DNA of 64,000 nucleotides from Streptomyces sp. NBS 14/10. GTDB taxonomy: Bacteria; Actinomycetota; Actinomycetes; Streptomycetales; Streptomycetaceae. The notes beneath the pieces were generated by a model. It had not been told where the DNA came from. It saw only the letters and a program-made list of their open reading frames with translations, and searched no databases. Location of the stretch: contig NZ_NCSM01000012.1 of NCBI RefSeq assembly GCF_002224125.1, positions 115,298 through 179,297 of the forward strand, in the 5' to 3' direction. Shown here piece by piece: positions 1 through 64,000 of the stretch. How positions within the stretch are numbered: position 1 is the stretch's first letter; every line of letters begins with the position of its first letter. The translations under genes were made by a program, and so were the position numbers.

Positions 1-826
1 CGCCCTTGCCGGGCGCGGTGGCCACGGAGGTGACCTTGCCGTCCACGACGGCCACTTCGGCGGTGCGCTTGGTGCCGGCCCCGGCCCCGTCGACGGTTTG
101 GGCGCGGTCGGCCTCGCCCCACTGGGCGGTGTACGCGGCGATGCCCTGGGCCGGCACATTGGCCGAGTTGAGCGCGGCAAGCGAGTGCGGGCCGTCAGGG
201 AGAGTGAGCGTGCCGTCGAAGTACAGCTGGAGGACCCGGCCCGCGTCGGCCGGCCCGATGCCCACCGCGCGGCCCCCGGCCGCGCCGGAAGAGGCCGAAC
301 TGACCACCCGGCCCGCGCTGATACCGGTCCCCTCGGGGGCGCCGGTCTGGTTGATGTCGAAGAAGTCGCCGTTGATGGCGGCGACCGTACGGCGGCCCGG
401 CCCCGGGTCGTGCTCGGCGGCGAGCTGGGAGACGGGCTCGCGGGCGGCCACCTTGTCCGGGTGGAGGTAGTCGACCTTTGTGCCGCTCGCCAGGTCCACC
501 GACAGCGAGTCGACCCGCAGCCACTTGTCGGACTCCAGCCGGTCGTACGAGGTCAGCTTCACCCCGGGGGCGACCGGCCGTGAGCTGCGGGCGGTCTCGA
601 TTCCGTCGCCGTCGACGACGGACCGCACCGAAGCGTCGCCGCGCCCGCGCGCACCGCTGGCGGCCGGCGGCGCGATGGGCCGCAGCATCTCGGTGGAGGA
701 CCGGGGCAGCGGCTCGGGAGCGGGGGAGTGGGGGTTGTCAGCGGCGGCCTGACCGGCGGCGCCCAGCAACAGGGCGGACACCGCGGCCAGCACCGCCACG
801 GGTCTGACGAGAGCGACAGGGGGCAC
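1..826 (-). CDS. Secreted NAGPA-type phosphodiester glycosidase family protein (C-terminus outside window)
   Basis: The first 275 residues are visible; the rest lies beyond the window edge. A GTG start at 826 has GGAG five bases upstream. Residues 1-29 form a signal peptide (two Arg/Pro-containing N-terminal residues, a long Ala/Leu/Val stretch, an AAA cleavage region), followed by a Pro/Ser-rich linker. The motif AAINGDFFDINQTGAP at about residues 149-164 is typical of the PF09992 NAGPA domain, which cleaves phosphodiester-linked sugars; in Streptomyces such proteins are exported and usually contribute to envelope or teichoic-acid glycan handling. The substrate cannot be read from this fragment. 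Confidence 0.8.
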   Translation of the reverse strand, partial: MPPVALVRPVAVLAAVSALLLGAAGQAAADNPHSPAPEPLPRSSTEMLRPIAPPAASGARGRGDASVRSVVDGDGIETARSSRPVAPGVKLTSYDRLESDKWLRVDSLSVDLASGTKVDYLHPDKVAAREPVSQLAAEHDPGPGRRTVAAINGDFFDINQTGAPEGTGISAGRVVSSASSGAAGGRAVGIGPADAGRVLQLYFDGTLTLPDGPHSLAALNSANVPAQGIAAYTAQWGEADRAQTVDGAGAGTKRTAEVAVVDGKVTSVATAPGKG

Positions 827-1050
827 GGCAACTCCAGAAACCCTCGGCTTCGCGTGGTTCACACGCACAGCGCCCCAGCATCCCGGGGGGAGTTGACCTT
901 GCGCCAGGAGTCGTCGGCAACATCCTGGGAAACATCGCGGCGCGCGGCACGGCCCGTACGGCGGCGCGCGAACCGGCGTACATCGCGGCGCACACCACGC
1001 CGTACGAGCCGGTGTGAACCGGCGTACGACGCCCTTCGCGGCGCGGGCGC

Positions 1051-1467
1051 TCAGGCGTCGATGACGCCGTCGAGATAGACCCAGTCCCCGTCGTGGCGTA
1101 CGAAGCGGCTGGTCTCATGGAGTTCGCCGGCGCGGCCGTTCTCCGTGTAGTGGGCGCGGAACTCGACGGTGCCGGTGGTGTGGAACGCGCTGCCCTCGGC
1201 CGTGTCGAGGACGTCCAGGCCCCGCCAGCGCAGCGCGGGGTCGAAGTCGATCCGCGGCGGCCGGGTGTCGGGGTGCCAGCTGCGCAGCAGATACGCCTCG
1301 TCCTGGCGGACGAAGGCGCTGTAGCGGGAGCGCATCAGCTGCTCGGGGGTGGCTGCCCGGTCCTGGCCGCGGTGCAGTCTGCCGCAGCAGTCGTCGTAGG
1401 CGGCGGGCAGCCCGCAGGGGCAGGGCGCCGGGCGGGGCGGCTGCGGACGTCGTGCGCGTCGGGACAT
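1051..1467 (-). CDS. YchJ-family (UPF0225) protein
   Basis: A complete 138-residue protein of the YchJ/UPF0225 family. Cysteines 16, 18, 27 and 28 (PCPCG then DDCCG) form the N-terminal metal-binding SEC-C-like cluster. The body is an NTF2-like fold with the family signature LMRSRYSAFV and a C-terminal WVYLDG. Family members have no firmly assigned role. It lies downstream of the mannitol dehydrogenase-family gene on the same strand with about 64 bases between, so it may be the last gene of that operon. Confidence 0.85.
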   Translation of the reverse strand: MSRRARRPQPPRPAPCPCGLPAAYDDCCGRLHRGQDRAATPEQLMRSRYSAFVRQDEAYLLRSWHPDTRPPRIDFDPALRWRGLDVLDTAEGSAFHTTGTVEFRAHYTENGRAGELHETSRFVRHDGDWVYLDGVIDA

Positions 1468-1531
1468 GGCCCCATTGTGACGGGGCGCGCGCCGCTCCCC
1501 GCCCAGGGGGCCGGGGCGGGGAGCGGCGCGT

Positions 1532-3019
1532 TCAGAGCGGTGGGACGGTTGGGGCGTTCAGCTCCCGCTGTACCGCCGTGACCAGGGCGGTGTCCTCCGC
1601 CAGGTCCTCCGCGCCGAGCAGGAGCAGCAGCGCCCGCAGGGCGTCCGGGGCCGGCCGCTCCCAGGCGCGGCGCAACCGCTCGGCGGCCGGGTCCTCGGCG
1701 GGGGTGTCCCGGGTGGCGCGGGCCCAGGCGGCGAGCGCGGCAGCGAGCTGCGGGGTGTCGTGGCCGGTGGCGCGCAGCTCCCGCAGCGGGGCCAGCCACC
1801 GCTCGGGGATCTTCAGCGAACCGTCCGCGGCGATCTGCCGGATCCGGTGGTGCATCGCGGGGTTGGCGAAGCGGCGTACGAGGCTGTCGACGTAGCCGGG
1901 GATGTCCAGGCCGTCCGCCGGGGGCAGGCTCGCGGCGGCCTCCGCGCAGTAGGCGCGGACGGTCTCCTCGCCCCACCTGGTGGCCATGACATCGGCCACG
2001 GTCTCGCAGCCGGCCGCCGGCCCCAGATAGGCGAGGAGCGAGTGCGAGCCGTTGAGCAGCCGGAGCTTGGTGAGCTGGTACGGGGCGACGTCCGTGACGA
2101 AGCGCGCGCCCCCGGCCTCCCAGCGCGGCCGGTCGGCGGCGAAGGTGTCCTCGAGCACCCACTGGGTGAAGGGCTCCGCGGTCACCGCGCCCTCGTCGCG
2201 CACAGTCAGGGCGCGGGCGGCGGTGCGCAGATCGCCCTCGGTGGTGGCGGGGACGATGCGGTCGACGACGGTGGAGGGGAAGGCGACCGCGGTGGCCGTC
2301 CACTCCAGCAGGCGTTCGCGTTCCTGCCACCGGGTGGCGGAGAGGAAGTCCCGTACCAGGCGGCGTACGACCGCGCCGTTGCCGGCCATGTTGTCGCACG
2401 AGACCACCGACAGGGGCGCGCCGCCGGAGCGCAGCCGGGCGCGCAGCCCGTACGCCAGCTGCCCGACCACGGTCGCCGCAGCGCGTATCACCTCGCCCCG
2501 CACCGGATCGCTCTGTGTCAGGTCGCCGCGGACCAGCGGGTCGGTCAGGTCGAGGCCGCCGGTCGCGGGGTCCCGGCGGTAGCCCTTCTCGGTCACGGTG
2601 AGGGTGACGACGGTGACGTCCGGGGAGGCGAGCAGTTCGGTGAGGCGGGTGCCGTCGTCCGCCGCGTGCAGCACCTCGGTCACCGTGCCGACGACGCGGG
2701 TGAGCGGCCCGTCGGGGCGGCGCTCGGTGAGCGAGTACAGCCCGTTCTGGGGGCGCAGCGCGTCCACGACGGCCCTGCTGCGCTGGGTGACGCCGGCGAT
2801 TCCCCACCCACCGCCGGCGGTCACCTCGGCCTGCTCCGCCTGCTCCGTATAGACGGCCTGATGGGCCCGGTGGAAGGCGCCGATGCCCAGGTGGACGATG
2901 CGCGGTCGCAGCGCGCCGGGGTCGACGGCGGGTCGGCTCTCGGCGGGGACGGCGCGCAGGGTCGCCGCGGAAAGCCGCCCGGGGGCGGGTGTGGCCCGGT
3001 CGTGGGGTGTGGCGCTCAC
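1532..3019 (-). CDS. Mannitol dehydrogenase-family protein (mannitol 2-dehydrogenase / fructuronate reductase type)
   Basis: A 495-residue NAD(P)-dependent polyol or uronate dehydrogenase. The N-terminal Rossmann strand is RIVHLGIGAFHRAHQA, the catalytic-domain signatures SCDNMAGNG and KLRLLNGSHSLLAYLG are present, and the C-terminal helical domain includes GSLKIPERW. The open frame reaches to 3301, but the GTG at 3019 is preferred because it overlaps the stop of the upstream Lrp gene (GTGA) and gives the usual family length. It is translationally coupled to that regulator, which probably senses the pathway. Whether the substrate is mannitol, fructuronate or tagaturonate cannot be told from sequence. 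Confidence 0.88.
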   Translation of the reverse strand: MSATPHDRATPAPGRLSAATLRAVPAESRPAVDPGALRPRIVHLGIGAFHRAHQAVYTEQAEQAEVTAGGGWGIAGVTQRSRAVVDALRPQNGLYSLTERRPDGPLTRVVGTVTEVLHAADDGTRLTELLASPDVTVVTLTVTEKGYRRDPATGGLDLTDPLVRGDLTQSDPVRGEVIRAAATVVGQLAYGLRARLRSGGAPLSVVSCDNMAGNGAVVRRLVRDFLSATRWQERERLLEWTATAVAFPSTVVDRIVPATTEGDLRTAARALTVRDEGAVTAEPFTQWVLEDTFAADRPRWEAGGARFVTDVAPYQLTKLRLLNGSHSLLAYLGPAAGCETVADVMATRWGEETVRAYCAEAAASLPPADGLDIPGYVDSLVRRFANPAMHHRIRQIAADGSLKIPERWLAPLRELRATGHDTPQLAAALAAWARATRDTPAEDPAAERLRRAWERPAPDALRALLLLLGAEDLAEDTALVTAVQRELNAPTVPPL

Positions 3020-4008
3020 CAGTCGTGCACCGACCCGTCGGTACGGCGGCCCACCGGCGCCGGGGCGGCGCGCTTGGCGTAGGAGGTGACCATGGCCGTC
3101 TCCATGCGGCCGATCCCCTCCCAAGAGCCGACGCGCTCGGTGAGATAGCTGTGCAGCGCTTCGGCGTCGCGGCAGACGGCGATGGCGAACAGGTTGTGGG
3201 CGCCGGTCGTCATGCCCACGAAAGCCGTCTCGGGGTCGGTGGCCAGCGCCCGGGCGATGCCGCCGAGCCGGGCGGGGGTGACGGACAGCCAGAGCAGACA
3301 CTGGGCCGAGTATCCGAGCAGCCCCGCGTCCACCTCGACGTCGAGGCGGAGCGCACCGCTGCGGCGGAGCTCCTCAAGCCGCCGGCGGACGGCCGACTCC
3401 GACCAGCTGACCTGCCGGGCGAGGTCCGGATACGCGGCGCGGCCGTCCGCGGCGAGCGCGGGCAGCAGACGGCGGTCGAGGTCGGTCAGTTGGACGGGGT
3501 CGGGTCCGGCGCCGTCGGCGGCGGGCGGCCGCAGGGCGGCCACCTGCTCGGCGGTGAGCGCCGAGGTCCGGCCGGTCCAGCAGTGGTCCATGGCGGGGCG
3601 CAGCAGCCGCTGCGCCTCGATCTGGGTGATCTGGGGAAAGCGGCCGAGTACCGCCAGGGGCGCCGGGCCCTCCCCGGCGACACGGAAGATACACACGAGC
3701 TCGGCGCCGCTGGACGCCACCGTCACCCAGGCGGTGTCGGGGCGCCGCGCCAGCGCGCGGGCGAGCGCGGCGGTTCCCGACGGCAGCACGCGCAGCCGCA
3801 CCACCCATTCGGCGTGGCCGGTGCGCCGGCTGTCGGGCACGCCCGCCACCCGAGCGGTCCCGGTGCCGCGGAGTCGGCCGAAGCGGCGTGCGACGGTGCG
3901 GTCGGAGACCTCGAGAACTTCCGCGATCTTGCTGAAGGCAGCGCGCCCATCGAGCTGGAGTGCGTGCAGAAGCCGCAGGTCGAGGGCGTCCAGCGTGACC
4001 GAATCCAC
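3016..4008 (-). CDS. Lrp/AsnC-family regulator with two tandem HTH-RAM modules
   Basis: A 330-residue regulator with two complete Lrp-like modules. The first AsnC-type HTH is at residues 4-50 (DLRLLHALQLDGRAAFSKIA) followed by a RAM-like ligand domain; the second HTH begins near residue 175 (LTDLDRRLLPALAADGRAAY) with its own RAM domain. Typical Lrp proteins are half this length, so this is an internal duplication seen in several actinobacteria. The GTG at 4008 is chosen because the HTH starts immediately after it and an upstream start would overlap the divergent gene. It overlaps the downstream dehydrogenase by four bases, suggesting it controls that gene. Confidence 0.88.
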   Translation of the reverse strand: MDSVTLDALDLRLLHALQLDGRAAFSKIAEVLEVSDRTVARRFGRLRGTGTARVAGVPDSRRTGHAEWVVRLRVLPSGTAALARALARRPDTAWVTVASSGAELVCIFRVAGEGPAPLAVLGRFPQITQIEAQRLLRPAMDHCWTGRTSALTAEQVAALRPPAADGAGPDPVQLTDLDRRLLPALAADGRAAYPDLARQVSWSESAVRRRLEELRRSGALRLDVEVDAGLLGYSAQCLLWLSVTPARLGGIARALATDPETAFVGMTTGAHNLFAIAVCRDAEALHSYLTERVGSWEGIGRMETAMVTSYAKRAAPAPVGRRTDGSVHDW

Positions 4009-4084
4009 CCGGTCAGTGTAGGCCGGTGTCGGAAAGCGGCGTGGTGGCGGGGGTTGGGGGTCCGGCGCGGGTGGCCGCATCAGC

Positions 4085-4966
4085 ATGGTGCCCATGCGAG
4101 ACATCCACGGCATCCATCACACCGGCCTCCTGACCCGCGACCTCGATGGTCTTGAGCGCGCCTACACCTCGTTCGGCTTCACCCTCAGTCACCGCTCCCG
4201 GCATCTGCTGGGCGGACGGCCCGGCGAGGCGCCGGTGCCCGGCTGTACGGCCAACCGCTGCGCGCTGTTCGGCGGGTCGTACATCGAACTGCTCGGCATC
4301 GTGGATGAATCCGCCCCCGACCCCTGGCACACCAAGGCGATGGCCGACGAGTACGAGGGCTTCCGGCTGCTCAACCTCGACACCGACGACGCCGAAGCCG
4401 CCGACCGCCGACTGGCGGGCGCCGGGCTGCGCACCTCGGGCGTACTGGAGCTGGAGCGGGACATCGACACCGAGCAGGGGCCCCGTACGGTCCGGGCCCG
4501 CGCCGTGCACATCGACCCGCGCTCGACCCCGGAGGGCTATGTGGGGATCGCCCAGCACCTCACCCGCGCGTATGTGCACCAGCCGCGCTATCTCGGCCAC
4601 CCCAACGGCGCGCGCGGCCTGGCCGCCGTGCTGATGGTCGCCGACGACGCCGAGTTCGACGCGATCACGGACCGGTACGCCGCCATGCTGCGGACGGCTC
4701 CCGGGCACCGGGGGCCGGTCGCCGTACTGGACGCGACCACGGCCGTGCTGGAGATCGTCCGCGCCTCGGACGTGGAGGAGGTGCTGCCGGGGGAACCGGC
4801 CCCGGCCTCCTCGTATCTGGCCGCCATGACCGTCGTGGTCGACGACGTCGACCGCGCACGCAAGACCGTCGAGAGCGGCGGCACCCCGACCCGGACGGCA
4901 GGCGACGGGTTCTTCGTCTCCGCCCGCCACGCGTACGGGGCCGGTCTGTTCTTCACCGCAGGCTGA
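4085..4966 (+). CDS. Glyoxalase-like (VOC superfamily) protein
   Basis: A 293-residue protein (290 if the second ATG at 4094 is used) with two VOC halves: an N-terminal IHHTGLLTRDLDGLERAYTS segment and a C-terminal SYLAAMTVVVDDVDRARKTV segment, as in Glyoxalase_3/PHB-type metal-dependent enzymes. Candidate metal ligands are the early His of GIHHTG and the Glu of SYIELLG. It diverges from the Lrp gene with a 76-base spacer that must carry both promoters. The substrate is unknown. Confidence 0.78.
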   Translation: MVPMRDIHGIHHTGLLTRDLDGLERAYTSFGFTLSHRSRHLLGGRPGEAPVPGCTANRCALFGGSYIELLGIVDESAPDPWHTKAMADEYEGFRLLNLDTDDAEAADRRLAGAGLRTSGVLELERDIDTEQGPRTVRARAVHIDPRSTPEGYVGIAQHLTRAYVHQPRYLGHPNGARGLAAVLMVADDAEFDAITDRYAAMLRTAPGHRGPVAVLDATTAVLEIVRASDVEEVLPGEPAPASSYLAAMTVVVDDVDRARKTVESGGTPTRTAGDGFFVSARHAYGAGLFFTAG

Positions 4967-5027
4967 ACGCCGACGACGACCTTACTGTCTCCCCGGACCC
5001 GCTCAAGGCCCCTTGGGAAGGACCCTC

Positions 5028-5531
5028 ATGTTCACCACACTCATACTCCTCGTCGGCCCCGCCCTGGCATTCCGTCTCCTCAGCGCGCTGGGCGTCCGCC
5101 GGTTCGCGACCTGGCGGGTCAGCGCCGCACACGGTCTGGCGTTCATGCTCGCGATGACCGCGCTCGCGCACTTCGCCCCCTCGGGCGTCACCGTGATGCC
5201 CACCCACGACGGCCTGGTGGCCATGGTCCCGCCATTCGTGCCGTTTCCCGATGCGGTGGTCTACCTCACCGGTGTCCTGGAACTCCTCGGCGCCGCGGGA
5301 CTCGTCCGGGCCGACACACGCACCGCGGCCGGGATCGGCCTGGCCGCGCTGTTCGTGCTGATGTTCCCCGCCAACGTCTACGCCGCCATCGAGGACATCC
5401 CGCTGGGCAGCGATCCGGCCACGCCGCTGTGGTTCAGGCTCCCCGAGCAGCTTCTCTTCATCACCGTCGCCCTGTGGGCGGCAGGCCGGGCTCGTGATCG
5501 GGCCCCTGCTCCGACAGGGGCCGCTGCATGA
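5028..5531 (+). CDS. DoxX-like integral membrane protein
   Basis: A 167-residue membrane protein with about four hydrophobic segments (residues 2-20, 36-52, 78-95, 100-125 and a final one near 142-155) and the DoxX-like signature LTGVLELLGAAGLV. The ATG at 5028 follows GGGAAGGA at good spacing. DoxX-family proteins are quinone-linked or redox-related membrane proteins of uncertain chemistry. Its 3' end runs 71 bases into the convergent acetyltransferase gene. Confidence 0.82.
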   Translation: MFTTLILLVGPALAFRLLSALGVRRFATWRVSAAHGLAFMLAMTALAHFAPSGVTVMPTHDGLVAMVPPFVPFPDAVVYLTGVLELLGAAGLVRADTRTAAGIGLAALFVLMFPANVYAAIEDIPLGSDPATPLWFRLPEQLLFITVALWAAGRARDRAPAPTGAAA

Positions 5532-6024
5532 GCAGCGTGTCGATCCAGCGGCCGTGCTTATGGCCCACAGCCGTCAGCCGGCCGGCGTCGGTGAAGCCGA
5601 AGCGGCGGTGCAGGGCGGCGGAGGCGTCGCTGCCGGTGTCCGCGATGACCGCGATCATCTGCCGTCGCCCCGCCTGGGTGGCCTCCGCGATCAGCGGGCC
5701 GAGCAGGGCGGTGCCCAGCCCCCGGCCGGTGGCGTCGGGGGCGAGGTAGATGGTGTCCTCCACCGTGTGCTGGTACGCGGGCTTGGGCCGCCACGGCCCG
5801 GCGTACGCGAACCCGGCCACCGCGCCGGAGAGTTCGGCGACCAGGAAGGGCAGGCCAGTGGCGGTGAGATCGTCCAGCCGCTGCTCCCACTCGGCGGCGG
5901 AGCGCGGTGTCTCGTCGAAGGTGGTCACGGTGTGGCGGACGTAGTGCGCGTAGATGTCGGCCACGGCCTTCAGATCGGCGTGGACCGCGGGGCGGATGGT
6001 CGCTTCCGGGGGCGGGGGCGTCAT
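5461..6024 (-). CDS. GNAT N-acetyltransferase, phosphinothricin acetyltransferase-like
   Basis: A 187-residue acetyltransferase transferring acetyl from acetyl-CoA. The N-terminus (IRPAVHADLKAVADIYAHYV), the FAYAGPWRPKPAYQHTVEDT segment, the acetyl-CoA loop GRGLGTALLGPLI and the C-terminal GHKHGRWIDTLLMQ are hallmarks of the Pat/Bar-like subfamily, which acetylates phosphinothricin or methionine sulfoximine-type amines; the true substrate here is not provable. It is divergent from the XRE-cupin regulator with only 49 bases between, and that spacer carries a repeated putative operator. The last ~18 residues extend beyond the usual fold and overlap the DoxX gene. Confidence 0.88.
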   Translation of the reverse strand: MTPPPPEATIRPAVHADLKAVADIYAHYVRHTVTTFDETPRSAAEWEQRLDDLTATGLPFLVAELSGAVAGFAYAGPWRPKPAYQHTVEDTIYLAPDATGRGLGTALLGPLIAEATQAGRRQMIAVIADTGSDASAALHRRFGFTDAGRLTAVGHKHGRWIDTLLMQRPLSEQGPDHEPGLPPTGRR

Positions 6025-6043
6025 GGGCGCGTGCTCTTTTCGC

Positions 6044-6075
6044 TATAGAGGAATACGTTGCTATTATAGAGGAAT
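6044..6075. promoter_or_regulatory. Two direct repeats, likely autoregulatory operator of the XRE-cupin regulator
   Basis: TATAGAGGAAT occurs at 6044-6054 and again at 6065-6075, exactly 21 bases (two helical turns) apart. The second copy contains the start codon of the regulator and its AGAGG ribosome site, and the pair sits between the divergent acetyltransferase and regulator genes. Binding would block both genes. Assignment as operator is inference from position and spacing. Confidence 0.55.
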
Positions 6076-6649
6076 GCTGGATCTCCTGACCTTGGGCACC
6101 CGTGTCCAGGGACTACGGCACGAACGGGGCCTGACCCTTCAGCAGTTGGCCGAGGCGGCCGAGGTGAGCGTGAGCATGCTGTCCTCGGTCGAGCGCGGCC
6201 AGAAGGCGCCCACGGTCCTCGTCCTCGCCCGCATCGCCGACGGACTCGGCATACCGCTCGCCGACCTGGTCGCCGAGCCCGAGGACAGCCGTGTCATCGT
6301 GCGCCGGGCGGCCGACCAGGACACCGTCGAGGAGCCCGGAGGGTGGCGGCGGTCCATCCTCACCCCCGTGGTGCCCGGCGTGAACTTCGAGTGGATCCGC
6401 ACCACACTGCCGCCCGGCTGCGACGCGGGCCGGTTCCCCGCGTATGCCCCGGGCTCCCATGAGTTCGTCGTGGTGGAGTCGGGGACCCTGCGGCTGACTC
6501 TCGCGAGCAGGACGGTGGACCTCGAGGCCGGAGACTCGGTGTACTTCGCCGCCGATGTCACCCACGGCTACGCCAACCCCGCGCGCGTGCCGTGCGTTTA
6601 CCTGGTCGCCGCGCTCATCATGCGGCCCCGCGCGGCCCAGTTCCGGTGA
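6074..6649 (+). CDS. XRE-family regulator with C-terminal cupin sensor domain
   Basis: A 191-residue regulator. The HTH (residues 7-62, including LTLQQLAEAAEVSVSMLSSV) is followed by a linker and a cupin_2 sensor (about residues 110-185: SHEFVVVESGTLRLTL, then AGDSVYFAADVTHGYAN). The ATG at 6074 is chosen over upstream starts because the HTH begins right after it. XRE-cupin proteins usually repress a neighbouring catabolic or resistance gene and bind a small ligand in the cupin; here the obvious target is the divergent acetyltransferase. Confidence 0.88.
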   Translation: MLDLLTLGTRVQGLRHERGLTLQQLAEAAEVSVSMLSSVERGQKAPTVLVLARIADGLGIPLADLVAEPEDSRVIVRRAADQDTVEEPGGWRRSILTPVVPGVNFEWIRTTLPPGCDAGRFPAYAPGSHEFVVVESGTLRLTLASRTVDLEAGDSVYFAADVTHGYANPARVPCVYLVAALIMRPRAAQFR

Positions 6650-6720
6650 AAATCGGTTGCCCGTCCGGTGAGCCCCCTGCTCTACTCACCGCCGGCAGAC
6701 CCGCCGTACGAGGAGGCCCG

Positions 6721-6831
6721 ATGAGGCACACGTTCATGTCCATTCACCCCACCCCAGCCATTCGCGCGAAGGACATGACGTTTGTCGACCTCATCGACTC
6801 TGCCCGCCGCAAGGAGGACGACCTCCGGTAG
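6721..6831 (+). CDS. Small ORF (36 aa) upstream of and overlapping the ABC exporter gene
   Basis: An ATG seven bases after a strong GAGGAGG site opens a 36-codon frame (MRHTFMSIHPTPAIRAKD…, ending KEDDLR). It overlaps the start of the ABC gene by 50 bases in another frame. It has no Cys and few Ser/Thr, so it is not an evident lanthipeptide. It may be a leader ORF for translational coupling, or the displaced N-terminus of the ABC protein after a frameshift. Conservation has not been examined. Confidence 0.4.
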   Translation: MRHTFMSIHPTPAIRAKDMTFVDLIDSARRKEDDLR

Positions 6832-8548
6832 GCACGTACTCCGCTTCCTCCTGCCAGGCCGCGGCGCCGCCGTACTCCTGGCCCTGACCATCACCGCCGC
6901 CACCGCCCTGCCGCTGGCGGCACCCCAGTTCACCCGGCGGCTCGTCGACGGCGCGAACGCCGGCGACGACACCCGCACACTCACCCTCACCGCCCTGATC
7001 TACCTCGCCCTGGCCGTCGCCGGACAGGGCGCCCGCACCGTCACCGCCTGGCTGGCCGGCCAGGCGGCCTGGGACGGCACCAACCGGCTGCGCGAACACC
7101 TGGCCGAGCACACCCTCGGCCTGGACCTGGCCTTCCACGGCCGGCACACCCCCGGCGAGCTGATCGAGCGGGTGGACGGCGATGTGTCCGCCATCGCCGA
7201 CTTCGTCGTGGCGTTCCTGCTGGACGTCGTGGCCGGGGTGCTGCTGCTGTGCGGGGTGATCGCGGTGGTGTGCGCGGTCGATCCGCGCATCGGCGCGGCC
7301 CTGCTGGTCTACTGCGCGCTGATCGGCCTCGGCATGGTCCGCGCGCAGCGGCTGGCCGTACCCTCCGCCACCCGCGCCCGGGCGGCCGACGCCGCGCTCT
7401 TCGGCTTCCTGGAGGAACGGCTCGCCGGCGCCGAGGACGTGCGTGCCAATGGGGCAGGCGAGCACACCGTACGCCGCTTCCACCAGGCCAGCGCGGCGCT
7501 GTGGCGCACCGGGCTGCGCGCCAGCGCGGTCGGCAGCGCCGTCCTGGCGGCCACCAGCGTGGCGTTCGCGACCGGTACGGCGCTCATGGTGGGCCTGTCG
7601 GGCACCCTCAGCATCGGCACCGCGGTGCTGCTGTTCCAGTACACGCTGATGGTCCGCACTCCGTTCGAGCGGCTGATCGACCAGCTGCGCCACTATCAGG
7701 CCGCCCTCGCCGGAGTGGCCCGCATCCGCTCCCTGCTGGCCGAGCGCCGCACGCTGACCGTCCCGGCTGCCGCCAAGCAGTTGCCCGCGAGCGGGCCGCT
7801 GCGGCTGGAGCTGGACGGCGTCGACTTCTCGTACGGCGATGAGGAGGGTAAGGGTGGCGAAGGCGGCGAGGGTGGCGAAGGCGGCGAACTGGTGCTGCGC
7901 GGCATCGCCCTCACCCTCGCCCCCGGCGAGACCCTTGGCCTGGTCGGCCGCAGCGGCAGCGGTAAGACCACCATCGCCCGCCTGGTGGCCCGGCTGTACG
8001 ACCCGACGGCGGGCGCCGTCCGGGTCGGCGGTCTTGACCTGCGCGAGGTGGACACCGCCGCGCTCCGCGAGCGGGTCGCCGTGGTCACCCAGGACGTGCA
8101 GTTGTTCGCGGCCGACGTCCGGGACAACCTCACCCTGTTCCGCCCCGGGTACGACGACGACCGGCTGAGGGCCGTCCTGGCCGAAGTGGGGCTGCCCGCC
8201 CGGGACCCCGCCTGGGACCTCGACGCCCCGCTCGGCACGGTCTCCGCGGGCCAGGCGCAGTTGCTGGCCTTCGCCCGGGCCCTGCTCGCCGACCCCGGGC
8301 TCGTGGTGCTCGACGAGGTGTCCAGCCGGCTCGACCCGGCCACCGAGCGCCATATCGGCCACAGCACGGCCCGGCTGCTGACCGGCAGGACCGGGGTGCT
8401 CATAGCGCACCGGCTCGAATCGCTGTCCCACGTGGACCGGATCGCGGTCCTGTCCGAAGGCAGGGTCGTCGAGTACGGCCGGCGGGAGGAGCTACTGGCC
8501 GACCCCGCCAGCCGGTTCGCGCGGATGCTCGCGGGGGTGCGCCGATGA
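6782..8548 (+). CDS. ABC exporter half-transporter (TMD-NBD), subunit 1
   Basis: A 588-residue exporter with six TM segments in residues 20-300 and an ATPase domain. The P-loop GRSGSGKTT is near residue 390, the signature is degenerate (VSAGQ instead of LSGGQ, about 488), Walker B with catalytic Glu is VVLDEVSS (about 507) and the H-loop is IAHRLES. A Gly-Glu-rich insert (EGGEGGEGGE) interrupts the start of the ATPase domain. The TTG at 6782 has GAAGGA eight bases upstream and gives a natural N-terminus (MSTSSTLPAARR). It overlaps the next ABC gene by ATGA, so the two proteins probably form a heterodimer. The exported substrate is unknown. Confidence 0.85.
   Translation: MSTSSTLPAARRTTSGRHVLRFLLPGRGAAVLLALTITAATALPLAAPQFTRRLVDGANAGDDTRTLTLTALIYLALAVAGQGARTVTAWLAGQAAWDGTNRLREHLAEHTLGLDLAFHGRHTPGELIERVDGDVSAIADFVVAFLLDVVAGVLLLCGVIAVVCAVDPRIGAALLVYCALIGLGMVRAQRLAVPSATRARAADAALFGFLEERLAGAEDVRANGAGEHTVRRFHQASAALWRTGLRASAVGSAVLAATSVAFATGTALMVGLSGTLSIGTAVLLFQYTLMVRTPFERLIDQLRHYQAALAGVARIRSLLAERRTLTVPAAAKQLPASGPLRLELDGVDFSYGDEEGKGGEGGEGGEGGELVLRGIALTLAPGETLGLVGRSGSGKTTIARLVARLYDPTAGAVRVGGLDLREVDTAALRERVAVVTQDVQLFAADVRDNLTLFRPGYDDDRLRAVLAEVGLPARDPAWDLDAPLGTVSAGQAQLLAFARALLADPGLVVLDEVSSRLDPATERHIGHSTARLLTGRTGVLIAHRLESLSHVDRIAVLSEGRVVEYGRREELLADPASRFARMLAGVRR
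7849..7888 (+). repeat. Short GGE-coding microrepeat in ABC gene
   Basis: Alternating GGTGGCGAAGGCGGCGAG units encode a run of Gly-Gly-Glu at the TMD-NBD junction of the exporter. This looks like slippage-expanded coding sequence. Confidence 0.7.
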
Positions 8549-10533
8549 GCCGGCTCACGGCGGTCACCGCCACCCTGGTCCGCTTCGATCTGCGCCGCTA
8601 CCTCATCGGCGGCCTGCTCTGGATGCCGGCCAGCGCCCTGCCGCTCATCGGCGGGCTGATCCTGCAGCGGATGTTCGACCACCTCACCGTGGGCCGGGTG
8701 CCGCTGGTGCTGTGCGCGGCCTTCGTGGGGGTGGAGCTGGTCCGTGGCCTGACCATCGTCATCGCCTGGACGTACGGCGACTACTGGTGGAGCGCGGCGG
8801 CGGCCCTGCTGCGGGGCAATGTGCTGCGCTCGATCCTGAGCGGGAACGACCTGGGGGGCGATGGGGATCGGGAGAAGGAGCGGCGTCCGGTGCGGTCGAT
8901 CGCAAGGCGCCGGAAGGTCCTCGGATGGGGTATCCCCTGCTCGAGCGAAGCCGAGAGCTTGGGGAAGGAGCTACTAGGGCGTTTCGGCAACGCCGCGAGC
9001 GGCCGTGCCGGGCGTCGCGACGCCGATCCCTGTCGCGCCCCAGGTCGTAGGGGGCGGGTGCCGCATTCGTCGGGTGAGGCGCTGGCCCGGCTGCGTGACG
9101 ATGCCGCGGACGTGGTGGAGTTCGTGGACGAGTCGGTGCCGCTGGCCGGGGCCGCGCTCTTCAGCGCCGCCGCGTTGGCGATCATGGTGTCCATCCACCC
9201 GGCCGCCACCCTCGCCCTGATCGTGCCCGCACTCGCGATCGGGGTGGTGAGCCGCCTGCTGAACCGGCTGACCGGGCGGCTGCACCGGCAGGCCGCCGCG
9301 CGCGGCGCGGCCGTCACCGGCCACCTCGGCGAGATCTTCACCGGCGTGCTCGCCATCAAGACCGCCGGGGCCGAGCAGGCGGCGCTGGAACGGCTGCGGG
9401 CCCACAACCGGCTGCGCCGCGACGCGGCGGTCAAGGACCGGCTCGCCACCGACCTGCTGTCCACCGCAACCGGCGCGAGCGTCGAGATCAGCGTCGGCCT
9501 TGTGCTGCTGCTGGCCGCCCCGGCCATGCGCCGCGGCGAGTTCACCGCGGGCGACCTGGCGCTGTTCACCACGTACATCGGCTGGCTCACCGCGCTGCCG
9601 CGGACCGTCGGTTCGATCCTCGCCCGGATGCCCCAGGCGGCCGTCTCGACCGAACGGCTCACCCGGATGACCGGCCCGGACGACAGCGTGTCCCGCGACA
9701 GCGGCGTCTGGTTCCACCGGGACTACCCCGCCCCGGAACCGGCGGCCCACGACGATCCGCTGAAGACACTTCAGGCGCGGGGGCTGGCCGCCCGGCACGG
9801 CCTGCACGGGGTGGACCTGGAGATCGAACGGGGCACCCTCACCGTGATCACCGGCGCGGTCGGCTCGGGCAAGACGACGCTGCTGCGCACCCTGCTCGGG
9901 CTGGAACCGCCGGTGGCCGGCACGATCCGCTGGAACGGCGGTCCGGTGGCCGACCCCGGCGCATACCTGGTGCCCGGCCGGGCCGCGTACGTCGGCCAGG
10001 TGCCGCGGCTGTTCTCCGCCACGCTGCGGGAGAACCTGCTGCTCGGCCGGGATCCCGAGCACATCGAGCGGGCGGTGGGGGCGGCGGCGTTCGACCGCGA
10101 CCTGGCCGCGCTGCCCGACGGCCTGGACACGGTGGTCGGCCCCCGGGGCATGCGGCTGTCCGGCGGCCAGGCCCAGCGGGTGACCGTCGCCCGGGCCCTG
10201 GTCCGCTCACCCGATCTGCTCGTGGTGGACGATCTGTCCTCGGCGCTGGACGTGGAGACCGAACAGCTGCTGTGGGAGCGGATCACCGGCGCCGCCACGC
10301 TGCTGGTCGTCTCCCACCGGCCGGCCGTACTGGCCCGGGCCGACCAGGTCGTCGTCCTGGACCGGGGCCGGGTGGCCGGCCGCGGGACGCTGGACGAACT
10401 ACTGGAGGGCTGCGCGGAGATGCGGCGGCTGTGGTCGCGGGAAACCCTGGAAGCCGGGGCCGGTCTCGAGGCTCCGGTAACCGGGGACAGCCGGGCAACC
10501 ACTAAAACCAGGGACAAGGGGGCGGCGCTCTAG
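8545..10533 (+). CDS. ABC exporter half-transporter, subunit 2, with in-frame repeat insertion
   Basis: A 662-residue TMD-NBD exporter protein: P-loop GAVGSGKTTLL near residue 436, signature LSGGQAQR near 537, Walker B VVDDLSSALD with Asp in place of the catalytic Glu, H-loop VSHRPAV. Its consensus signature and weak catalytic residue complement subunit 1, as in heterodimeric exporters with one degenerate site. Residues ~101-168 (GGDGDREKERR… to …GRRGRV) are encoded by a repeat element (8846-9048) and interrupt the transmembrane domain between LRSIL and the SSGEALARLRDD segment. The frame stays open, but folding or activity may be lost. Confidence 0.8.
   Translation: MSRLTAVTATLVRFDLRRYLIGGLLWMPASALPLIGGLILQRMFDHLTVGRVPLVLCAAFVGVELVRGLTIVIAWTYGDYWWSAAAALLRGNVLRSILSGNDLGGDGDREKERRPVRSIARRRKVLGWGIPCSSEAESLGKELLGRFGNAASGRAGRRDADPCRAPGRRGRVPHSSGEALARLRDDAADVVEFVDESVPLAGAALFSAAALAIMVSIHPAATLALIVPALAIGVVSRLLNRLTGRLHRQAAARGAAVTGHLGEIFTGVLAIKTAGAEQAALERLRAHNRLRRDAAVKDRLATDLLSTATGASVEISVGLVLLLAAPAMRRGEFTAGDLALFTTYIGWLTALPRTVGSILARMPQAAVSTERLTRMTGPDDSVSRDSGVWFHRDYPAPEPAAHDDPLKTLQARGLAARHGLHGVDLEIERGTLTVITGAVGSGKTTLLRTLLGLEPPVAGTIRWNGGPVADPGAYLVPGRAAYVGQVPRLFSATLRENLLLGRDPEHIERAVGAAAFDRDLAALPDGLDTVVGPRGMRLSGGQAQRVTVARALVRSPDLLVVDDLSSALDVETEQLLWERITGAATLLVVSHRPAVLARADQVVVLDRGRVAGRGTLDELLEGCAEMRRLWSRETLEAGAGLEAPVTGDSRATTKTRDKGAAL
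8846..9048. mobile_element. MITE-like repeat element with imperfect terminal inverted repeats
   Basis: The ends are inverted repeats of 26 bases (8846-8871 and 9023-9048; ACGACCTGGGG… and …GGGATCGG, 23 of 26 matching). Internally there is the 14-base palindrome GGCGTCGCGACGCC (9010-9023) and a palindrome-like segment around CTGCTCGAGCGAAGCCGAG (8938-8956), a string I recognise as recurring in Streptomyces genomes. It encodes no transposase, so any movement would be in trans. It lies inside the ABC subunit 2 gene without breaking the frame. No clear target duplication is seen. Confidence 0.75.
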
Positions 10534-10567
10534 CGGGATCGCCGGGCGGTGCCCGGGGCGAGGGCGG

Positions 10568-10593
10568 GAGCGTGGCGCGGCGGCGCCACGCTC
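10568..10593. terminator. Bidirectional hairpin between convergent genes
   Basis: GAGCGTGGCG and CGCCACGCTC form a perfect 10-bp stem with a 6-base loop in the 74-base gap between the ABC operon and the convergent kinase gene. There is no U-run, which is usual in Streptomyces. Confidence 0.65.
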
Positions 10594-10607
10594 AGCCCCA
10601 CCCCGGG

Positions 10608-11501
10608 CTACCGCTCGTGGTCCGCCAGCACCTCCCGGATCACATGGCGCGCGTTGGCCGCGATCCCCGGGTTTGTGTGCTGGTAGTACGGGAGTTGGAT
10701 GAGTGCCATGGACAGGGCCCGGCCGCGGCCGCGCGCCCAGGTCGCGTCGTCGGCGTCGACGGCCGTGCGGAAGCGGTCCCGCACCTGTGCGGGGAGGAGG
10801 TTCCAGGCGACGATCAGATCGCATGCGGGATCCCCCACGCCCGCGGTCGCGAAGTCGATGACCGCGCTCAGCCGGCCTCGGGCGACCAGCAGATTGCCCG
10901 GCATCAGATCGGCGTGGACCCACACGGCCGGGCCGGACCACTCGGGCGTATCCAGGGCCGCTTCCCACGCCGCGGTGGCGGCCCGCGTGTCGATGACGCC
11001 GTTCAGCTCCTTGATGGCGGCGCGGGTTTCGGCGTCCTGCGTGGTCAGCGGCCCACCCCGGTATGCGGTCGGGCCGTCCGTGAGCTCGATCCGGCGCACC
11101 GCGGCGATGAACGCCGCCAGGTCCATGGCGAGCCCGGCGGGGTCGGCGAGGCCGCCTGCGACCGGGTTCTCGCCGTCGAGCCAGCGGTGGACGGACCAGG
11201 GCCAGGGGAAGTCCTCGGTGGGCACCCCTTCTTCGAGCACCACGGGTATGTCGACCGGCAGCAGCGGGGCGAGCCGCGGCAGCCACCGGTGCTCGAACTC
11301 CACATCCCCCACCATCCGCTCGGCGAGGGGCAGCCGCACGGCCATCCCGTCGCCGAGCCGGAACATCGCGTTGCACGTGCCGTCCGACGGAAACCGCTCC
11401 ACGGGCAGATCCGCCCACCGCGGGAACCGCGCGGCCACCAGCCGCCGCACCAGCGGTACGTCGATGTCGAACTCGTCAGCGTGCATTCTGCCCGCGCTCA
11501 T
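10608..11501 (-). CDS. Aminoglycoside phosphotransferase-family (APH-fold) kinase
   Basis: A 297-residue APH/choline-kinase-fold phosphotransferase. The catalytic loop is VWVHADLMPGNLLV (His-x-Asp with downstream Asn) and the metal-binding DFATAGVGDPACDL replaces the usual DFG-type motif, as in many hydroxyurea/streptomycin-like APH proteins of unknown substrate. The ATG at 11501 follows GAGGAG. It lies 17 bases downstream of the DUF4291 gene on the same strand and is probably co-transcribed. Real drug resistance cannot be assumed. Confidence 0.85.
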   Translation of the reverse strand: MSAGRMHADEFDIDVPLVRRLVAARFPRWADLPVERFPSDGTCNAMFRLGDGMAVRLPLAERMVGDVEFEHRWLPRLAPLLPVDIPVVLEEGVPTEDFPWPWSVHRWLDGENPVAGGLADPAGLAMDLAAFIAAVRRIELTDGPTAYRGGPLTTQDAETRAAIKELNGVIDTRAATAAWEAALDTPEWSGPAVWVHADLMPGNLLVARGRLSAVIDFATAGVGDPACDLIVAWNLLPAQVRDRFRTAVDADDATWARGRGRALSMALIQLPYYQHTNPGIAANARHVIREVLADHER

Positions 11502-11518
11502 CAGTGGTTTCTCCTCGT

Positions 11519-12124
11519 TCAGCACGCCACGGGCGCGCGCAGACGGCTCAGCAACTCGTCCCCGGCCGGGTACGGGCGCTCCTCGGGCAGCAGCCTCGCC
11601 GCCGCGTCGAACTCGCCCCGGCGCACCAGGGCGTGGACCTCGTGCGCCAGCGGGGTCACATCGGTGATCGCGACCGTCCACTCGTCCGCGTAACGGCGCG
11701 CCGCCTCGCCCGAGAGCCCGAGCTGCAGCGAGCGATACGGCAGCGGCCGCAGCCGTAGATCCCGCTCCGGATCCCACTGGACGCGCGCGGGGGCGGCCTT
11801 CAACGCCCGCTTCCAGGCGGCCTGGTCGGGGTGGAGCCCGCGCTCGTAGTGCGACAGACACGACCGGCCGAGCGCCCACTCGAACCCTTCGCGAGTGATC
11901 TCGACGGCCAGAACGGTCTCCTGCCCCTCCTTCGCACCCCAGCCGCAGCGGTACATCATCCACAGGAACGACGGCTTGATCCACGTCATCCGGTCCCGCT
12001 TCCAGGCGACCGGGAAGCGGCCGTCGCGGGCCGCGGGCAGGCCGAGACGCGGGGCGTACGCCTGGTAGACGGTGACCGTGGACTCCGTGTGGAGCGCGCG
12101 GATCTGATGTCGCGGTTCTTGCAT
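11519..12124 (-). CDS. DUF4291 domain-containing protein
   Basis: A 201-residue protein that matches DUF4291 along its whole length: VYQAYAPRLGLPAA near the start, then RDRMTWIKPSFLWMMYRCGW, and a QWDPERDLRLRPLPYRSLQL segment. The family has no established biochemical role. The ATG at 12124 is preferred over the one at 12130 by family length. It precedes the APH-fold kinase in a likely two-gene operon. Confidence 0.85.
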   Translation of the reverse strand: MQEPRHQIRALHTESTVTVYQAYAPRLGLPAARDGRFPVAWKRDRMTWIKPSFLWMMYRCGWGAKEGQETVLAVEITREGFEWALGRSCLSHYERGLHPDQAAWKRALKAAPARVQWDPERDLRLRPLPYRSLQLGLSGEAARRYADEWTVAITDVTPLAHEVHALVRRGEFDAAARLLPEERPYPAGDELLSRLRAPVAC

Positions 12125-12237
12125 GGCCACCAGGGTGGCGGGTGTGGGCTGTGGGTGGCCAGCGAATTAGGACCGTCGCGCCGATCCGCCGAAACAGTGC
12201 TGTTCTGTGCGGTCCGGCGCGTGGTCGGATACGGCGC

Positions 12238-12981
12238 ATGGGTTCCGAAAGCGACGTTCTCGACACCTCTCCCGCCGCCGGTGGCGCGGCACCGCATGTC
12301 GTCGGGGTGGACGCCTGCCCGGGTGGCTGGGTGGCGGTGGCCCTGCGGGGCGGCCGGTTCGCGGGTGCCGATATGGACGCGGCGCTGGCGGCGCTGCTGA
12401 CGCGGGTACGCCGCCTCGCCGGGGCCGACGCCGTGGTGGCGGTCGACATTCCGCTGGGGCTGCTGGAGGCGGGGCGGCGGCGCGCGGACGAGTTGGCGCT
12501 CGGCCGCGTGGCCCCGCACCGCTCGCGGGTCTTCCCGGTGCCGCCGCGCCCGGTGTGGGAGGAGCCCGACTACGCCGCGGCCAACGAGCGCTGTCGGCGC
12601 CTCACGGGCTCGGGGCTGTCCCGTCAGTCCTGGGGTCTGGTGACGAAGCTGCGGGAGGCCAACGCCTGCCGCGACGGCGGCGAGCGGCGCCTGTACGAGG
12701 TGCACCCCGAGGTCTCCTTCGCGGCCATGAACGGCGACCACCCGGTGGCCTCGAGCAAGAAGAGCTGGAACGGCCAGGCCCAGCGGCGGCGGCTGCTCGG
12801 CGAGCAGCGCATCCTCCTGCCCGACGAGCTCGGCCCGGCGGGCCGGGTGCCGCCCGACGACGTCCTGGACGCCGCGGCGGCGGCCTGGAGCGCGCACCGG
12901 ATCGCCCTCGGCACCGCGGCGAGCCTGCCCGACCCGCCCGAGACGACGCGCGACGGGCTCCCGGTCGCCATCTGGTACTGA
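12238..12981 (+). CDS. DUF429 domain-containing protein (RNase H-like fold)
   Basis: A 247-residue DUF429 protein. The N-terminal VVGVDACPGGWVAVAL and the VVAVDIPLGLL strand carry the acidic residues of the RNase H-like fold this family is predicted to have, and YEVHPEVSF and a C-terminal DDVLDAAAAAWSA helix are also typical. Function is unknown. ATG 12238 is preferred because upstream codons show no similarity to the fold. It is divergent from the DUF4291 gene. Confidence 0.82.
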   Translation: MGSESDVLDTSPAAGGAAPHVVGVDACPGGWVAVALRGGRFAGADMDAALAALLTRVRRLAGADAVVAVDIPLGLLEAGRRRADELALGRVAPHRSRVFPVPPRPVWEEPDYAAANERCRRLTGSGLSRQSWGLVTKLREANACRDGGERRLYEVHPEVSFAAMNGDHPVASSKKSWNGQAQRRRLLGEQRILLPDELGPAGRVPPDDVLDAAAAAWSAHRIALGTAASLPDPPETTRDGLPVAIWY

Positions 12982-13028
12982 CCGGAGCGGGTGGCACTGA
13001 CCGCAGCGGGCGTACTGACCGGAGCGGG
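12977..13028. repeat. Three 15-bp direct repeats over the DUF429 stop codon
   Basis: ACTGACCGGAGCGGG (12977-12991), ACTGACCGCAGCGGG (12996-13010) and ACTGACCGGAGCGGG (13014-13028) recur at 18-19-base spacing. The first contains the DUF429 stop codon. This looks like a local duplication; no function is evident. Confidence 0.75.
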
Positions 13029-13064
13029 CTGTGCCGGCCGCGTCCGGCCGACACAGCCCGCTCC
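13021..13064. terminator. Strong hairpin downstream of DUF429
   Basis: GGAGCGGGCTGTG pairs with CACAGCCCGCTCC (13 bp perfect), with further GGCC pairing in the loop. It is placed to end transcription of the DUF429 gene. Confidence 0.7.
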
Positions 13065-13100
13065 AGTACGGGGCTCCGGTACGGGGCGAAGCGCGTGAAA

Positions 13101-13139
13101 CGGGAAGCCGCCCGGCCCCCTCCGCCGGGCGGCCTCCCG
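13101..13139. terminator. Hairpin downstream of Rpf-LysM-M23 gene
   Basis: CGGGAAGCCGCCCGGC pairs with GCCGGGCGGCCTCCCG (15 of 16), just past the stop of the convergent wall-hydrolase gene. Confidence 0.7.
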
Positions 13140-13158
13140 TTCGCCGGTCCGCCAGGCG

Positions 13159-16521
<3,363 letters not shown>

Positions 16522-17331
16522 TCAGGGCTTGCGCGCCAGGCCCGCGTAGACGGTGACCGGCGGGTCGTCGGGGGCGAGTTCTTCCTCCTCGGCGTCCGGC
16601 TGCCAGTGCGACACCAGGACCGGCGCCGGGCCGACGGGCTCCAGGCCGTGGAAGAACCTCGCCACCTCCGCCCGGGTGCGTGGCCGCAGGATCACGCCAC
16701 CCTGGCGGTACAGGGACACGACCCGCTCCGCCTCCTCCTCGCTGCCGTCGGCGGTGGCATGCGAGAACACCAGGTGGCTGCCCGGGGCGAGCGCGTCCAT
16801 CAGACCGTGCACCAGGTCGTAGGCGCCGTCCTCGTCCGGGATGAAGTGCATGAGCGAGATGAGCGAGAGGGCGACCGGCCGGCTCAGGTCGAGTACATCG
16901 GTGGCCAGCTCGATGATTTTCCCGGGCTCGCGCACATCCGCTTCGAGGTAGTGCGTGGCGCCTTCCGGGGTGCTGCGCAGCAGGGCTTCGGCGTGGCGCA
17001 GCACGATGGGGTCGTTGTCCGTGTAGACCACGCGGGAGTCGGGGGCGATCCGCTGGGCGATCTGGTGGAGGTTGGGCTCGGTGGGGATCCCGGTGCCGAT
17101 GTCGAGGAACTGGCGGGTGCCGGAGCGGGCCAGCCACTCGGTCGCGCGGTGCATGAACAGGCGGTTGATCCTGGCCGAGTCTCTGACGGTCGGATCGATG
17201 TCGAGGACCTGCACGGCCAGTTGCTCATCGACGGGGTAGTTGTTCTTGCCGCCGAGTATGTAGTCGTAGACGCGGGCCGGATGGGGCCTGCTGGTGTCGA
17301 TTCTGGTGGGCTCTGGCCCGGATGCTGACAT
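16522..17331 (-). CDS. SAM-dependent methyltransferase (DUF574 / PF04672)
   Basis: A 269-residue methyltransferase of the actinobacterial DUF574 family. The N-terminal PHPARVYDYILGGKNNYPVD is its signature; QFLDIGTGIPTEPN is the SAM-binding motif I and VVYTDNDPIVLRHAEALL follows. The acceptor is unknown for the family. ATG 17331 has GGAG six bases upstream; an ATG at 17343 is also possible. It lies 65 bases after the DUF397 gene and such genes often accompany DUF397/XRE regulators. Confidence 0.88.
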   Translation of the reverse strand: MSASGPEPTRIDTSRPHPARVYDYILGGKNNYPVDEQLAVQVLDIDPTVRDSARINRLFMHRATEWLARSGTRQFLDIGTGIPTEPNLHQIAQRIAPDSRVVYTDNDPIVLRHAEALLRSTPEGATHYLEADVREPGKIIELATDVLDLSRPVALSLISLMHFIPDEDGAYDLVHGLMDALAPGSHLVFSHATADGSEEEAERVVSLYRQGGVILRPRTRAEVARFFHGLEPVGPAPVLVSHWQPDAEEEELAPDDPPVTVYAGLARKP

Positions 17332-17396
17332 GGTGCGCTCCATGGGGGTCGGCGCGGTGGTGCCGGTGTGCGGGTATGGATGCGAGTGCGGATGTG

Positions 17397-17633
17397 TCAG
17401 GAGACCAGGAAGTCGGCCTTGCCGGCCTTGGCGCCCTGGATGAAGGCGATGATCTCGCTGCGGGTGTAGATCAGCGCCGGGCCCTCCGGATCGGTGGACT
17501 GTCGGAGCGCGACCCGGCCGTCGTCCAGTTTCCGGGCCTCGACGCAGTTGCCGCCGTTGCCGCCGCTCCACGGCTTGTGCCAGCCCTCGGTGCCGAGGTC
17601 GGCCGCGCGCATGCCGTTGAAAATGCGATCCAT
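17397..17633 (-). CDS. DUF397 protein
   Basis: A 78-residue DUF397 protein with the signatures WHKPWSGGNGGNCVEA, VALRQSTDPEGPAL and a C-terminal F/I-rich strand (SEIIAFIQGAKAGKADF). DUF397 proteins are the small partners of XRE-DUF5753 regulators in Streptomyces (WhiJ-type systems), acting by direct binding or as antitoxin-like partners. Its ATG at 17633 directly abuts the TGA of the upstream regulator, so the two are translationally coupled. Confidence 0.9.
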   Translation of the reverse strand: MDRIFNGMRAADLGTEGWHKPWSGGNGGNCVEARKLDDGRVALRQSTDPEGPALIYTRSEIIAFIQGAKAGKADFLVS

Positions 17634-18494
17634 TCAGAGCTCCTTGCGGAAATCGCGGAGGATTTCCTTTGTGCGTCGTGCGGTTGCCGCCTGGGCCGCC
17701 ATGCGGTCCAGGACCTCCAGATGGGAGGCCACCTCGACACGCTCGTCGAGGTAGACGGCGCCGGTCAGGTACTCGACGTAGACCATGTCCGGCAGTTCGG
17801 GTACAGCGAAGCGGAAGAGGACGAAGGGCCCGTAGGTGCCCGGGTGGTGTCCCGAGGAGAACTCCGCTACCTGCAGGGTGACATTGGGCCGCTCGGTGGC
17901 CGTCAGCAATCGGTCGATCTGGCCCCGCATGACCTCGGGGGTGCCCACGGGGCGGCGCAGCACGGTCTCGTCCAGCACCACCCACAGATGCGGGGCGTCC
18001 TCGCGGGTGAGCAGCGTCTGGCGCTCCATGCGCAGGGCGACATGCCGCTCGGACTCCTCGGGGTCGACCTGGCCGACGGCGCCGGTGCGCATGATGGCCC
18101 GGGCGTAGTCCTCGGTCTGCAGCAGGCCGGGGACGAAGTGCGGCTCGTACGCACGGATGACCGCGGCGGCGCCCTCCAGGCTGACATGCACGCTGAACCA
18201 GTCCGGCAGGATGTCGTGGAACCGCTGCCACCAGCCGGGCCGGTTGGCGTCCTCGGTGAGGGTGATGAACGCCTCGGCCTCGCCGCCGGTGACGCCGTAG
18301 GCGTCCAGCAGCATCCGCACATACGGGATCTTCAGGGCGACCTCGGCGGTCTCCATCCTGCGGATGGTGGCGGGGGCCACATGCAGCACCTTGGCGGCCT
18401 GCTCGCGCTTGAGACCCGCTCTTTCGCGCAGCTCCCGCAGGCGCTTGCCAAGCACGACTTGGCCCACGGTCGGGGCGGACCGCGGTTCACTCAC
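17634..18494 (-). CDS. XRE-family regulator with DUF5753 domain (WhiJ-like)
   Basis: A 286-residue regulator. HTH at residues 15-70 (LGKRLRELRERAGLKREQAA, then APATIRRMETAEVA); DUF5753 at about 105-280, with YEPHFVPGLLQTEDYARAI and VYVEYLTGAVYLD. GTG 18494 has GGGAGG five bases upstream. These proteins act with a DUF397 partner in developmental or secondary-metabolism control. The divergent region has repeats of GCACTT that are likely its operator. Confidence 0.9.
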   Translation of the reverse strand: MSEPRSAPTVGQVVLGKRLRELRERAGLKREQAAKVLHVAPATIRRMETAEVALKIPYVRMLLDAYGVTGGEAEAFITLTEDANRPGWWQRFHDILPDWFSVHVSLEGAAAVIRAYEPHFVPGLLQTEDYARAIMRTGAVGQVDPEESERHVALRMERQTLLTREDAPHLWVVLDETVLRRPVGTPEVMRGQIDRLLTATERPNVTLQVAEFSSGHHPGTYGPFVLFRFAVPELPDMVYVEYLTGAVYLDERVEVASHLEVLDRMAAQAATARRTKEILRDFRKEL

Positions 18495-18552
18495 TTCTAC
18501 CTCCCGCAGCTGATGCCCGCAGTGTGTCATGCCCTGAATGGAGCGGACACAC

Positions 18553-18598
18553 TGCACTTGCGACTCTGCACTTTTCAGAGTGCCCCTTGCCAAGTGCA
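18553..18598. promoter_or_regulatory. Inverted TGCACTTG operator-like repeats between divergent genes
   Basis: TGCACTTG (18553-18560) and CAAGTGCA (18591-18598) are perfect inverted arms, with a further TGCACTT (18567-18573) between. GCACTTG/CAAGTGC repeats are common upstream of DUF397/XRE-DUF5753 genes, so this is the likely autoregulatory site. It overlaps the -35 of the rightward gene. Confidence 0.55.
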
Positions 18599-18616
18599 CG
18601 AGGCGTTACGCATAGT
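18587..18616 (+). promoter_or_regulatory. Promoter of the rightward hypothetical gene, probably leaderless
   Basis: TTGCCA (18587-18592), an 18-base spacer and CATAGT (18611-18616). The GTG start at 18623 is only 6 bases past the -10, so the transcript is probably leaderless. Confidence 0.5.
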
Positions 18617-18622
18617 GGCGTC

Positions 18623-19042
18623 GTGATCCCGTCAACTCCCGCGGCGCCGCCCAGGCCCGGCCACAGGCAGCGTCTGGAGCTGCCGCCCACGCTGTTCGCC
18701 GAGGCCGGATACGACGCCATCGCCCTGCCGGAGCGGCATGGACGTCAGGTCATGGAGCTGCTGCCCAGGGCGGGCTGTGTCTACTCCGCCGTCGGCCGAT
18801 GGTGGTGGATCGTTCCGCCGCGGTCGGACTGTGGGCTCAACTGGCCCGCGATCGCTCTGTATTCGGTCGGCGCGGTGGTGTCCGACGCGCCGCCGGGGCG
18901 GCCGGATCCGGTGGCCGAGGAGCCCCGGCTGATCCACCGGCCCGAGGGCACCGTGCCCTACACCCATCCGCTGGTGCTGCATATCGCCGTGTGCGCGGTC
19001 GCCGGAGTCTCCCCGACCTGGCCGGCCCCGCCGGGGCCGTAA
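18623..19042 (+). CDS. Conserved hypothetical protein divergent from XRE-DUF397 module
   Basis: A 139-residue protein of a type often found beside XRE/DUF397 regulators: LELPPTLFAEAGYDAIALP, then GCVYSAVGRWWWIVPP, and a C-terminal RPEGTVPYTHPLVLHIAVC. No catalytic motif or membrane segment is seen. GTG 18623 starts the recognisable protein; the upstream in-frame extension would overlap the operator. It may be regulated by the divergent XRE protein. Confidence 0.75.
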   Translation: MIPSTPAAPPRPGHRQRLELPPTLFAEAGYDAIALPERHGRQVMELLPRAGCVYSAVGRWWWIVPPRSDCGLNWPAIALYSVGAVVSDAPPGRPDPVAEEPRLIHRPEGTVPYTHPLVLHIAVCAVAGVSPTWPAPPGP

Positions 19043-19113
19043 CGTTCCGGCGGGCCCGGCACAGGCCGCGGCCCGCCCGGCGCCCCACCCGTCCGGGGTC
19101 CGTCCCCACCTGT

Positions 19114-19145
19114 CCGGGGTCCGTCCAGTCGGGGACGGACCCCGG
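19114..19145. terminator. Bidirectional hairpin between convergent genes
   Basis: CCGGGGTCCGTCC pairs with GGACGGACCCCGG around a 6-base loop. An extra copy of the left arm just upstream (19093-19105) could pair instead. Confidence 0.7.
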
Positions 19146-19161
19146 AGCCCCGTACCCGCCG

Positions 19162-21102
19162 TCAGGAACCGTTGTCGGTCTGCAGATACGCGGCGGGTCG
19201 CGGATAGCGGCGCATGGTGCCCCCGCCGGGCGGGTCGTCGCTGTCCATGGAGGGCAGCGGGGCGGGCGGAGTGGCCTCGGCCGGAGCGGCCGGGGCCGGG
19301 TCGGGGGCGGAGTCGGTGACGACCGGCATGTAGATGAGCGTGTCGTCCGTCGACATGTCCCCCGCGACGGCGGCCGGGTCCGGCGCGTAGACCGTCATCC
19401 GGCCGCCACCCGAGGGCTGTTGCTGCGCCGTCTGCACAGGCCGCGCGGGCTGCGGCGCGCTCGGTTGCGGTGGCTGCACCTCCTGCAGCGACTGCGGCGC
19501 CTGCTGCAGGGCCTGCTGCATGGCTTGCAGCCGGGCGTAGGCGCCCGTCGTCTGCTGGGACTGGTAGAGCGGCATCTGGCCGGCGGGGGTGTACGCGGCG
19601 GGGGTCAGCTCGGCCATGGGCTGCGCCTGGGGCTGCGCATAGGCCGCGGCCATCGCCTGTTGCGCCGGGTAGCCCCCGTAGGTGTCCTGTGCCGTCTGGA
19701 GCGGGGTGGCGGGGTACAGGGCCGGTTGCGGCTGTTGCTGTTGCTGTTGTTGCTGCTGCGCGGACGCGAGCAGCATCTGGAGCTCGGTCACCGGTTGCGG
19801 CAGCGCGTACGAGGGCTGCTGCGGCAGGGCGTACGAGGCGTACGAGGGCTGCTCCAGCGCGTACGACGGCTGCTGGGGCAGGGCGTACGAGGGCTGCTGG
19901 GGCACGGCGTACGAGGGCTGCTCCAGCGCGTAGGACGGCTGCTGATCGAGGGAGGGCTGCGGGGCGTACCAGGCCGTGCCGTACAGCACCGTGCTCAGCC
20001 CGGTGAGCAGCCGCTGCACATCCGGCTGGGAGCGCACCACCAGCCGCATGAACTGGCTGCTGCTGCCCAGCTTGTTGCCGCATTCACGGACCAGCACGCC
20101 GTGTTCGGACAGCAGCCGGTCGCGCACCTGGGCGCCGTCCGCGCCCTCCGGGAGCTTGACGAAGACGAAGTTGCCCTGGGAGGGATAGACCGTCAGGCCG
20201 GGCAGATTGGCCAGTTGGGCGGTCATCTCCTGCCGGTCGCGGCTGAGCATGCGCAGGCTCTGCGCGTACTCCGGCTGGTATCGCTTCAGCATGAAGACGA
20301 TGACCTCAGCGAAGGAGTTGAGATTCCATTTCGGCAACCGGGAGCGGATCTGGACGGCGAGCGCCGGATTGGCCACCAGATAGCCGAAACGGACGCCGTG
20401 CAGCCCGAAGTTCTTACCGAGGCTGCGCAGCACAATGACATTGGGCCGCAGCACCGCCTCGTCAACGACGCTCGGATACGCCTCCGAGTCGGCGAACTCC
20501 AGGAAGGACTCGTCGATGACGACCAGGTCGAGATCGGCGAGGGCGTCCATCATGGCGACGACTGCGTGCCGGGGCAGCAGTCCGCCGTCGGGGTTGTTGG
20601 GGTTGCAGATCACCGCGACCCGCGAACCCCTCGACCTCACGAAGGAGACGAAGGCGTCCGGGTCGAGCCGGAAGCCGTCCATCTCCGGGAGCTGGAACAT
20701 GTCGACGCGCTTGCCGGTCTCCATCGGCTGGTCGGTCCACCGGCCGAAGGTGGGGATCGGCACCGCCAGGCTCTCCTTGACCAGCAGATGGTCGATCCAG
20801 GTGATGAGCTCGGTCGAGCCGTTGCCCATCGCCATGGTCTGCGGCTGCAGGCCGAGCAGGCTGGCCAGCTCGGCAGTGATGGTGTCCGCGGAGCTCGGGT
20901 AGTACGTGAGGATGTCCCGCAGCCGGACCGCCAGCACCGCGAACATCGCGGGCGTGGGGAAGTACGGGTTGCAGGGGATGCAGAAGTCGACGACGTCCTG
21001 TCCCACTCCCGCGCGGGAGAGCGAGAAGTACGACGGGCTGTGGTTGGTGCCACGGAACAGTTCCATGGCATTCCCGGAATTGCCGACTGCGGCAACAGTC
21101 AC
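19162..21102 (-). CDS. PLP-dependent class I/II aminotransferase with Gln-rich PSYA-repeat C-terminal tail
   Basis: A 646-residue protein. Residues ~8-370 are a fold-type I aminotransferase like histidinol-phosphate aminotransferases: MGNGSTELI, CNPNNPDGG, VVIDESFLEF and the PLP lysine in SLGKNFGLHGVRFGY near residue 230. Residues ~375-646 are a disordered tail: seven or eight PSYAL(P/E)QQ repeats, a run of ten Gln, then Gln/Pro/Ala-rich and acidic sequence. The GTG at 21102 has GAGGAGG seven bases upstream. Single-domain homologues are about 370 residues, so the tail is an addition. Reaction and substrate are not known. Confidence 0.85.
   Translation of the reverse strand: MTVAAVGNSGNAMELFRGTNHSPSYFSLSRAGVGQDVVDFCIPCNPYFPTPAMFAVLAVRLRDILTYYPSSADTITAELASLLGLQPQTMAMGNGSTELITWIDHLLVKESLAVPIPTFGRWTDQPMETGKRVDMFQLPEMDGFRLDPDAFVSFVRSRGSRVAVICNPNNPDGGLLPRHAVVAMMDALADLDLVVIDESFLEFADSEAYPSVVDEAVLRPNVIVLRSLGKNFGLHGVRFGYLVANPALAVQIRSRLPKWNLNSFAEVIVFMLKRYQPEYAQSLRMLSRDRQEMTAQLANLPGLTVYPSQGNFVFVKLPEGADGAQVRDRLLSEHGVLVRECGNKLGSSSQFMRLVVRSQPDVQRLLTGLSTVLYGTAWYAPQPSLDQQPSYALEQPSYAVPQQPSYALPQQPSYALEQPSYASYALPQQPSYALPQPVTELQMLLASAQQQQQQQQQPQPALYPATPLQTAQDTYGGYPAQQAMAAAYAQPQAQPMAELTPAAYTPAGQMPLYQSQQTTGAYARLQAMQQALQQAPQSLQEVQPPQPSAPQPARPVQTAQQQPSGGGRMTVYAPDPAAVAGDMSTDDTLIYMPVVTDSAPDPAPAAPAEATPPAPLPSMDSDDPPGGGTMRRYPRPAAYLQTDNGS
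19765..19960 (-). repeat. Tandem repeats coding PSYAL(P/E)QQ and a poly-Gln run
   Basis: About eight 21-24-base units beginning GCGTACGAGGGCTGCT (+ strand) encode the PSYA repeats at 19800-19945; the CTG/TTG run just before (about 19733-19760 on the + strand) encodes poly-Gln. The units are nearly identical, indicating recent expansion. Confidence 0.8.
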
Positions 21103-21252
21103 AGCAGGACCTCCTCGGTCACGGGGCCGTGCGGACACGACCGTTGCTGCTCTGTCTCCAGAGCCTGCTGCATGATCCCGCAGAGGTTGGTCTACTGAGC
21201 ATTTTCGTGGGGTGTTTGAGAAGTTCGGGACACGGGAACAAGTGAGCGGTTA

Positions 21253-23625
21253 TCATTCCGCCTCAACATCCTGTTCGGACCGGTTCTGTCCGGCTACCCA
21301 GACTGCCACCTGAGCCCGGGAATTGAACCCGAGCTTGCTCAGAATGCGCTCGATATGACCCTCGGCGGTGCGCTGGGCGATCACCAGCGCGGCCGCGATC
21401 TCCTTGTTGCTCAGCCCCCGCGCCACCAGACGCGCGATCTCGGTCTCCCGAGGGGTCAGCGGAGAGGGCTGCTCACCCTCACCGGCCGGGGCCCGGGTGG
21501 GCAGTTGGTCCTGGAGCGCGTAGGCCAGCGCCTCGTCGTAGGAGAGCCGGGCGCCCTCCTTCACGGCCGCCTGGAACGCCTGCTTGCCCAGGGACCGGCG
21601 GGTGTCCGCCTCACAGCCCTCGTGGTAGCGGACGAGGTGGCCGTAACCCGACAGCGGGGCGCCGATGTGGTGCCAGATGTTCCGCAGGGCGCCCAGCAGC
21701 CTGGCTGCCCGCTGGTACTGGCTCTGCGCGGCCGAGATCCAGGCCATCACCTCCAGATTGACCCCGACCCCCAGCGGGTCGTCCAGCGAGCGGTTGAAGT
21801 TCAGGCTCTCCCGCTCCAGGGCGGCCGCGCGCTCGTGGTCGCCCTGGCGCCACACCTCGACGCCGAGCGCCATCGTCGCGTACGCCCGGTGCCAGCCCTC
21901 CCCGTACGCGTCGCACACCGCCAGCGACTCCTCGCCCACCGCGATGGCGCGCGGCGAGTCCCCCAGGAACGAATGCGCCAGGGAGAGCCGGATCAGGGCG
22001 AGCGCGAGACCCACCGGATCGTGGGTGGCGCGATGGCGCGCCGCAGCCTCCTCGTACAGCTCGATCGCCGATTCGGTGTCGCCCCGGCACATGGCGACCA
22101 TCCCGGAGTAGAGCGCGACATAGCCGAGGATCGCGTCCTGGCGCAGCCGGGCGCCGAGCTCCCGGCACTCGTCCAGCATGGCGGCGGCCGCGTCGACATC
22201 GGACTGGATGATGGCCAGCCAGCCGTCGGTCCACAGCGCGCGGGCGCGCGCCTCGGTCGGCTCGGGGCACAGGACCAGGCCCCGGTCCAGCCAGCCGCGC
22301 CCCTCGGTGAGGTAGTAGCTGGTGATCCAGTGGTAGAGCAGATCGGTCGCGATGCCGAGCCCGGCCGCCGCCTGCCCGGGCTCGGCGAAGCTGTACTCCA
22401 GCGCGGCGCGCAGATTGGCGTGTTCCTGCTGGAGCCGGGTGAACCACGGCACCTGCGAGGGGCCGAACAGCTCGGCGCGCGCCGTGGCCGCCAGCCGCTG
22501 GTAGTAGTCCCGGTGGCGGCGCAGCCGCTCCGCCTCCTCCCCGGCCGCGGCGAGCCGTTCCCGGCCGTAGTGGCGCAGGGTGTCCAGCATCCGGTAGCGC
22601 ACCGCCGCCAGGTGTTCCTCCGGGTGCTGCTCCCGGATCAGCACGGACTTGTCCACCAGACCGGCCACCAGGTCCAGGACCTCGTCGCGGTCGATCCCGT
22701 CCCCGCCGCACACCGCCTCGGCCGCCTCCAGGTCCAGGCTCCCGGCGAACACCGAGATCCGGGCCCACATCAGCTGCTCCTCGCCGGTGCACAGGTCGTA
22801 GCTCCAGTCGACGAGCGCCCGCAGCGTCTGGTGGCGCGGCAGGACCGCCCGCGAGCCCGTGGTGAGCAGCCGGAACCGGTCGTCCAGCCGGTCGAGCAGC
22901 TGCTGCACGGACAGCGCCCGCAGCCGTACGGCCGCCAGCTCGATGCCCAGCGGAATGCCGTCCAGCTGGCGGCAGACCCCCTCCACCGCGTCCCGGTTGG
23001 CCTCGGTGACGGTGAACCCGGGCAGGATGGCGCCGGCCCGCTCCACGAACAGCCGCACCGCGTCGCACTGCGCCAGGGCCGCGACGGACAGCCGGGGGCC
23101 CTCGGCGTCCGGCAGCGCCAGCGCGGGGACCGGCAGTGTCTGCTCACCGGCCGTGCCCAGCGCCTGCCGGCTGGTGACCAGAACGCGCAGCCGCGGGGCC
23201 TCGCGCAGCAGCCGGCCGGTGAGCAGCGCACACGCCTCGATCAGCTGCTCGCAGTTGTCCAGCAGGATCAACGCCTGTTTGTCGCGGAGATGGTCGACCA
23301 GGGCCTCGACCGCGGGCCGGGAGGAGTGGTCCCGCAGCTCCAGCGCCTCGCTCACGCTCTGCGCCAGCAGCCCGGGGTCGGCCAGCGCGGCCAGCTCGAC
23401 CAGCCACACCCCGTCCGGGAACGCCCGGCGCGCGTCCTCGGCCACCCGTAGCGCCAGCCGGGTCTTGCCGACCCCGCCCACGCCGGTCAGGGTCACCAGC
23501 CGTGAGGCGGACAGCATCCGCTTGACCTCGGCCGTTTCATGCCGACGTCCCACAAAGCTGGTCACCTCGGCCGGCAGCCTTCCGGTGTGCCGACCGTTCG
23601 AGGTGCCTGAAACCACCGCGCTCAT
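21253..23625 (-). CDS. AfsR/NB-ARC-type ATPase regulator with C-terminal LuxR HTH
   Basis: A 790-residue regulator. P-loop TGVGGVGKTRLAL at residues 43-55, Walker B-like ALILLDNCEQLIEA near 115, winged-helix after it, TPR-like helices from ~400 to 690, and a LuxR HTH at ~720-785 (LTPRETEIARLVARGLSNKE). The family couples nucleotide-bound state to activation of transcription. ATG 23625 follows GAGG. It is divergent from a close paralogue that lacks the HTH, and upstream (150 bases) of the aminotransferase on the same strand. Confidence 0.88.
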   Translation of the reverse strand: MSAVVSGTSNGRHTGRLPAEVTSFVGRRHETAEVKRMLSASRLVTLTGVGGVGKTRLALRVAEDARRAFPDGVWLVELAALADPGLLAQSVSEALELRDHSSRPAVEALVDHLRDKQALILLDNCEQLIEACALLTGRLLREAPRLRVLVTSRQALGTAGEQTLPVPALALPDAEGPRLSVAALAQCDAVRLFVERAGAILPGFTVTEANRDAVEGVCRQLDGIPLGIELAAVRLRALSVQQLLDRLDDRFRLLTTGSRAVLPRHQTLRALVDWSYDLCTGEEQLMWARISVFAGSLDLEAAEAVCGGDGIDRDEVLDLVAGLVDKSVLIREQHPEEHLAAVRYRMLDTLRHYGRERLAAAGEEAERLRRHRDYYQRLAATARAELFGPSQVPWFTRLQQEHANLRAALEYSFAEPGQAAAGLGIATDLLYHWITSYYLTEGRGWLDRGLVLCPEPTEARARALWTDGWLAIIQSDVDAAAAMLDECRELGARLRQDAILGYVALYSGMVAMCRGDTESAIELYEEAAARHRATHDPVGLALALIRLSLAHSFLGDSPRAIAVGEESLAVCDAYGEGWHRAYATMALGVEVWRQGDHERAAALERESLNFNRSLDDPLGVGVNLEVMAWISAAQSQYQRAARLLGALRNIWHHIGAPLSGYGHLVRYHEGCEADTRRSLGKQAFQAAVKEGARLSYDEALAYALQDQLPTRAPAGEGEQPSPLTPRETEIARLVARGLSNKEIAAALVIAQRTAEGHIERILSKLGFNSRAQVAVWVAGQNRSEQDVEAE

Positions 23626-23765
23626 GGATGCCTCGAACCAGTCCCGGCCCTCGGGCCTCGCGCGACCGGGCCGACGCTTCCAGGCTATGCCCGGGGCTTT
23701 CCGGGGCGTGCGGGGCCCCCGGGGACATTGCGTGAGGTCGGCATGAAATGGGGACAATAGTATTA

Positions 23766-25895
23766 ATGCGTCATTTGAGCCGTATGGTGGGGCGGGCGAA
23801 CGAGCTGACCGAAGCCCGGAGGCTGCTCGGACGTACGCGGCTGCTCACCCTCACCGGCGTCGCGGGGGTCGGCAAGAGCCGGCTGGCGCTCGGCGTGGCC
23901 GACCTGGTGCGCGGGGACTTCCCGGACGGTGTGTGGACCGCCGAGCTCACCGCGCTGGAGGACCCGAGCCTGCTCCCGCAGACCGTCGCGAGCGCGGTGG
24001 GGCTGCGCGACCAGGCCGCCCGGCCCGCGGTGGAGGTGCTGGGCGACCATCTGCGCGACAAGCGGGCGCTGCTGCTCCTCGACAACTGCGAGCACCTGAT
24101 CGAGCCCTGCGCGCTGCTCGCCGACCGCCTGCTGCGCCGGGCGCCTCGGCTGTGTCTGCTGGTCACCAGCCGCGAGCCGCTGCGGGTGGAGGGGGAGGCG
24201 GTCCTGTGGGTGCCCTCGCTGCCCGTGCCCGAGCCGCACCGACGGCACAGCCCCCAGACGCTGGCCCGCTACCCGGCGGTCCAGCTCTTCGTGGCCCGTG
24301 CGGCGCGGGTGTCGCCCTCGTTCACCCTCGACGCGCACAACGGCGACGCCGTGGCCCTGCTGTGCGGGCGGCTCGACGGCCTCCCGCTGGCCATCGAACT
24401 GGCCGCGGTCGGACTGCGGACCCTCAGCCCCGATCAGGTCCTGGACCAGCTGGACCAGTGGCTGGAGCCCGTGGCGGGGGAGTCCGCGGCGGGGGAGCGC
24501 ACAGCGGGGGAAGCCGGTGCGACCCGCGCCCGCCACCAGAGCCTGGGCGCGGCCGTCGACTGGAGCTTCGACCTGTGCTCCCCGGCCGAGCGGACCCTGT
24601 GGGCCCGGGTGTCGGTGTTCGCCGGGGACTTCGGCCTGCCGGCGGCGGAGGAGGTCTGCGCCGGCGACGGCGTCGAGCGTGAGGACGTGCTCGACCTGGT
24701 GGCCGGGCTGGTCGACAAGTCGATTCTGGTGCGGGAGGACCGCGGCGACGAGGTCCGCTACCGGCTGCTGGAGACGATCCGGCGGTACGGCCGGGCGCGG
24801 CTGGCCGGATACGGGCAGGTGGCCGCGTTGCGGCGGCGCCACCGCGACTGGTACCGCGCCCTGGTGCGCGAGGCCGAGGGGCAGTGGCTCACGGCGCGGC
24901 AGGAGGAGTGGCTGACCCGGCTGCGCGGCGAGCTCGCGAACCTCCGTACGGCCCTGGAGTTCTGCTGCGCCGAGCCCGGCGAGGCCCGCGCGGGGCTGGA
25001 GATAGCCGCGGGGCTGTGGCCCCACTGGATCTGCGGCGGCAGCCTCGCCGAGGGCCGCCACTGGCTCGAACAGGCGCTGTGGCTCGCCCCCGAGGACAGC
25101 GTGGCCCGCGGCACGGCGCTGTGGGTGGACGCGTGGCTCGCGGCGCTCCAGGGGGACACGGCCTCGGCGCTGCCCCGGCTCGACGAATGCCGGGAGCTGG
25201 CCCTGCGGCTCGGGCACGAGCCCACCCTGGTCCGCGCCACCCAGCACCGCGGCGCCCTCGCGCTGTACGAGGGCGACTTCCCGCGGGCGATCCGCCTCAT
25301 CGAGAAGGCGCTGGAGGGCCACCGCGCGGCCCGCGACCGCAACGGCATGATGACCGCCCTCTACCAGCTGACCATGGCCTGCGCCCTGTCCGGCGACGCC
25401 CGCGCGGCGGTCTACGGCGAGGAGTGCCTGGCGCTCTGTGAGGCGGCCGAGGCCCAGTGGGCCCGCTCGTACGCGCTGTGGGCGCTGGGCCTGCACACCT
25501 GGCACAGCGGCGACCGGCGGCGCGCGACCGCGCTGGTACGGGACGCCCTGCGGACCCGCTGGGTGGTGCGCGACGGGTGGGGGATGGCGCTGTGCCTCGA
25601 GGTGCTGGCCTGGACCGCGGCCTTCGGCGGGCAGCCCGGGCACGGTGCGCGGCTGATGGGCGCGGCGGACGCGATGTGGAGCTCCATGGGCACCTCGCCC
25701 TCGGGGTTCCGGCACCTGGCCGCCGTACACGACGAGGTCGCCACCCGGCTCCGCACCGACCTGGGGACCCGCGCGTACGCCGCCGCGTACCGGGCGGGGG
25801 CCCGGCTGACGGCCGACGAGGCGGCGGCCACCGCCCTGCACGACCCGCCCCGCCTCCACCCCCACGGCCGTCGCGCGGCCTCGGCCGGAGCGTGA
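23766..25895 (+). CDS. AfsR/NB-ARC-like ATPase with TPR repeats, no DNA-binding domain
   Basis: A 709-residue paralogue of the divergent regulator. P-loop TGVAGVGKSRLAL near residue 30, ALLLLDNCEHLIEP near 100, then winged-helix and TPR-like helices. It ends after the TPR region with no LuxR HTH, so it cannot bind DNA by that route and may act by hetero-association. The start is uncertain: ATG 23766 matches the fold; ATG 23748 would add six residues, including a TTA (bldA-type) codon. The AT-rich CAATAGTATTA before 23766 may be a -10, giving a leaderless message. Confidence 0.82.
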   Translation: MRHLSRMVGRANELTEARRLLGRTRLLTLTGVAGVGKSRLALGVADLVRGDFPDGVWTAELTALEDPSLLPQTVASAVGLRDQAARPAVEVLGDHLRDKRALLLLDNCEHLIEPCALLADRLLRRAPRLCLLVTSREPLRVEGEAVLWVPSLPVPEPHRRHSPQTLARYPAVQLFVARAARVSPSFTLDAHNGDAVALLCGRLDGLPLAIELAAVGLRTLSPDQVLDQLDQWLEPVAGESAAGERTAGEAGATRARHQSLGAAVDWSFDLCSPAERTLWARVSVFAGDFGLPAAEEVCAGDGVEREDVLDLVAGLVDKSILVREDRGDEVRYRLLETIRRYGRARLAGYGQVAALRRRHRDWYRALVREAEGQWLTARQEEWLTRLRGELANLRTALEFCCAEPGEARAGLEIAAGLWPHWICGGSLAEGRHWLEQALWLAPEDSVARGTALWVDAWLAALQGDTASALPRLDECRELALRLGHEPTLVRATQHRGALALYEGDFPRAIRLIEKALEGHRAARDRNGMMTALYQLTMACALSGDARAAVYGEECLALCEAAEAQWARSYALWALGLHTWHSGDRRRATALVRDALRTRWVVRDGWGMALCLEVLAWTAAFGGQPGHGARLMGAADAMWSSMGTSPSGFRHLAAVHDEVATRLRTDLGTRAYAAAYRAGARLTADEAAATALHDPPRLHPHGRRAASAGA

Positions 25896-26226
25896 GCCGG
25901 TGCGTACACCGGGCGTCGTGCGGAGACGGTGAGGAGACGACAGGGGAGCTGGGTGGGGAGATGTCCCTGCCGGACGGTGGCCGGGGGTGATCGGATCGTG
26001 GGGGCGCATTCCGGGCCCCGGCCACCGGGGCCCGCGCGGTGCGGGGCCCAGGGGATCTCGCGGCGCGGCCGGGGCGTGCGACCCCCGGGGCGGGGCTCCG
26101 TAGCGGCGGATCGGGTACCCATGCGGGGATTTCTCCCCTCCCCGGGAGATCCGCCCGGACGCATGCTGGTGGTCGTCTCGATTCCGGATTCCGCCGGAAG
26201 TCGGCGGAAGATCGAAGGCCCCAGCC
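25896..26226. other. Intergenic region with terminator and operator-like inverted repeats
   Basis: After the ATPase gene there is a hairpin at 26012-26034, then an inverted repeat GGGGA-TTTC-TCCCC (26125-26138), and TTCCGCC/GGCGGAA arms (26191-26211) ending 16 bases before the DUF5999 start. The last may be an operator or attenuator. No gene is seen. Confidence 0.5.
26012..26034. terminator. Hairpin downstream of the ATPase gene
   Basis: CGGGCCCCGG pairs with CCGGGGCCCG around a 3-base loop. Confidence 0.6.
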
Positions 26227-26421
26227 ATGTGTGATCATCAGCCCCCCTGTCCGCCCGCCGACGCCACGGACCACGACTCGGCGCGTCTCGTGGCGACCCA
26301 CCCCGAACAAGGGTGGAGCCTGCTGTGCAATGGCGTGGTGATCTTCGCGGACACGGGTGAACTGCTCCCCGACGGACGCGTCATCCCCGCCCCCCGTAGC
26401 TGTCCGGACCAGGCCGCATGA
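26227..26421 (+). CDS. DUF5999 family protein
   Basis: A 64-residue protein. The N-terminal MCDHQPPCP, HPEQGWSLLCNGVV and FADTGELLPDGRVI match the small DUF5999 family widespread in Streptomyces; function unknown. Two N-terminal cysteines (2 and 8) and one in the middle could bind metal. Its stop overlaps the start of the ATP-binding protein by ATGA, so the pair is one operon. Confidence 0.88.
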   Translation: MCDHQPPCPPADATDHDSARLVATHPEQGWSLLCNGVVIFADTGELLPDGRVIPAPRSCPDQAA

Positions 26422-26906
26422 ACGCCTCCACCGTGGCCCTGGCCTCGGAGCCGGGCACCTTCCGCCGCCCGGCCCGGCCTGGTGCCCGGGTCGCCGACCG
26501 CGGGATCTCCTGGGTGCTGCCGCGCCATCCCTCCTCGGTGCCCAGCGCCCGTCGGCTGGTCCTGTCGCAGCTGGCCGTATGGGCGCTCGCGGGATCGGCG
26601 GACGACGCCGAACTACTGGTCAGCGAGGTGGTCACGAACGCGCTGCGGTACACCGGCGGGGCGGTCCGGCTGACGCTGTGCCTGTGTCCCGCGGACGGCA
26701 CCCTGCGCTGTGAGGTGGAGGACGCCGACCCCACGCTTCCGCAGTCGCGCCAGGCCTGCGAGGACGACGAGGGCGGCCGGGGCCTCTACATGATCGATCT
26801 GCTGGCCCGCTCATGGGGCAGCCACCGGACCGGGACGGGCAAGACCGTGTGGTTCGAACTGCACGTCCGCCCCGGCGCCGGCCAACATCGGCACGCCGAC
26901 ATCTGA
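26418..26906 (+). CDS. ATP-binding (HATPase_c) anti-sigma factor-like protein
   Basis: A 162-residue RsbW/SpoIIAB-type ATP-binding protein. The HATPase_c N-box is ELLVSEVVTNALRYTGGAV and the G-box is DDEGGRGLYMIDLLARSWG. Such single-domain proteins in Streptomyces are serine kinases or anti-sigma factors, part of partner-switching networks with SpoIIE phosphatases like the one at 41.3-43.9 kb. It is coupled to the DUF5999 gene. Confidence 0.87.
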   Translation: MNASTVALASEPGTFRRPARPGARVADRGISWVLPRHPSSVPSARRLVLSQLAVWALAGSADDAELLVSEVVTNALRYTGGAVRLTLCLCPADGTLRCEVEDADPTLPQSRQACEDDEGGRGLYMIDLLARSWGSHRTGTGKTVWFELHVRPGAGQHRHADI

Positions 26907-26970
26907 CCTACGACGAAAGGAGATGCCATCGGACGCTACTGCGCATACACGCACTCCGTGATGCCGAAAC

Positions 26971-27023
26971 GGCCCGGGGACCGGAAGGTGAGTGCCCTCC
27001 ACCGCGACTTCCGTCCCCGGGCC
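26971..27023. terminator. Hairpin downstream of the anti-sigma gene
   Basis: GGCCCGGGGA pairs with TCCCCGGGCC, and GGAAG with CTTCC inside. It separates the DUF5999 operon from the LAL regulator. Confidence 0.65.
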
Positions 27024-27093
27024 TCGACATGTCCGCACCCGCTGTAGCGCGAACACCGATTCCGCGGGACATCACCAATCACTGTCGTATTGG

Positions 27094-27123
27094 TTGATCA
27101 CCTTTGTGTCACTCGTGTAGTCT
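27094..27123 (+). promoter_or_regulatory. Candidate promoter of LAL regulator 1
   Basis: TTGATC (27094-27099), 18-base spacer, TAGTCT (27118-27123). The same -10 and spacing occur before the PAS-LuxR gene. The inverted repeat CCAAT/ATTGG (27075-27093) just upstream could be an operator. Confidence 0.45.
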
Positions 27124-27191
27124 TGCCATCGCAGTGAGTAGCACACTTTCCGGCTTATCGCAGCGAGTTGGGGCGTGAGGGAGCTACTGTG

Positions 27192-30110
27192 ATGGACCGG
27201 ACCGACAACTCCTGGTTACCAGGCACCTTAATCGGGCGCGCCGATGAACTGGCGGCGCTGAGGGATCATGCCGAGGCGGCGCGCTCCGGGCGCGCCGGTC
27301 TTGTGATCCTCTCCGGCCCGGCCGGTATCGGCAAGACGACTTTGCTGCACGCCTTTGTGAACGGCGGGGCGTGCCAGGGCATGACGGTGCTCCATGGCCG
27401 GTGCGGCGAGGTCGTGACCAACGCGGGCTACGGTGGCGTACGCGCCCTGTTCGGCAGCTTGGGGCTCACCGATTCCGGGGACGAAGGTGTTCACGAGTCC
27501 CCGCTGCTCAAGGGCAGCGCCGGCCGTGCGCTGCCCGCCCTGCGGCCCGCTCCCGCCGAGGAGGAGCCGGGTACGGCCGCGACCGTCTATCCCGTGCTCC
27601 ACGGCCTCTACTGGCTCACGGTCAACTTGACGGCGCGCGGCCCGCTGGTGCTGGTCCTGGACGACGCCCACTGGTGCGACGAGCGGTCGCTGCGCTGGAT
27701 CGACTTCCTGCTGCGCCGCGCGGACGATCTGCCGCTGCTGGTGGTGCTGGCCCAGCGCACCGAAGCCGAACCGGCCGCCCCCGGCGCGCTCGCGGATATC
27801 GCGGCCCAGTCCCGCTCCACGGCGATCCGCCTGGAGCCGCTGACCGACGACGGGGTCGGCGAGATGGTCGGGCGGGTCTTCCCGACGCCCGACCATGTCC
27901 TCGACACCGCCTTCGTCGAGCGCGCCGCCGCCGTCTCCGGGGGCAACCCCCTGATGCTCGCCAAGCTGCTCAGCGAACTGCGGTCCATGGGGGCCTCGCC
28001 GGACGAGAAGAGCCTGGGCGCGGTCGCCGAAGTGGGCCAGGGCGTGGTCGCGCTGTCCGTACGCGCTCTGATGGGCCGCCTCGCCCCCTGGGTGCGCGAT
28101 GTGGCCACCGCGATCGCGGTGCTCGGCGAGGAGGACGGGGAGCACGTCGGGGCGCTGGCCGGGGTGCCCGTCGCGCTGGTCGAGGAGGCGGTGGCGGTGT
28201 TGCGGGGCGCCGAGGTGGTGGCCCCCGACCGGGTGGACCTGGCGCATGACGTGGTGCGCTCGGCGGTGCTCGACTCGTCCGCCACCGAGGAGCTGGGCGA
28301 GCTGCGGGCCAGGGCGGCCCTGCTGCTCAGCGACGCGGGGCGGCCCGCCGAGGAGGTCGCGGGCCAGCTTCTGCTGGTGCCCGTGGTGGACCAGCCCTGG
28401 ATGCGGCGGGTTCTGCGGGAGGCGGCGGCGGGGGCGGAGACCCGGGGCGCCCCCGAGGCGGCGATCCGCTATCTGTACCGGGTCCTGGAGGCGGAGCCGC
28501 ACAGCGTGTCGGCGCGCGCCCAACTGGCCAGATCGCTGGCGGAGATCAACCCGCCCGAGGCCATCGCGCTGCTGGCGGAGGCGCTGGACCTGGCCGAGGA
28601 CGTACGGGTGAAGGCGACCCTCGCCGTGCAGTTCGGGTTCGCCTGCCTGACCGTGCAGCAGGCGCCCGCCGCCGTACGGGTGCTCGGCGAGGTCCTGGAC
28701 GCGCTGGAGGCCGAACTGGGGTCCGACCCCGACCCGGCGGACCGCGAACTGCGCGCCCTGGTCCAGTCGGTGCTGCTGATCACCGGGTGCGACGAGAAGG
28801 CGACGATCGCCGCCGTCCGCGGCCGTTTCGCGCGGATGGCCGCCCCGGCCGGAGACACCCCGGCGCAGCGCCAGACGCTGGCCATGATGAGCGTGCTGAC
28901 GGCGATGGACGGGCGTTCGGCGGAGCGGGCGGTGCGTCAGGCCCGGCGTGCGCAGCGGGTGTCGGACGCCGCGACCGGCACCCTGCCGCTGGTCTTCTCC
29001 GCGTTCACCCTCGGCCTCGCCGACGACGCCCAGGGCTCGCTGGAGGCGCTGGACCTCTCGCTGCGCTACAGCCAGGAGAACGCGGCGGTGTGGACGTATG
29101 TGCTCGGTCTCTCCACCCGTTCCGTGATTCTGCACACGATGGGCGAGATCCCCGACGCCCTGGCGGACGCCCAGACGGCGGTGGAGATCATCGCCGAGGA
29201 GCGGTGGAGCGGCAATGTGACCATGCCGCAGACGGCGCTGGCCACCGCGCTCGTCGACCGCGGTGAGCCGGAGCGGGCCGAGGCGCTGCTTGAGCGGATC
29301 GCCCGGCCGAACCTGGACGGCTTCGTGATGGAGTACCACTGGTATCTGATGGCGCGGGCGCGGGCCAGGTGGGCGCTGGGTGACGGCGAGACCGCGCTCG
29401 ATCTGTTCCTCGACTGCGGCAGGTCCCTGGAGGAGACAGGGATCACCAACCCGGCGTTCGCGCCCTGGTGGGCCGAGGCGGCCTGTCTGCTCGCGGACCT
29501 CAAACGCCCCGAGGAGGCCGGGGATCTCGTCGAGTGGGGCGCCGGGCTGGCCCGCCGCTGGGGGACCTCCCGCACGCTGGGACTGGCCGCGCTCGCCCGG
29601 GGGGTGACCACCCAGGGGCGCCCGGGTGTCGAACTGCTCGCCGAGTCGGTCGAGTTGCTGTCCCGGTCGCCCGCCCGGGCCGAGCACGCCCGGGCCGAGT
29701 ATCTGCTGGGCGGGGCGCTGCTGGAGGCGGACGACGCGCGCGGCGCCCGGGAGCATCTGCGGACCGCCGCCGACCTCGCCTGGCGCTGCGGGGCGCTCGC
29801 GCTCGCCCGGGAGGCCCGGCGGCGGCTGGTGGCCTCCGGCGGGCGGATGCGGGAGATCACCACCTCACCGGTCGATCTGCTGACCGGTATGGAGCGTACG
29901 GTCGCCAATCTCGCCGCGGCCGGGGCGGGCAACCGCGAGATAGCGGAGTCGCTGTTCGTCACGGTGCGTACCGTGGAGATGCATCTGACCGGCGTCTACC
30001 GCAAGTTGAGCGTCAGCCAGCGCGCCGAGCTCGGCGCCGCGCTGCGCTCCCCGACCGCCCTGGGCACCCAGGCGCCCGCCTGGGTCTCCGCGTCCCGCGG
30101 CAGGCGCTGA
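27192..30110 (+). CDS. LAL-family LuxR regulator 1 (intact ATPase), polyene RI-III-like
   Basis: A 972-residue LAL regulator. Canonical P-loop SGPAGIGKTTLL near residue 45, Walker B LVLVLDDAHWCDERSLRW near 150, a long TPR-like middle, and a C-terminal LuxR HTH (MERTVANLAAAGAGNREIAE… VRTVEMHLTGVYRKLSV). ATG 27192 lies 8 bases past GGGAG. It is the first of three tandem LAL genes followed by a PAS-LuxR gene, the same set as nystatin/amphotericin RI-RIV regulators, which activate polyene biosynthesis. No such pathway is in the window. Confidence 0.88.
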   Translation: MDRTDNSWLPGTLIGRADELAALRDHAEAARSGRAGLVILSGPAGIGKTTLLHAFVNGGACQGMTVLHGRCGEVVTNAGYGGVRALFGSLGLTDSGDEGVHESPLLKGSAGRALPALRPAPAEEEPGTAATVYPVLHGLYWLTVNLTARGPLVLVLDDAHWCDERSLRWIDFLLRRADDLPLLVVLAQRTEAEPAAPGALADIAAQSRSTAIRLEPLTDDGVGEMVGRVFPTPDHVLDTAFVERAAAVSGGNPLMLAKLLSELRSMGASPDEKSLGAVAEVGQGVVALSVRALMGRLAPWVRDVATAIAVLGEEDGEHVGALAGVPVALVEEAVAVLRGAEVVAPDRVDLAHDVVRSAVLDSSATEELGELRARAALLLSDAGRPAEEVAGQLLLVPVVDQPWMRRVLREAAAGAETRGAPEAAIRYLYRVLEAEPHSVSARAQLARSLAEINPPEAIALLAEALDLAEDVRVKATLAVQFGFACLTVQQAPAAVRVLGEVLDALEAELGSDPDPADRELRALVQSVLLITGCDEKATIAAVRGRFARMAAPAGDTPAQRQTLAMMSVLTAMDGRSAERAVRQARRAQRVSDAATGTLPLVFSAFTLGLADDAQGSLEALDLSLRYSQENAAVWTYVLGLSTRSVILHTMGEIPDALADAQTAVEIIAEERWSGNVTMPQTALATALVDRGEPERAEALLERIARPNLDGFVMEYHWYLMARARARWALGDGETALDLFLDCGRSLEETGITNPAFAPWWAEAACLLADLKRPEEAGDLVEWGAGLARRWGTSRTLGLAALARGVTTQGRPGVELLAESVELLSRSPARAEHARAEYLLGGALLEADDARGAREHLRTAADLAWRCGALALAREARRRLVASGGRMREITTSPVDLLTGMERTVANLAAAGAGNREIAESLFVTVRTVEMHLTGVYRKLSVSQRAELGAALRSPTALGTQAPAWVSASRGRR

Positions 30111-30141
30111 GCGGTGAGCCCCGTCGTCCGGGTTCGCCCCG

Positions 30142-30162
30142 ACTATAAACGCGGTGTATAGT
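30142..30162 (+). promoter_or_regulatory. Palindromic operator/-10 element of LAL regulator 2
   Basis: ACTATA-N9-TATAGT is a perfect inverted repeat; its right arm TATAGT (30157-30162) is also a good -10, 7 bases before the ATG at 30170. The arrangement suggests a leaderless transcript under a dimeric repressor. Confidence 0.5.
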
Positions 30163-30169
30163 GCGCGCC

Positions 30170-32938
30170 ATGCAGCCCCTCGGCCTCCCGCTCCTCGGGC
30201 GCGAACCTGAACAAGAGGTTCTGGCCGAGGCCGTCAGCGGCCTGATCGCGCGGCGCCCGGCGGTGGTCACCCTCAGCGGTACGGCGGGCTTCGGGCAGAA
30301 CGCGCTGCTGCGGTGGGCGGCCGGGCTCGCCGAGGACCGCGGTCTGCGCGTGCTGCGCGCCCGGGGCACCCCCGGCGAGAGCGATCTGCCGTACGCGGCG
30401 GTGACCCAACTGCTGGGTCCATCCGCCGACACCGCGTCCGCCGGTGCCGTGTCCGAGGGCCCGTCCGGGCGCGACGGGCCGTTCCCGGGCCTGGCCGAGC
30501 TGCTGCGCACGGCTTGGGACCGGCCGACGCTGCTGGCCGTGGCGGATCTGCAGTGGCTGGACCACGATTCGCTGCACTGGCTCCAGGCGCTGGTGCGGCG
30601 GCTGCCCGGGGCGCCGATCGTGGTGCTGGCCGGCGCCATCGGCCCCGTACCGCTGACCGATGCCCTCCCGGGGCCCGTTGTTGTTTCCCCGCTGTCGCGC
30701 GGCGGTTCCCGGCTGGTGCTACCGCCGCTGGGCCCCGCCCAGGTCGCCGCCGCTGTGACCCTGGTGTGCGGCGGCCAGGGGCAGGAACGGTTCACCGCGG
30801 CGGCGGCCGAGGCCACCGGGGGCAATCCGGCAGTGCTCCACGACGCGCTGCGCCGCTTCGCCGACACCGGACATGAACCGGCCGACGACCGGGTGCCCCA
30901 GCTGCGCGCGATCGCGGCCGCCGCCACCGCCGATCACGCCACCCGCGTACTGCGCGGTCTGCCCGCCCCGGCGGTCGCGGTGCTGCGCGCCCTCGCCGTC
31001 TGCGGCGACCTGCTGGACTTCCCCCTCGTCCGTACGCTCGCCCGGCCGCGTCCGGAGTACGAGGCGGGGCTGCGCGAGACGCTGGAGGCGACCGGGCTCA
31101 CCGCACCAGGCCCCGGCGCGGCGCTGCGGCTGACCGGCCCGGAGGTGCGGGCCCGGGTGCTGGAGGAGATGCCCGCCGATGAGCGGGCCGACCTGTACGC
31201 GCGCGCGGCGGAACTCGCCCACCGGGCCGCCGTGGACGACGCGGACATCGCCCGGCTGCTGCTCACCGCCCGCCCGATCGGGGCGCCCTGGGCCGTCCAC
31301 GTACTGCGCCGGGCCGGCGCCGCCGCGCTGCGCGCCGCCGACCACGGCCGGGCGGTCGCCTGCCTGGCCCGTGCGCTGGAGGAGCCGCTGGACCGCGAGC
31401 AGCGGACCTGGCTGAGCCTTCGGCTGGCCGCGGCCGAGGTGCTGGAGGCGCCGGAGGCCGGGGACCGCCGGTTCGCCGAGATCCTTCGGTCACCGGGCAC
31501 GGAGCTCGCCGGGGCGCGGCTGCGCGCCGCGGACCTGGCGCTGGCCCGCGGCGGCTCCGATGTCGTACGCCGGGCGCTGACGGAGGCGCTGCCCGCCGCG
31601 CGGGGCGGTGAACGCAGCGCCCTGACCGCCCTGTTCTGGCTCGCCGAACTGGGCCGCCACGACGACACCGACCTGCTGCTGCACGAGGTTCCCCCGCTCC
31701 CCGCCCATCCGTCCTCGCCCGCCCAGGCCGGGGCGCGCGCCTGGCAGCTGGCCCTGCTCGGCGAGGACCTGCTCACCACCAGAGCGCTGGCCCGCAGCGC
31801 CTTCGCCGGCCCCGCCGACGAGGGTGGGCTGCTGCTGCCCCGGCTGGCGGCGTGCCGGGCGCTGTGCCTGGCGGACGAGACGGACGAGGCCGGGCTGCGG
31901 CTGGACGAGCTGCTCACCGAGGCCCGGCGCGGCCATGCCCGCGCCGCCGCCTCGCTGGTGCTGACCGGGCGCGGCGATATGAACCTGCGCCGCGGCCGGC
32001 CCGATCTCGCCGAGCGGGATGTCGCCGCCGCCGAGCGGGCCCTGCCGCACACTCATCTGCACCCCCTCTACGCCCCCTACGCGCGGGCCGTACGGATCCT
32101 CGTCGCGCTGGAGAGCGGCGACCGCAAGCAGACCGCGGCGCTCATGGCCATGCCCGACCCCGACGCGTCGTGGAACACCATGGCGGGGGCCCATCTGCTG
32201 TTCGCCAGGGCCCTGGTGGACATCGCCGACGGCAAACCGGCCGAAGCGATCGATCTGCTGCTCGCCGCCGGCCGACGGCTGCTGCGCCTCCAGTACGTCA
32301 ACCCGGCCCTGCTGCCCTGGCGTTCCATGGCCGCCCGGGCCTGCCATGCGCTCGGCCACGCCCAGGAGGCACACCGGCTCAGCCGCGAAGAGCTCGCGCT
32401 GGCCCGGCGCTGGGGCGCGCCGAGCGCCATCGGCTGGGCCGAACTGGGCATCGGACGGGTGGCCCGCGACGGACGGGCCGCCAGACTGCGCGAGGCCGTG
32501 CGTACCCTCCAAGCGACCCCGGCCAACATGGCCTACATCGGGGCGCTGATGGAGCTGGCCACCGTGGAGCTGGACGCGGGGCGGCGGCGGGCCGCGGAGC
32601 TCCTGATCGCCGAGGTGTCCCGGCTCACCGCGGCCCAGCCCGACAGCAGACCGGCCGCGCGGGCGCGCGCACTCGCCCAGCGGCTCGGCAGACTGCCGTC
32701 GGCCGCGGTCCGCGGACTGCACCCCGCCTGGGCCGCGCTGTCCGACGTCGAGCGGCGCACCGCCACCCTCGCGGGCCTCGGACACGGCAACCGGAACATC
32801 GCCGACATGCTCTCGGTCACCACCCGCACGGTGGAGCTGCGGCTGAGCGGGGCGTACAAGAAGCTGCGGATCAGCGGCCGGGCCGAACTGCGCGAGATGG
32901 TGCGCTCGATGGAGGGCTACGACACGGATGTTGCATGA
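30170..32938 (+). CDS. LAL-family LuxR regulator 2 with degenerate P-loop
   Basis: A 922-residue LAL protein. The Walker A position reads SGTAGFGQNALLRW (near residue 42): the invariant Lys is Gln and the Thr/Ser is Asn; Walker B is AVADLQWLDHDS, with one of the two Asp lost. The HTH (VERRTATLAGLGHGNRNIAD… RTVELRLSGAYKKLRISG) is intact. It should bind DNA but probably cannot hydrolyse, or perhaps bind, ATP. ATG 30170 is preceded by a -10 at 7 bases. It overlaps LAL regulator 3 by 11 bases and they form an operon. Confidence 0.87.
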   Translation: MQPLGLPLLGREPEQEVLAEAVSGLIARRPAVVTLSGTAGFGQNALLRWAAGLAEDRGLRVLRARGTPGESDLPYAAVTQLLGPSADTASAGAVSEGPSGRDGPFPGLAELLRTAWDRPTLLAVADLQWLDHDSLHWLQALVRRLPGAPIVVLAGAIGPVPLTDALPGPVVVSPLSRGGSRLVLPPLGPAQVAAAVTLVCGGQGQERFTAAAAEATGGNPAVLHDALRRFADTGHEPADDRVPQLRAIAAAATADHATRVLRGLPAPAVAVLRALAVCGDLLDFPLVRTLARPRPEYEAGLRETLEATGLTAPGPGAALRLTGPEVRARVLEEMPADERADLYARAAELAHRAAVDDADIARLLLTARPIGAPWAVHVLRRAGAAALRAADHGRAVACLARALEEPLDREQRTWLSLRLAAAEVLEAPEAGDRRFAEILRSPGTELAGARLRAADLALARGGSDVVRRALTEALPAARGGERSALTALFWLAELGRHDDTDLLLHEVPPLPAHPSSPAQAGARAWQLALLGEDLLTTRALARSAFAGPADEGGLLLPRLAACRALCLADETDEAGLRLDELLTEARRGHARAAASLVLTGRGDMNLRRGRPDLAERDVAAAERALPHTHLHPLYAPYARAVRILVALESGDRKQTAALMAMPDPDASWNTMAGAHLLFARALVDIADGKPAEAIDLLLAAGRRLLRLQYVNPALLPWRSMAARACHALGHAQEAHRLSREELALARRWGAPSAIGWAELGIGRVARDGRAARLREAVRTLQATPANMAYIGALMELATVELDAGRRRAAELLIAEVSRLTAAQPDSRPAARARALAQRLGRLPSAAVRGLHPAWAALSDVERRTATLAGLGHGNRNIADMLSVTTRTVELRLSGAYKKLRISGRAELREMVRSMEGYDTDVA

Positions 32939-35750
32939 GCGGGGCGCCGAACTGGCGCAGATCTCCGGTGCGTTACGGACCGCCCGCGAGGGCGGGCCGT
33001 CCCTCGTCCTGCTGACCGGCCCGCTCGGCATCGGCCGGTCCGCGCTGCTCCAGCGACTGGCCGCGCGAGCCGTGCACGAGGCCGAGGACGTACGGGTGCT
33101 GCGCGCCAACGCCGCCCCGGTGGAACAGGACTTCGCCTTCGGCGTGGTGCGCCAGCTGTTCGACAGCCTGCTCGCGGGCGCCCCCGGGGAGCTGAGCGAA
33201 CGCTGGACGCGCGAGAGCGCGTGCTTCGCCAACCTGGCCCTCGCCGATGAGGACATGCCCGCCGGCGACCGCTCCACCGCCGCCTACGAACCGGCGCTCA
33301 GCGGCCTGCTTTCGCTGCTGGAAAGCGTCAGCGCCGACGGCCCGCTGCTGATCCTGGTCGACGACCTCCAATGGGTGGACACCCCCTCGCTGCGCTGGCT
33401 GGCCTACCTGGCCAAGCGGCTGCGGGGGCTGCGCGCCGTCGTGGTGTGCACCCTGCGCGACGGGGAACCCCGGGCCCGGCACCCCCTGCTGAGCGAGGTC
33501 GTCGAGGCCGCGACACAGCGGCTGCGCCCCCGCCCGCTGTCGTCCGCGGGCACCGCGGCGCTGATCCGTGATCACTTCGGCGAGCCGGGCGACGAGGAGT
33601 TCATCCGGGCCTGTCACGAGACCTGTGCCGGCCGCCCGTTGTCGCTGAGCGCTGTGCTGCTGGACCTGGCGGCCGCCGGTCACCGGCCGACCGCCGACCG
33701 GGCCGGCGCGGTCCGCGCGGCCCGCCCCGCGGACCTGCGCGAGCGGCTGGCCAGGAGCGTACGTCTGCAGCCTGAGCCGGTACGCCATCTGGCCGCCGCG
33801 ATCGCGGCCCTCGGCGAACCGGGCGACCCCGCACTCGTCCCCCGGCTGGCCGGTCTGGACCCGATCGACTACGCGGCGGCGCTGCGCGACCTGCACGCGC
33901 TGGGGCTGGCCGCCGACGAGCGGGAGCCGCGGTTCGTCCACCCCGTCGTGGCGGACGCCGTCCAGTCGTCGCTGTCCGTCGCGGAGCGGGAGTGGCTGCA
34001 CGACCACGCGGCGGAGCTGCTGTACCGCGCCGGGCGCTCCGACGAACAGGTCGCCGCCCAGCTGATGGCGGGCGTCACCTCCCGCCACGACTGGTCGGTC
34101 GGCGTGCTGCGGGCCGCCGCGGACGTCGCGCTGCGCCGGGGCGCCCCCGAGGTCGCCGTACGCTATCTGCGGCGCGCCCTGCTGGACGCCTCCCTGGTGG
34201 GCGAGGGCCGGTCGCGGCTGCTGATCGACCTGGCCACCGCGGAGCGCGGCCTCGACCCGGTGGCGTGCGAACGCCATATCTCCCAGGCGATCCCGCTGCT
34301 CCCCACGCCCGGCCACCGGGCCGCCGCGGCGCTGCGGCTCACTCCGGCCGTCATGGGCCTGCTGCGGCCCTCCGCCGTCGATCTGCTGCGGCAGGTCGCC
34401 GACGAGCTCGGCCCGCCGGACGCGCTGGGCGGAGCGGCGCGCGAGATGGCCCTGCGGCTGGAGGCGCGGCTGCGCCAGAGCGGCATCGACGACCCGGCGG
34501 AGCTGGCCTCGGCGGTGGAGCGGCTGTACGGGATGGGGGAGGAGCCGCCGACGGCCACGGCCGCCGAGCGCGAACTGGTCGCGGTGCTGGTCAGCGCCGC
34601 CACACTCACCTGCAGACTGCCCGCGGACGAGGTCACCCGGCTGGCGATGCGCCTTCTGGAGCGCGAACCGGTCGCGTCGGCGCGGGTGTACTCCGCGCTG
34701 CCGCTGGCCACCGTCGCGCTGGTCGCCGCCGACTCCGTGGACGCCGTCGGCTCCTGGCTGTCCGTCGAGCAGCGGATCGGCCGGTCGCGCGCTTCGGTCA
34801 CAGTCGCAGACGGGTTCGGCCACCTCGAGCAGGCGATGGTGTTCATGGCGCGCGGCCGGCCGACCCTGGCCCACGCCCATGCCGAGCGCGCCCTGCGGCT
34901 GTCCGACGCCCACTGGCAGGAACTCGGCCTCGCAGCCACCATCGCGCTCGTCCGTACGGCCCTGGAGATCGGCGACCCCGCGCTGAGCGAGCGGGTGCTG
35001 GACGAGGCCTCGCGACGCAGCTCCTCCTGTCTGCCCCTGGCGGTGGCGGTGCAGTTCCTCGGCGCGTCCGTGGACGCCCACCGCGGCCGCTGGGCCGCCG
35101 CCGTGGAGACCCTGATGGCCTGCGGCCGCCGGCTGGAGTCGGCGGGCTGGCGCAACCCGGTGCTGTTCCCCTGGCGGCTGCGCGCGGCCGGCCTGTACCA
35201 GCGTCTCGGCGACCCCCGCTCGGCGCTCGCGCTCGCCGAAGAGGACCGGCTGCGGGCCGAGGAGTGGGGCGCGCCGGTCGCCATGGGCCGGGCGCTGCGG
35301 CTCAAGGGCATGCTGCTGGGCGGCGAGACGGGCGAGGACCTGCTGCGCGAGGCGGTCGGCGTGCTGCGCGGCTCGGCCAATGAACTCGAACTGGCCCGCG
35401 CCCTGCTGCAGCTGGGCGGGCGCCTCGAAGGCCGTCCGGAGGCCGATGACCTGCTGCGGGAGGCGGCGGCGCTGGCAGCCGCATGCGAGGCGCCGTGGCT
35501 GGTCGAACGGGCCCGCCGCGGCGGCGGGGACGGCACCGTCCGGCTGGAGGACGCGCTGACCCGCACCGAGCGGCGGGTGGTGACCCTGGCCGGCCGGGGA
35601 CTCACCAATTCAGAGATCGCCGGAGAGCTGGGCGTCACATCCCGCGCTATCGAGAAGCACTTGACGAATTCCTATCGCAAGCTGAACGTATCAGGGCGGC
35701 GTGAACTCATCGCCGCCCTGCCGCGGCTGCAGGCGGTCAAAGGAAGTTAA
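32928..35750 (+). CDS. LAL-family LuxR regulator 3 (P-loop Lys to Arg)
   Basis: A 940-residue LAL regulator. Walker A is TGPLGIGRSALLQ near residue 30 with Arg for the catalytic Lys; Walker B LLILVDDLQWVDTPSLRWL is intact, and the C-terminal HTH is LTRTERRVVTLAGRGLTNSE… AIEKHLTNSYRKLNVSG. The ATG at 32928 overlaps the stop of regulator 2 and has GGAGGG about 12 bases upstream, so translation is coupled. Together with regulator 2 it may form a hetero-complex with little ATPase activity. Confidence 0.87.
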   Translation: MLHERGAELAQISGALRTAREGGPSLVLLTGPLGIGRSALLQRLAARAVHEAEDVRVLRANAAPVEQDFAFGVVRQLFDSLLAGAPGELSERWTRESACFANLALADEDMPAGDRSTAAYEPALSGLLSLLESVSADGPLLILVDDLQWVDTPSLRWLAYLAKRLRGLRAVVVCTLRDGEPRARHPLLSEVVEAATQRLRPRPLSSAGTAALIRDHFGEPGDEEFIRACHETCAGRPLSLSAVLLDLAAAGHRPTADRAGAVRAARPADLRERLARSVRLQPEPVRHLAAAIAALGEPGDPALVPRLAGLDPIDYAAALRDLHALGLAADEREPRFVHPVVADAVQSSLSVAEREWLHDHAAELLYRAGRSDEQVAAQLMAGVTSRHDWSVGVLRAAADVALRRGAPEVAVRYLRRALLDASLVGEGRSRLLIDLATAERGLDPVACERHISQAIPLLPTPGHRAAAALRLTPAVMGLLRPSAVDLLRQVADELGPPDALGGAAREMALRLEARLRQSGIDDPAELASAVERLYGMGEEPPTATAAERELVAVLVSAATLTCRLPADEVTRLAMRLLEREPVASARVYSALPLATVALVAADSVDAVGSWLSVEQRIGRSRASVTVADGFGHLEQAMVFMARGRPTLAHAHAERALRLSDAHWQELGLAATIALVRTALEIGDPALSERVLDEASRRSSSCLPLAVAVQFLGASVDAHRGRWAAAVETLMACGRRLESAGWRNPVLFPWRLRAAGLYQRLGDPRSALALAEEDRLRAEEWGAPVAMGRALRLKGMLLGGETGEDLLREAVGVLRGSANELELARALLQLGGRLEGRPEADDLLREAAALAAACEAPWLVERARRGGGDGTVRLEDALTRTERRVVTLAGRGLTNSEIAGELGVTSRAIEKHLTNSYRKLNVSGRRELIAALPRLQAVKGS

Positions 35751-36136
35751 CGCCGCTAATGCTCCGCCGCTCGCCGTGACGCCGCCCCGGCTCCCAGGGG
35801 ATCGCGCGGCGCCCCCGCACCCGGGGTACGGGGACTGTGCCCCCGTGTCCGGCGCGGCGCCCGCCATGTCTCGGGGAGGCAACCTCCTTGCCAGGTCAGG
35901 GCGTTGAGATATGGTGCGAAGCGCCCGGCGGCGACACCGAACCGAACCACCGAAACCGTGGCCCGCGGACCGAACCATCGGCCGTACGCACCACAGGATT
36001 TGCGGCGCGCCGTCAGCGGACGTTGACTCGCCCGTCCAGGGCTACCTAGTCTCCGAACTGAAATAACAAATTGCACGACCAGTATTGCGTTCCCGTGATT
36101 TCCGGGGGAACGGATCCCTGAAGGGACGGCAGGCCA
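35751..36136. other. Intergenic region with promoter of the PAS-LuxR gene
   Basis: It contains the candidate promoter at 36023-36052 and a long leader (about 80 bases) to the TTG start. The left 250 bases are GC-rich with no gene or strong hairpin that I could identify. A PAS-LuxR (PimM-type) binding palindrome was looked for by eye and not found. Confidence 0.5.
36023..36052 (+). promoter_or_regulatory. Candidate promoter of the PAS-LuxR gene
   Basis: TTGACT (36023-36028), 18-base spacer, TAGTCT (36047-36052), matching in -10 and spacing the LAL regulator 1 promoter. Confidence 0.5.
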
Positions 36137-36817
36137 TTGGCGATTCCCGCGCCCGCAGACACAGTGATATCCCACGACGCAGGACGTGATCAGCTCGAGT
36201 ACGCCGATCTCCTCGGGCAATTCGACCAGCCAGGTGCGTGTGTGGCCCGCCTCGACCCCAACCTGCTCGTCCAGCAGGCGAATCAGGAGTTCTTCCGGCA
36301 GTTCGGAGGCTCCTCCGCGGATGTGTGCGGCCGCGCCTTCTGCGATCTGGCCCACCCCAGCCTGCGGCAGCCGCTCAAGCATCAGCTCGGCCGGCTCGTC
36401 GACGGCAGCCGCCGCCGGTTCGCCACCCATGTCGTCGCCTTCGCGGCCGAGGGCGCGCCGTTCACCAGCGCGCTCACGGCCGTCCCGGTGCGCGGGGAGA
36501 CCTCCCGGGTCGCCTCGATCCTGGTCGTGATGCGCTCCGCGGCGGGTTTCGAGGACGCGGACGTCGTCACCCCGCACAAGAAGGTCCTCACCGAGATCGA
36601 GGCCCGCATCCTGGAAGGCATCGCCGCCGGGGTCTCGACCGTCCCGCTGGCGTCCCGGCTCTACCTCAGCCGCCAGGGGGTCGAGTACCACGTGACGCGG
36701 CTACTCCGGAAGCTGCGGGTCCCCAACCGGGCCGCCCTCGTCTCCCGCGCCTACTCCATGGGGGTGCTCGAAGTGGGCTCCTGGCCACCGAAGGTCGTCC
36801 AGGACTTCGTCAAGTGA
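36137..36817 (+). CDS. PAS-LuxR regulator of the PimM/AmphRIV/NysRIV type
   Basis: A 226-residue activator. The PAS domain is at about 25-130 (RLDPNLLVQQANQEFFRQFG) and the LuxR HTH at 150-215 (VSTVPLASRLYLSRQGVEYH, LRVPNRAALVSRAYSMGVL), ending WPPKVVQDFVK. The HTH and tail are characteristic of polyene regulators such as PimM, AmphRIV and NysRIV, which activate polyene genes through a conserved palindrome. The TTG start at 36137 gives the typical N-terminus; its ribosome site (AAGGGA) is distant. It closes the three-LAL array. Confidence 0.88.
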   Translation: MAIPAPADTVISHDAGRDQLEYADLLGQFDQPGACVARLDPNLLVQQANQEFFRQFGGSSADVCGRAFCDLAHPSLRQPLKHQLGRLVDGSRRRFATHVVAFAAEGAPFTSALTAVPVRGETSRVASILVVMRSAAGFEDADVVTPHKKVLTEIEARILEGIAAGVSTVPLASRLYLSRQGVEYHVTRLLRKLRVPNRAALVSRAYSMGVLEVGSWPPKVVQDFVK

Positions 36818-36887
36818 TCGCTCGTCCGCACCGCGCGCGACGCCACCCGGCCGCCGTGCGGTGAGCGCCCCCGGCGCGGCCCGGGGT

Positions 36888-37667
36888 TCAGGTGCCGGAC
36901 TCCAGGTCGCGCGTACGGGACTCCAGATCGCGTCGGGTGTCGTCGCCGTACACCCCGTCCTCGTCGCCGCGGATCCCGTACCACAGCTGGAAGCGGGCCA
37001 CGGCGGAGGCGAGGCTCTGGTCGTACTGGCCGTTGACCGAACCGCCCGCGTACACGTCCGGGATCCGCAGCAGCCGGGACTGGAGCTCGGAGACCTCGGG
37101 ACCGCTGTCCCCCAGGGACAACACCGCGCCCCGGCCCGCGCCCTGGCCCCCCTGGCCGTCGCCGCTCGGCGCGGCGGCGGAGGCGGTGGGCGCGGCGGGG
37201 GCCGACGTACCGCCGGACGGGGTGCCGCCCCCCGGATCCGGCTGCGCCGCGGTGGAGCCGTCGGCGCCGGGGATGAGCAGCACGAGCGCGAGCGCGACGC
37301 CCGCCCCGACCGCCCCCGCGGCGGCCAGGGCGGCGGGGCGCGACCGGCGCCAGAACGGCGGCGCGGCGGGGGCGGCGTGCGCGGCGGAAGAGTCGGTTGA
37401 GCCTGTTGAGCCGTCCGGGGCCGCGGAGGCCGACGCCTCGGTGGCCGTCCGCACACCGAGGTCGAACTCCTCGGTGTCCGCGTCGCCGAGGTCGTACGCG
37501 CGGGGCGGCGTCCCCGAGACCAGCGGGCGGAAGAGGTCAAGGTCCTCCATCCAGCCGTCGTCCGGCGAGCCGCCCTCCCCGCCGGGCTTCGCAACCGCAC
37601 GGAAGATCCGGGTCGGCTCGATCACCTGCCGCCCGGTGGGCCGTTCGGGATCGGTTCCGGCAGCCAT
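36888..37667 (-). CDS. Membrane-anchored peptidoglycan-binding domain protein
   Basis: A 259-residue protein. A soluble acidic N-terminus (1-105) precedes a TM segment (about 112-133, ALAAAGAVGAGVALALVLLI), an Ala/Pro/Gly-rich extracellular linker and a PG_binding_1 domain (about 183-250: LSLGDSGPEVSELQSRLLRI). It should sit in the membrane with its C-terminus in the wall. ATG 37667 follows GAGGAGG. The inside segment may be a signalling or scaffold region; such proteins in Streptomyces have no assigned role. Confidence 0.85.
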   Translation of the reverse strand: MAAGTDPERPTGRQVIEPTRIFRAVAKPGGEGGSPDDGWMEDLDLFRPLVSGTPPRAYDLGDADTEEFDLGVRTATEASASAAPDGSTGSTDSSAAHAAPAAPPFWRRSRPAALAAAGAVGAGVALALVLLIPGADGSTAAQPDPGGGTPSGGTSAPAAPTASAAAPSGDGQGGQGAGRGAVLSLGDSGPEVSELQSRLLRIPDVYAGGSVNGQYDQSLASAVARFQLWYGIRGDEDGVYGDDTRRDLESRTRDLESGT

Positions 37668-37758
37668 ACAGACCTCCTCCTCTTGTGCGGCGCGCCGTCG
37701 AGACCGTCGACACCGTCAAGACCGTCGGGAGGAGATACGGACGGGGAGCCCGGAAGAC

Positions 37759-37983
37759 TCAACCGGAGAAGTTGGTGCAGGATGCGCGCACGGTGATGTC
37801 GCCCGCCGGGATCGGGGGCAGGGCCTTCACGGGCGGGGTGGAGGCCGTGGTGTCGCAGTCGCTGTGCTGCACCGGGCCGTTCGCCGTCGGCTGTGCTGCC
37901 GCGGTCCCGGCGCCTCCGGCGCCGCCGAGCACCAGGACGCTCGCCGCCACCGCCATCCGGGCCTTCTTACGAGTCACGGGCAT
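37759..37983 (-). CDS. Small secreted protein, unknown function
   Basis: A 74-residue protein with a signal peptide (basic TRKKAR start, hydrophobic 10-28, AAA cleavage near 30) and two cysteines (43 and 69) that could form one disulfide in the 45-residue mature part. ATG 37983 follows GGAGG at five bases. No family is recognised. It may be co-transcribed with the peptidoglycan-binding-domain gene 91 bases downstream. Confidence 0.7.
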   Translation of the reverse strand: MPVTRKKARMAVAASVLVLGGAGGAGTAAAQPTANGPVQHSDCDTTASTPPVKALPPIPAGDITVRASCTNFSG

Positions 37984-38114
37984 GGGTGCCTCCGTCTGGA
38001 TCTGTCGGGGATGCCTGCGGGTGTTTGGCTAACGAAGCTCGAGGTGGAAGGCTCCCGGTCGGCCGCCTCATTCCTCCGAATGGCCGCGGCCAGGAGTCGA
38101 AGGGAGCAAAGACG

Positions 38115-39353
38115 ATGGAACGCACGACGTGTTGTGTGGTGGGCGGCGGGCCGGCCGGGATGGTGCTCGGGCTGCTGCTGGCGCGCGCCGGGGTGGAGGT
38201 CACGGTCCTGGAGAAGCACGGTGACTTCTTGCGTGACTTCCGCGGCGACACCGTGCATCCGAGCACACTGTCGCTCCTGGATGAACTCGGCCTGGCCGAG
38301 CGGTTCGCCGCGCTGCCGCAGCGTCATGTGCACACCATCCAGCTGCCCATCGGCCCGGGCCGCTCGCTGTTCACCGTGGGCGACATCGGCGCGCTGCCGG
38401 TCAAGTACAACTACGTCGCGATGGTGCCGCAGTGGGATCTGCTGAATCTGCTGGCGGACGAGGGCGCGCGGGAGCCCTCCTTCCGGCTGCGGATGAACAC
38501 CGAGGCGACCTCCTTCCTCATGGAGCGCGGCCGGGTCGCGGGGGTGCGCTACCGCACCGCGGACGGGAGCACCGGTGAGCTGCGCGCCCAGCTGACCGTG
38601 GCCTGCGACGGCCGGGGATCGCTGGCCAGGCGGTTGCCCGAGCTGGGGCTGCGGGAGTTCCCGTGCCCGATGGACGCCTGGTGGTTCCGGGTGCCGCGGC
38701 ACGAGGGCGACCCGCGGGGTCTGGTGGGGAACGCCGGTGACCGCTTTCTGACCGCGATGATCGACCGCGGCGAGTACTGGCAGTGCGCCGCGCTGATCCC
38801 CAAGGGCACCGACGCGGCCCGGCGCGCGGCCGGCCTGGACCGGTTCATGGCCGAGTTCGCGGCGGCCGCCCCATGGCTGGCGGACCGCGCCCATGCCCTG
38901 CGGTCCTGGGACGAGGTGAAGCTGCTCGACGTACGTCTTGACCGGCTCCGGCGCTGGCACCGCCCCGGGCTGCTGTGCATCGGGGACGCGGCACACGCGA
39001 TGTCGCCGGTGTTCGGGATCGGTATCAACCTCGCCGTCCAGGACGCCGTGGCAGCCGCCCGCATCCTCGCCGGGCCGCTCGCGGAGGGCGGGGGCGGGGT
39101 CGGGCTGCGGGAGGTGCGCGAGGTGCAGCGCCGCAGATGGCCGACCGCCGCGGCGACGCAGACGCTGCAGCGGATCGCCCACGCCCGGGTCATCGAGCCG
39201 GTGCTGGCCGGCCGTACCCTGCTCGGCGACGGGTCCCGGCCGCCCGGGGTGGTGCGGGTGCTGAACGCGGCGCCCTGGCTGAAGCGGGCCCCCGCGTACT
39301 TCCTGGCGTACGGCGCACAGCGCGAGCACCCGCCCGCCGCAGCCCTGCGCTGA
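38115..39353 (+). CDS. FAD-dependent monooxygenase (PHBH/UbiH type)
   Basis: A 412-residue group A flavoprotein monooxygenase. The N-terminal CVVGGGPAGMVLGLLLARAG binds FAD, RGDTVHPSTL follows, and CIGDAAHAMSPVFGIGINLA is the second FAD motif. These enzymes hydroxylate aromatic or polyketide substrates with NAD(P)H and oxygen. ATG 38115 has AGGGAG eight bases upstream. No obvious pathway partner sits beside it. Confidence 0.88.
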   Translation: MERTTCCVVGGGPAGMVLGLLLARAGVEVTVLEKHGDFLRDFRGDTVHPSTLSLLDELGLAERFAALPQRHVHTIQLPIGPGRSLFTVGDIGALPVKYNYVAMVPQWDLLNLLADEGAREPSFRLRMNTEATSFLMERGRVAGVRYRTADGSTGELRAQLTVACDGRGSLARRLPELGLREFPCPMDAWWFRVPRHEGDPRGLVGNAGDRFLTAMIDRGEYWQCAALIPKGTDAARRAAGLDRFMAEFAAAAPWLADRAHALRSWDEVKLLDVRLDRLRRWHRPGLLCIGDAAHAMSPVFGIGINLAVQDAVAAARILAGPLAEGGGGVGLREVREVQRRRWPTAAATQTLQRIAHARVIEPVLAGRTLLGDGSRPPGVVRVLNAAPWLKRAPAYFLAYGAQREHPPAAALR

Positions 39354-39374
39354 AACGGTTCGGCACGTATGGCG

Positions 39375-39400
39375 CTGAGCGGCGGGGCCCGGCCGCTCAG
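39375..39400. terminator. Bidirectional hairpin between convergent genes
   Basis: CTGAGCGGC pairs with GCCGCTCAG over an 8-base loop. It overlaps the stop codon of the S4-domain gene. Confidence 0.6.
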
Positions 39401-39783
39401 TGGCCGCGCAGCCGATCCATATCGCGCCGGTCGCGCTTCGTCGGGCGGCCGGCGCCGCGGTCGCGATGGCCGACCGCGGCCAGCTCCTCGCGCGGCGGCG
39501 GGGGAGGGGAGTTGTCGATGAAGCACTCGGCCGCGACGGCCGCCCCGACCCGCTTGCGCACCAGGCGTTTCACCACGACGATCCGTTCGCGCCCGGCGTG
39601 GAAGAGCCGTACCTCGTCCCCGGGCCGCACGGCGTGGGCGGCCTTGACGTGCTCCCCGTTGACGCGGACGTGGCCGCCGCGGCAGGCCGTGGCGGCCAGC
39701 GACCGCGTCTTCGTCAGCCGTACGGACCAGATCCAGCTGTCGACCCGCACCGGCGCGTTGTCTGAAGCCATGCCTGAAGCCAT
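39397..39783 (-). CDS. S4-domain RNA-binding protein (HslR/Hsp15-like)
   Basis: A 128-residue protein. The S4 domain is at residues 12-75 (VRVDSWIWSVRLTKTRSLA, HVRVNGEHVKAAHAVRPGDE), followed by a basic tail (GRPTKRDRRDMDRLRGH). Hsp15-type proteins bind stalled 50S-nascent chain complexes. The start is either ATG 39783 or 39771. It is single in its transcription unit. Confidence 0.88.
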   Translation of the reverse strand: MASGMASDNAPVRVDSWIWSVRLTKTRSLAATACRGGHVRVNGEHVKAAHAVRPGDEVRLFHAGRERIVVVKRLVRKRVGAAVAAECFIDNSPPPPPREELAAVGHRDRGAGRPTKRDRRDMDRLRGH

Positions 39784-39856
39784 GTCCTGACTCTATCGGC
39801 TCCGTCCAGGGCAGTACGTCCTGCTATATCCGGAATTGCTGTCTAAGGTGCGACGC

Positions 39857-41257
39857 ATGAGCGCACACTTTGACGTCGTGGTCCTGGGGGCGGGCTCGGG
39901 CGGCTATGTCGCGGCGATCCGCGCCGCGCAACTCGGTCTGTCCGTCGCCATCGTGGAGGAGCGGTTCTGGGGAGGCGTGTGCCTGAACGTGGGCTGTATC
40001 CCCTCCAAGGCCCTGCTGCGCAACGCCGAGCTGGCCCATCTGTTCACCAAGGAGGCCCAGACCTTCGGCATCCGGGTGGACGGGCAGGTGATCCTGGACT
40101 ACCAGGCCGCCTACGAGCGCAGCCGCAAGGTCGCCGACGGGCGCGTCAGGGGGATCCACTACCTGATGAAGAAGAACGAGATCCCGCAGTACGACGGCCG
40201 GGGCACCTTCATCGACGACCGTACGCTGCGGATCGACCTGGCCGCCGGGGGAACGGAGACCCTCACCTTCGGCCACTGCGTGATCGCCACCGGCACGGTC
40301 ACCAATCTGCTGCCCGGCACCTCGCTCAGCGAGCGGGTGGTGACGTACGAGGAGCGGATCCTCAGCCCGGAGCTGCCCGAGAGCGTGATCATCGCGGGGG
40401 CGGGCGCCATCGGCGTCGAGTTCGCGTACATCATGCGCAGCTACGGGGTGCGGGTGACGCTGGTGGAGTTCCTGGACCGGATCGTCCCGCTGGAGGACGA
40501 GGAGGTCTCCGCGGAGCTCGCGCGCCGCTACCGCAGGCTCGGCATCGACGTGCTCACCTCCACCCGGGTCGAGGCGATCAACGACGCGGGCCCCTCGGTG
40601 AAGGTCATGGTGACCACGGGTGGCCAGCGGCAGACGCTGCAGGCCCAGGCGGTGCTGCAGGCGATCGGCTTCCGGCCCCGGGTCACCGGCTACGGTCTTG
40701 AGAACACCGGCGTCCGGCTGACCGACCGAGGCGCCATCGCCGTCGACGCGTACTGCCGCACCAGCGTGCCGCATATCTTCGCGGTCGGGGACGTCACCGC
40801 GCAGCTGATGCTCGCCCACGCGGCCGAGGCGATGGGTGTGGTCGCCGCCGAGACGATCGCGGGCGCGGAGACCATGGCGCTGGAGTACGTGATGATTCCG
40901 CGGGCGACCTTCTGCCAGCCCCAGATCGCCAGCTTCGGCTGGACCGAGGCCCAGGCCCGGGAGCTGGGCTTCGATGTGCGGGTGTCCAAGTTCCCGTTCA
41001 CCGCGAACGGGAAGGCCCAGGGGCTCGGGGACCCGGCCGGCTTCGTGAAGCTGATCGGGGACGGCCGCCACGGTGAGTTGCTGGGTGGCCATCTGATCGG
41101 CCCCGAGGTCACCGAGCTGCTGCCGGAGCTGACGCTGGCGCAGCGCTGGGATCTGACCGCCCACGAGGTGGCGCGCAATATCCATGCCCATCCCACGCTC
41201 TCCGAGGCGGTGAAGGAGGCCGTGCACGGCCTCGCCGGGCACATGATCAATATGTGA
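39857..41257 (+). CDS. lpdA: Dihydrolipoyl dehydrogenase
   Basis: A 466-residue flavoprotein disulfide reductase. [20 protein letters not shown] binds FAD, the active disulfide is [30 protein letters not shown] binds NAD, and the catalytic base motif is [13 protein letters not shown]. It is the E3 of 2-oxo-acid dehydrogenase and glycine cleavage complexes. ATG 39857 has AAGGTG upstream. No E1 or E2 genes are nearby, so it may serve several complexes or be a paralogue. Confidence 0.93.
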
Positions 41258-41329
41258 GCCGCCCGGGGGCGGGCCCTGGTCACGCCGTCAGCAGCGGTGC
41301 AAATGCCGTAAACATGCTAAAAAGGCCAG

Positions 41330-43888
41330 ATGAAGGTGGGTTCGGCGCTACGCTCCCGCAGTGTCGCCGGACAGGCGTTCGCGCTGCTGCTGGCGATCAC
41401 GGCGCTGCTCGTGGTCTCCGCGGGCGTCGCGCTGGTCCTGCAGGCCCGGAACAGCGGCGAGAACCAGGCCCGGGGCCGCTCGCTCGCCGTCGCCCACTCC
41501 TTCGCCCGCGCCCCGGGAGTCCTCGCCGCCCTCAGGTCCCATGACCCCAGCGCGACGCTCCAGCCCTTCACCCAGCAGGTCAGACGGGACGCCGGCGTCG
41601 ACTACATCGTGGTGACCAGCCCGAGCGGCATCCGCTACACCCACCCCAACCCCCGCGAGATCGGCAAGCACGTCGACCGCCCCCTCTACCCGGCCACGGT
41701 GGGCCGCGCCTTCACCGACAAGGTCCCGGCCGTGAGCCTCGCCGCCCCCTCCATCCGCGCGGCGGTCCCGGTCACCGACGCCAGCGGCAAGGTGATCGCC
41801 ATCGTCAACGCCGGGGTCACGATCCCGAACGCACGCAGCTCGGTCGACCGCCAGCTGCCCGTCGTACTGGGCTCCCTGGGCCTGGCCCTCGGGCTCGGCG
41901 CGGGCGGGGCCGCGCTGGTGAGCCGGCGGCTGCGGCTGCAGACCCGCGGCCTCGGGCCCGCCGAGATCGCCCGGATGTACGAGCACCACGACGCCGTGCT
42001 CCGCGCCGTACGGGAAGGGGTGCTGATCGTCGACGGGGAGGGAAGGCTGCTGCTCGCCAACGACGAGGCGCGCAGGCTCCTGACCCTGCCGCCCGACGCC
42101 CAGGGGAAGCAGGTGACCGACGTGGGCCTGCCGCCGGACACCGCCGCCCTGTTCGCCTCGGGCCGGCCGGCCACCGATGAGATCCACGAGGTGGGGGAGC
42201 GGCTGCTGGCGGTCAACCAGCGCCCCGCCTGCCGGCGCGGACAGCCCTGGGGCAGCGTCGCCACCCTGCGCGACACCACCGAGCTACAGCTCCTGACGGA
42301 CAAGGCCGACCGGGCGCGGGAGCGCCTGGCGCTGCTGTACGACGCCGGCGTCGAGGTCGGCACCACGCTCGACATGGTGCACACCGCCCAGGAACTGGCC
42401 CAGGTCGCCGTGCCGCGCTTCGCCGACGTCGTCACCGTCGACCTGTTGGAGTCGGTCCTGCGCGGCGAGGAGCCCGACCTCACCGACACCCGGATGCGCC
42501 GCGTCGCGATCAGCGGCACACAGGGGGACTCCGCACGGCAACGGCACCTGGTGGGCGAGCCGATCGGCTCGGTGACCGTGCCGCTCACCGCGCGCGGCGT
42601 CATCCTGGGCCGGGCCGAGTTCTGGCGCTCGGCGCGCGCGGCGCCCTTCGAGGACGACGATCTCACCCTCGCCGAGGAGCTGGTCAGCCAGGCGGCCGCG
42701 TACATCGACAACGCCCGCCGCACCGGGCGCGAGCACGCCACCGCACTGGCGCTGCAGCAGAGCCTGCTGCCCCGCGAGCTGCCCGAGCATGAGGCCGTCG
42801 AGGTCGCCCACCGCTATGTGCCCGGGCACGGCGGGGTGGGCGGGGACTGGTTCGACGTCATCCCGCTGTCCGGGGCCCGTATCGCCTTCGTCGTCGGCGA
42901 TGTCGTCGGCCACGGTCTGCACGCCGCCGCCACCATGGGCCGGCTGCGCACCGCCGTGCACAACTTCTCCTCGCTCGACCTGGCCCCGGACGAACTGCTG
43001 AGCGCCCTCGACGAGGTGGTGGAGCACCTGGACCAGGAGGAGGCCGTCGCGGACGGCGCGTCCCCCGGCGCCGGGGTCGCGGGCGCCACCTGTCTGTACG
43101 CGATCTACGACCCGGTCGTCCGGCACTGCTCCTTGGCGCGGGCCGGCCACCCGCCGCCCGCCCTGGTGCGCCCGGACGGCGCGGCGACCGTGCTTGACCT
43201 GCCCGCCGGGCCGCCGCTGGGCCTGGGCGGGCTGCCCTTCGAGGCCGCCGAGGTCGACCTCCCCGACGGCAGCCGCCTCGTGCTGTACACCAACGGGATC
43301 CTCCAGGCCGGCGGCGTCGATGTCGACACCGGTCTCGACCGGCTGCTCGGCGCGCTGGCGCGCGCCGACCCCGACCCCGAGCGCACCTGCCGAACGGTGA
43401 TGGAGGCCCTGCCGCCGAGCCACCCCACCGACGACATAGCGCTGCTCGTCGCCGGCGCCACCGGCCTGGCCGAGGACCACATCGCGTCCTGGGACCTTCC
43501 GTCGGACCCCGCGGTCGTCGCCGATATGCGGGTCGCCGTGGACCGGACCCTCGCGGACTGGGGCCTGGAGGAGGCGGCCTTCACCACCGAGCTGGTGGTC
43601 AGCGAACTGCTCGGCAACGCCATCCGCCACGCCTCCGGCCCCATCCGGCTGCGCCTGCTCCGCGACCGGGCCCTGATCTGCGAGGTCGCCGACGGCAGCA
43701 CCACCGCACCGCATCTGCGCCGGGCCGCCAGCACCGACGAGGGCGGGCGGGGGCTGTTCCTGGTGGCGCAGATGGTCGACCGCTGGGGCACCCGCTACAC
43801 CAGAAGGGGCAAGGTCATCTGGACCGAGCAGACGCTGCCCTTCGAGCCCTCCGCGGCGTCCCTCTCCTCCGTGTTCGCCCTCAGCTGA
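41330..43888 (+). CDS. Membrane sensor with PAS, GAF, SpoIIE phosphatase and HATPase domains
   Basis: An 852-residue protein. TM segments at about 13-38 and 178-200 flank an extracellular CitA-like sensor (YIVVTSPSGIRYTHPNPREIGKHV is typical). Then PAS (about 215-320), GAF (340-480), SpoIIE/PP2C (about 500-700: GGDWFDVIPL, VVGDVVGHGLHAAATMG) and a C-terminal HATPase_c (ELVVSELLGNAIRHASG, DEGGRGLFLVAQMVDRWG). It both dephosphorylates an anti-anti-sigma factor and may kinase or bind it. The sensor fold suggests a dicarboxylate or small-anion ligand. Confidence 0.88.
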   Translation: MKVGSALRSRSVAGQAFALLLAITALLVVSAGVALVLQARNSGENQARGRSLAVAHSFARAPGVLAALRSHDPSATLQPFTQQVRRDAGVDYIVVTSPSGIRYTHPNPREIGKHVDRPLYPATVGRAFTDKVPAVSLAAPSIRAAVPVTDASGKVIAIVNAGVTIPNARSSVDRQLPVVLGSLGLALGLGAGGAALVSRRLRLQTRGLGPAEIARMYEHHDAVLRAVREGVLIVDGEGRLLLANDEARRLLTLPPDAQGKQVTDVGLPPDTAALFASGRPATDEIHEVGERLLAVNQRPACRRGQPWGSVATLRDTTELQLLTDKADRARERLALLYDAGVEVGTTLDMVHTAQELAQVAVPRFADVVTVDLLESVLRGEEPDLTDTRMRRVAISGTQGDSARQRHLVGEPIGSVTVPLTARGVILGRAEFWRSARAAPFEDDDLTLAEELVSQAAAYIDNARRTGREHATALALQQSLLPRELPEHEAVEVAHRYVPGHGGVGGDWFDVIPLSGARIAFVVGDVVGHGLHAAATMGRLRTAVHNFSSLDLAPDELLSALDEVVEHLDQEEAVADGASPGAGVAGATCLYAIYDPVVRHCSLARAGHPPPALVRPDGAATVLDLPAGPPLGLGGLPFEAAEVDLPDGSRLVLYTNGILQAGGVDVDTGLDRLLGALARADPDPERTCRTVMEALPPSHPTDDIALLVAGATGLAEDHIASWDLPSDPAVVADMRVAVDRTLADWGLEEAAFTTELVVSELLGNAIRHASGPIRLRLLRDRALICEVADGSTTAPHLRRAASTDEGGRGLFLVAQMVDRWGTRYTRRGKVIWTEQTLPFEPSAASLSSVFALS

Positions 43889-43921
43889 TCACTCTCAGCT
43901 ATTCACTCTTAGCTGATCACC
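43880..43921. repeat. Three 14-bp tandem repeats over both stop codons
   Basis: CTCAGCTGATCACT, CTCAGCTATTCACT and CTTAGCTGATCACC follow without gaps. The first includes the TGA of the sensor gene and the last the TAA (on the minus strand) of the helical protein gene. Local slippage duplication at a convergent junction is the simplest reading. Confidence 0.8.
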
Positions 43922-46518
43922 GCCGCCGTGGTGGCCAGCAGCTCCGGGAGGGTGCCGGTGAACTCGGGCATCAGCCGCATGGCCACCGCCCAGCCTTCCG
44001 GATCCTTGCCCAGATGGGCGGCGATCAGATCCACGGCCTCCTGGCGGACCCGGCACAGCTGCTCGTCCATGCCGTCCGGGGACTCCTGGGGGCGGTTCGA
44101 CGCGTACTTCGCCAGATAGGTCGCGGCCACGCGGGCCGGCCGCGCCTCGTGGAGGATCTCCGACAGGGTCAGCTGCTCGTAGGACACCGCCGTGTTCAGC
44201 CAGTCCTGCTGGATGTACGCGGGCAGCTGGTGGTGGCGCAGCAGCTCCAGGGCGGTGGGGCGCGGGCCGGTGAGCCGGTGCGGATGGGCAGGGTGCCCCT
44301 GGCGCATCTCCGCGAGCCGCCAGTCGGGGCGCAGCTCCTCCGGGAAGTCGTCCCGCTTGGCCAGCTCGACCAGCAGCGGGTCCGGCAGCGGATCGCGGCC
44401 GTGCTCGGCCAGCAGCTCCGGCCACGGGAGGTCCGGGCCGGTCTCCTCGGACAGCCGCTCCAGCGCCGCGGCGAGCTGATCGCGCCGCCCCTCGGCCGCG
44501 CCGCGCAGATACCCCGCCTGGCTTGCGGGCGACTGGGCGTGTGCGAGCCGGTCGCGCAGCTCGGCCAGGCCGTCCGGAGCCTCGAGCGCGGCTCGGACGA
44601 TCTTCTGGGTGGCCGCCGGCAGCGGGTGCTTCTTGCTGCGCCGCTCGGGGAACTCGGTCTCCTCCAGCAGCCTGTGCACCTCCTCCGCGCCGCGCCGCTC
44701 CCACAGCCGTACCAGCAGGAGCAGCTGCCCGGCGAGCGTATGCAGCTTGATCTTGCCGAGCAGGATGCGGGCCAGCCGCGGATCGCCGGCCTCGACGATC
44801 GGCAGGAGCCAGTGGCGGCGCCCGCTGTTCCGCAGCTCGATGAACACCTCCTCGGTGAGCGGCAGTGGCCCCGTACCGCTGTCGGGACGGCTGCGCCGGC
44901 CGGACAGGATCTGCCGGCGCTGCCCCGGGGTCAGCGGGGTGTTGATGTACAGCTTGGCGTTGATCTCGGGGTCGTCGTGGAGCAGCAGCTCCTCGATGAT
45001 CTCCTCGGGCAGCTCCCAGCTGGAGGCGAGGCCGGCCAGCACGGACACCCCGTGCAGCGCGATGAAGCGGTCGCGCAGGGCGGCCGAGGGCTGGTGGTGG
45101 ACCAGCAGATGCTGGATGGTGCGCTGGTCCAGATGTTCCGCGAGCGCCAGCTGTACGTCCTCGGCGGCCAGCCGGTACAGCTGCAGGAACACCGCCCGGG
45201 CGCCCTCCGGGGCGCTCACCGGGTACTCGGGGGCCAGCGGCCGGGGCCAGGGCTTGTTCCGGTGCTTGGCCGTCTGCTCGCGGGCCGCGGCGACCAGCTC
45301 CGTGGGTGTTCCGGTGAAGCGGGGCAGCAGTGAGTACATGGCACGCCAGACGGCGAAGTCGTCGCCCAGCTCGGCCACCAGGCCGGTCAGCGCTTCGCGG
45401 ACGGGAGCCTCCGCGTACGGCAGCGAGTTGAGCACCGTACGGGCGGGCTTGATCTCGGCCAGCACCCGTTCGATCGGATAGACCTCCTCCTGGAAGCCCC
45501 GGCGCAGCAGCTTGGACAGGTCGAAACGGGAGTAGGAGTCGCTCCAGTCGGGGACCGTCAGCAGCCGCCACGGCAGCGGAGAGGTGTCGGGGAGATGGCG
45601 GGGCGCCTTCTTGTAGGCCTCCAGCACAAGCTCCTCCGAGCAGTCCTGATTGGCCGCCAGGACGAGAAGCGCGCCGTTCGGCAGGGGGTCGCGCTGGTGC
45701 TCGGCCAGGAGCAGATCCCAGTCCGCCCCGTCCAGCGGGACATAGTCGCGCGCCCATGTCACCTCACGCAGGCGGGCCACCAGCTCCGGTCCGGACAGGG
45801 CCGGGGCCTTCGCCGTAGCGGCGGGGGCGGAGTCGGCGGTGTCGGCGTCGGCGGGGGTTTCGGCGTCCTGGGGGACCGAGGCGGTCTCCAGTACCGCCGC
45901 CGGGTCCGGCGCGGCCACCGCCCGGCGCACCAGCTCGACCACCGCCGGGCGCAGCACGGGCAGTTCGGTGAGCTCGGCCAGCTCGGTCACGCCGCCGTAG
46001 GTGAGTACGGCCAGGCAGGCCGCCAACTGTTCGTTCGCGTCCGCTTTGAAGCCGACGGACTTCAGGGCGTGGCGCACGACGCGGGGGAAGGGCGCGCGCA
46101 GCGCCGGGCGGAGCTCGTCCGGACCGCTGGTGTTCAGCAGATACTCCACCAGCCCGTCCGGCTCGTGCCAGTCGGGGTCGTCCAGATTCCGCTTCGCGCC
46201 CTCCAGCACCGCGGCCCGCAGTTTCCGGCGGTCGCCGTACCCCCGGTAGAGCCGTGGGCCCAGCGCCGTGTAGCCCAGCGCGGCAAGGCGCAGCAGCACC
46301 GGTTCGCGCTCGTGCGTCAGCGGGCACCCGGACAGGGCCCAGACCATTTCGGCGTCGCCGGTGGCGAACATCTCGTCCACCAGATAGTCGGGCAGCGGTT
46401 CCCGCCCGGCCATCAGCGCCATGGCCTCCTCGCGCAGCCGGGCCATCAGGTCCGGGGCGAGTGCGGGGCCGGCCAGCCGGAACGTGGCCGAGAGCAGGGA
46501 TTCGTCGAGGGTCGCCAC
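43909..46518 (-). CDS. Large helical-repeat protein of the AAA+/VWA operon, unknown family
   Basis: An 869-residue, largely alpha-helical soluble protein with Leu-rich helical pairs throughout (for example ALLVLAANQDCSEELVLEAY and the related DPLLVELAKRDDFPEELR), suggesting HEAT-like repeats; WARDYVPLDGADWDLLLAEH and later PWPELLAEHGRDPLPD look like repeated modules. No enzymatic motif is seen. GTG 46518 is chosen for GGAG 10 bases upstream; a TTG at 46560 is possible. It is the last gene of the VWA/AAA+ operon, 68 bases after the ATPase, and may be the substrate adaptor or target. Confidence 0.75.
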   Translation of the reverse strand: MATLDESLLSATFRLAGPALAPDLMARLREEAMALMAGREPLPDYLVDEMFATGDAEMVWALSGCPLTHEREPVLLRLAALGYTALGPRLYRGYGDRRKLRAAVLEGAKRNLDDPDWHEPDGLVEYLLNTSGPDELRPALRAPFPRVVRHALKSVGFKADANEQLAACLAVLTYGGVTELAELTELPVLRPAVVELVRRAVAAPDPAAVLETASVPQDAETPADADTADSAPAATAKAPALSGPELVARLREVTWARDYVPLDGADWDLLLAEHQRDPLPNGALLVLAANQDCSEELVLEAYKKAPRHLPDTSPLPWRLLTVPDWSDSYSRFDLSKLLRRGFQEEVYPIERVLAEIKPARTVLNSLPYAEAPVREALTGLVAELGDDFAVWRAMYSLLPRFTGTPTELVAAAREQTAKHRNKPWPRPLAPEYPVSAPEGARAVFLQLYRLAAEDVQLALAEHLDQRTIQHLLVHHQPSAALRDRFIALHGVSVLAGLASSWELPEEIIEELLLHDDPEINAKLYINTPLTPGQRRQILSGRRSRPDSGTGPLPLTEEVFIELRNSGRRHWLLPIVEAGDPRLARILLGKIKLHTLAGQLLLLVRLWERRGAEEVHRLLEETEFPERRSKKHPLPAATQKIVRAALEAPDGLAELRDRLAHAQSPASQAGYLRGAAEGRRDQLAAALERLSEETGPDLPWPELLAEHGRDPLPDPLLVELAKRDDFPEELRPDWRLAEMRQGHPAHPHRLTGPRPTALELLRHHQLPAYIQQDWLNTAVSYEQLTLSEILHEARPARVAATYLAKYASNRPQESPDGMDEQLCRVRQEAVDLIAAHLGKDPEGWAVAMRLMPEFTGTLPELLATTAAVIS

Positions 46519-46586
46519 GCCGGGTGTTCTCCGATCGTCGAGAAGAGTGCAGGGGAGCAAGAAGGGGGAGGGGCGGGAAGAGGGGC

Positions 46587-48422
46587 TCAGGGGGTCGCGG
46601 ACAGCTCGGCCATCCTGGACAGCGCGCCGATCCAGAACCGCTGCCGCTCCGGGGTCTGCCCCACCAGATGGGCGGCGCGCAGCTTCGGCGGCATATGGCG
46701 CAACAGCCGCGCGACCACCTCGGCATGGCGCTTCAGCTGCGAGACCTCGGCGTTGGCGAACACCTGGTGCACCAGATCGGTGTCATTGGTGCCCTCGGAC
46801 GAGCTCTCACAGGCCGCGGCCAGCCTGGCCTCCCACTCCGCCACATCGCGCGCCAACTCCTTCAGCCCGATGACCTTCTGCCCCAGGCTCTCCGACAGCC
46901 GCGCCTCGAGCTGGGACAGCGGCACCGGGGCGTACTCCCCGTCGCCGAGGTAGATCAGCCCGGTCTCCAGCGGCTGCCCGGCCAGATGCAGCTTGATCAG
47001 CCGCTCCAGGGTCCGCTTGGTGATCCACTCCCGGCCCTCGTCGTCGATATCGCTCTTCCACCACTCCAGCGCCGTCTCGGCCACCTCGCCATAGGTGTCG
47101 ATCAGCCACTGATTGGCCGGGATGTCCTGCGGGCTCACCTCGTAGCTGACCGTGAAACGGCTGGCCTGCGCCACGTTGTTGCTGCTGACCAGCAGCTTGC
47201 GGCCGAGGTGGTACGGCGGGTTCTGCAGCGCTATCTGGGCGCACAGCCCCGGAATCGGCCGGCCGGCCAGCGACCACTCCTGGGTGATCTCCATCAGCTT
47301 GGCGAAGGTGGCCTTGTCCTTGGGCCGGTTGTACTCGTCCCAGACGATCACCTTGGACTCGGGCCCCATGAACGAGCGGCTGAGCAGCGTGTCCAGGGTG
47401 CCGTCGGGCGTCGGGATCGGCACACACAGGTCCTCGACATTGGTCACCGGCAGCGAGAAATAGACCGGGTCACGCCCCGTCTCTTCCCGGACCACCGCCT
47501 TGGTGATCTCCGTCTTGCCGCAGCCGGGCGGGCCCTGGAGCAGCACGGACCAGTTCTCCCGGACGGCGGTGCGCAAAATGGCGCGCACCGGATCCGCGAT
47601 GGTCGAGGGGTTCGGGCAGCCGACGGCGGCCGCGATGCCGTCCAGGATCTCCGCCGTGCGGTCGGGCCCCGGCTTGCCGTCCGACGTCATATCCCGCAGG
47701 CGCAGCCGCTGACCGCCGACCAGCGGCAGCGCCCAGGACAGGGGAAACCCGGCGCGGGCGCAGTCCAGCACATGCTGGAGGGTGCGCGGCGACAGCAGCG
47801 AGCGCAGCCGCGGGGTCAGCCCGGCCCAGAGCCGGAACACCTCGGTCAGGTCCCAGTTCTCGTAGCGCTCGGCCAGGTTCTGCCGCCAGGCGGTGTCATT
47901 GGCGGTCACCCGCAGGGTGACCATACGGTCGAGCACGGCCAGATCGCTGCGCCGGGCGCTGGTCTCGGCCAGTGACTCGTTGTCGGCGAGGAAGACGCCG
48001 ACGCAGCCGAGCTTGCGCAGATCGTGCTCGCCGAGCGTCCAGTTGCAGGCGATCTGCATCAGCTGGGACTGAATGGTCTCGCCGGCCTGCAGCGAGTCGT
48101 CGATCAGCAGCACAAAGGGCTTACCGGGGGTGAGCTGACGCATGATCAGCTGGGTGAGGACCAGCTCACCGCTGTGCTCGTCCCGCACCGGCGCGTTGAC
48201 CAGCAGATCGTCCGGGGTCAGATTGGCCGCCGGGACCAGGATCACCTCGGTGCCGGGGTGCGCCTCGGGGACGTAGGAGAGAAACGTCGACGTCTTGCCG
48301 ATGCCGTGCTCGCCGAAGACCTGCCCGGTCTGCCCCATGGCGATCATCGCGCTGATGAACTGCTCCAGCCGGGCGCCGCTGCCCGGCCCGGTCCGCCGCG
48401 CCGTCTTCTGCGTGCTGCTCAC
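46587..48422 (-). CDS. Double AAA+ (MoxR-like) ATPase
   Basis: A 611-residue protein with two AAA+ modules. Module 1: P-loop GEHGIGKT at residues 37-44 and LLIDDSLQAG. Module 2: P-loop LLQGPPGCGKTEI near 295-305, Walker B VIVWDEYNRP near 355, and sensor-1 like KLLVSSNNVAQ. The second module resembles MoxR/dynein-like ATPases that pair with VWA proteins as remodelling machines. GTG 48422 follows GAGGGA. It lies 64 bases downstream of the VWA gene and 68 upstream of the helical gene. Confidence 0.87.
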   Translation of the reverse strand: MSSTQKTARRTGPGSGARLEQFISAMIAMGQTGQVFGEHGIGKTSTFLSYVPEAHPGTEVILVPAANLTPDDLLVNAPVRDEHSGELVLTQLIMRQLTPGKPFVLLIDDSLQAGETIQSQLMQIACNWTLGEHDLRKLGCVGVFLADNESLAETSARRSDLAVLDRMVTLRVTANDTAWRQNLAERYENWDLTEVFRLWAGLTPRLRSLLSPRTLQHVLDCARAGFPLSWALPLVGGQRLRLRDMTSDGKPGPDRTAEILDGIAAAVGCPNPSTIADPVRAILRTAVRENWSVLLQGPPGCGKTEITKAVVREETGRDPVYFSLPVTNVEDLCVPIPTPDGTLDTLLSRSFMGPESKVIVWDEYNRPKDKATFAKLMEITQEWSLAGRPIPGLCAQIALQNPPYHLGRKLLVSSNNVAQASRFTVSYEVSPQDIPANQWLIDTYGEVAETALEWWKSDIDDEGREWITKRTLERLIKLHLAGQPLETGLIYLGDGEYAPVPLSQLEARLSESLGQKVIGLKELARDVAEWEARLAAACESSSEGTNDTDLVHQVFANAEVSQLKRHAEVVARLLRHMPPKLRAAHLVGQTPERQRFWIGALSRMAELSATP

Positions 48423-48486
48423 AGTGGTCTGTTCCCTCGTTGTGTGTCTGTCGATGTCCGAAACGGCTCGCCGGCGAGCCCGGCCG

Positions 48487-49956
48487 TCAGCTGTCACCGG
48501 TGACCACCCGGTGGCAGGCCATCGGCGGATCGTGCCGCTCCGGCCAGTCGTCCCCGCCGTCCGTGATCAGCCAGATCCACCGGTCGGGGTGGGCCGGGGT
48601 GACCTTGGGCGCATAGCCGTCGGTGACCATGATCACCGCGTCGGCCCGTTCCTCGAACCGCTGCCCGTTCACCTCAAGTCGGCCCTCGACATAGTCGACG
48701 ACCAGCTGGAAGTTCGTCCCGCCGCCGCCGAGCACCCGCTCCCCGGGGACGAAGGGCATCACGGCGCCGTCGAAGCTCAGCCAGTGGCTCTCCACCCCGT
48801 CGGTCCGGCCCACCAGCGAGGTGATCCAGTCGACCACCTGCTGCGGCATCGAACCCGAGGTGTCCAGCGCGACCACCACCACCTTGGTGCGCTCCGCGCC
48901 CCGCCGGGAGAGCATCGGGTCATGGCCGAGCGCCAGCAGCACGGCCCCCTGCTTCTTCGGATAGACCAGCCGCTCGCCCTCGCGCAGCTTGGAGGCCAGC
49001 ACATCGGAGAGCCAGCGCCGCCACCACTCCACCCGCCGGGTCCGCGGGGTCTCACCGCGCAGCGCGGCCAGGCCCATCCGGCCCCACATGCGCTCCAGCC
49101 GTTTGCCGCCCCCGGCGGTGCGGTCCGCCAGGGCCAGCATCTCCTCCCGGGCGATGCCCTCGCCGCGCAGCGCCGCCCGCATCGCCTCGCTCAAGGTGGC
49201 GTCGACGATGGAGGACAGCGTCTCCTCGTCCATCGGCAGGCTACGGCCCGCCCCTTGGCCCTGCTCGGCCCCGGCCAACTGCATATGGATGCACACCGCG
49301 GGCGGTACGGGCGGCCGGCGCATCCGCTTCAGCTCCCCGTACACCCCCAGGTCGGTGTCGACGAAGTCCCGGTAGGACAGCGGCGTCAGGCCCTGCTCGG
49401 ACAGATCGGCCACATACTGCCGGTGCACCTCGCGCGGGTCGACGCCCACCGGCTCGCGGCGGGTGCCCCCGAGACCGTCCGGCACCTCCTGGGCGGGCAG
49501 CTCCGTACGCCCAAGACGGATCATGGCCACATGGTTGATCGCCACCTCGGCGGCCAACTCGAAGACCGGGTCGGCGCGCAGCTCCTCGTCCACGTACAGA
49601 TGGCGGTGGATCAGATGGCGCGCCTCGTGGAACAGCACGAACCGCACGCCGCTCGGCCCGATCCGGACGAAAAACTCCGGGTTGTAGAGCAGCAGGCAGC
49701 TGCCGTCGCCCACGGCCACCACCGCCGCCGTGTCCACCGCCGCGGTGGCGATCTGGTGGTGGCACTTGGCGTACAGCCACGAGCCCACCACGCTGTCCTT
49801 GACCCCGAAGTCCAGCAGCGCCGCCTCCTTGAGCCGACGGCCCTCCTCCGCCACCGCCGGATCCGCCACCTGACACTCCAGCAGCGCCCGGCGGTCGCGC
49901 AGGTCGATCACCCCCCGCGCCGCGGCATGCCGACTCTCCCCCGTCACCCGTGCCAC
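48487..49956 (-). CDS. Metallopeptidase-like / VWA-like protein (DUF2201 type)
   Basis: A 489-residue protein of the DUF2201 type. The N-terminal half has a zinc-peptidase motif VLFHEARHLIH (HExxH at residues 110-114). The C-terminal half is a VWA-like domain with the MIDAS motif VVALDTSGSM near 358-367 and VTDGYAPKV. VWA proteins of this kind partner with MoxR ATPases, as RavA-ViaA does. The start is GTG 49956, but GTG 49947 or ATG 50004 are possible. Whether the peptidase site is active is unknown. Confidence 0.83.
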   Translation of the reverse strand: MARVTGESRHAAARGVIDLRDRRALLECQVADPAVAEEGRRLKEAALLDFGVKDSVVGSWLYAKCHHQIATAAVDTAAVVAVGDGSCLLLYNPEFFVRIGPSGVRFVLFHEARHLIHRHLYVDEELRADPVFELAAEVAINHVAMIRLGRTELPAQEVPDGLGGTRREPVGVDPREVHRQYVADLSEQGLTPLSYRDFVDTDLGVYGELKRMRRPPVPPAVCIHMQLAGAEQGQGAGRSLPMDEETLSSIVDATLSEAMRAALRGEGIAREEMLALADRTAGGGKRLERMWGRMGLAALRGETPRTRRVEWWRRWLSDVLASKLREGERLVYPKKQGAVLLALGHDPMLSRRGAERTKVVVVALDTSGSMPQQVVDWITSLVGRTDGVESHWLSFDGAVMPFVPGERVLGGGGTNFQLVVDYVEGRLEVNGQRFEERADAVIMVTDGYAPKVTPAHPDRWIWLITDGGDDWPERHDPPMACHRVVTGDS

Positions 49957-50090
49957 TGGCCCCCCATTTGTCCCGCACTGTTCCCGCACGCCGATTTTCC
50001 GCATGCCGCGTTCCGGCGCGGCCCTGTCCGGCCCCGCTACCAAGAACGTTATCCACCGGGTCTGACAGCGCCGCTTCGGGTCCGTCGCGC

Positions 50091-51593
50091 TCAGACCACC
50101 ATCGGCCGGTCGGCCGGGGTGACGGGGGCCGGGAGCGTCGTGGAGCCCGCGAGATAGCGGTCCACGGCCGCGGCGGCGGAGCGGCCTTCCGCGATGGCCC
50201 ATACGATCAGCGACTGGCCGCGGCCCGCGTCACCCGCCACGAAGACGCCCTCGCAGCCGGTGGCGAACCCCTCGTCCCGGGCGATATTGCCCCGGGCGTC
50301 GAGCTCCAGGCCGAGCTGGGTGATCAGGCCGCCGTCCCGCTCAGGACCCGAGAAGCCCAGCGCCAGCAGGACCATGTCCGCCCGCAGCACCCGCTCGGAG
50401 CCCGGTTCGGGCCGCCCGTCCGCGTCGACCCCGACCAGCCGCAGCGCCCGGACAGCGCCCGTCGCGCCTCCCGGGCCAGGGTGCGCCCCCTCGAAGCGGA
50501 TCGTGGCGGCCGAGAACAGCCGCGCGTCCACATCGGCGTCCGGGGACGCGCCCAGCTCCTGGGCCTCCTCATGGGCGGCGGACATCCGGTAGATCTTCGG
50601 GTGGACCGGCCAGGGCTGGTCCTCGGGCCGTTCGGTCCCGGGCCGGACGTGGATGTCCAGCTGGGTGACGGAGGCCGCGCCCTGGCGCAACACGGTGCCC
50701 AGGCAGTCCGCGCCGGTGTCCCCGCCGCCGACGATCACCACATGTCTGCCCTCGGCCGTGACCGGCGGCCGGGCGAAATCGCCCTCCTGGACCCGGTTGG
50801 CCAGCGGCAGATACTCCATCGCCTGATGTATTCCGGCCAACTCCCGCCCGGGCACCGACAGCTCCCGCCACGCCGTCGCCCCGACCGCGATGACCAGCGC
50901 GTCGTAACGGGCCCGCAGCTCGGCGGCGTCCACGTCGGTGCCCACGCCCACGCCCGTACGGAACTTGGTGCCCTCCGCGAGGAGCTGCGCCAGCCGGCGG
51001 TCGAGGTGGCGCTTCTCCATCTTGAACTCGGGGATGCCGTAGCGCAGCAGACCCCCCACCCGGTCGGCCCGCTCGTACACCGCCACCGTGTGTCCGGCGC
51101 GGGTCAGCTGCTGGGCCGCGGCCAGGCCCGCCGGGCCCGAGCCGATGACCGCGACGGTCTTCCCGGACAGCCGCTCCGGTGGCTTCGGGGTCACATAGCC
51201 GCTCTCCCACGCCCGGTCCGCTATCGCCCGCTCGACGTTCTCTATCGTCACCGCGGGCTGGTTGATGGCCAGCACACATCCGCTCTCGCAGGGCGCGGGG
51301 CACAGCCGGCCGGTGAACTCCGGGAAGTTGTTGGTCGCGTGCAGCCGCTCGCTCGCCCGCCGCCAGTCGTCGCGCGAGACCAGCTCGTTCCACTCAGGGA
51401 TCAGGTTTCCCAGCGGGCAGCCGTCGTGGCAGAACGGGATGCCGCAGTCCATGCAGCGCCCGGCCTGCGCGCCGACGATCGGCAGCAGACCGCCGGGCAC
51501 CTGGACCTCGTTCCAGTCCCGCACCCGCTCGGCCACCGGGCGGCGCGGCGGAAGCCGGCGAGGTGTGAAGAGAAAGCCTTTCGGGTCGGCCAT
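50091..51593 (-). CDS. gltD: Glutamate synthase small subunit (NADPH), orphan
   Basis: A 500-residue GltD. N-terminal Cys clusters bind 4Fe-4S ([17 protein letters not shown], then [10 protein letters not shown]), [16 protein letters not shown] binds FAD, and [16 protein letters not shown] binds NADPH. The C-terminal [18 protein letters not shown] is typical. GltD passes electrons to GltB, which makes glutamate from glutamine and 2-oxoglutarate. No gltB lies beside it: the neighbours are the VWA operon and a Cys-rich protein. It is therefore either a second copy or separated from gltB. Confidence 0.92.
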
Positions 51594-51826
51594 GGCGGCA
51601 TTCCTTACCCGTGTCTGTCCGTGTCACGGACCGGCCGCGTGGTGGCGGGCGCACCGTGGCACACCACGCCTTTCCCCACTGTACGTCCGGCCGCAAGGGC
51701 GCCCGTACGGCCGCCACCTGCGGCCACCGCGCAGTCGGCGCATGCGCGATCGCCGCCCGGTGATGTTCCCCGCACGCTGGAGGAGACGCGCGAAGAGAGA
51801 CGAAGAGAGACGAAGGGAGCGGCGTC

Positions 51827-52258
51827 ATGGCCTGTGGATCTCGCGGATCGACGCCCCTGTGGGCCGGCGAGGCCAGCTGGTTCTGCTGCGGCAACTCCTG
51901 GGGCCCGTGCGCGAGCACGGGTGGCGGCGCCTGTGGCACCTGCCGGTCCGGCGAGCCGCAGGCCGCGTGGCCGCACGCCTCCGAGGAGTGCTGGGAGATC
52001 ACCCGGCCCGACCTGTGCGGGGAGGACATACCGAAGCGTGGCTGTGGCAGCGTACTGACCGTCCGCCACCAGTGCTCCGACGCGTCGGTGTGTGTGACGA
52101 TCACCGACTGCGGCCCGCGCACCAAGAGCTTCTGCTCCGAGAAGACCTGCTGCGACGGGGTCTGCCGGACCAACCGGGTCATCGACCTCACGCCCGCGGC
52201 CTTCTCCGCCCTCGGCAGCCTCAGCTCCGGCACCCTGCCGGTGCTGATCGACGAGTGA
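51827..52258 (+). CDS. Cysteine-rich RlpA/expansin-like double-psi beta-barrel protein
   Basis: A 143-residue protein with 16 cysteines. The C-terminal half (CGSVLTVRHQCSDASVCVTI, TDCGPRTKSFC, NRVIDLTPAAFSAL) has the DPBB/RlpA pattern with a TDCGP motif and the terminal VIDLTP strand. The expected role is glycan binding in the wall. No classical signal peptide is visible from ATG 51827, which is odd for such a disulfide-rich protein. It heads an operon with a Tat-exported and a MauE-like protein. Confidence 0.78.
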   Translation: MACGSRGSTPLWAGEASWFCCGNSWGPCASTGGGACGTCRSGEPQAAWPHASEECWEITRPDLCGEDIPKRGCGSVLTVRHQCSDASVCVTITDCGPRTKSFCSEKTCCDGVCRTNRVIDLTPAAFSALGSLSSGTLPVLIDE

Positions 52259-52272
52259 CGGAGGACCCGGCC

Positions 52273-52929
52273 ATGACCCCGCCCCGACCGGCCCCCGGCC
52301 GCCTCAAAGACCCCGCGGACCACGGCAGACGGCGGTTCCTGACCACCGTGGCCCTGGGCGGCGCCACCATCGTCGGCGCGACCTCGCTGGGCGCCGTCGA
52401 TGCCGACGCCGCCTTCACCGCGCCCCTTGAACCCCTGGACCCGGCCGTCGCCCGGAGCGCCTTCGTGGAGGGCCGGATCCAGCGGATCGACGGCAGTGTG
52501 CTGGACATCGCCGGATCCCACGGCGACCGGGCGCGGGTACGGCTGACCGACGCCACCAGCGTCTGGAAGGCGGGGGTCGCCACCGCCGAGCGGATCGAGG
52601 CCGGTGACGGGCTGTACGCCCGTGGTGTCCCGATGCCCGATGGCACCGTCGCTGCCGACGCGGTGTGGGTGAACATCGTGAACCTCTACGCCACCGTCCG
52701 CGGCATCGAACAGGACCGGCTCCATCTGACGCACGGAGCGCACCGGATCGTCGGCCATCTGTCCCCGGCCACCACCAGCGCCTCGTACGCGCGCACCGCC
52801 CCCACCTCCGATCTGTCCCGGCTGCGGGTGGGCGACGGCGCCCAGGTGCTCGGTGCGTGGCGGCCCGCTGACGGGGCCGTGGACATCGTCCGGGTCTCGG
52901 TCGGGCCGCCAGCGGGGAGAGTACGGTGA
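52273..52929 (+). CDS. Tat-exported hypothetical protein (beta-rich)
   Basis: A 218-residue protein. A Tat signal (GRRRFLTTVALGGATIVGA, residues ~18-36) precedes a beta-rich body with repeated OB-like units (FVEGRIQRIDGSVLDIAG, then VNLYATVRGIEQDRLHL) like DUF5666 proteins. No catalytic residues are evident. ATG 52273 follows GGAGG, 14 bases after the Cys-rich gene; its stop overlaps the next start (GTGA). Confidence 0.75.
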   Translation: MTPPRPAPGRLKDPADHGRRRFLTTVALGGATIVGATSLGAVDADAAFTAPLEPLDPAVARSAFVEGRIQRIDGSVLDIAGSHGDRARVRLTDATSVWKAGVATAERIEAGDGLYARGVPMPDGTVAADAVWVNIVNLYATVRGIEQDRLHLTHGAHRIVGHLSPATTSASYARTAPTSDLSRLRVGDGAQVLGAWRPADGAVDIVRVSVGPPAGRVR

Positions 52930-53822
52930 TCGCCCCGCCCGCCGGGGCGGCCCCGCTGCTGACCGCCGGGCTGCTCGGCTGGACCGGCGTGGCCAAGCTG
53001 TGGCCACGCCGCCCGACCCGCCCGGCGCCGCCCGCCGCGCTCGTCCGGCTGTCGCGCGGCGCCCGCCCGGCCGCGCTCGCCCTGCGGCTGCTCGGCGTAC
53101 TGGAACTGCTGCTCGCCATCGCGCTGCTGACGCTGCCCGGGACCGTGGCCTCGGGGGTGGCGGCAGCCGTCCTCGGCGTGGGCTTCACCGGCTATCTGGG
53201 CTACGCCCGCCGGGCCGCACCAGGCTCGTCCTGCGGCTGTACGGGGAGCGGTACGGCCCCCGTCACCTGGCGCGCCTTCGCCCGCGCCACCGCCCTGGTG
53301 GCGGGTGGCGCGGTGGCGGCCGTGGCGGCGACGGCGGGGGAGCCCTGGTGGGCGGCGGTGGCGCGGCGGCCGGTCGGTTCGCTGTGCCTGGCCGGCGGCG
53401 GCGCGATCGGCCTCGTGGCGCTTTCGGCCGACGGCCGTGCGGGCTGGTGGTGGCGCGGCGTTCGGGCGCGTGGCCTTCGGCGGCGGGGCGGCGGGCCGCC
53501 GCTCGCCGAGGCTGCGGACGGCGGCGTGGTCCCGGTGGCCGCCACGGTCGAGCTGCTGGAGCGCTCGCTGGCCTGGCGGTCGGCGGCCCCGGTGGTGCGG
53601 TCCGCGCTGCTCGACCACTGGGACGACGGTGGCTGGCGCGTCCTCCAGTACTCCGGGGTGCACGGCGGGGGCCAGGGCGCCAGGCCGGTCTTCGTGCTCT
53701 TCGCCGTGGACGCCGCGGCCAGCCTGGACACGGTGGCCGAGCCCGCGGTCCGCGTCGGTGTGGTCGACGCGGACACCGGAGAGCCGGTGGCGGCCCCCAC
53801 CCGGCCGGAGCCCAGGGTCTGA
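52926..53822 (+). CDS. MauE/DoxX-like membrane protein with C-terminal soluble domain
   Basis: A 298-residue protein. The first half has four to five TM segments (about 10-24, 45-70, 75-92, 118-140, 152-165) and a SSCGCTG motif near 101-107, as in MauE/DoxX redox membrane proteins. A soluble ~110-residue C-terminus follows (VELLERSLAWRSAAPVVRSA). MauE-type proteins are linked to disulfide formation for exported proteins, which fits the Cys-rich protein two genes upstream. It ends directly at the convergent kinase gene. Confidence 0.75.
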   Translation: MIAPPAGAAPLLTAGLLGWTGVAKLWPRRPTRPAPPAALVRLSRGARPAALALRLLGVLELLLAIALLTLPGTVASGVAAAVLGVGFTGYLGYARRAAPGSSCGCTGSGTAPVTWRAFARATALVAGGAVAAVAATAGEPWWAAVARRPVGSLCLAGGGAIGLVALSADGRAGWWWRGVRARGLRRRGGGPPLAEAADGGVVPVAATVELLERSLAWRSAAPVVRSALLDHWDDGGWRVLQYSGVHGGGQGARPVFVLFAVDAAASLDTVAEPAVRVGVVDADTGEPVAAPTRPEPRV

Positions 53823-56800
53823 CTAGGGCCCGGCCGACGCGGCGAGCAGGGCGGTGTCGTCGTCGACGCGCCCGGGGGCGTGGAGCAGGCCCATGGACCG
53901 GTCGATGATCCGCTGCGGGTCGAGCCGCTCCGGCTCGGACAGCCCCGCGCAGGTCGCCCGCAGGGCCGCCAGCCCCGCGTCGACCGAGAGCCTGCTGTTC
54001 TCCACCAGACCGTCGGTGTACAGCAGCAGCCCGGCACCGGCCGGCAGCCGCGTCGCGTGGGGTCCGCAGAAAGTCGGTGGCCTCGCCCGCCACCACCAGC
54101 GGCGGAAGGTGTCCGCCCGACGCCCACCGCAGCCGGCGGGTCCGCGGCTCGTACACCGCGTACAGACACGTCGCGAAGTGTTCGACGTCCAGCGACCGCA
54201 GATATGCGTCCAGCTTGGCGAGCAGCGTGCCCGGGGCGGCGCGGTCGAGCGCGAAGCCGCGCAGGGCGGGCCGCAGCCGGCCCATCACGGTCGCGGCGTC
54301 CACGTCGTGGCCCATCACATCGCCGATCGCCAGCCCCATGGCCCCGCCGGGCAGCGCGATCACGTCGTACCAGTCGCCGCCGATCTCCGTACCGGTGGTG
54401 CTGGCCCGGTAGTACGACGCGGTGCGCAGCCCGGGCACCTGGGGCAGGTGCTGGGGCAGCAGCGCCCGCTGCAGGGTCAGCGCCAGCCGGCGCTCGTTGC
54501 GGAACCGGGCGGCGTTGTCGTACGCGAGGGCCAGCCTGCCGATGAGGGATTCGAGGTGCCTCCGCTCCCCCTCGCGGTACGCCGGCCCGCGCCTGGCGAC
54601 GGCCAGCGCCCCGAGCGTCCGGCCGTGGGCGACCAGCGGCATGGACAGCACGGTGTCGGGCGGGGGCGGCCCGGGACTTTCGGCGCCGAGGCTTGTCGCG
54701 AGGGCGTGCTCCAACTCCATCGGTCCGACCGTCCGCTTGCCCGCGACGACCACGGACTGCTCCGCCCGCGGGTCGGTGAAGCGGATCCGGAACTCGTCGG
54801 CGAGGGCCGGAATCAGCACCTCCTTCGCCGTCTCCAGCACCTGCGGCGGGTCGAGGCTGTCGGAGAACAGCATGCTCGCCTGGGCGAGGGAGGTGAGCGC
54901 GGCCGCGTGGCGACGGCTGTCGGTGAGCACCCGCTCGCGCAGCCGCGACAGCTCCAGGTTGGCGCGCACCCGGGCGAGCAGCTGGCGGGCGGAGAAGGGT
55001 TTGGCGAGATAGTCGTCCGCGCCCGCCCGCAGGCCCTGCACCGTCGCCTCCTCCCCGGCCCTGGCGGTCAGCAGGATGATCGGCAGGCGGGTGGTCCGGG
55101 GATCCGCGCGCAGCGCCCGTACGAGCGCGAATCCGTCCAGCCGCGGCATCATCACATCGGTCAGCACCAGGTCGACGGGGCGCGACAGGGCCGTATCCAG
55201 CGCCGCCCGGCCGTCCCCGACCAGCAGCACATCGTGGTCCGGGCCGAGCAGTTCCTTGAGGTAGCAGCGCACATCGGCGTTGTCGTCGGCGACCAGCAGC
55301 AGCGGCCGGCGGGCGCCGTCGCCCTCCGGCGGAGCCACCAGGGTCCACTCCTCGGTGGGGACCGGGGAGGCTGGGGTGTCCTTGGCGATGTCCGCGGTCA
55401 GGTCCGTGTCGCTGCACAGCCAGTGCAGCGCCTCCCCGGCATAGGCGGCGGTGCGCTCCTGCCTGGCGGCCCCTTCATGGCCGGGAGAGCCGGCGCCGGT
55501 GGTGCCCGCCGCCAGATGGGCGGTGCCGAACGGTACCTCCACGGTGAAGGTGCTGCCCTCACCCGGCCTGCTGCTCACCGAGACGGTGCCCGCGTGCAGC
55601 TCGACCAGGTCCTTGACGAGCGCGAGGCCGATGCCACTGCCCTCGTGCGAGCGCGAGAGCGCCCCGCGCACCTGGTGAAACCGGTCGAAGAGATACGGCA
55701 GCTCCTCCGGGGGCACCCCGGTGCCGGTGTCCGCCACGGTCAGCCGCGCCCGCTCCCCGGCCGCGACCAGCCGCACCGTGACCCCGCCCGCGAAGGTGAA
55801 CTTGAGCGCGTTGCTGAGCAGATTGAGGACGATCTTCTCCCACATCTCCCGGTCCACATGCACCGGTCCGGGCAGCGGAGGACACTCCACCCGCAGGCTG
55901 AGCCCCGCCAGGTCGAAGGCGGAGCGGAACACCGCCGCCAGCTCCGCCGTGACATGCGAGAGATCCACCGGCTCGAAGTGGCCCCTCAACCGCCCGGCCT
56001 CCGCCCGGGAGACATCGAGCAGCGTGTTGACCAGCTTCAACAGACGCAGCGCGCTGCGCTCGGCGAGCTCGAGCTGTCTGCGCCGCTCGGGTCGGTCCTC
56101 CACCGAGAGGGCCTGCTGCACCGGCCCGAGCAGCAGGGTCAGCGGGGTGCGGAACTCATGGCTGACGTTGGCGAAGAACGTCGTCTTGGCGCGGTCCAGC
56201 TCGGCCAGCGCCTCCGCGCGCAGACGGTGCTCCTGCTGGGTGTGCGCCGCCGCCAGCACCGCGCTGACACCGCGGGCGAGCACATCGTAGAAGTCCTGGT
56301 AGGAGGCGTTGACGGGCAGCTTGGGGTTGACCCCCATGACGAGTACGCCCGCCACCTCGTCCGAGCGGAGCAGCGGATGGGCCAGTGCTTTCTCCCCCGG
56401 CCACCCGAGCAGCGAACCCGGCAGCCAGGCCGGGGCGGCGCCCTGGACCACCGCGGCCAGCCGCGCCGCGAGCCCGCCCTCCGCGGCGGGCTCCTCCAGC
56501 CGTAGGTCCTCGGCCGGCCCGGCGGTGTCCGCCGCCACGGCCGTGGCGGCGGACAGCCGCAGCCTTCCGGGCCGTGGCGCCAGATAGACCGCGGTGAACG
56601 GCACGTCCTCCCGGTGGCCGTCCAGCACCTCAGCGACCGTACGGGCGACGTCCTGCGGGGTGAGCAGCCCGGCCGTCTTGGAGCCGAGGGCGGCCAGCAG
56701 CCGCAGCCGCCGCTCGCTGAGCACCCGGGCCGTGGTCTCGGTCACGACGCACAGCACCCCGCCCACCGAGCCGTCCGGCAGCGGCATCGGCTGGAAGGAG

Positions 56801-57216
56801 ATGTCGTAATAGGACTGCTCCAGAAAGCCGCGCCGGATGAGCTGGAACGCCATGTCGTTGACCAGGATCGGCTTGCGGCCGTCCACCACGGAGCGGAAGA
56901 GCGGCCCCGTGGTCTTCTCCCAGTTCTCCGGGAACACCTCGCCGCACGGCTCGCCCAGCGCCCCCGGGTGCTTGCTGCCGATGAGGGCGGCGTAGCTCGC
57001 GTTGTACAGCATCCGGAGTTCGGGGCCCCAGAACAGCGCCATCGGCTGTTCGGAGCCGAGGGTGACCCGCAGGGCCTCGGTCAGCCGGGCAGGCCACATG
57101 TCCGTACGCCCCAGGGGGGTCGCCGCCCAGTCGATGCCGCTCATCAGGCTGCCCAGCGAACCGCCCGCGGCGAACAGCTCCTCCGCCGTTGAGTGCTGCC
57201 TCTCGGGCCCGTTCAT
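53823..57216 (-). CDS. Hybrid histidine kinase/REC/SpoIIE phosphatase, frameshifted near 54055
   Basis: A multi-domain signalling protein of about 1130 residues: PAS (25-165), GAF (about 170-330), HisKA (ANVSHEFRTPLTLLLGP), HATPase, REC (LLVADDNADVRC, LVLTDVMMPRLDGF), a second GAF, and SpoIIE/PP2C (GGDWYDVIAL, GDVMGHDVDAATVMG). After DFLRTP the frame is wrong: the expected RLPAGAGLLLYTDGLVENS and the final DDDTALLAASAGP lie in another frame, ending at the TAG at 53823. One base extra or two missing around 54050-54060 explains it. Unrepaired, translation would run antisense through the MauE-like gene to 53263. ATG 57216 follows GAGGAGA. Confidence 0.82.
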
Positions 57217-57285
57217 CGAGTCGGCTCTCCTCAGTCACAGTGTGGCACAGCGGTGCCGCGATGAATCGTTGGTACGGTCTGCTGA

Positions 57286-58158
57286 GTGCGCGGGCCCACA
57301 CCGCGGGACGACGGATCACCGCGAGACGACGAACCGCCGCGCGGCGGACGGGCGCGGCGGGACCACGAATCCCCCTTCAAACGGCTGCATGAGGCCTTCC
57401 ACGCCTCCCCGGTGGGGCGCGGATGGCGGCGCGGCAGCGAGTTCGAACTGCTCCACCGCGCCATGGGTTTTGCCGCGCTCGGGTTCCTCACCCTCGTACC
57501 GCTGCTGATCGTGGTCGCCGCGGCCGACCCGGTGAACCGGCAGGGGTTCGCCCAATGGCTGGCCGAAGGGCTCGGGGTGTCCGACGGGTCGCGGGACGAG
57601 GTGCGGCGGCTGTTCGCTCCGCCGCGGCAGGCGTTGGAGACCACCACGGCGTTCGGTCTGGCGACGCTGTGCGTGTTCGGCCTCCGGTTCGGGGCCGCGG
57701 TGCAGACCGGCTACGAGAAGGTGTGGGAGCTGCCCCCGGGCCGCTGGCACACCATCTGGCGCCATCTGGTGTGGCTCGCGGTGCTCATCGGCTACCTCCT
57801 GTTGTCCTCGCACCTGGGGCCGGGGTGGCGGCTGGGGATCGGGATCGTGGGGACGGTGGCGTTCTTCTGGTGGTCGCAGCGCGTGCTGCTCGGCGGGCGG
57901 ATCGGCTGGGGTGCCCTGCTGCCCGGAGCGCTGGCGACCGGGCTCGGGCTGTTGGGCCTGCGGATCTTCTCCCGGCTGGTGTTCTCCCCGCTGATCGCCT
58001 CCAGCGCCGTCTCGTACGGCCCGGTCGGCACGGTCCTGGTCGTCCAGTCCTGGCTGGTCGGCGTCGGCTTCGTGGTCTTCGGCGGGGCGCTCCTCGGCAG
58101 GCTGCTGCACGAGGAGTGGGTGCTGATGACGAACCGGCACCGACACGGGAAGGGCTGA
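57286..58158 (+). CDS. YihY/virulence factor BrkB family membrane protein
   Basis: A 290-residue protein. A charged 50-residue N-terminus precedes six hydrophobic segments (about 60-80, 122-140, 164-182, 186-205, 215-235, 255-275). AMGFAALGFLTLVPLLIVV and the GYEKVWELPPG segment match the YihY/BrkB family, once thought to be RNase BN. Role unknown; some members affect complement resistance or transport. GTG 57286 is chosen; no strong ribosome site. Confidence 0.82.
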   Translation: MRGPTPRDDGSPRDDEPPRGGRARRDHESPFKRLHEAFHASPVGRGWRRGSEFELLHRAMGFAALGFLTLVPLLIVVAAADPVNRQGFAQWLAEGLGVSDGSRDEVRRLFAPPRQALETTTAFGLATLCVFGLRFGAAVQTGYEKVWELPPGRWHTIWRHLVWLAVLIGYLLLSSHLGPGWRLGIGIVGTVAFFWWSQRVLLGGRIGWGALLPGALATGLGLLGLRIFSRLVFSPLIASSAVSYGPVGTVLVVQSWLVGVGFVVFGGALLGRLLHEEWVLMTNRHRHGKG

Positions 58159-58283
58159 CCGTACGGGGCGCTCGTCACACGGATGGCCAGGATCTGTCGC
58201 GGAGTCACGATCTTGATCGGATCCTCTCCTTATATGACACATGGGCATTGTTGGCCCTGTGCTTTGCAGAGGAGATAAGCGCC

Positions 58284-58781
58284 ATGCATCACCTGAAGCG
58301 TGCCGGCCTCAGCGCGGCCACCGGGCTTACCGCCCTTCTGGCCTGCGCCGCCCCGGCATCGGCCGTGGGGGACGACAACTTTGACCCGTCCCATCGAGAG
58401 ACCGTCTTCAATCTGATCACACAGCCGGTCGACCAGAGCTTCCTGGACTTCGACGGCGTCGGGCCGAGCCAGGGCGACGAGCTGATCATCAGCGGAAACG
58501 TGCTGCAGAACAGCCAACAGGTGGGCACGTTCAGCGAGGTGTGCACGATCACCCGGGTCGGGGTCCCGGACGAGAGCGACCTGCTGTGCGAGGGCACTCT
58601 CGTGCTGCCGCAGGGCCAGATCACCTTCCAGGGGCGGTTCACGATCATGGCCGGCGGCCCCTCGGACGTCACTTTGGCCATCACGGGAGGCACGGGCGTC
58701 TACCGCACCGCGCACGGCTTCATCCAGGCCGTCAACCCGGGCGCAGCCCAGACGGAGATCGTCGTCCACCTCATCCCCTGA
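58284..58781 (+). CDS. Secreted allene oxide cyclase-like barrel protein
   Basis: A 165-residue protein. The signal peptide (1-27) is followed by an eight-stranded-barrel-type sequence: GDELIISGNVLQ, SEVCTITRVG, LCEGTLVLPQGQITFQGRF and AITGGTGVYRTAHGFI. The TGGTGxYxxAxG motif is shared by dirigent and allene-oxide-cyclase-like proteins. Bacterial members have no proven reaction. ATG 58284 follows GAGGAGAT. It faces the RiPP operon but is transcribed the other way. Confidence 0.75.
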   Translation: MHHLKRAGLSAATGLTALLACAAPASAVGDDNFDPSHRETVFNLITQPVDQSFLDFDGVGPSQGDELIISGNVLQNSQQVGTFSEVCTITRVGVPDESDLLCEGTLVLPQGQITFQGRFTIMAGGPSDVTLAITGGTGVYRTAHGFIQAVNPGAAQTEIVVHLIP

Positions 58782-58801
58782 CCAGCGGAGACACACTCCC
58801 G

Positions 58802-58841
58802 TGGCGGACCCGGGCGGCCAGCGCGCGGCCCGGGTCCGCCA
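58802..58841. terminator. Strong bidirectional hairpin
   Basis: TGGCGGACCCGGGC pairs perfectly with GCCCGGGTCCGCCA (14 bp, 12-base loop). It ends both the secreted-protein gene and the RiPP operon. Confidence 0.8.
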
Positions 58842-58844
58842 GTG

Positions 58845-59654
58845 TCAGATCTCGCGGGCGCGAGCCATCAACGAGCGTCCGATGAGCGAGCAGGCGACGG
58901 CCGCGATGGCGAGCAGGGTCAGCATCCAGGGCCAGGCGGCGCCGAACCCATTGAGCGCCCCGTCGCGGATGCAGCGGATCCCGTACGTCACCGGATTGGC
59001 CCAGGACAGCCAGCGCAGCACCGGGGCCATCTGCGCCGCGGGATAGAACGAGGGGCTGGCGAACAGCAGCGTGGGCGCGAGCACGTTGATGGTCACCGTG
59101 AAGCGCTGGAAATCCTTGAACAAGGTGGCGAGCAGCAGATACAGGCCGTTGAACGCCATCGACGCGACGGTGATCCCGCACAGGATCGCCACCCAGTGGC
59201 TGGGCGGCCAGCGGAAGGTGAACACCAGGAGGGACACCCCCAGCGCGGCCAGGCTCTGCGCGAGGATCAGCAGCGTACTGACGATGAGCTTTCCCGCCAC
59301 ATAGCTGCCGCGCCGCAACGGATAGGACCACAGTTCCACGTCCATCCGTCCCAGGCGCTCCTGGAAGAGGGAGGTGCCCGCGGTGGTGGCCGCCGCGAGC
59401 ATCGAGGAGAGCAGCAGGGCGGGGACCGCGAATTCCGGGTAGCTGACGAGACGGCCCTCGTACCGCACGTCCCCGATCAGACGGGACAGGGAGGTGGCGA
59501 AGAGAAGCAGGTACACGGCGCTCGGGGTGATGGCGAGCAGCAGGTTGGTGCGGTTGCGGGTGAGCAGCAGATACTCGCGGTACATCGTCGCCGCGATGTC
59601 GCCGCGCAGCAGCGTCGGCCCCGTGGCCGGTCCCGATACGAGGTCAGCCGTCAT
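58845..59654 (-). CDS. ABC-2 type exporter permease of the RiPP operon
   Basis: A 269-residue ABC-2 permease with six TM segments and an N-terminal MYREYLLLTRNRTNLLLAIT segment typical of DrrB/YadH-like permeases, and a central AAATTAGTSLFQERLGRMDV. It probably works with the ATPase upstream to export the modified peptide. The genes overlap by 11 bases. It carries no peptidase domain, so leader cleavage must happen elsewhere. Confidence 0.9.
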   Translation of the reverse strand: MTADLVSGPATGPTLLRGDIAATMYREYLLLTRNRTNLLLAITPSAVYLLLFATSLSRLIGDVRYEGRLVSYPEFAVPALLLSSMLAAATTAGTSLFQERLGRMDVELWSYPLRRGSYVAGKLIVSTLLILAQSLAALGVSLLVFTFRWPPSHWVAILCGITVASMAFNGLYLLLATLFKDFQRFTVTINVLAPTLLFASPSFYPAAQMAPVLRWLSWANPVTYGIRCIRDGALNGFGAAWPWMLTLLAIAAVACSLIGRSLMARAREI

Positions 59655-60594
59655 GTCCGGCCCCCACGAGGGTCAAAAAGGCGTCCTCCAGTGACGGTGT
59701 GCGGTACTCGACCGCCCCGATGCCGATCCCCAGCGTCTCCGCACGGGTCAGCAGCGCGGGGAGGCGGGCCCGCATGCCCTGGCCCCTGACCTCGACCTCA
59801 CCCTCGCCGGTCGTCACCCGCAGCGGTGGCTGCGCCTGGCCGAGCAGGGCCAGCAACGCGTCGGTGTCCTGTGGGCGCTCCGGGCGCACCAATGCCACCT
59901 GGCCGCCGAACCGCTCGGCGAGTTCGCGCGGGGCCGCGAACTCGACCAGCCTGCCGTGGTCGACCACCAGGACCCGCCGGCAGTTGCGCTCCACCTCCTC
60001 CACGTAATGACTGGTCCACAGCATGGTGGTGCCATGTCGGCGGCGCAGTTCGTGCAGCAGCGACCACACCTGGCGGCGGGCGCCCACGTCCAGCCCGGCG
60101 GAGGGCTCGTCGAGGAGCAGCAGCGGCGGATCGCCGAGCAGCGCCCGAATGACCTGGAGGCGCCTTCTCTCCCCGCCGGAGAGGGTGAAGGTGAGCTGGC
60201 CGGTCTTGCCGTCCAGCCCGAAGGCGGTGAGCAGATCGTCCACCTGCCGCCGGACGTCGCGCCAGCGCAGCCCCTTGTATCTGGCGGCGGTCCGCAGATT
60301 GTCCAGGGCGGGCAGCATCATGTCGAACGGGCCGCTCTGGTGGACGACGCCGATACCGCGTTTCACCGCTCCCGTGGGCCCCGCGGGGTCGGCCCCGAAC
60401 ACCTCCACGGTGCCCCGGGTGGGCACGGTGGCCCCGCAGATCATCTTGATGAGTGTGGTCTTCCCGGCCCCGTTCGGGCCCAGCAGGCCGATGACCTCGC
60501 CCGGTTCGATGGCGAACGACAGCCGGCTCACCGCGTCGTGTGCCATGCCGTCGTACCGCTTGACCAGCTCATCCGCATGGACCGCGGGCGTCAT
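59644..60594 (-). CDS. ABC exporter ATPase of the RiPP operon
   Basis: A 316-residue ATPase. P-loop GLLGPNGAGKTTLIK near residue 40, signature LSGGERRRLQVIRALLGDP near 140, Walker B LLLLDEPSAGLD, H-loop WTSHYVEEV, followed by an ~80-residue C-terminal domain as in drug or bacteriocin exporters. Its ATG overlaps the stop of the PqqD-like gene by ATGA. It would power export of, and immunity to, the peptide product. Confidence 0.92.
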   Translation of the reverse strand: MTPAVHADELVKRYDGMAHDAVSRLSFAIEPGEVIGLLGPNGAGKTTLIKMICGATVPTRGTVEVFGADPAGPTGAVKRGIGVVHQSGPFDMMLPALDNLRTAARYKGLRWRDVRRQVDDLLTAFGLDGKTGQLTFTLSGGERRRLQVIRALLGDPPLLLLDEPSAGLDVGARRQVWSLLHELRRRHGTTMLWTSHYVEEVERNCRRVLVVDHGRLVEFAAPRELAERFGGQVALVRPERPQDTDALLALLGQAQPPLRVTTGEGEVEVRGQGMRARLPALLTRAETLGIGIGAVEYRTPSLEDAFLTLVGAGHDG

Positions 60595-60968
60595 GCCGAC
60601 GGGCCCGCGGCCCCGGACGGGGCGACGTCGTCGGTCACGTCGGCCATATCGGCCATATCAGTCGCGTCAGTCGCGTCAGCCGCGGCGGCCGCGTCGGTCA
60701 GCAGAAGTCCCTGCCCCGCCAGCGTGTCCAGGAACTCGTGCACATCCCGCATGACCACGGCCGCCTGCCCGGTGTCCTCGACGGCGTACCGCCGCACCAT
60801 CTGGGACGCGATGCCGGCCGCGTCGGCGGGATTTCCCTCGGACACGAGGATCCACAGCTCGGCACCCGTGCTGTTGAGGGTCTGGAACTCGCCTGAATGG
60901 CCGTCGTATAGCCGCACTTCGCCGTCGTCGGCCATCCAGACGACGTCGGGGGCGATCCGGTAGCGCAT
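60591..60968 (-). CDS. PqqD-like RiPP recognition element protein
   Basis: A 125-residue protein. Residues 1-92 have the PqqD winged-helix fold: YRIAPDVVWMADDGEVRLYD, LNSTGAELWILVSEG and VHEFLDTLAGQGLLL. PqqD-type proteins bind the leader peptide and present it to the radical SAM enzyme. Residues 93-125 are a low-complexity tail (repeated Asp-Ala-Thr and Met-Ala-Asp), encoded by short DNA repeats. It lies 12 bases after the maturase and overlaps the ATPase gene. Confidence 0.88.
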   Translation of the reverse strand: MRYRIAPDVVWMADDGEVRLYDGHSGEFQTLNSTGAELWILVSEGNPADAAGIASQMVRRYAVEDTGQAAVVMRDVHEFLDTLAGQGLLLTDAAAAADATDATDMADMADVTDDVAPSGAAGPSA

Positions 60969-60980
60969 GGACGTATCCCT

Positions 60981-62402
60981 TCAGTCGACGAGGGGGAGGA
61001 GGCGGCGGCCCGCGGTCTTCCAGTCCTCGTACACCGGGTGGACCGTGTCGTCCCGGACCAGATGAGGCTGGAGCATCTGGTCCTGGTGCTCGGTGAGTTG
61101 GCGTCCGGACACCCCGGCGGCCCGCCACCAGTTGGAGATCATGGAGTGGCGCAGCATCCGGCACAGATGGCGGCCGTTGCGGTGCACATCGCCGCTCTCC
61201 GCCATGTGGTACGCCCGGCAGCCACCGCCGCAGGCCGCCCGGATGTAGCAGCGGCGGCAGTCCTTCAGATTCTCGCCGCTGAATACGCTGTTGCCGCGCA
61301 TATCGGCCAGCACCGGGGCCGCGAAGAGTTCGGTCAGCCGCTGCTCCCGTACATTACCGGCCTTGTGCACCGGCTCCGTGACGAGTTTGCACGGATACAC
61401 ATCGCCCAGTGAATTTATATAGATCTCATTGCCGCCCATGCCGCAGTTTCCCCTGATGGTGCAGGGCTTGCTGGCCTTGGGGCCGTCGGGGAGCAGCTTG
61501 TCGGCCATCGGATTGGTCCAGAAGAATGTCTGGATCTTCTGGAAATCCCGCCATCCGAATTCATATCCGTCGGTCGCCGCGCGGCCGAGGTCCGAGTGGT
61601 ACATGAGGCGCACCCGGCGCACCTTGAGATCGTCCACGAATTCGCAGACCTTCTCCAGGGCGTCCACGTTCTCCGGTGTCACCACATGATTGATGACGGG
61701 GACGACACCCGCCTCGTTGAGCAGCCCCAGACCCTTCCCGGTCCGGGCGAACGTGCCCTTGCCGCGGGTCCGCTCGTGTATCTCCGCGGTGCCGCCGTCC
61801 ACGCTCACGGTCACCGTGCCGAAGATCTCGGAGATCTGCCGTGCGATCTCCGCCGTGCGGATCATCGTGCCATTAGTGATCATGTTGACGGTCAGTCCGC
61901 GCTCGCGGGCGTGCGATGCCACCAGGAACAGGTCCTTGCGCAGCATCGGCTCGCCGCCCGTGAAGATCATCTGCCGTACGCCCATGTCCGCCGCCTGATC
62001 GACGAGGTCGAGCGATTCCTCGGTGGACAACTCCCCGGGCAGGCACTTCTCCGATGAGGCGTAGCAGTACGGGCAGCGCAGATTGCAGCCGTCGGTGATC
62101 GCGTAATAGACGGTCGTGAGGCTCGGCTCGGGCTGGCGCACCGCCGGGCGATGGCCGGGCAGATAGACGATCCACTTGAGCACGAGCTTGGCCAGGACGC
62201 GCTCCACCTCGGCGGCGGATCCGCCGCCGGACGACGGGGGCTCCTGGCCGCGGCTGAGCGATTTCAGCACGGCGGATTCCGGTTCGGTGAGCACACACCA
62301 GGCGGCCAGTTCGGGGTTGGCGACCAGCTGCTTCTCCGCGTTCCGGAAATAGACGAGATCTTCGGGAACGATCAGGTCGGACCACTGTTCCAGTAGCTTC
62401 AT
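60981..62402 (-). CDS. Radical SAM/SPASM peptide maturase
   Basis: A 473-residue radical SAM enzyme. The cluster motif CNLRCPYC is at residues 106-113 and FTGGEPMLR is the SAM-binding GGE. The C-terminal SPASM region has Cys in SKPCTIRGNCGMGG, DVYPCKL, LKDCRRCYIRAACGGGCRAY and HLCRML for auxiliary clusters. Residues 1-85 look like a wHTH that could also bind a leader. It should install thioether or carbon links on the small precursor. ATG 62402 follows GGGAGG. Sactipeptide or ranthipeptide chemistry is inferred from the Cys-rich precursor. Confidence 0.9.
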   Translation of the reverse strand: MKLLEQWSDLIVPEDLVYFRNAEKQLVANPELAAWCVLTEPESAVLKSLSRGQEPPSSGGGSAAEVERVLAKLVLKWIVYLPGHRPAVRQPEPSLTTVYYAITDGCNLRCPYCYASSEKCLPGELSTEESLDLVDQAADMGVRQMIFTGGEPMLRKDLFLVASHARERGLTVNMITNGTMIRTAEIARQISEIFGTVTVSVDGGTAEIHERTRGKGTFARTGKGLGLLNEAGVVPVINHVVTPENVDALEKVCEFVDDLKVRRVRLMYHSDLGRAATDGYEFGWRDFQKIQTFFWTNPMADKLLPDGPKASKPCTIRGNCGMGGNEIYINSLGDVYPCKLVTEPVHKAGNVREQRLTELFAAPVLADMRGNSVFSGENLKDCRRCYIRAACGGGCRAYHMAESGDVHRNGRHLCRMLRHSMISNWWRAAGVSGRQLTEHQDQMLQPHLVRDDTVHPVYEDWKTAGRRLLPLVD

Positions 62403-62484
62403 CCTGCACCTCCCATGAGCAGGCGGGGCGCCGGCCGCGCCGGGCCCCGCCTGCCGGCTGACGGGGACTGCCGACAGCCGTCGG

Positions 62485-62622
62485 TCAGATCTCGAGTCTC
62501 GGCTCGGACTCCGCGTTACCGGACCCGGCGCCGGCACCGCCCGAACAGTCGCAGGAGCACGGCTGGTCGATGTCGAACTCGATCGGAAGCATTTCCGGCT
62601 TCACCCAGACAGGACTTTCCAT
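62485..62622 (-). CDS. RiPP precursor peptide with CxCxC core
   Basis: A 45-residue peptide. Residues 1-20 are a leader (WVKPEMLPIEFDID), then PCSCDCSGG with Cys at 22, 24 and 26, then a Gly/Ala/Ser stretch (GAGAGSGN) and an acidic end (AESEPRLEI). Three Cys before a flexible Gly/Ser/Ala/Asn segment is the pattern of hairpin sactipeptides. ATG 62622 has AAAGGA eight bases upstream. It is 82 bases upstream of the maturase. Other actinobacterial sactipeptide-like precursors may be homologous; this cannot be verified here. Confidence 0.8.
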   Translation of the reverse strand: MESPVWVKPEMLPIEFDIDQPCSCDCSGGAGAGSGNAESEPRLEI

Positions 62623-63015
62623 GATTCGTCCTTTCTCGCGATTGGCGCTTGCGGATACCCGCTCCCGGACAGACCGGCCCTGATTTTCGGGCGCGCCGGA
62701 CGATGGGGGCATGACGTATTCCCATCGCAAGGGCGGGCATGGGTTGTGCGGCAGATCGGCCGAACCCTCACAGCATTGGGGCGGTCGGTCGTAAGTGTCA
62801 ACAGGAACAAAGCGATCCGGATGATCGGCGATCGGGGTGCCCGAGCGGGCACTCTATTCGCGCCATTTTCCTTCCGTCGATTTAATGGCGCCCGAGAGGC
62901 CCTTGTGCTCCGCGCGCCGATCATTTCTGTATTTCGCCGGCGAGTGACAGGAAGTGACGGGAGTGGCAGGAGTTATTGGATTTTCTTCCGGCCCGCGGCC
63001 TGGCATGCTGGCCAT
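62623..63015. other. Divergent intergenic region
   Basis: It must contain the RiPP operon promoter (leftward) and that of the Mut7-C gene (rightward). The only strong structure is a palindrome GTGCCCG-AG-CGGGCAC at 62837-62852. The base composition is lower in GC than its neighbours. No further gene is evident. Confidence 0.5.
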
Positions 63016-63777
63016 GTGAACGGACCGGAGATCCATGTCAGCCTGGCCCCCGAACTGCGGATGTTCGCCGTCCCCGAGCGACGCCGGGACCGGACCGCCG
63101 TCCGCACCGACGGGGCGTCCACGCTCGGACACGTCGTCGAGTCGCTGGGCGTTCCGCTCACCGAGGTCGGCGGGCTGTTCGTGGACGGCCGCGAGACTCC
63201 GGTGTCGCATGTGCCCCGCGCGGCGGAGTCCGTTGAGGTGCGCGCGGTCGCGCGGCCGCAGCGGGTGCCGGGCGCGCCGCTGCGCTTTCTGCTCGATGTG
63301 CACCTGGGCACGCTCGCGCGGCGGCTGCGGCTGCTGGGCGTGGACGCGGCGTACGAGAGCGAGGACATCGGCGACCCCGCCTTGGCCGCGCTCTCCGCCG
63401 CTCAGCGGCGGGTGTTGCTCTCCCGGGACCGGGGGCTGCTGCGCCGGCGCGAGCTGTGGGCCGGGGCGTTCGTCTACAGCGACCGCCCCGACGATCAACT
63501 GCGCGATGTGCTCGGCCGGTTCACCCCGCGGCTCGCCCCCTGGACGCGGTGCACCGCGTGCAACGGCCCGCTCGAGGACGCCGACAAGGACGCCGTCCGC
63601 GAGCGCCTGGAGCACGGCACGCGGCGCACCTATGACGTCTTCGCCCAGTGCACGGTCTGTGAGCGCGTGTACTGGCGCGGTGCGCACCACGCCCGGCTGG
63701 AGGAGATCGTCCGGCAGGCGATGGAGGAGTTCGGCGCCCCGATTGACGACAGGCCCTCGCCTGCGCGTTTCGGTTGA
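63016..63777 (+). CDS. Mut7-C RNase domain protein with N-terminal ubiquitin-like domain
   Basis: A 253-residue protein. Residues ~1-80 form a ubiquitin-like fold (TLGHVVESLGVPLTEVGGLF). Residues ~88-245 are the Mut7-C PIN-like RNase domain: FLLDVHLGTLARRLRLLGVD, RVLLSRDRGLLRR, and a zinc ribbon with CxxC at 179/182 and 212/215. It is a predicted RNase of unknown target. The GTG at 63016 is chosen because the ubiquitin-like fold begins there. Confidence 0.87.
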   Translation: MNGPEIHVSLAPELRMFAVPERRRDRTAVRTDGASTLGHVVESLGVPLTEVGGLFVDGRETPVSHVPRAAESVEVRAVARPQRVPGAPLRFLLDVHLGTLARRLRLLGVDAAYESEDIGDPALAALSAAQRRVLLSRDRGLLRRRELWAGAFVYSDRPDDQLRDVLGRFTPRLAPWTRCTACNGPLEDADKDAVRERLEHGTRRTYDVFAQCTVCERVYWRGAHHARLEEIVRQAMEEFGAPIDDRPSPARFG

Positions 63778-63854
63778 GGTCGGCAAAATGCAACCACCGT
63801 ATGAACCCGGGCAGGAATGGACTAAACGATTCCATTCCCACCCACGGTCCGACT

Positions 63855-63870
63855 TGTGACTTGCATCACA
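63855..63870. promoter_or_regulatory. Crp-like binding site
   Basis: TGTGA-N6-TCACA is a perfect consensus Crp/FNR half-site pair 109 bases upstream of the gene starting at 63980. Streptomyces Crp is active in germination and secondary metabolism. Confidence 0.5.
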
Positions 63871-63979
63871 GCCCATCGGCAAAGGATCACAACTCTGTAT
63901 CCCTGTGCGACGATGCCACGGTGTTGGCCTCGACGAAGTGACTGAGCGTTTTGGTCGGCCATCATACGGGGAGGCAAGA

Positions 63980-64000
63980 ATGTCGACGGTAATTGTTATC
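63980..64000 (+). CDS. Start of a gene continuing beyond the window
   Basis: ATG at 63980 follows GGGGAGG at 5 bases. Only seven codons (MSTVIVI) are visible; the product cannot be identified. Confidence 0.6.

Follow-up and report, generated by a model that had tools for sequence, protein, structure and literature searches.

An operon of Streptomyces sp. NBS 14/10 orthologous to the sts sactipeptide cluster of Streptomyces sparsogenes

Introduction

Sactipeptide maturation in Streptomyces sparsogenes involves the radical SAM (rSAM) enzyme StsB. Precord and colleagues reportedly established in 2023, by MS, mutagenesis and chemical degradation, that this StsB forms sactionine (sulfur-to-alpha-carbon) bonds, and the enzyme is said to resemble MftC in full-length sequence. 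A 2025 paper (PMC12710340) describes StsC as the discrete recognition element of a sactipeptide system from Actinomycetota, and refers to Precord et al. 2023 for the sts system. In that paper, which names the product a sactipeptide, StsC retains the precursor StsA, binding through the leader, and retention is lost in three double-alanine variants of StsA: W(-15)/V(-14), K(-13)/P(-12) and K(-18)/P(-17). The word sparsogenes is absent from the main text of PMC12710340; the residue numbers given there nevertheless fit the S. sparsogenes proteins. StsA of the S. sparsogenes locus compared below (L001) has every one of the named residues K(-18), P(-17), W(-15), V(-14), K(-13), P(-12), E(-11) and M(-10), and Arg58, Tyr59, Glu62 and Asp63 of StsC occur at the same numbers in L001 StsC. 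Among the open-licence literature matches listed, PMC12710340 was the only paper found to treat the StsA/StsB family (StsB is unmentioned in the excerpts of PMC11002830), and these matches held no report of an isolated mature sts product.

The classical sactipeptide systems of Bacillus (AlbA, SkfB) likewise rely on an rSAM maturase with a SPASM-type domain, but their similarity to the operon described here is low, and the recognition element of the latter is a separate protein. This operon lies in a 64,000-nucleotide stretch of the Streptomyces sp. NBS 14/10 genome, hereafter the window. Our analysis shows that it is real and intact, but not new, being orthologous to a system already described and curated.

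Results

Gene content and layout

What we observed is gene content, family membership and conservation. The five genes lie where the first-pass annotation had placed them, in one orientation (Table 1), and the coordinates, NCBIfam matches and Pfam matches bear out its reading of an rSAM RiPP operon that encodes a precursor, a maturase, a recognition protein and an exporter. Each of the five genes has an open reading frame free of TTA codons. The precursor, StsB and a discrete StsC recognition element are adjacent on the same strand, the arrangement expected of an sts cluster. Overlapping junctions had been proposed throughout; two of the four do overlap, by 4 nt (ATGA) between the PqqD-like and ATPase genes and by 11 nt between the ATPase and permease genes, whereas precursor and maturase are separated by 82 nt, and maturase and PqqD-like gene by 12 nt. 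Similarly, the strong terminator said to close the operon is indeed a strong hairpin, located amid two converging genes and equalled in stability by 0 of 200 shuffles, but a U-run is lacking and the terminator pattern scan gave no report there. The converging gene (58284-58781, plus strand) encodes an allene oxide cyclase-like barrel protein (PF18678, 32.7 bits), a relative of which adjoins the operon in the S. milbemycinicus locus L005 and was not found in L001.

Table 1. Features of the operon, with positions in the window
Feature	Position	Strand	Content or evidence
Operon, five genes	58845-62622	minus	Precursor, rSAM/SPASM maturase, PqqD-like, ABC ATPase, ABC-2 permease
stsA, 45-aa precursor, WVKP recognition motif in leader, CSCDCSGGAGAGSG core	62485..62622	-	NF045558 StsA_sacti_RiPP
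stsB, 473-aa radical SAM/SPASM sactipeptide maturase	60981..62402	-	NF045574; PF04055 + PF13186
stsC, 125-aa discrete PqqD-like RiPP recognition element	60591..60968	-	PF05402, 45.3 bits, cut-off 23.4
ABC exporter ATPase, DrrA-like	59644..60594	-	PF00005, 106.7 bits
ABC-2 exporter permease	58845..59654	-	PF01061, 89.3 bits
GC-rich hairpin, putative terminator without U-run	58802..58841	.	-43.5 kcal/mol, z -3.42

The precursor and its relatives

The precursor belongs to the StsA family, scoring 86.5 bits where the NCBIfam cut-off is 42, and is therefore more than a chance ORF; it matched none of the models of the Pfam copy used. The predicted core, which the first-pass annotation could not assign to any named product, is thus that of StsA, a curated family (NF045558) with a namesake in S. 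sparsogenes and published binding work (PMC12710340). A protein search returned three relatives with E values no higher than 0.01; the one named 'StsA family sactipeptide RiPP [Streptomyces sparsogenes]' is 80% identical, and identity is 82% to L001 over 45 residues and 93% to L005. The annotation had named a characterised product from a precursor above 70% identity as what would refute its reading, and in substance such a precursor exists, at 80-82%, although the open-licence literature matches listed held no report of an isolated mature product. The two S. sparsogenes StsA records disagree in their core, which reads CSCGCS in P0003 and CSCDCS in L001:7779-7913.

In a survey of 392 genomes drawn from the genus, the StsA model gave two matches at E 0.001, the one over the cut-off being the window's own genome. 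This low count may be an underestimate, since the survey was of limited sensitivity: among the genomes listed, just 18 first-look candidates were scored in each (18 of 76 for the window's own genome).

A pattern scan of a species-genome collection yielded 38 loci (L001-L038); such a scan is confined to close relatives, and the window's own genome may be missing from it. In all 38 the precursor lies upstream of the maturase, conserved beside it as the first-pass annotation had required, and a PqqD-like match lies just downstream (25-35% identity in the loci with long precursors). Five loci (L001-L005) carry a short precursor of the StsA type and 33 (L006-L038) a long-leader CxC precursor; the profile used to search for precursors drew on five of these sequences. 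Read by eye, all 39 precursors, the window's included, combine WxxP with CxC, and the third cysteine (CxCxC) is present in 6/6 short-type and 0/33 long-type sequences.

The five genes occur in identical order in S. sparsogenes (L001), S. olivoreticuli (L002) and S. milbemycinicus (L005). The likeness to S. sparsogenes covers gene order and strand, the maturase (88% identity), the ATPase (84%), the permease (86%) and a Mut7-C gene common to both on the upstream side (92%); the two genes downstream of the operon in the window were not found in the roughly 5.9 kb available on that side of L001. The operon is accordingly an ordinary one, a close copy of the described StsA/StsB cluster of S. sparsogenes, and our analysis mostly confirms a known family, to which it adds an orthologue with a fixed core and a varying leader.

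The maturase and its chemistry

StsB scores 803.8 bits against NF045574 (sacti_mat_StsB, NCBIfam; cut-off 625) and belongs to that family. The model is selective: seven proteins of the window's own genome match it, the operon's StsB alone exceeding the cut-off, and the control genomes, with matches in 14/14 at E 0.001, contain none above it. Eleven cysteines are invariant in 39/39 aligned StsB sequences, three of the CxxxCxxC site and eight further on. The maturases of the short-leader loci group in a single clade (support 1.0) in a FastTree tree for which we chose the Celeribacter sequence L036 as root. The best PDB match of StsB is SkfB (E 1.1e-17), and the AlbA model gives 71.6 bits (cut-off 850).

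StsB might instead make thioethers to beta or gamma carbons in the manner of PapB, and the operon would then be a ranthipeptide cluster. The SPASM maturases of the ranthipeptide and sactipeptide classes are related, and StsB does match the PapB model weakly; however, these 96.9 bits fall far short of the PapB cut-off (340), and the StsB model scores far higher. The tail of the core is mostly Gly, Ala and Ser, and lacks the Cys-x3-Asp units that are a feature of freyrasin. PMC12710340 also calls the product of the system a sactipeptide, and we regard ranthipeptide chemistry as quite improbable.

An rSAM chemistry without thioethers, such as a mycofactocin-like decarboxylation or a carbon crosslink, has in its favour that MftC ranks fourth among the models that StsB matches (128.7 bits), a score nonetheless far under the MftC cut-off of 265, with the StsB score far above its own. 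Mycofactocin precursors end in Val-Tyr, which the StsA core does not, and the CxC motif read by eye in all 39 precursors also argues against this possibility, which we consider exceedingly unlikely. The thioether chemistry proposed for the maturase at first pass is retained as probable. Its assignment to the sactionine type draws on the findings attributed to Precord et al. 2023 and on the naming in NCBIfam and PMC12710340.

Conserved core, varying leader and StsC

Residues 21-40 of StsA, which include the CSCDC core, are identical in the window and L001. Eight residues differ between the two precursors, seven of them within residues 1-20, including the replacement of Lys(-18) by Ser. At the codon level, the comparison with L001 gives six synonymous and one non-synonymous changes in the core (codons 21-45), and two synonymous and seven non-synonymous changes in the leader (codons 1-20). 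The corresponding counts against L005 are two and zero in the core, and zero and three in the leader. These substitution counts are small, and point to conservation of the StsA core.

The leader of the window carries the WxxP motif as W6-V-K-P9, and WVKP is kept in 6/6 short-leader precursors. In the extended KPxWxxP motif, the window has Ser-Pro where Lys(-18)-Pro(-17) is expected; we did not take these residues as defining, because PMC12710340 calls both positions poorly conserved. StsC is 64% identical to its L001 counterpart and has a longer C-terminal tail. The Arg, Tyr, Glu and Asp highlighted in PMC12710340 are kept in the window, two positions later, so that the acidic pair of StsC is retained while its proposed partner in the leader, Lys(-18), is replaced by Ser. 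Given this Ser and the loss of binding in the K(-18)A/P(-17)A variant of that study, recognition may differ slightly in the window. With this natural change at Lys(-18), the recognition model in print can be tested simply.

Proposed mechanism and leader removal

Taken together, these results make it very probable that the window operon is an orthologue of the sts cluster and works by an StsC, StsB and exporter mechanism. StsC would hold the StsA leader through its W-x-x-P stretch and present the core to StsB, which, with its CxxxCxxC cluster site and the eight conserved cysteines of its SPASM part, would crosslink the core with a loss of 2 Da per bond. The three core cysteines would form bonds with the alpha-carbons of residues in the Gly/Ala/Ser-rich stretch that comes after them, a protease encoded elsewhere would remove the leader, and the ABC-2 pair would export the peptide. 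The number and place of the bonds in the window's peptide are inferred, as are its leader removal, export and biological role.

In agreement with the first-pass annotation, a Pfam scan of eight proteins found no peptidase among the five operon genes and three flanking genes. This gap could mean that the cluster, although a member of the sts family, is decayed or silent and makes nothing, and a homologue of the peptidase of two sister clusters (below) was likewise not found in the genome. That search (L003 peptidase, E up to 1) shows little, because it had no positive control. Against a silent cluster, the five reading frames are open, core changes are few and mostly synonymous, and the three relatives with the same five-gene order (L001, L002, L005) also lack a peptidase gene between StsC and the ATPase, where, as in the window, the matches abut or overlap. 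We therefore hold a silent cluster to be very unlikely. This possibility was rejected, as were the ranthipeptide and mycofactocin-like ones.

Returning to a functional sts cluster, the short-leader loci L003 and L004 suggest how the leader may be removed elsewhere in the family. Both contain an ORF that lies between stsC and the ATPase gene and ends 4 nt inside the ATPase match (L003:9711-10565, 284 aa; L004:9603-10547, 314 aa). The Peptidase_S24 model gives 27.1 bits for L003, which passes the cut-off of 23.3, and 21.8 bits for L004, which does not; both ORFs match archaeal signal peptidase I below its cut-off of 51.85 (32.7 and 24.3 bits). The L003 protein had no PDB match at E up to 0.1. 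Both ORFs have SMLP, HRV and GDN motifs, which we take to be similar to catalytic boxes found in signal peptidases of the Ser-His type. Short-leader sts clusters may thus be of two kinds, an idea that we advance tentatively and with some doubt: in L003 and L004, leader removal would fall to a dedicated serine peptidase of S24/S26-like type, its gene coupled between stsC and those for the exporter, whereas the branch of S. sparsogenes and the window, without it, would use a host protease. If true, this would name the missing leader peptidase of the sts family. The L003/L004 peptidase is a candidate enzyme for removing the leader, and the sole lead here worth testing.

Long-leader relatives

The long-leader, StsA-related CxC sactipeptides (NF045559, with the aroma-sacti domain NF045560) share with the window an StsB-family maturase (54-59% identical), an adjacent PqqD-like gene, the leader WxxP, and a CxC followed by a Gly/Ser-rich tail. 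Of their precursors, two were compared with NCBIfam, and each belongs to NF045559 and NF045560. They differ from the short type in the length of the whole precursor (roughly 85-100 residues versus 39-45), in having two core cysteines instead of three, and in the extra genes nearby, which in eight loci examined include relatives of FAD oxidoreductases (6), YcaO (5) and S9 peptidases (4). Genes for YcaO, S8 and S9 peptidases and FAD oxidoreductase are found, for instance, at L034:14504-15637, L034:3494-4357, L028:11039-12907 and L006:9740-11188. These extra enzymes suggest that the peptides of long-leader loci are more heavily modified than those of the sts type.

Locus L037 holds two long-leader CxC precursors on opposite strands (6557-6841, minus; 7426-7848, plus). 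In at least 11 of the 33 long-leader loci (L006, L010, L021-L023, L026, L029, L030, L032-L034), a second protein, encoded on the minus strand upstream of the precursor, weakly matches the leader profile and has no CxC core; it may be a stand-alone leader-like domain.
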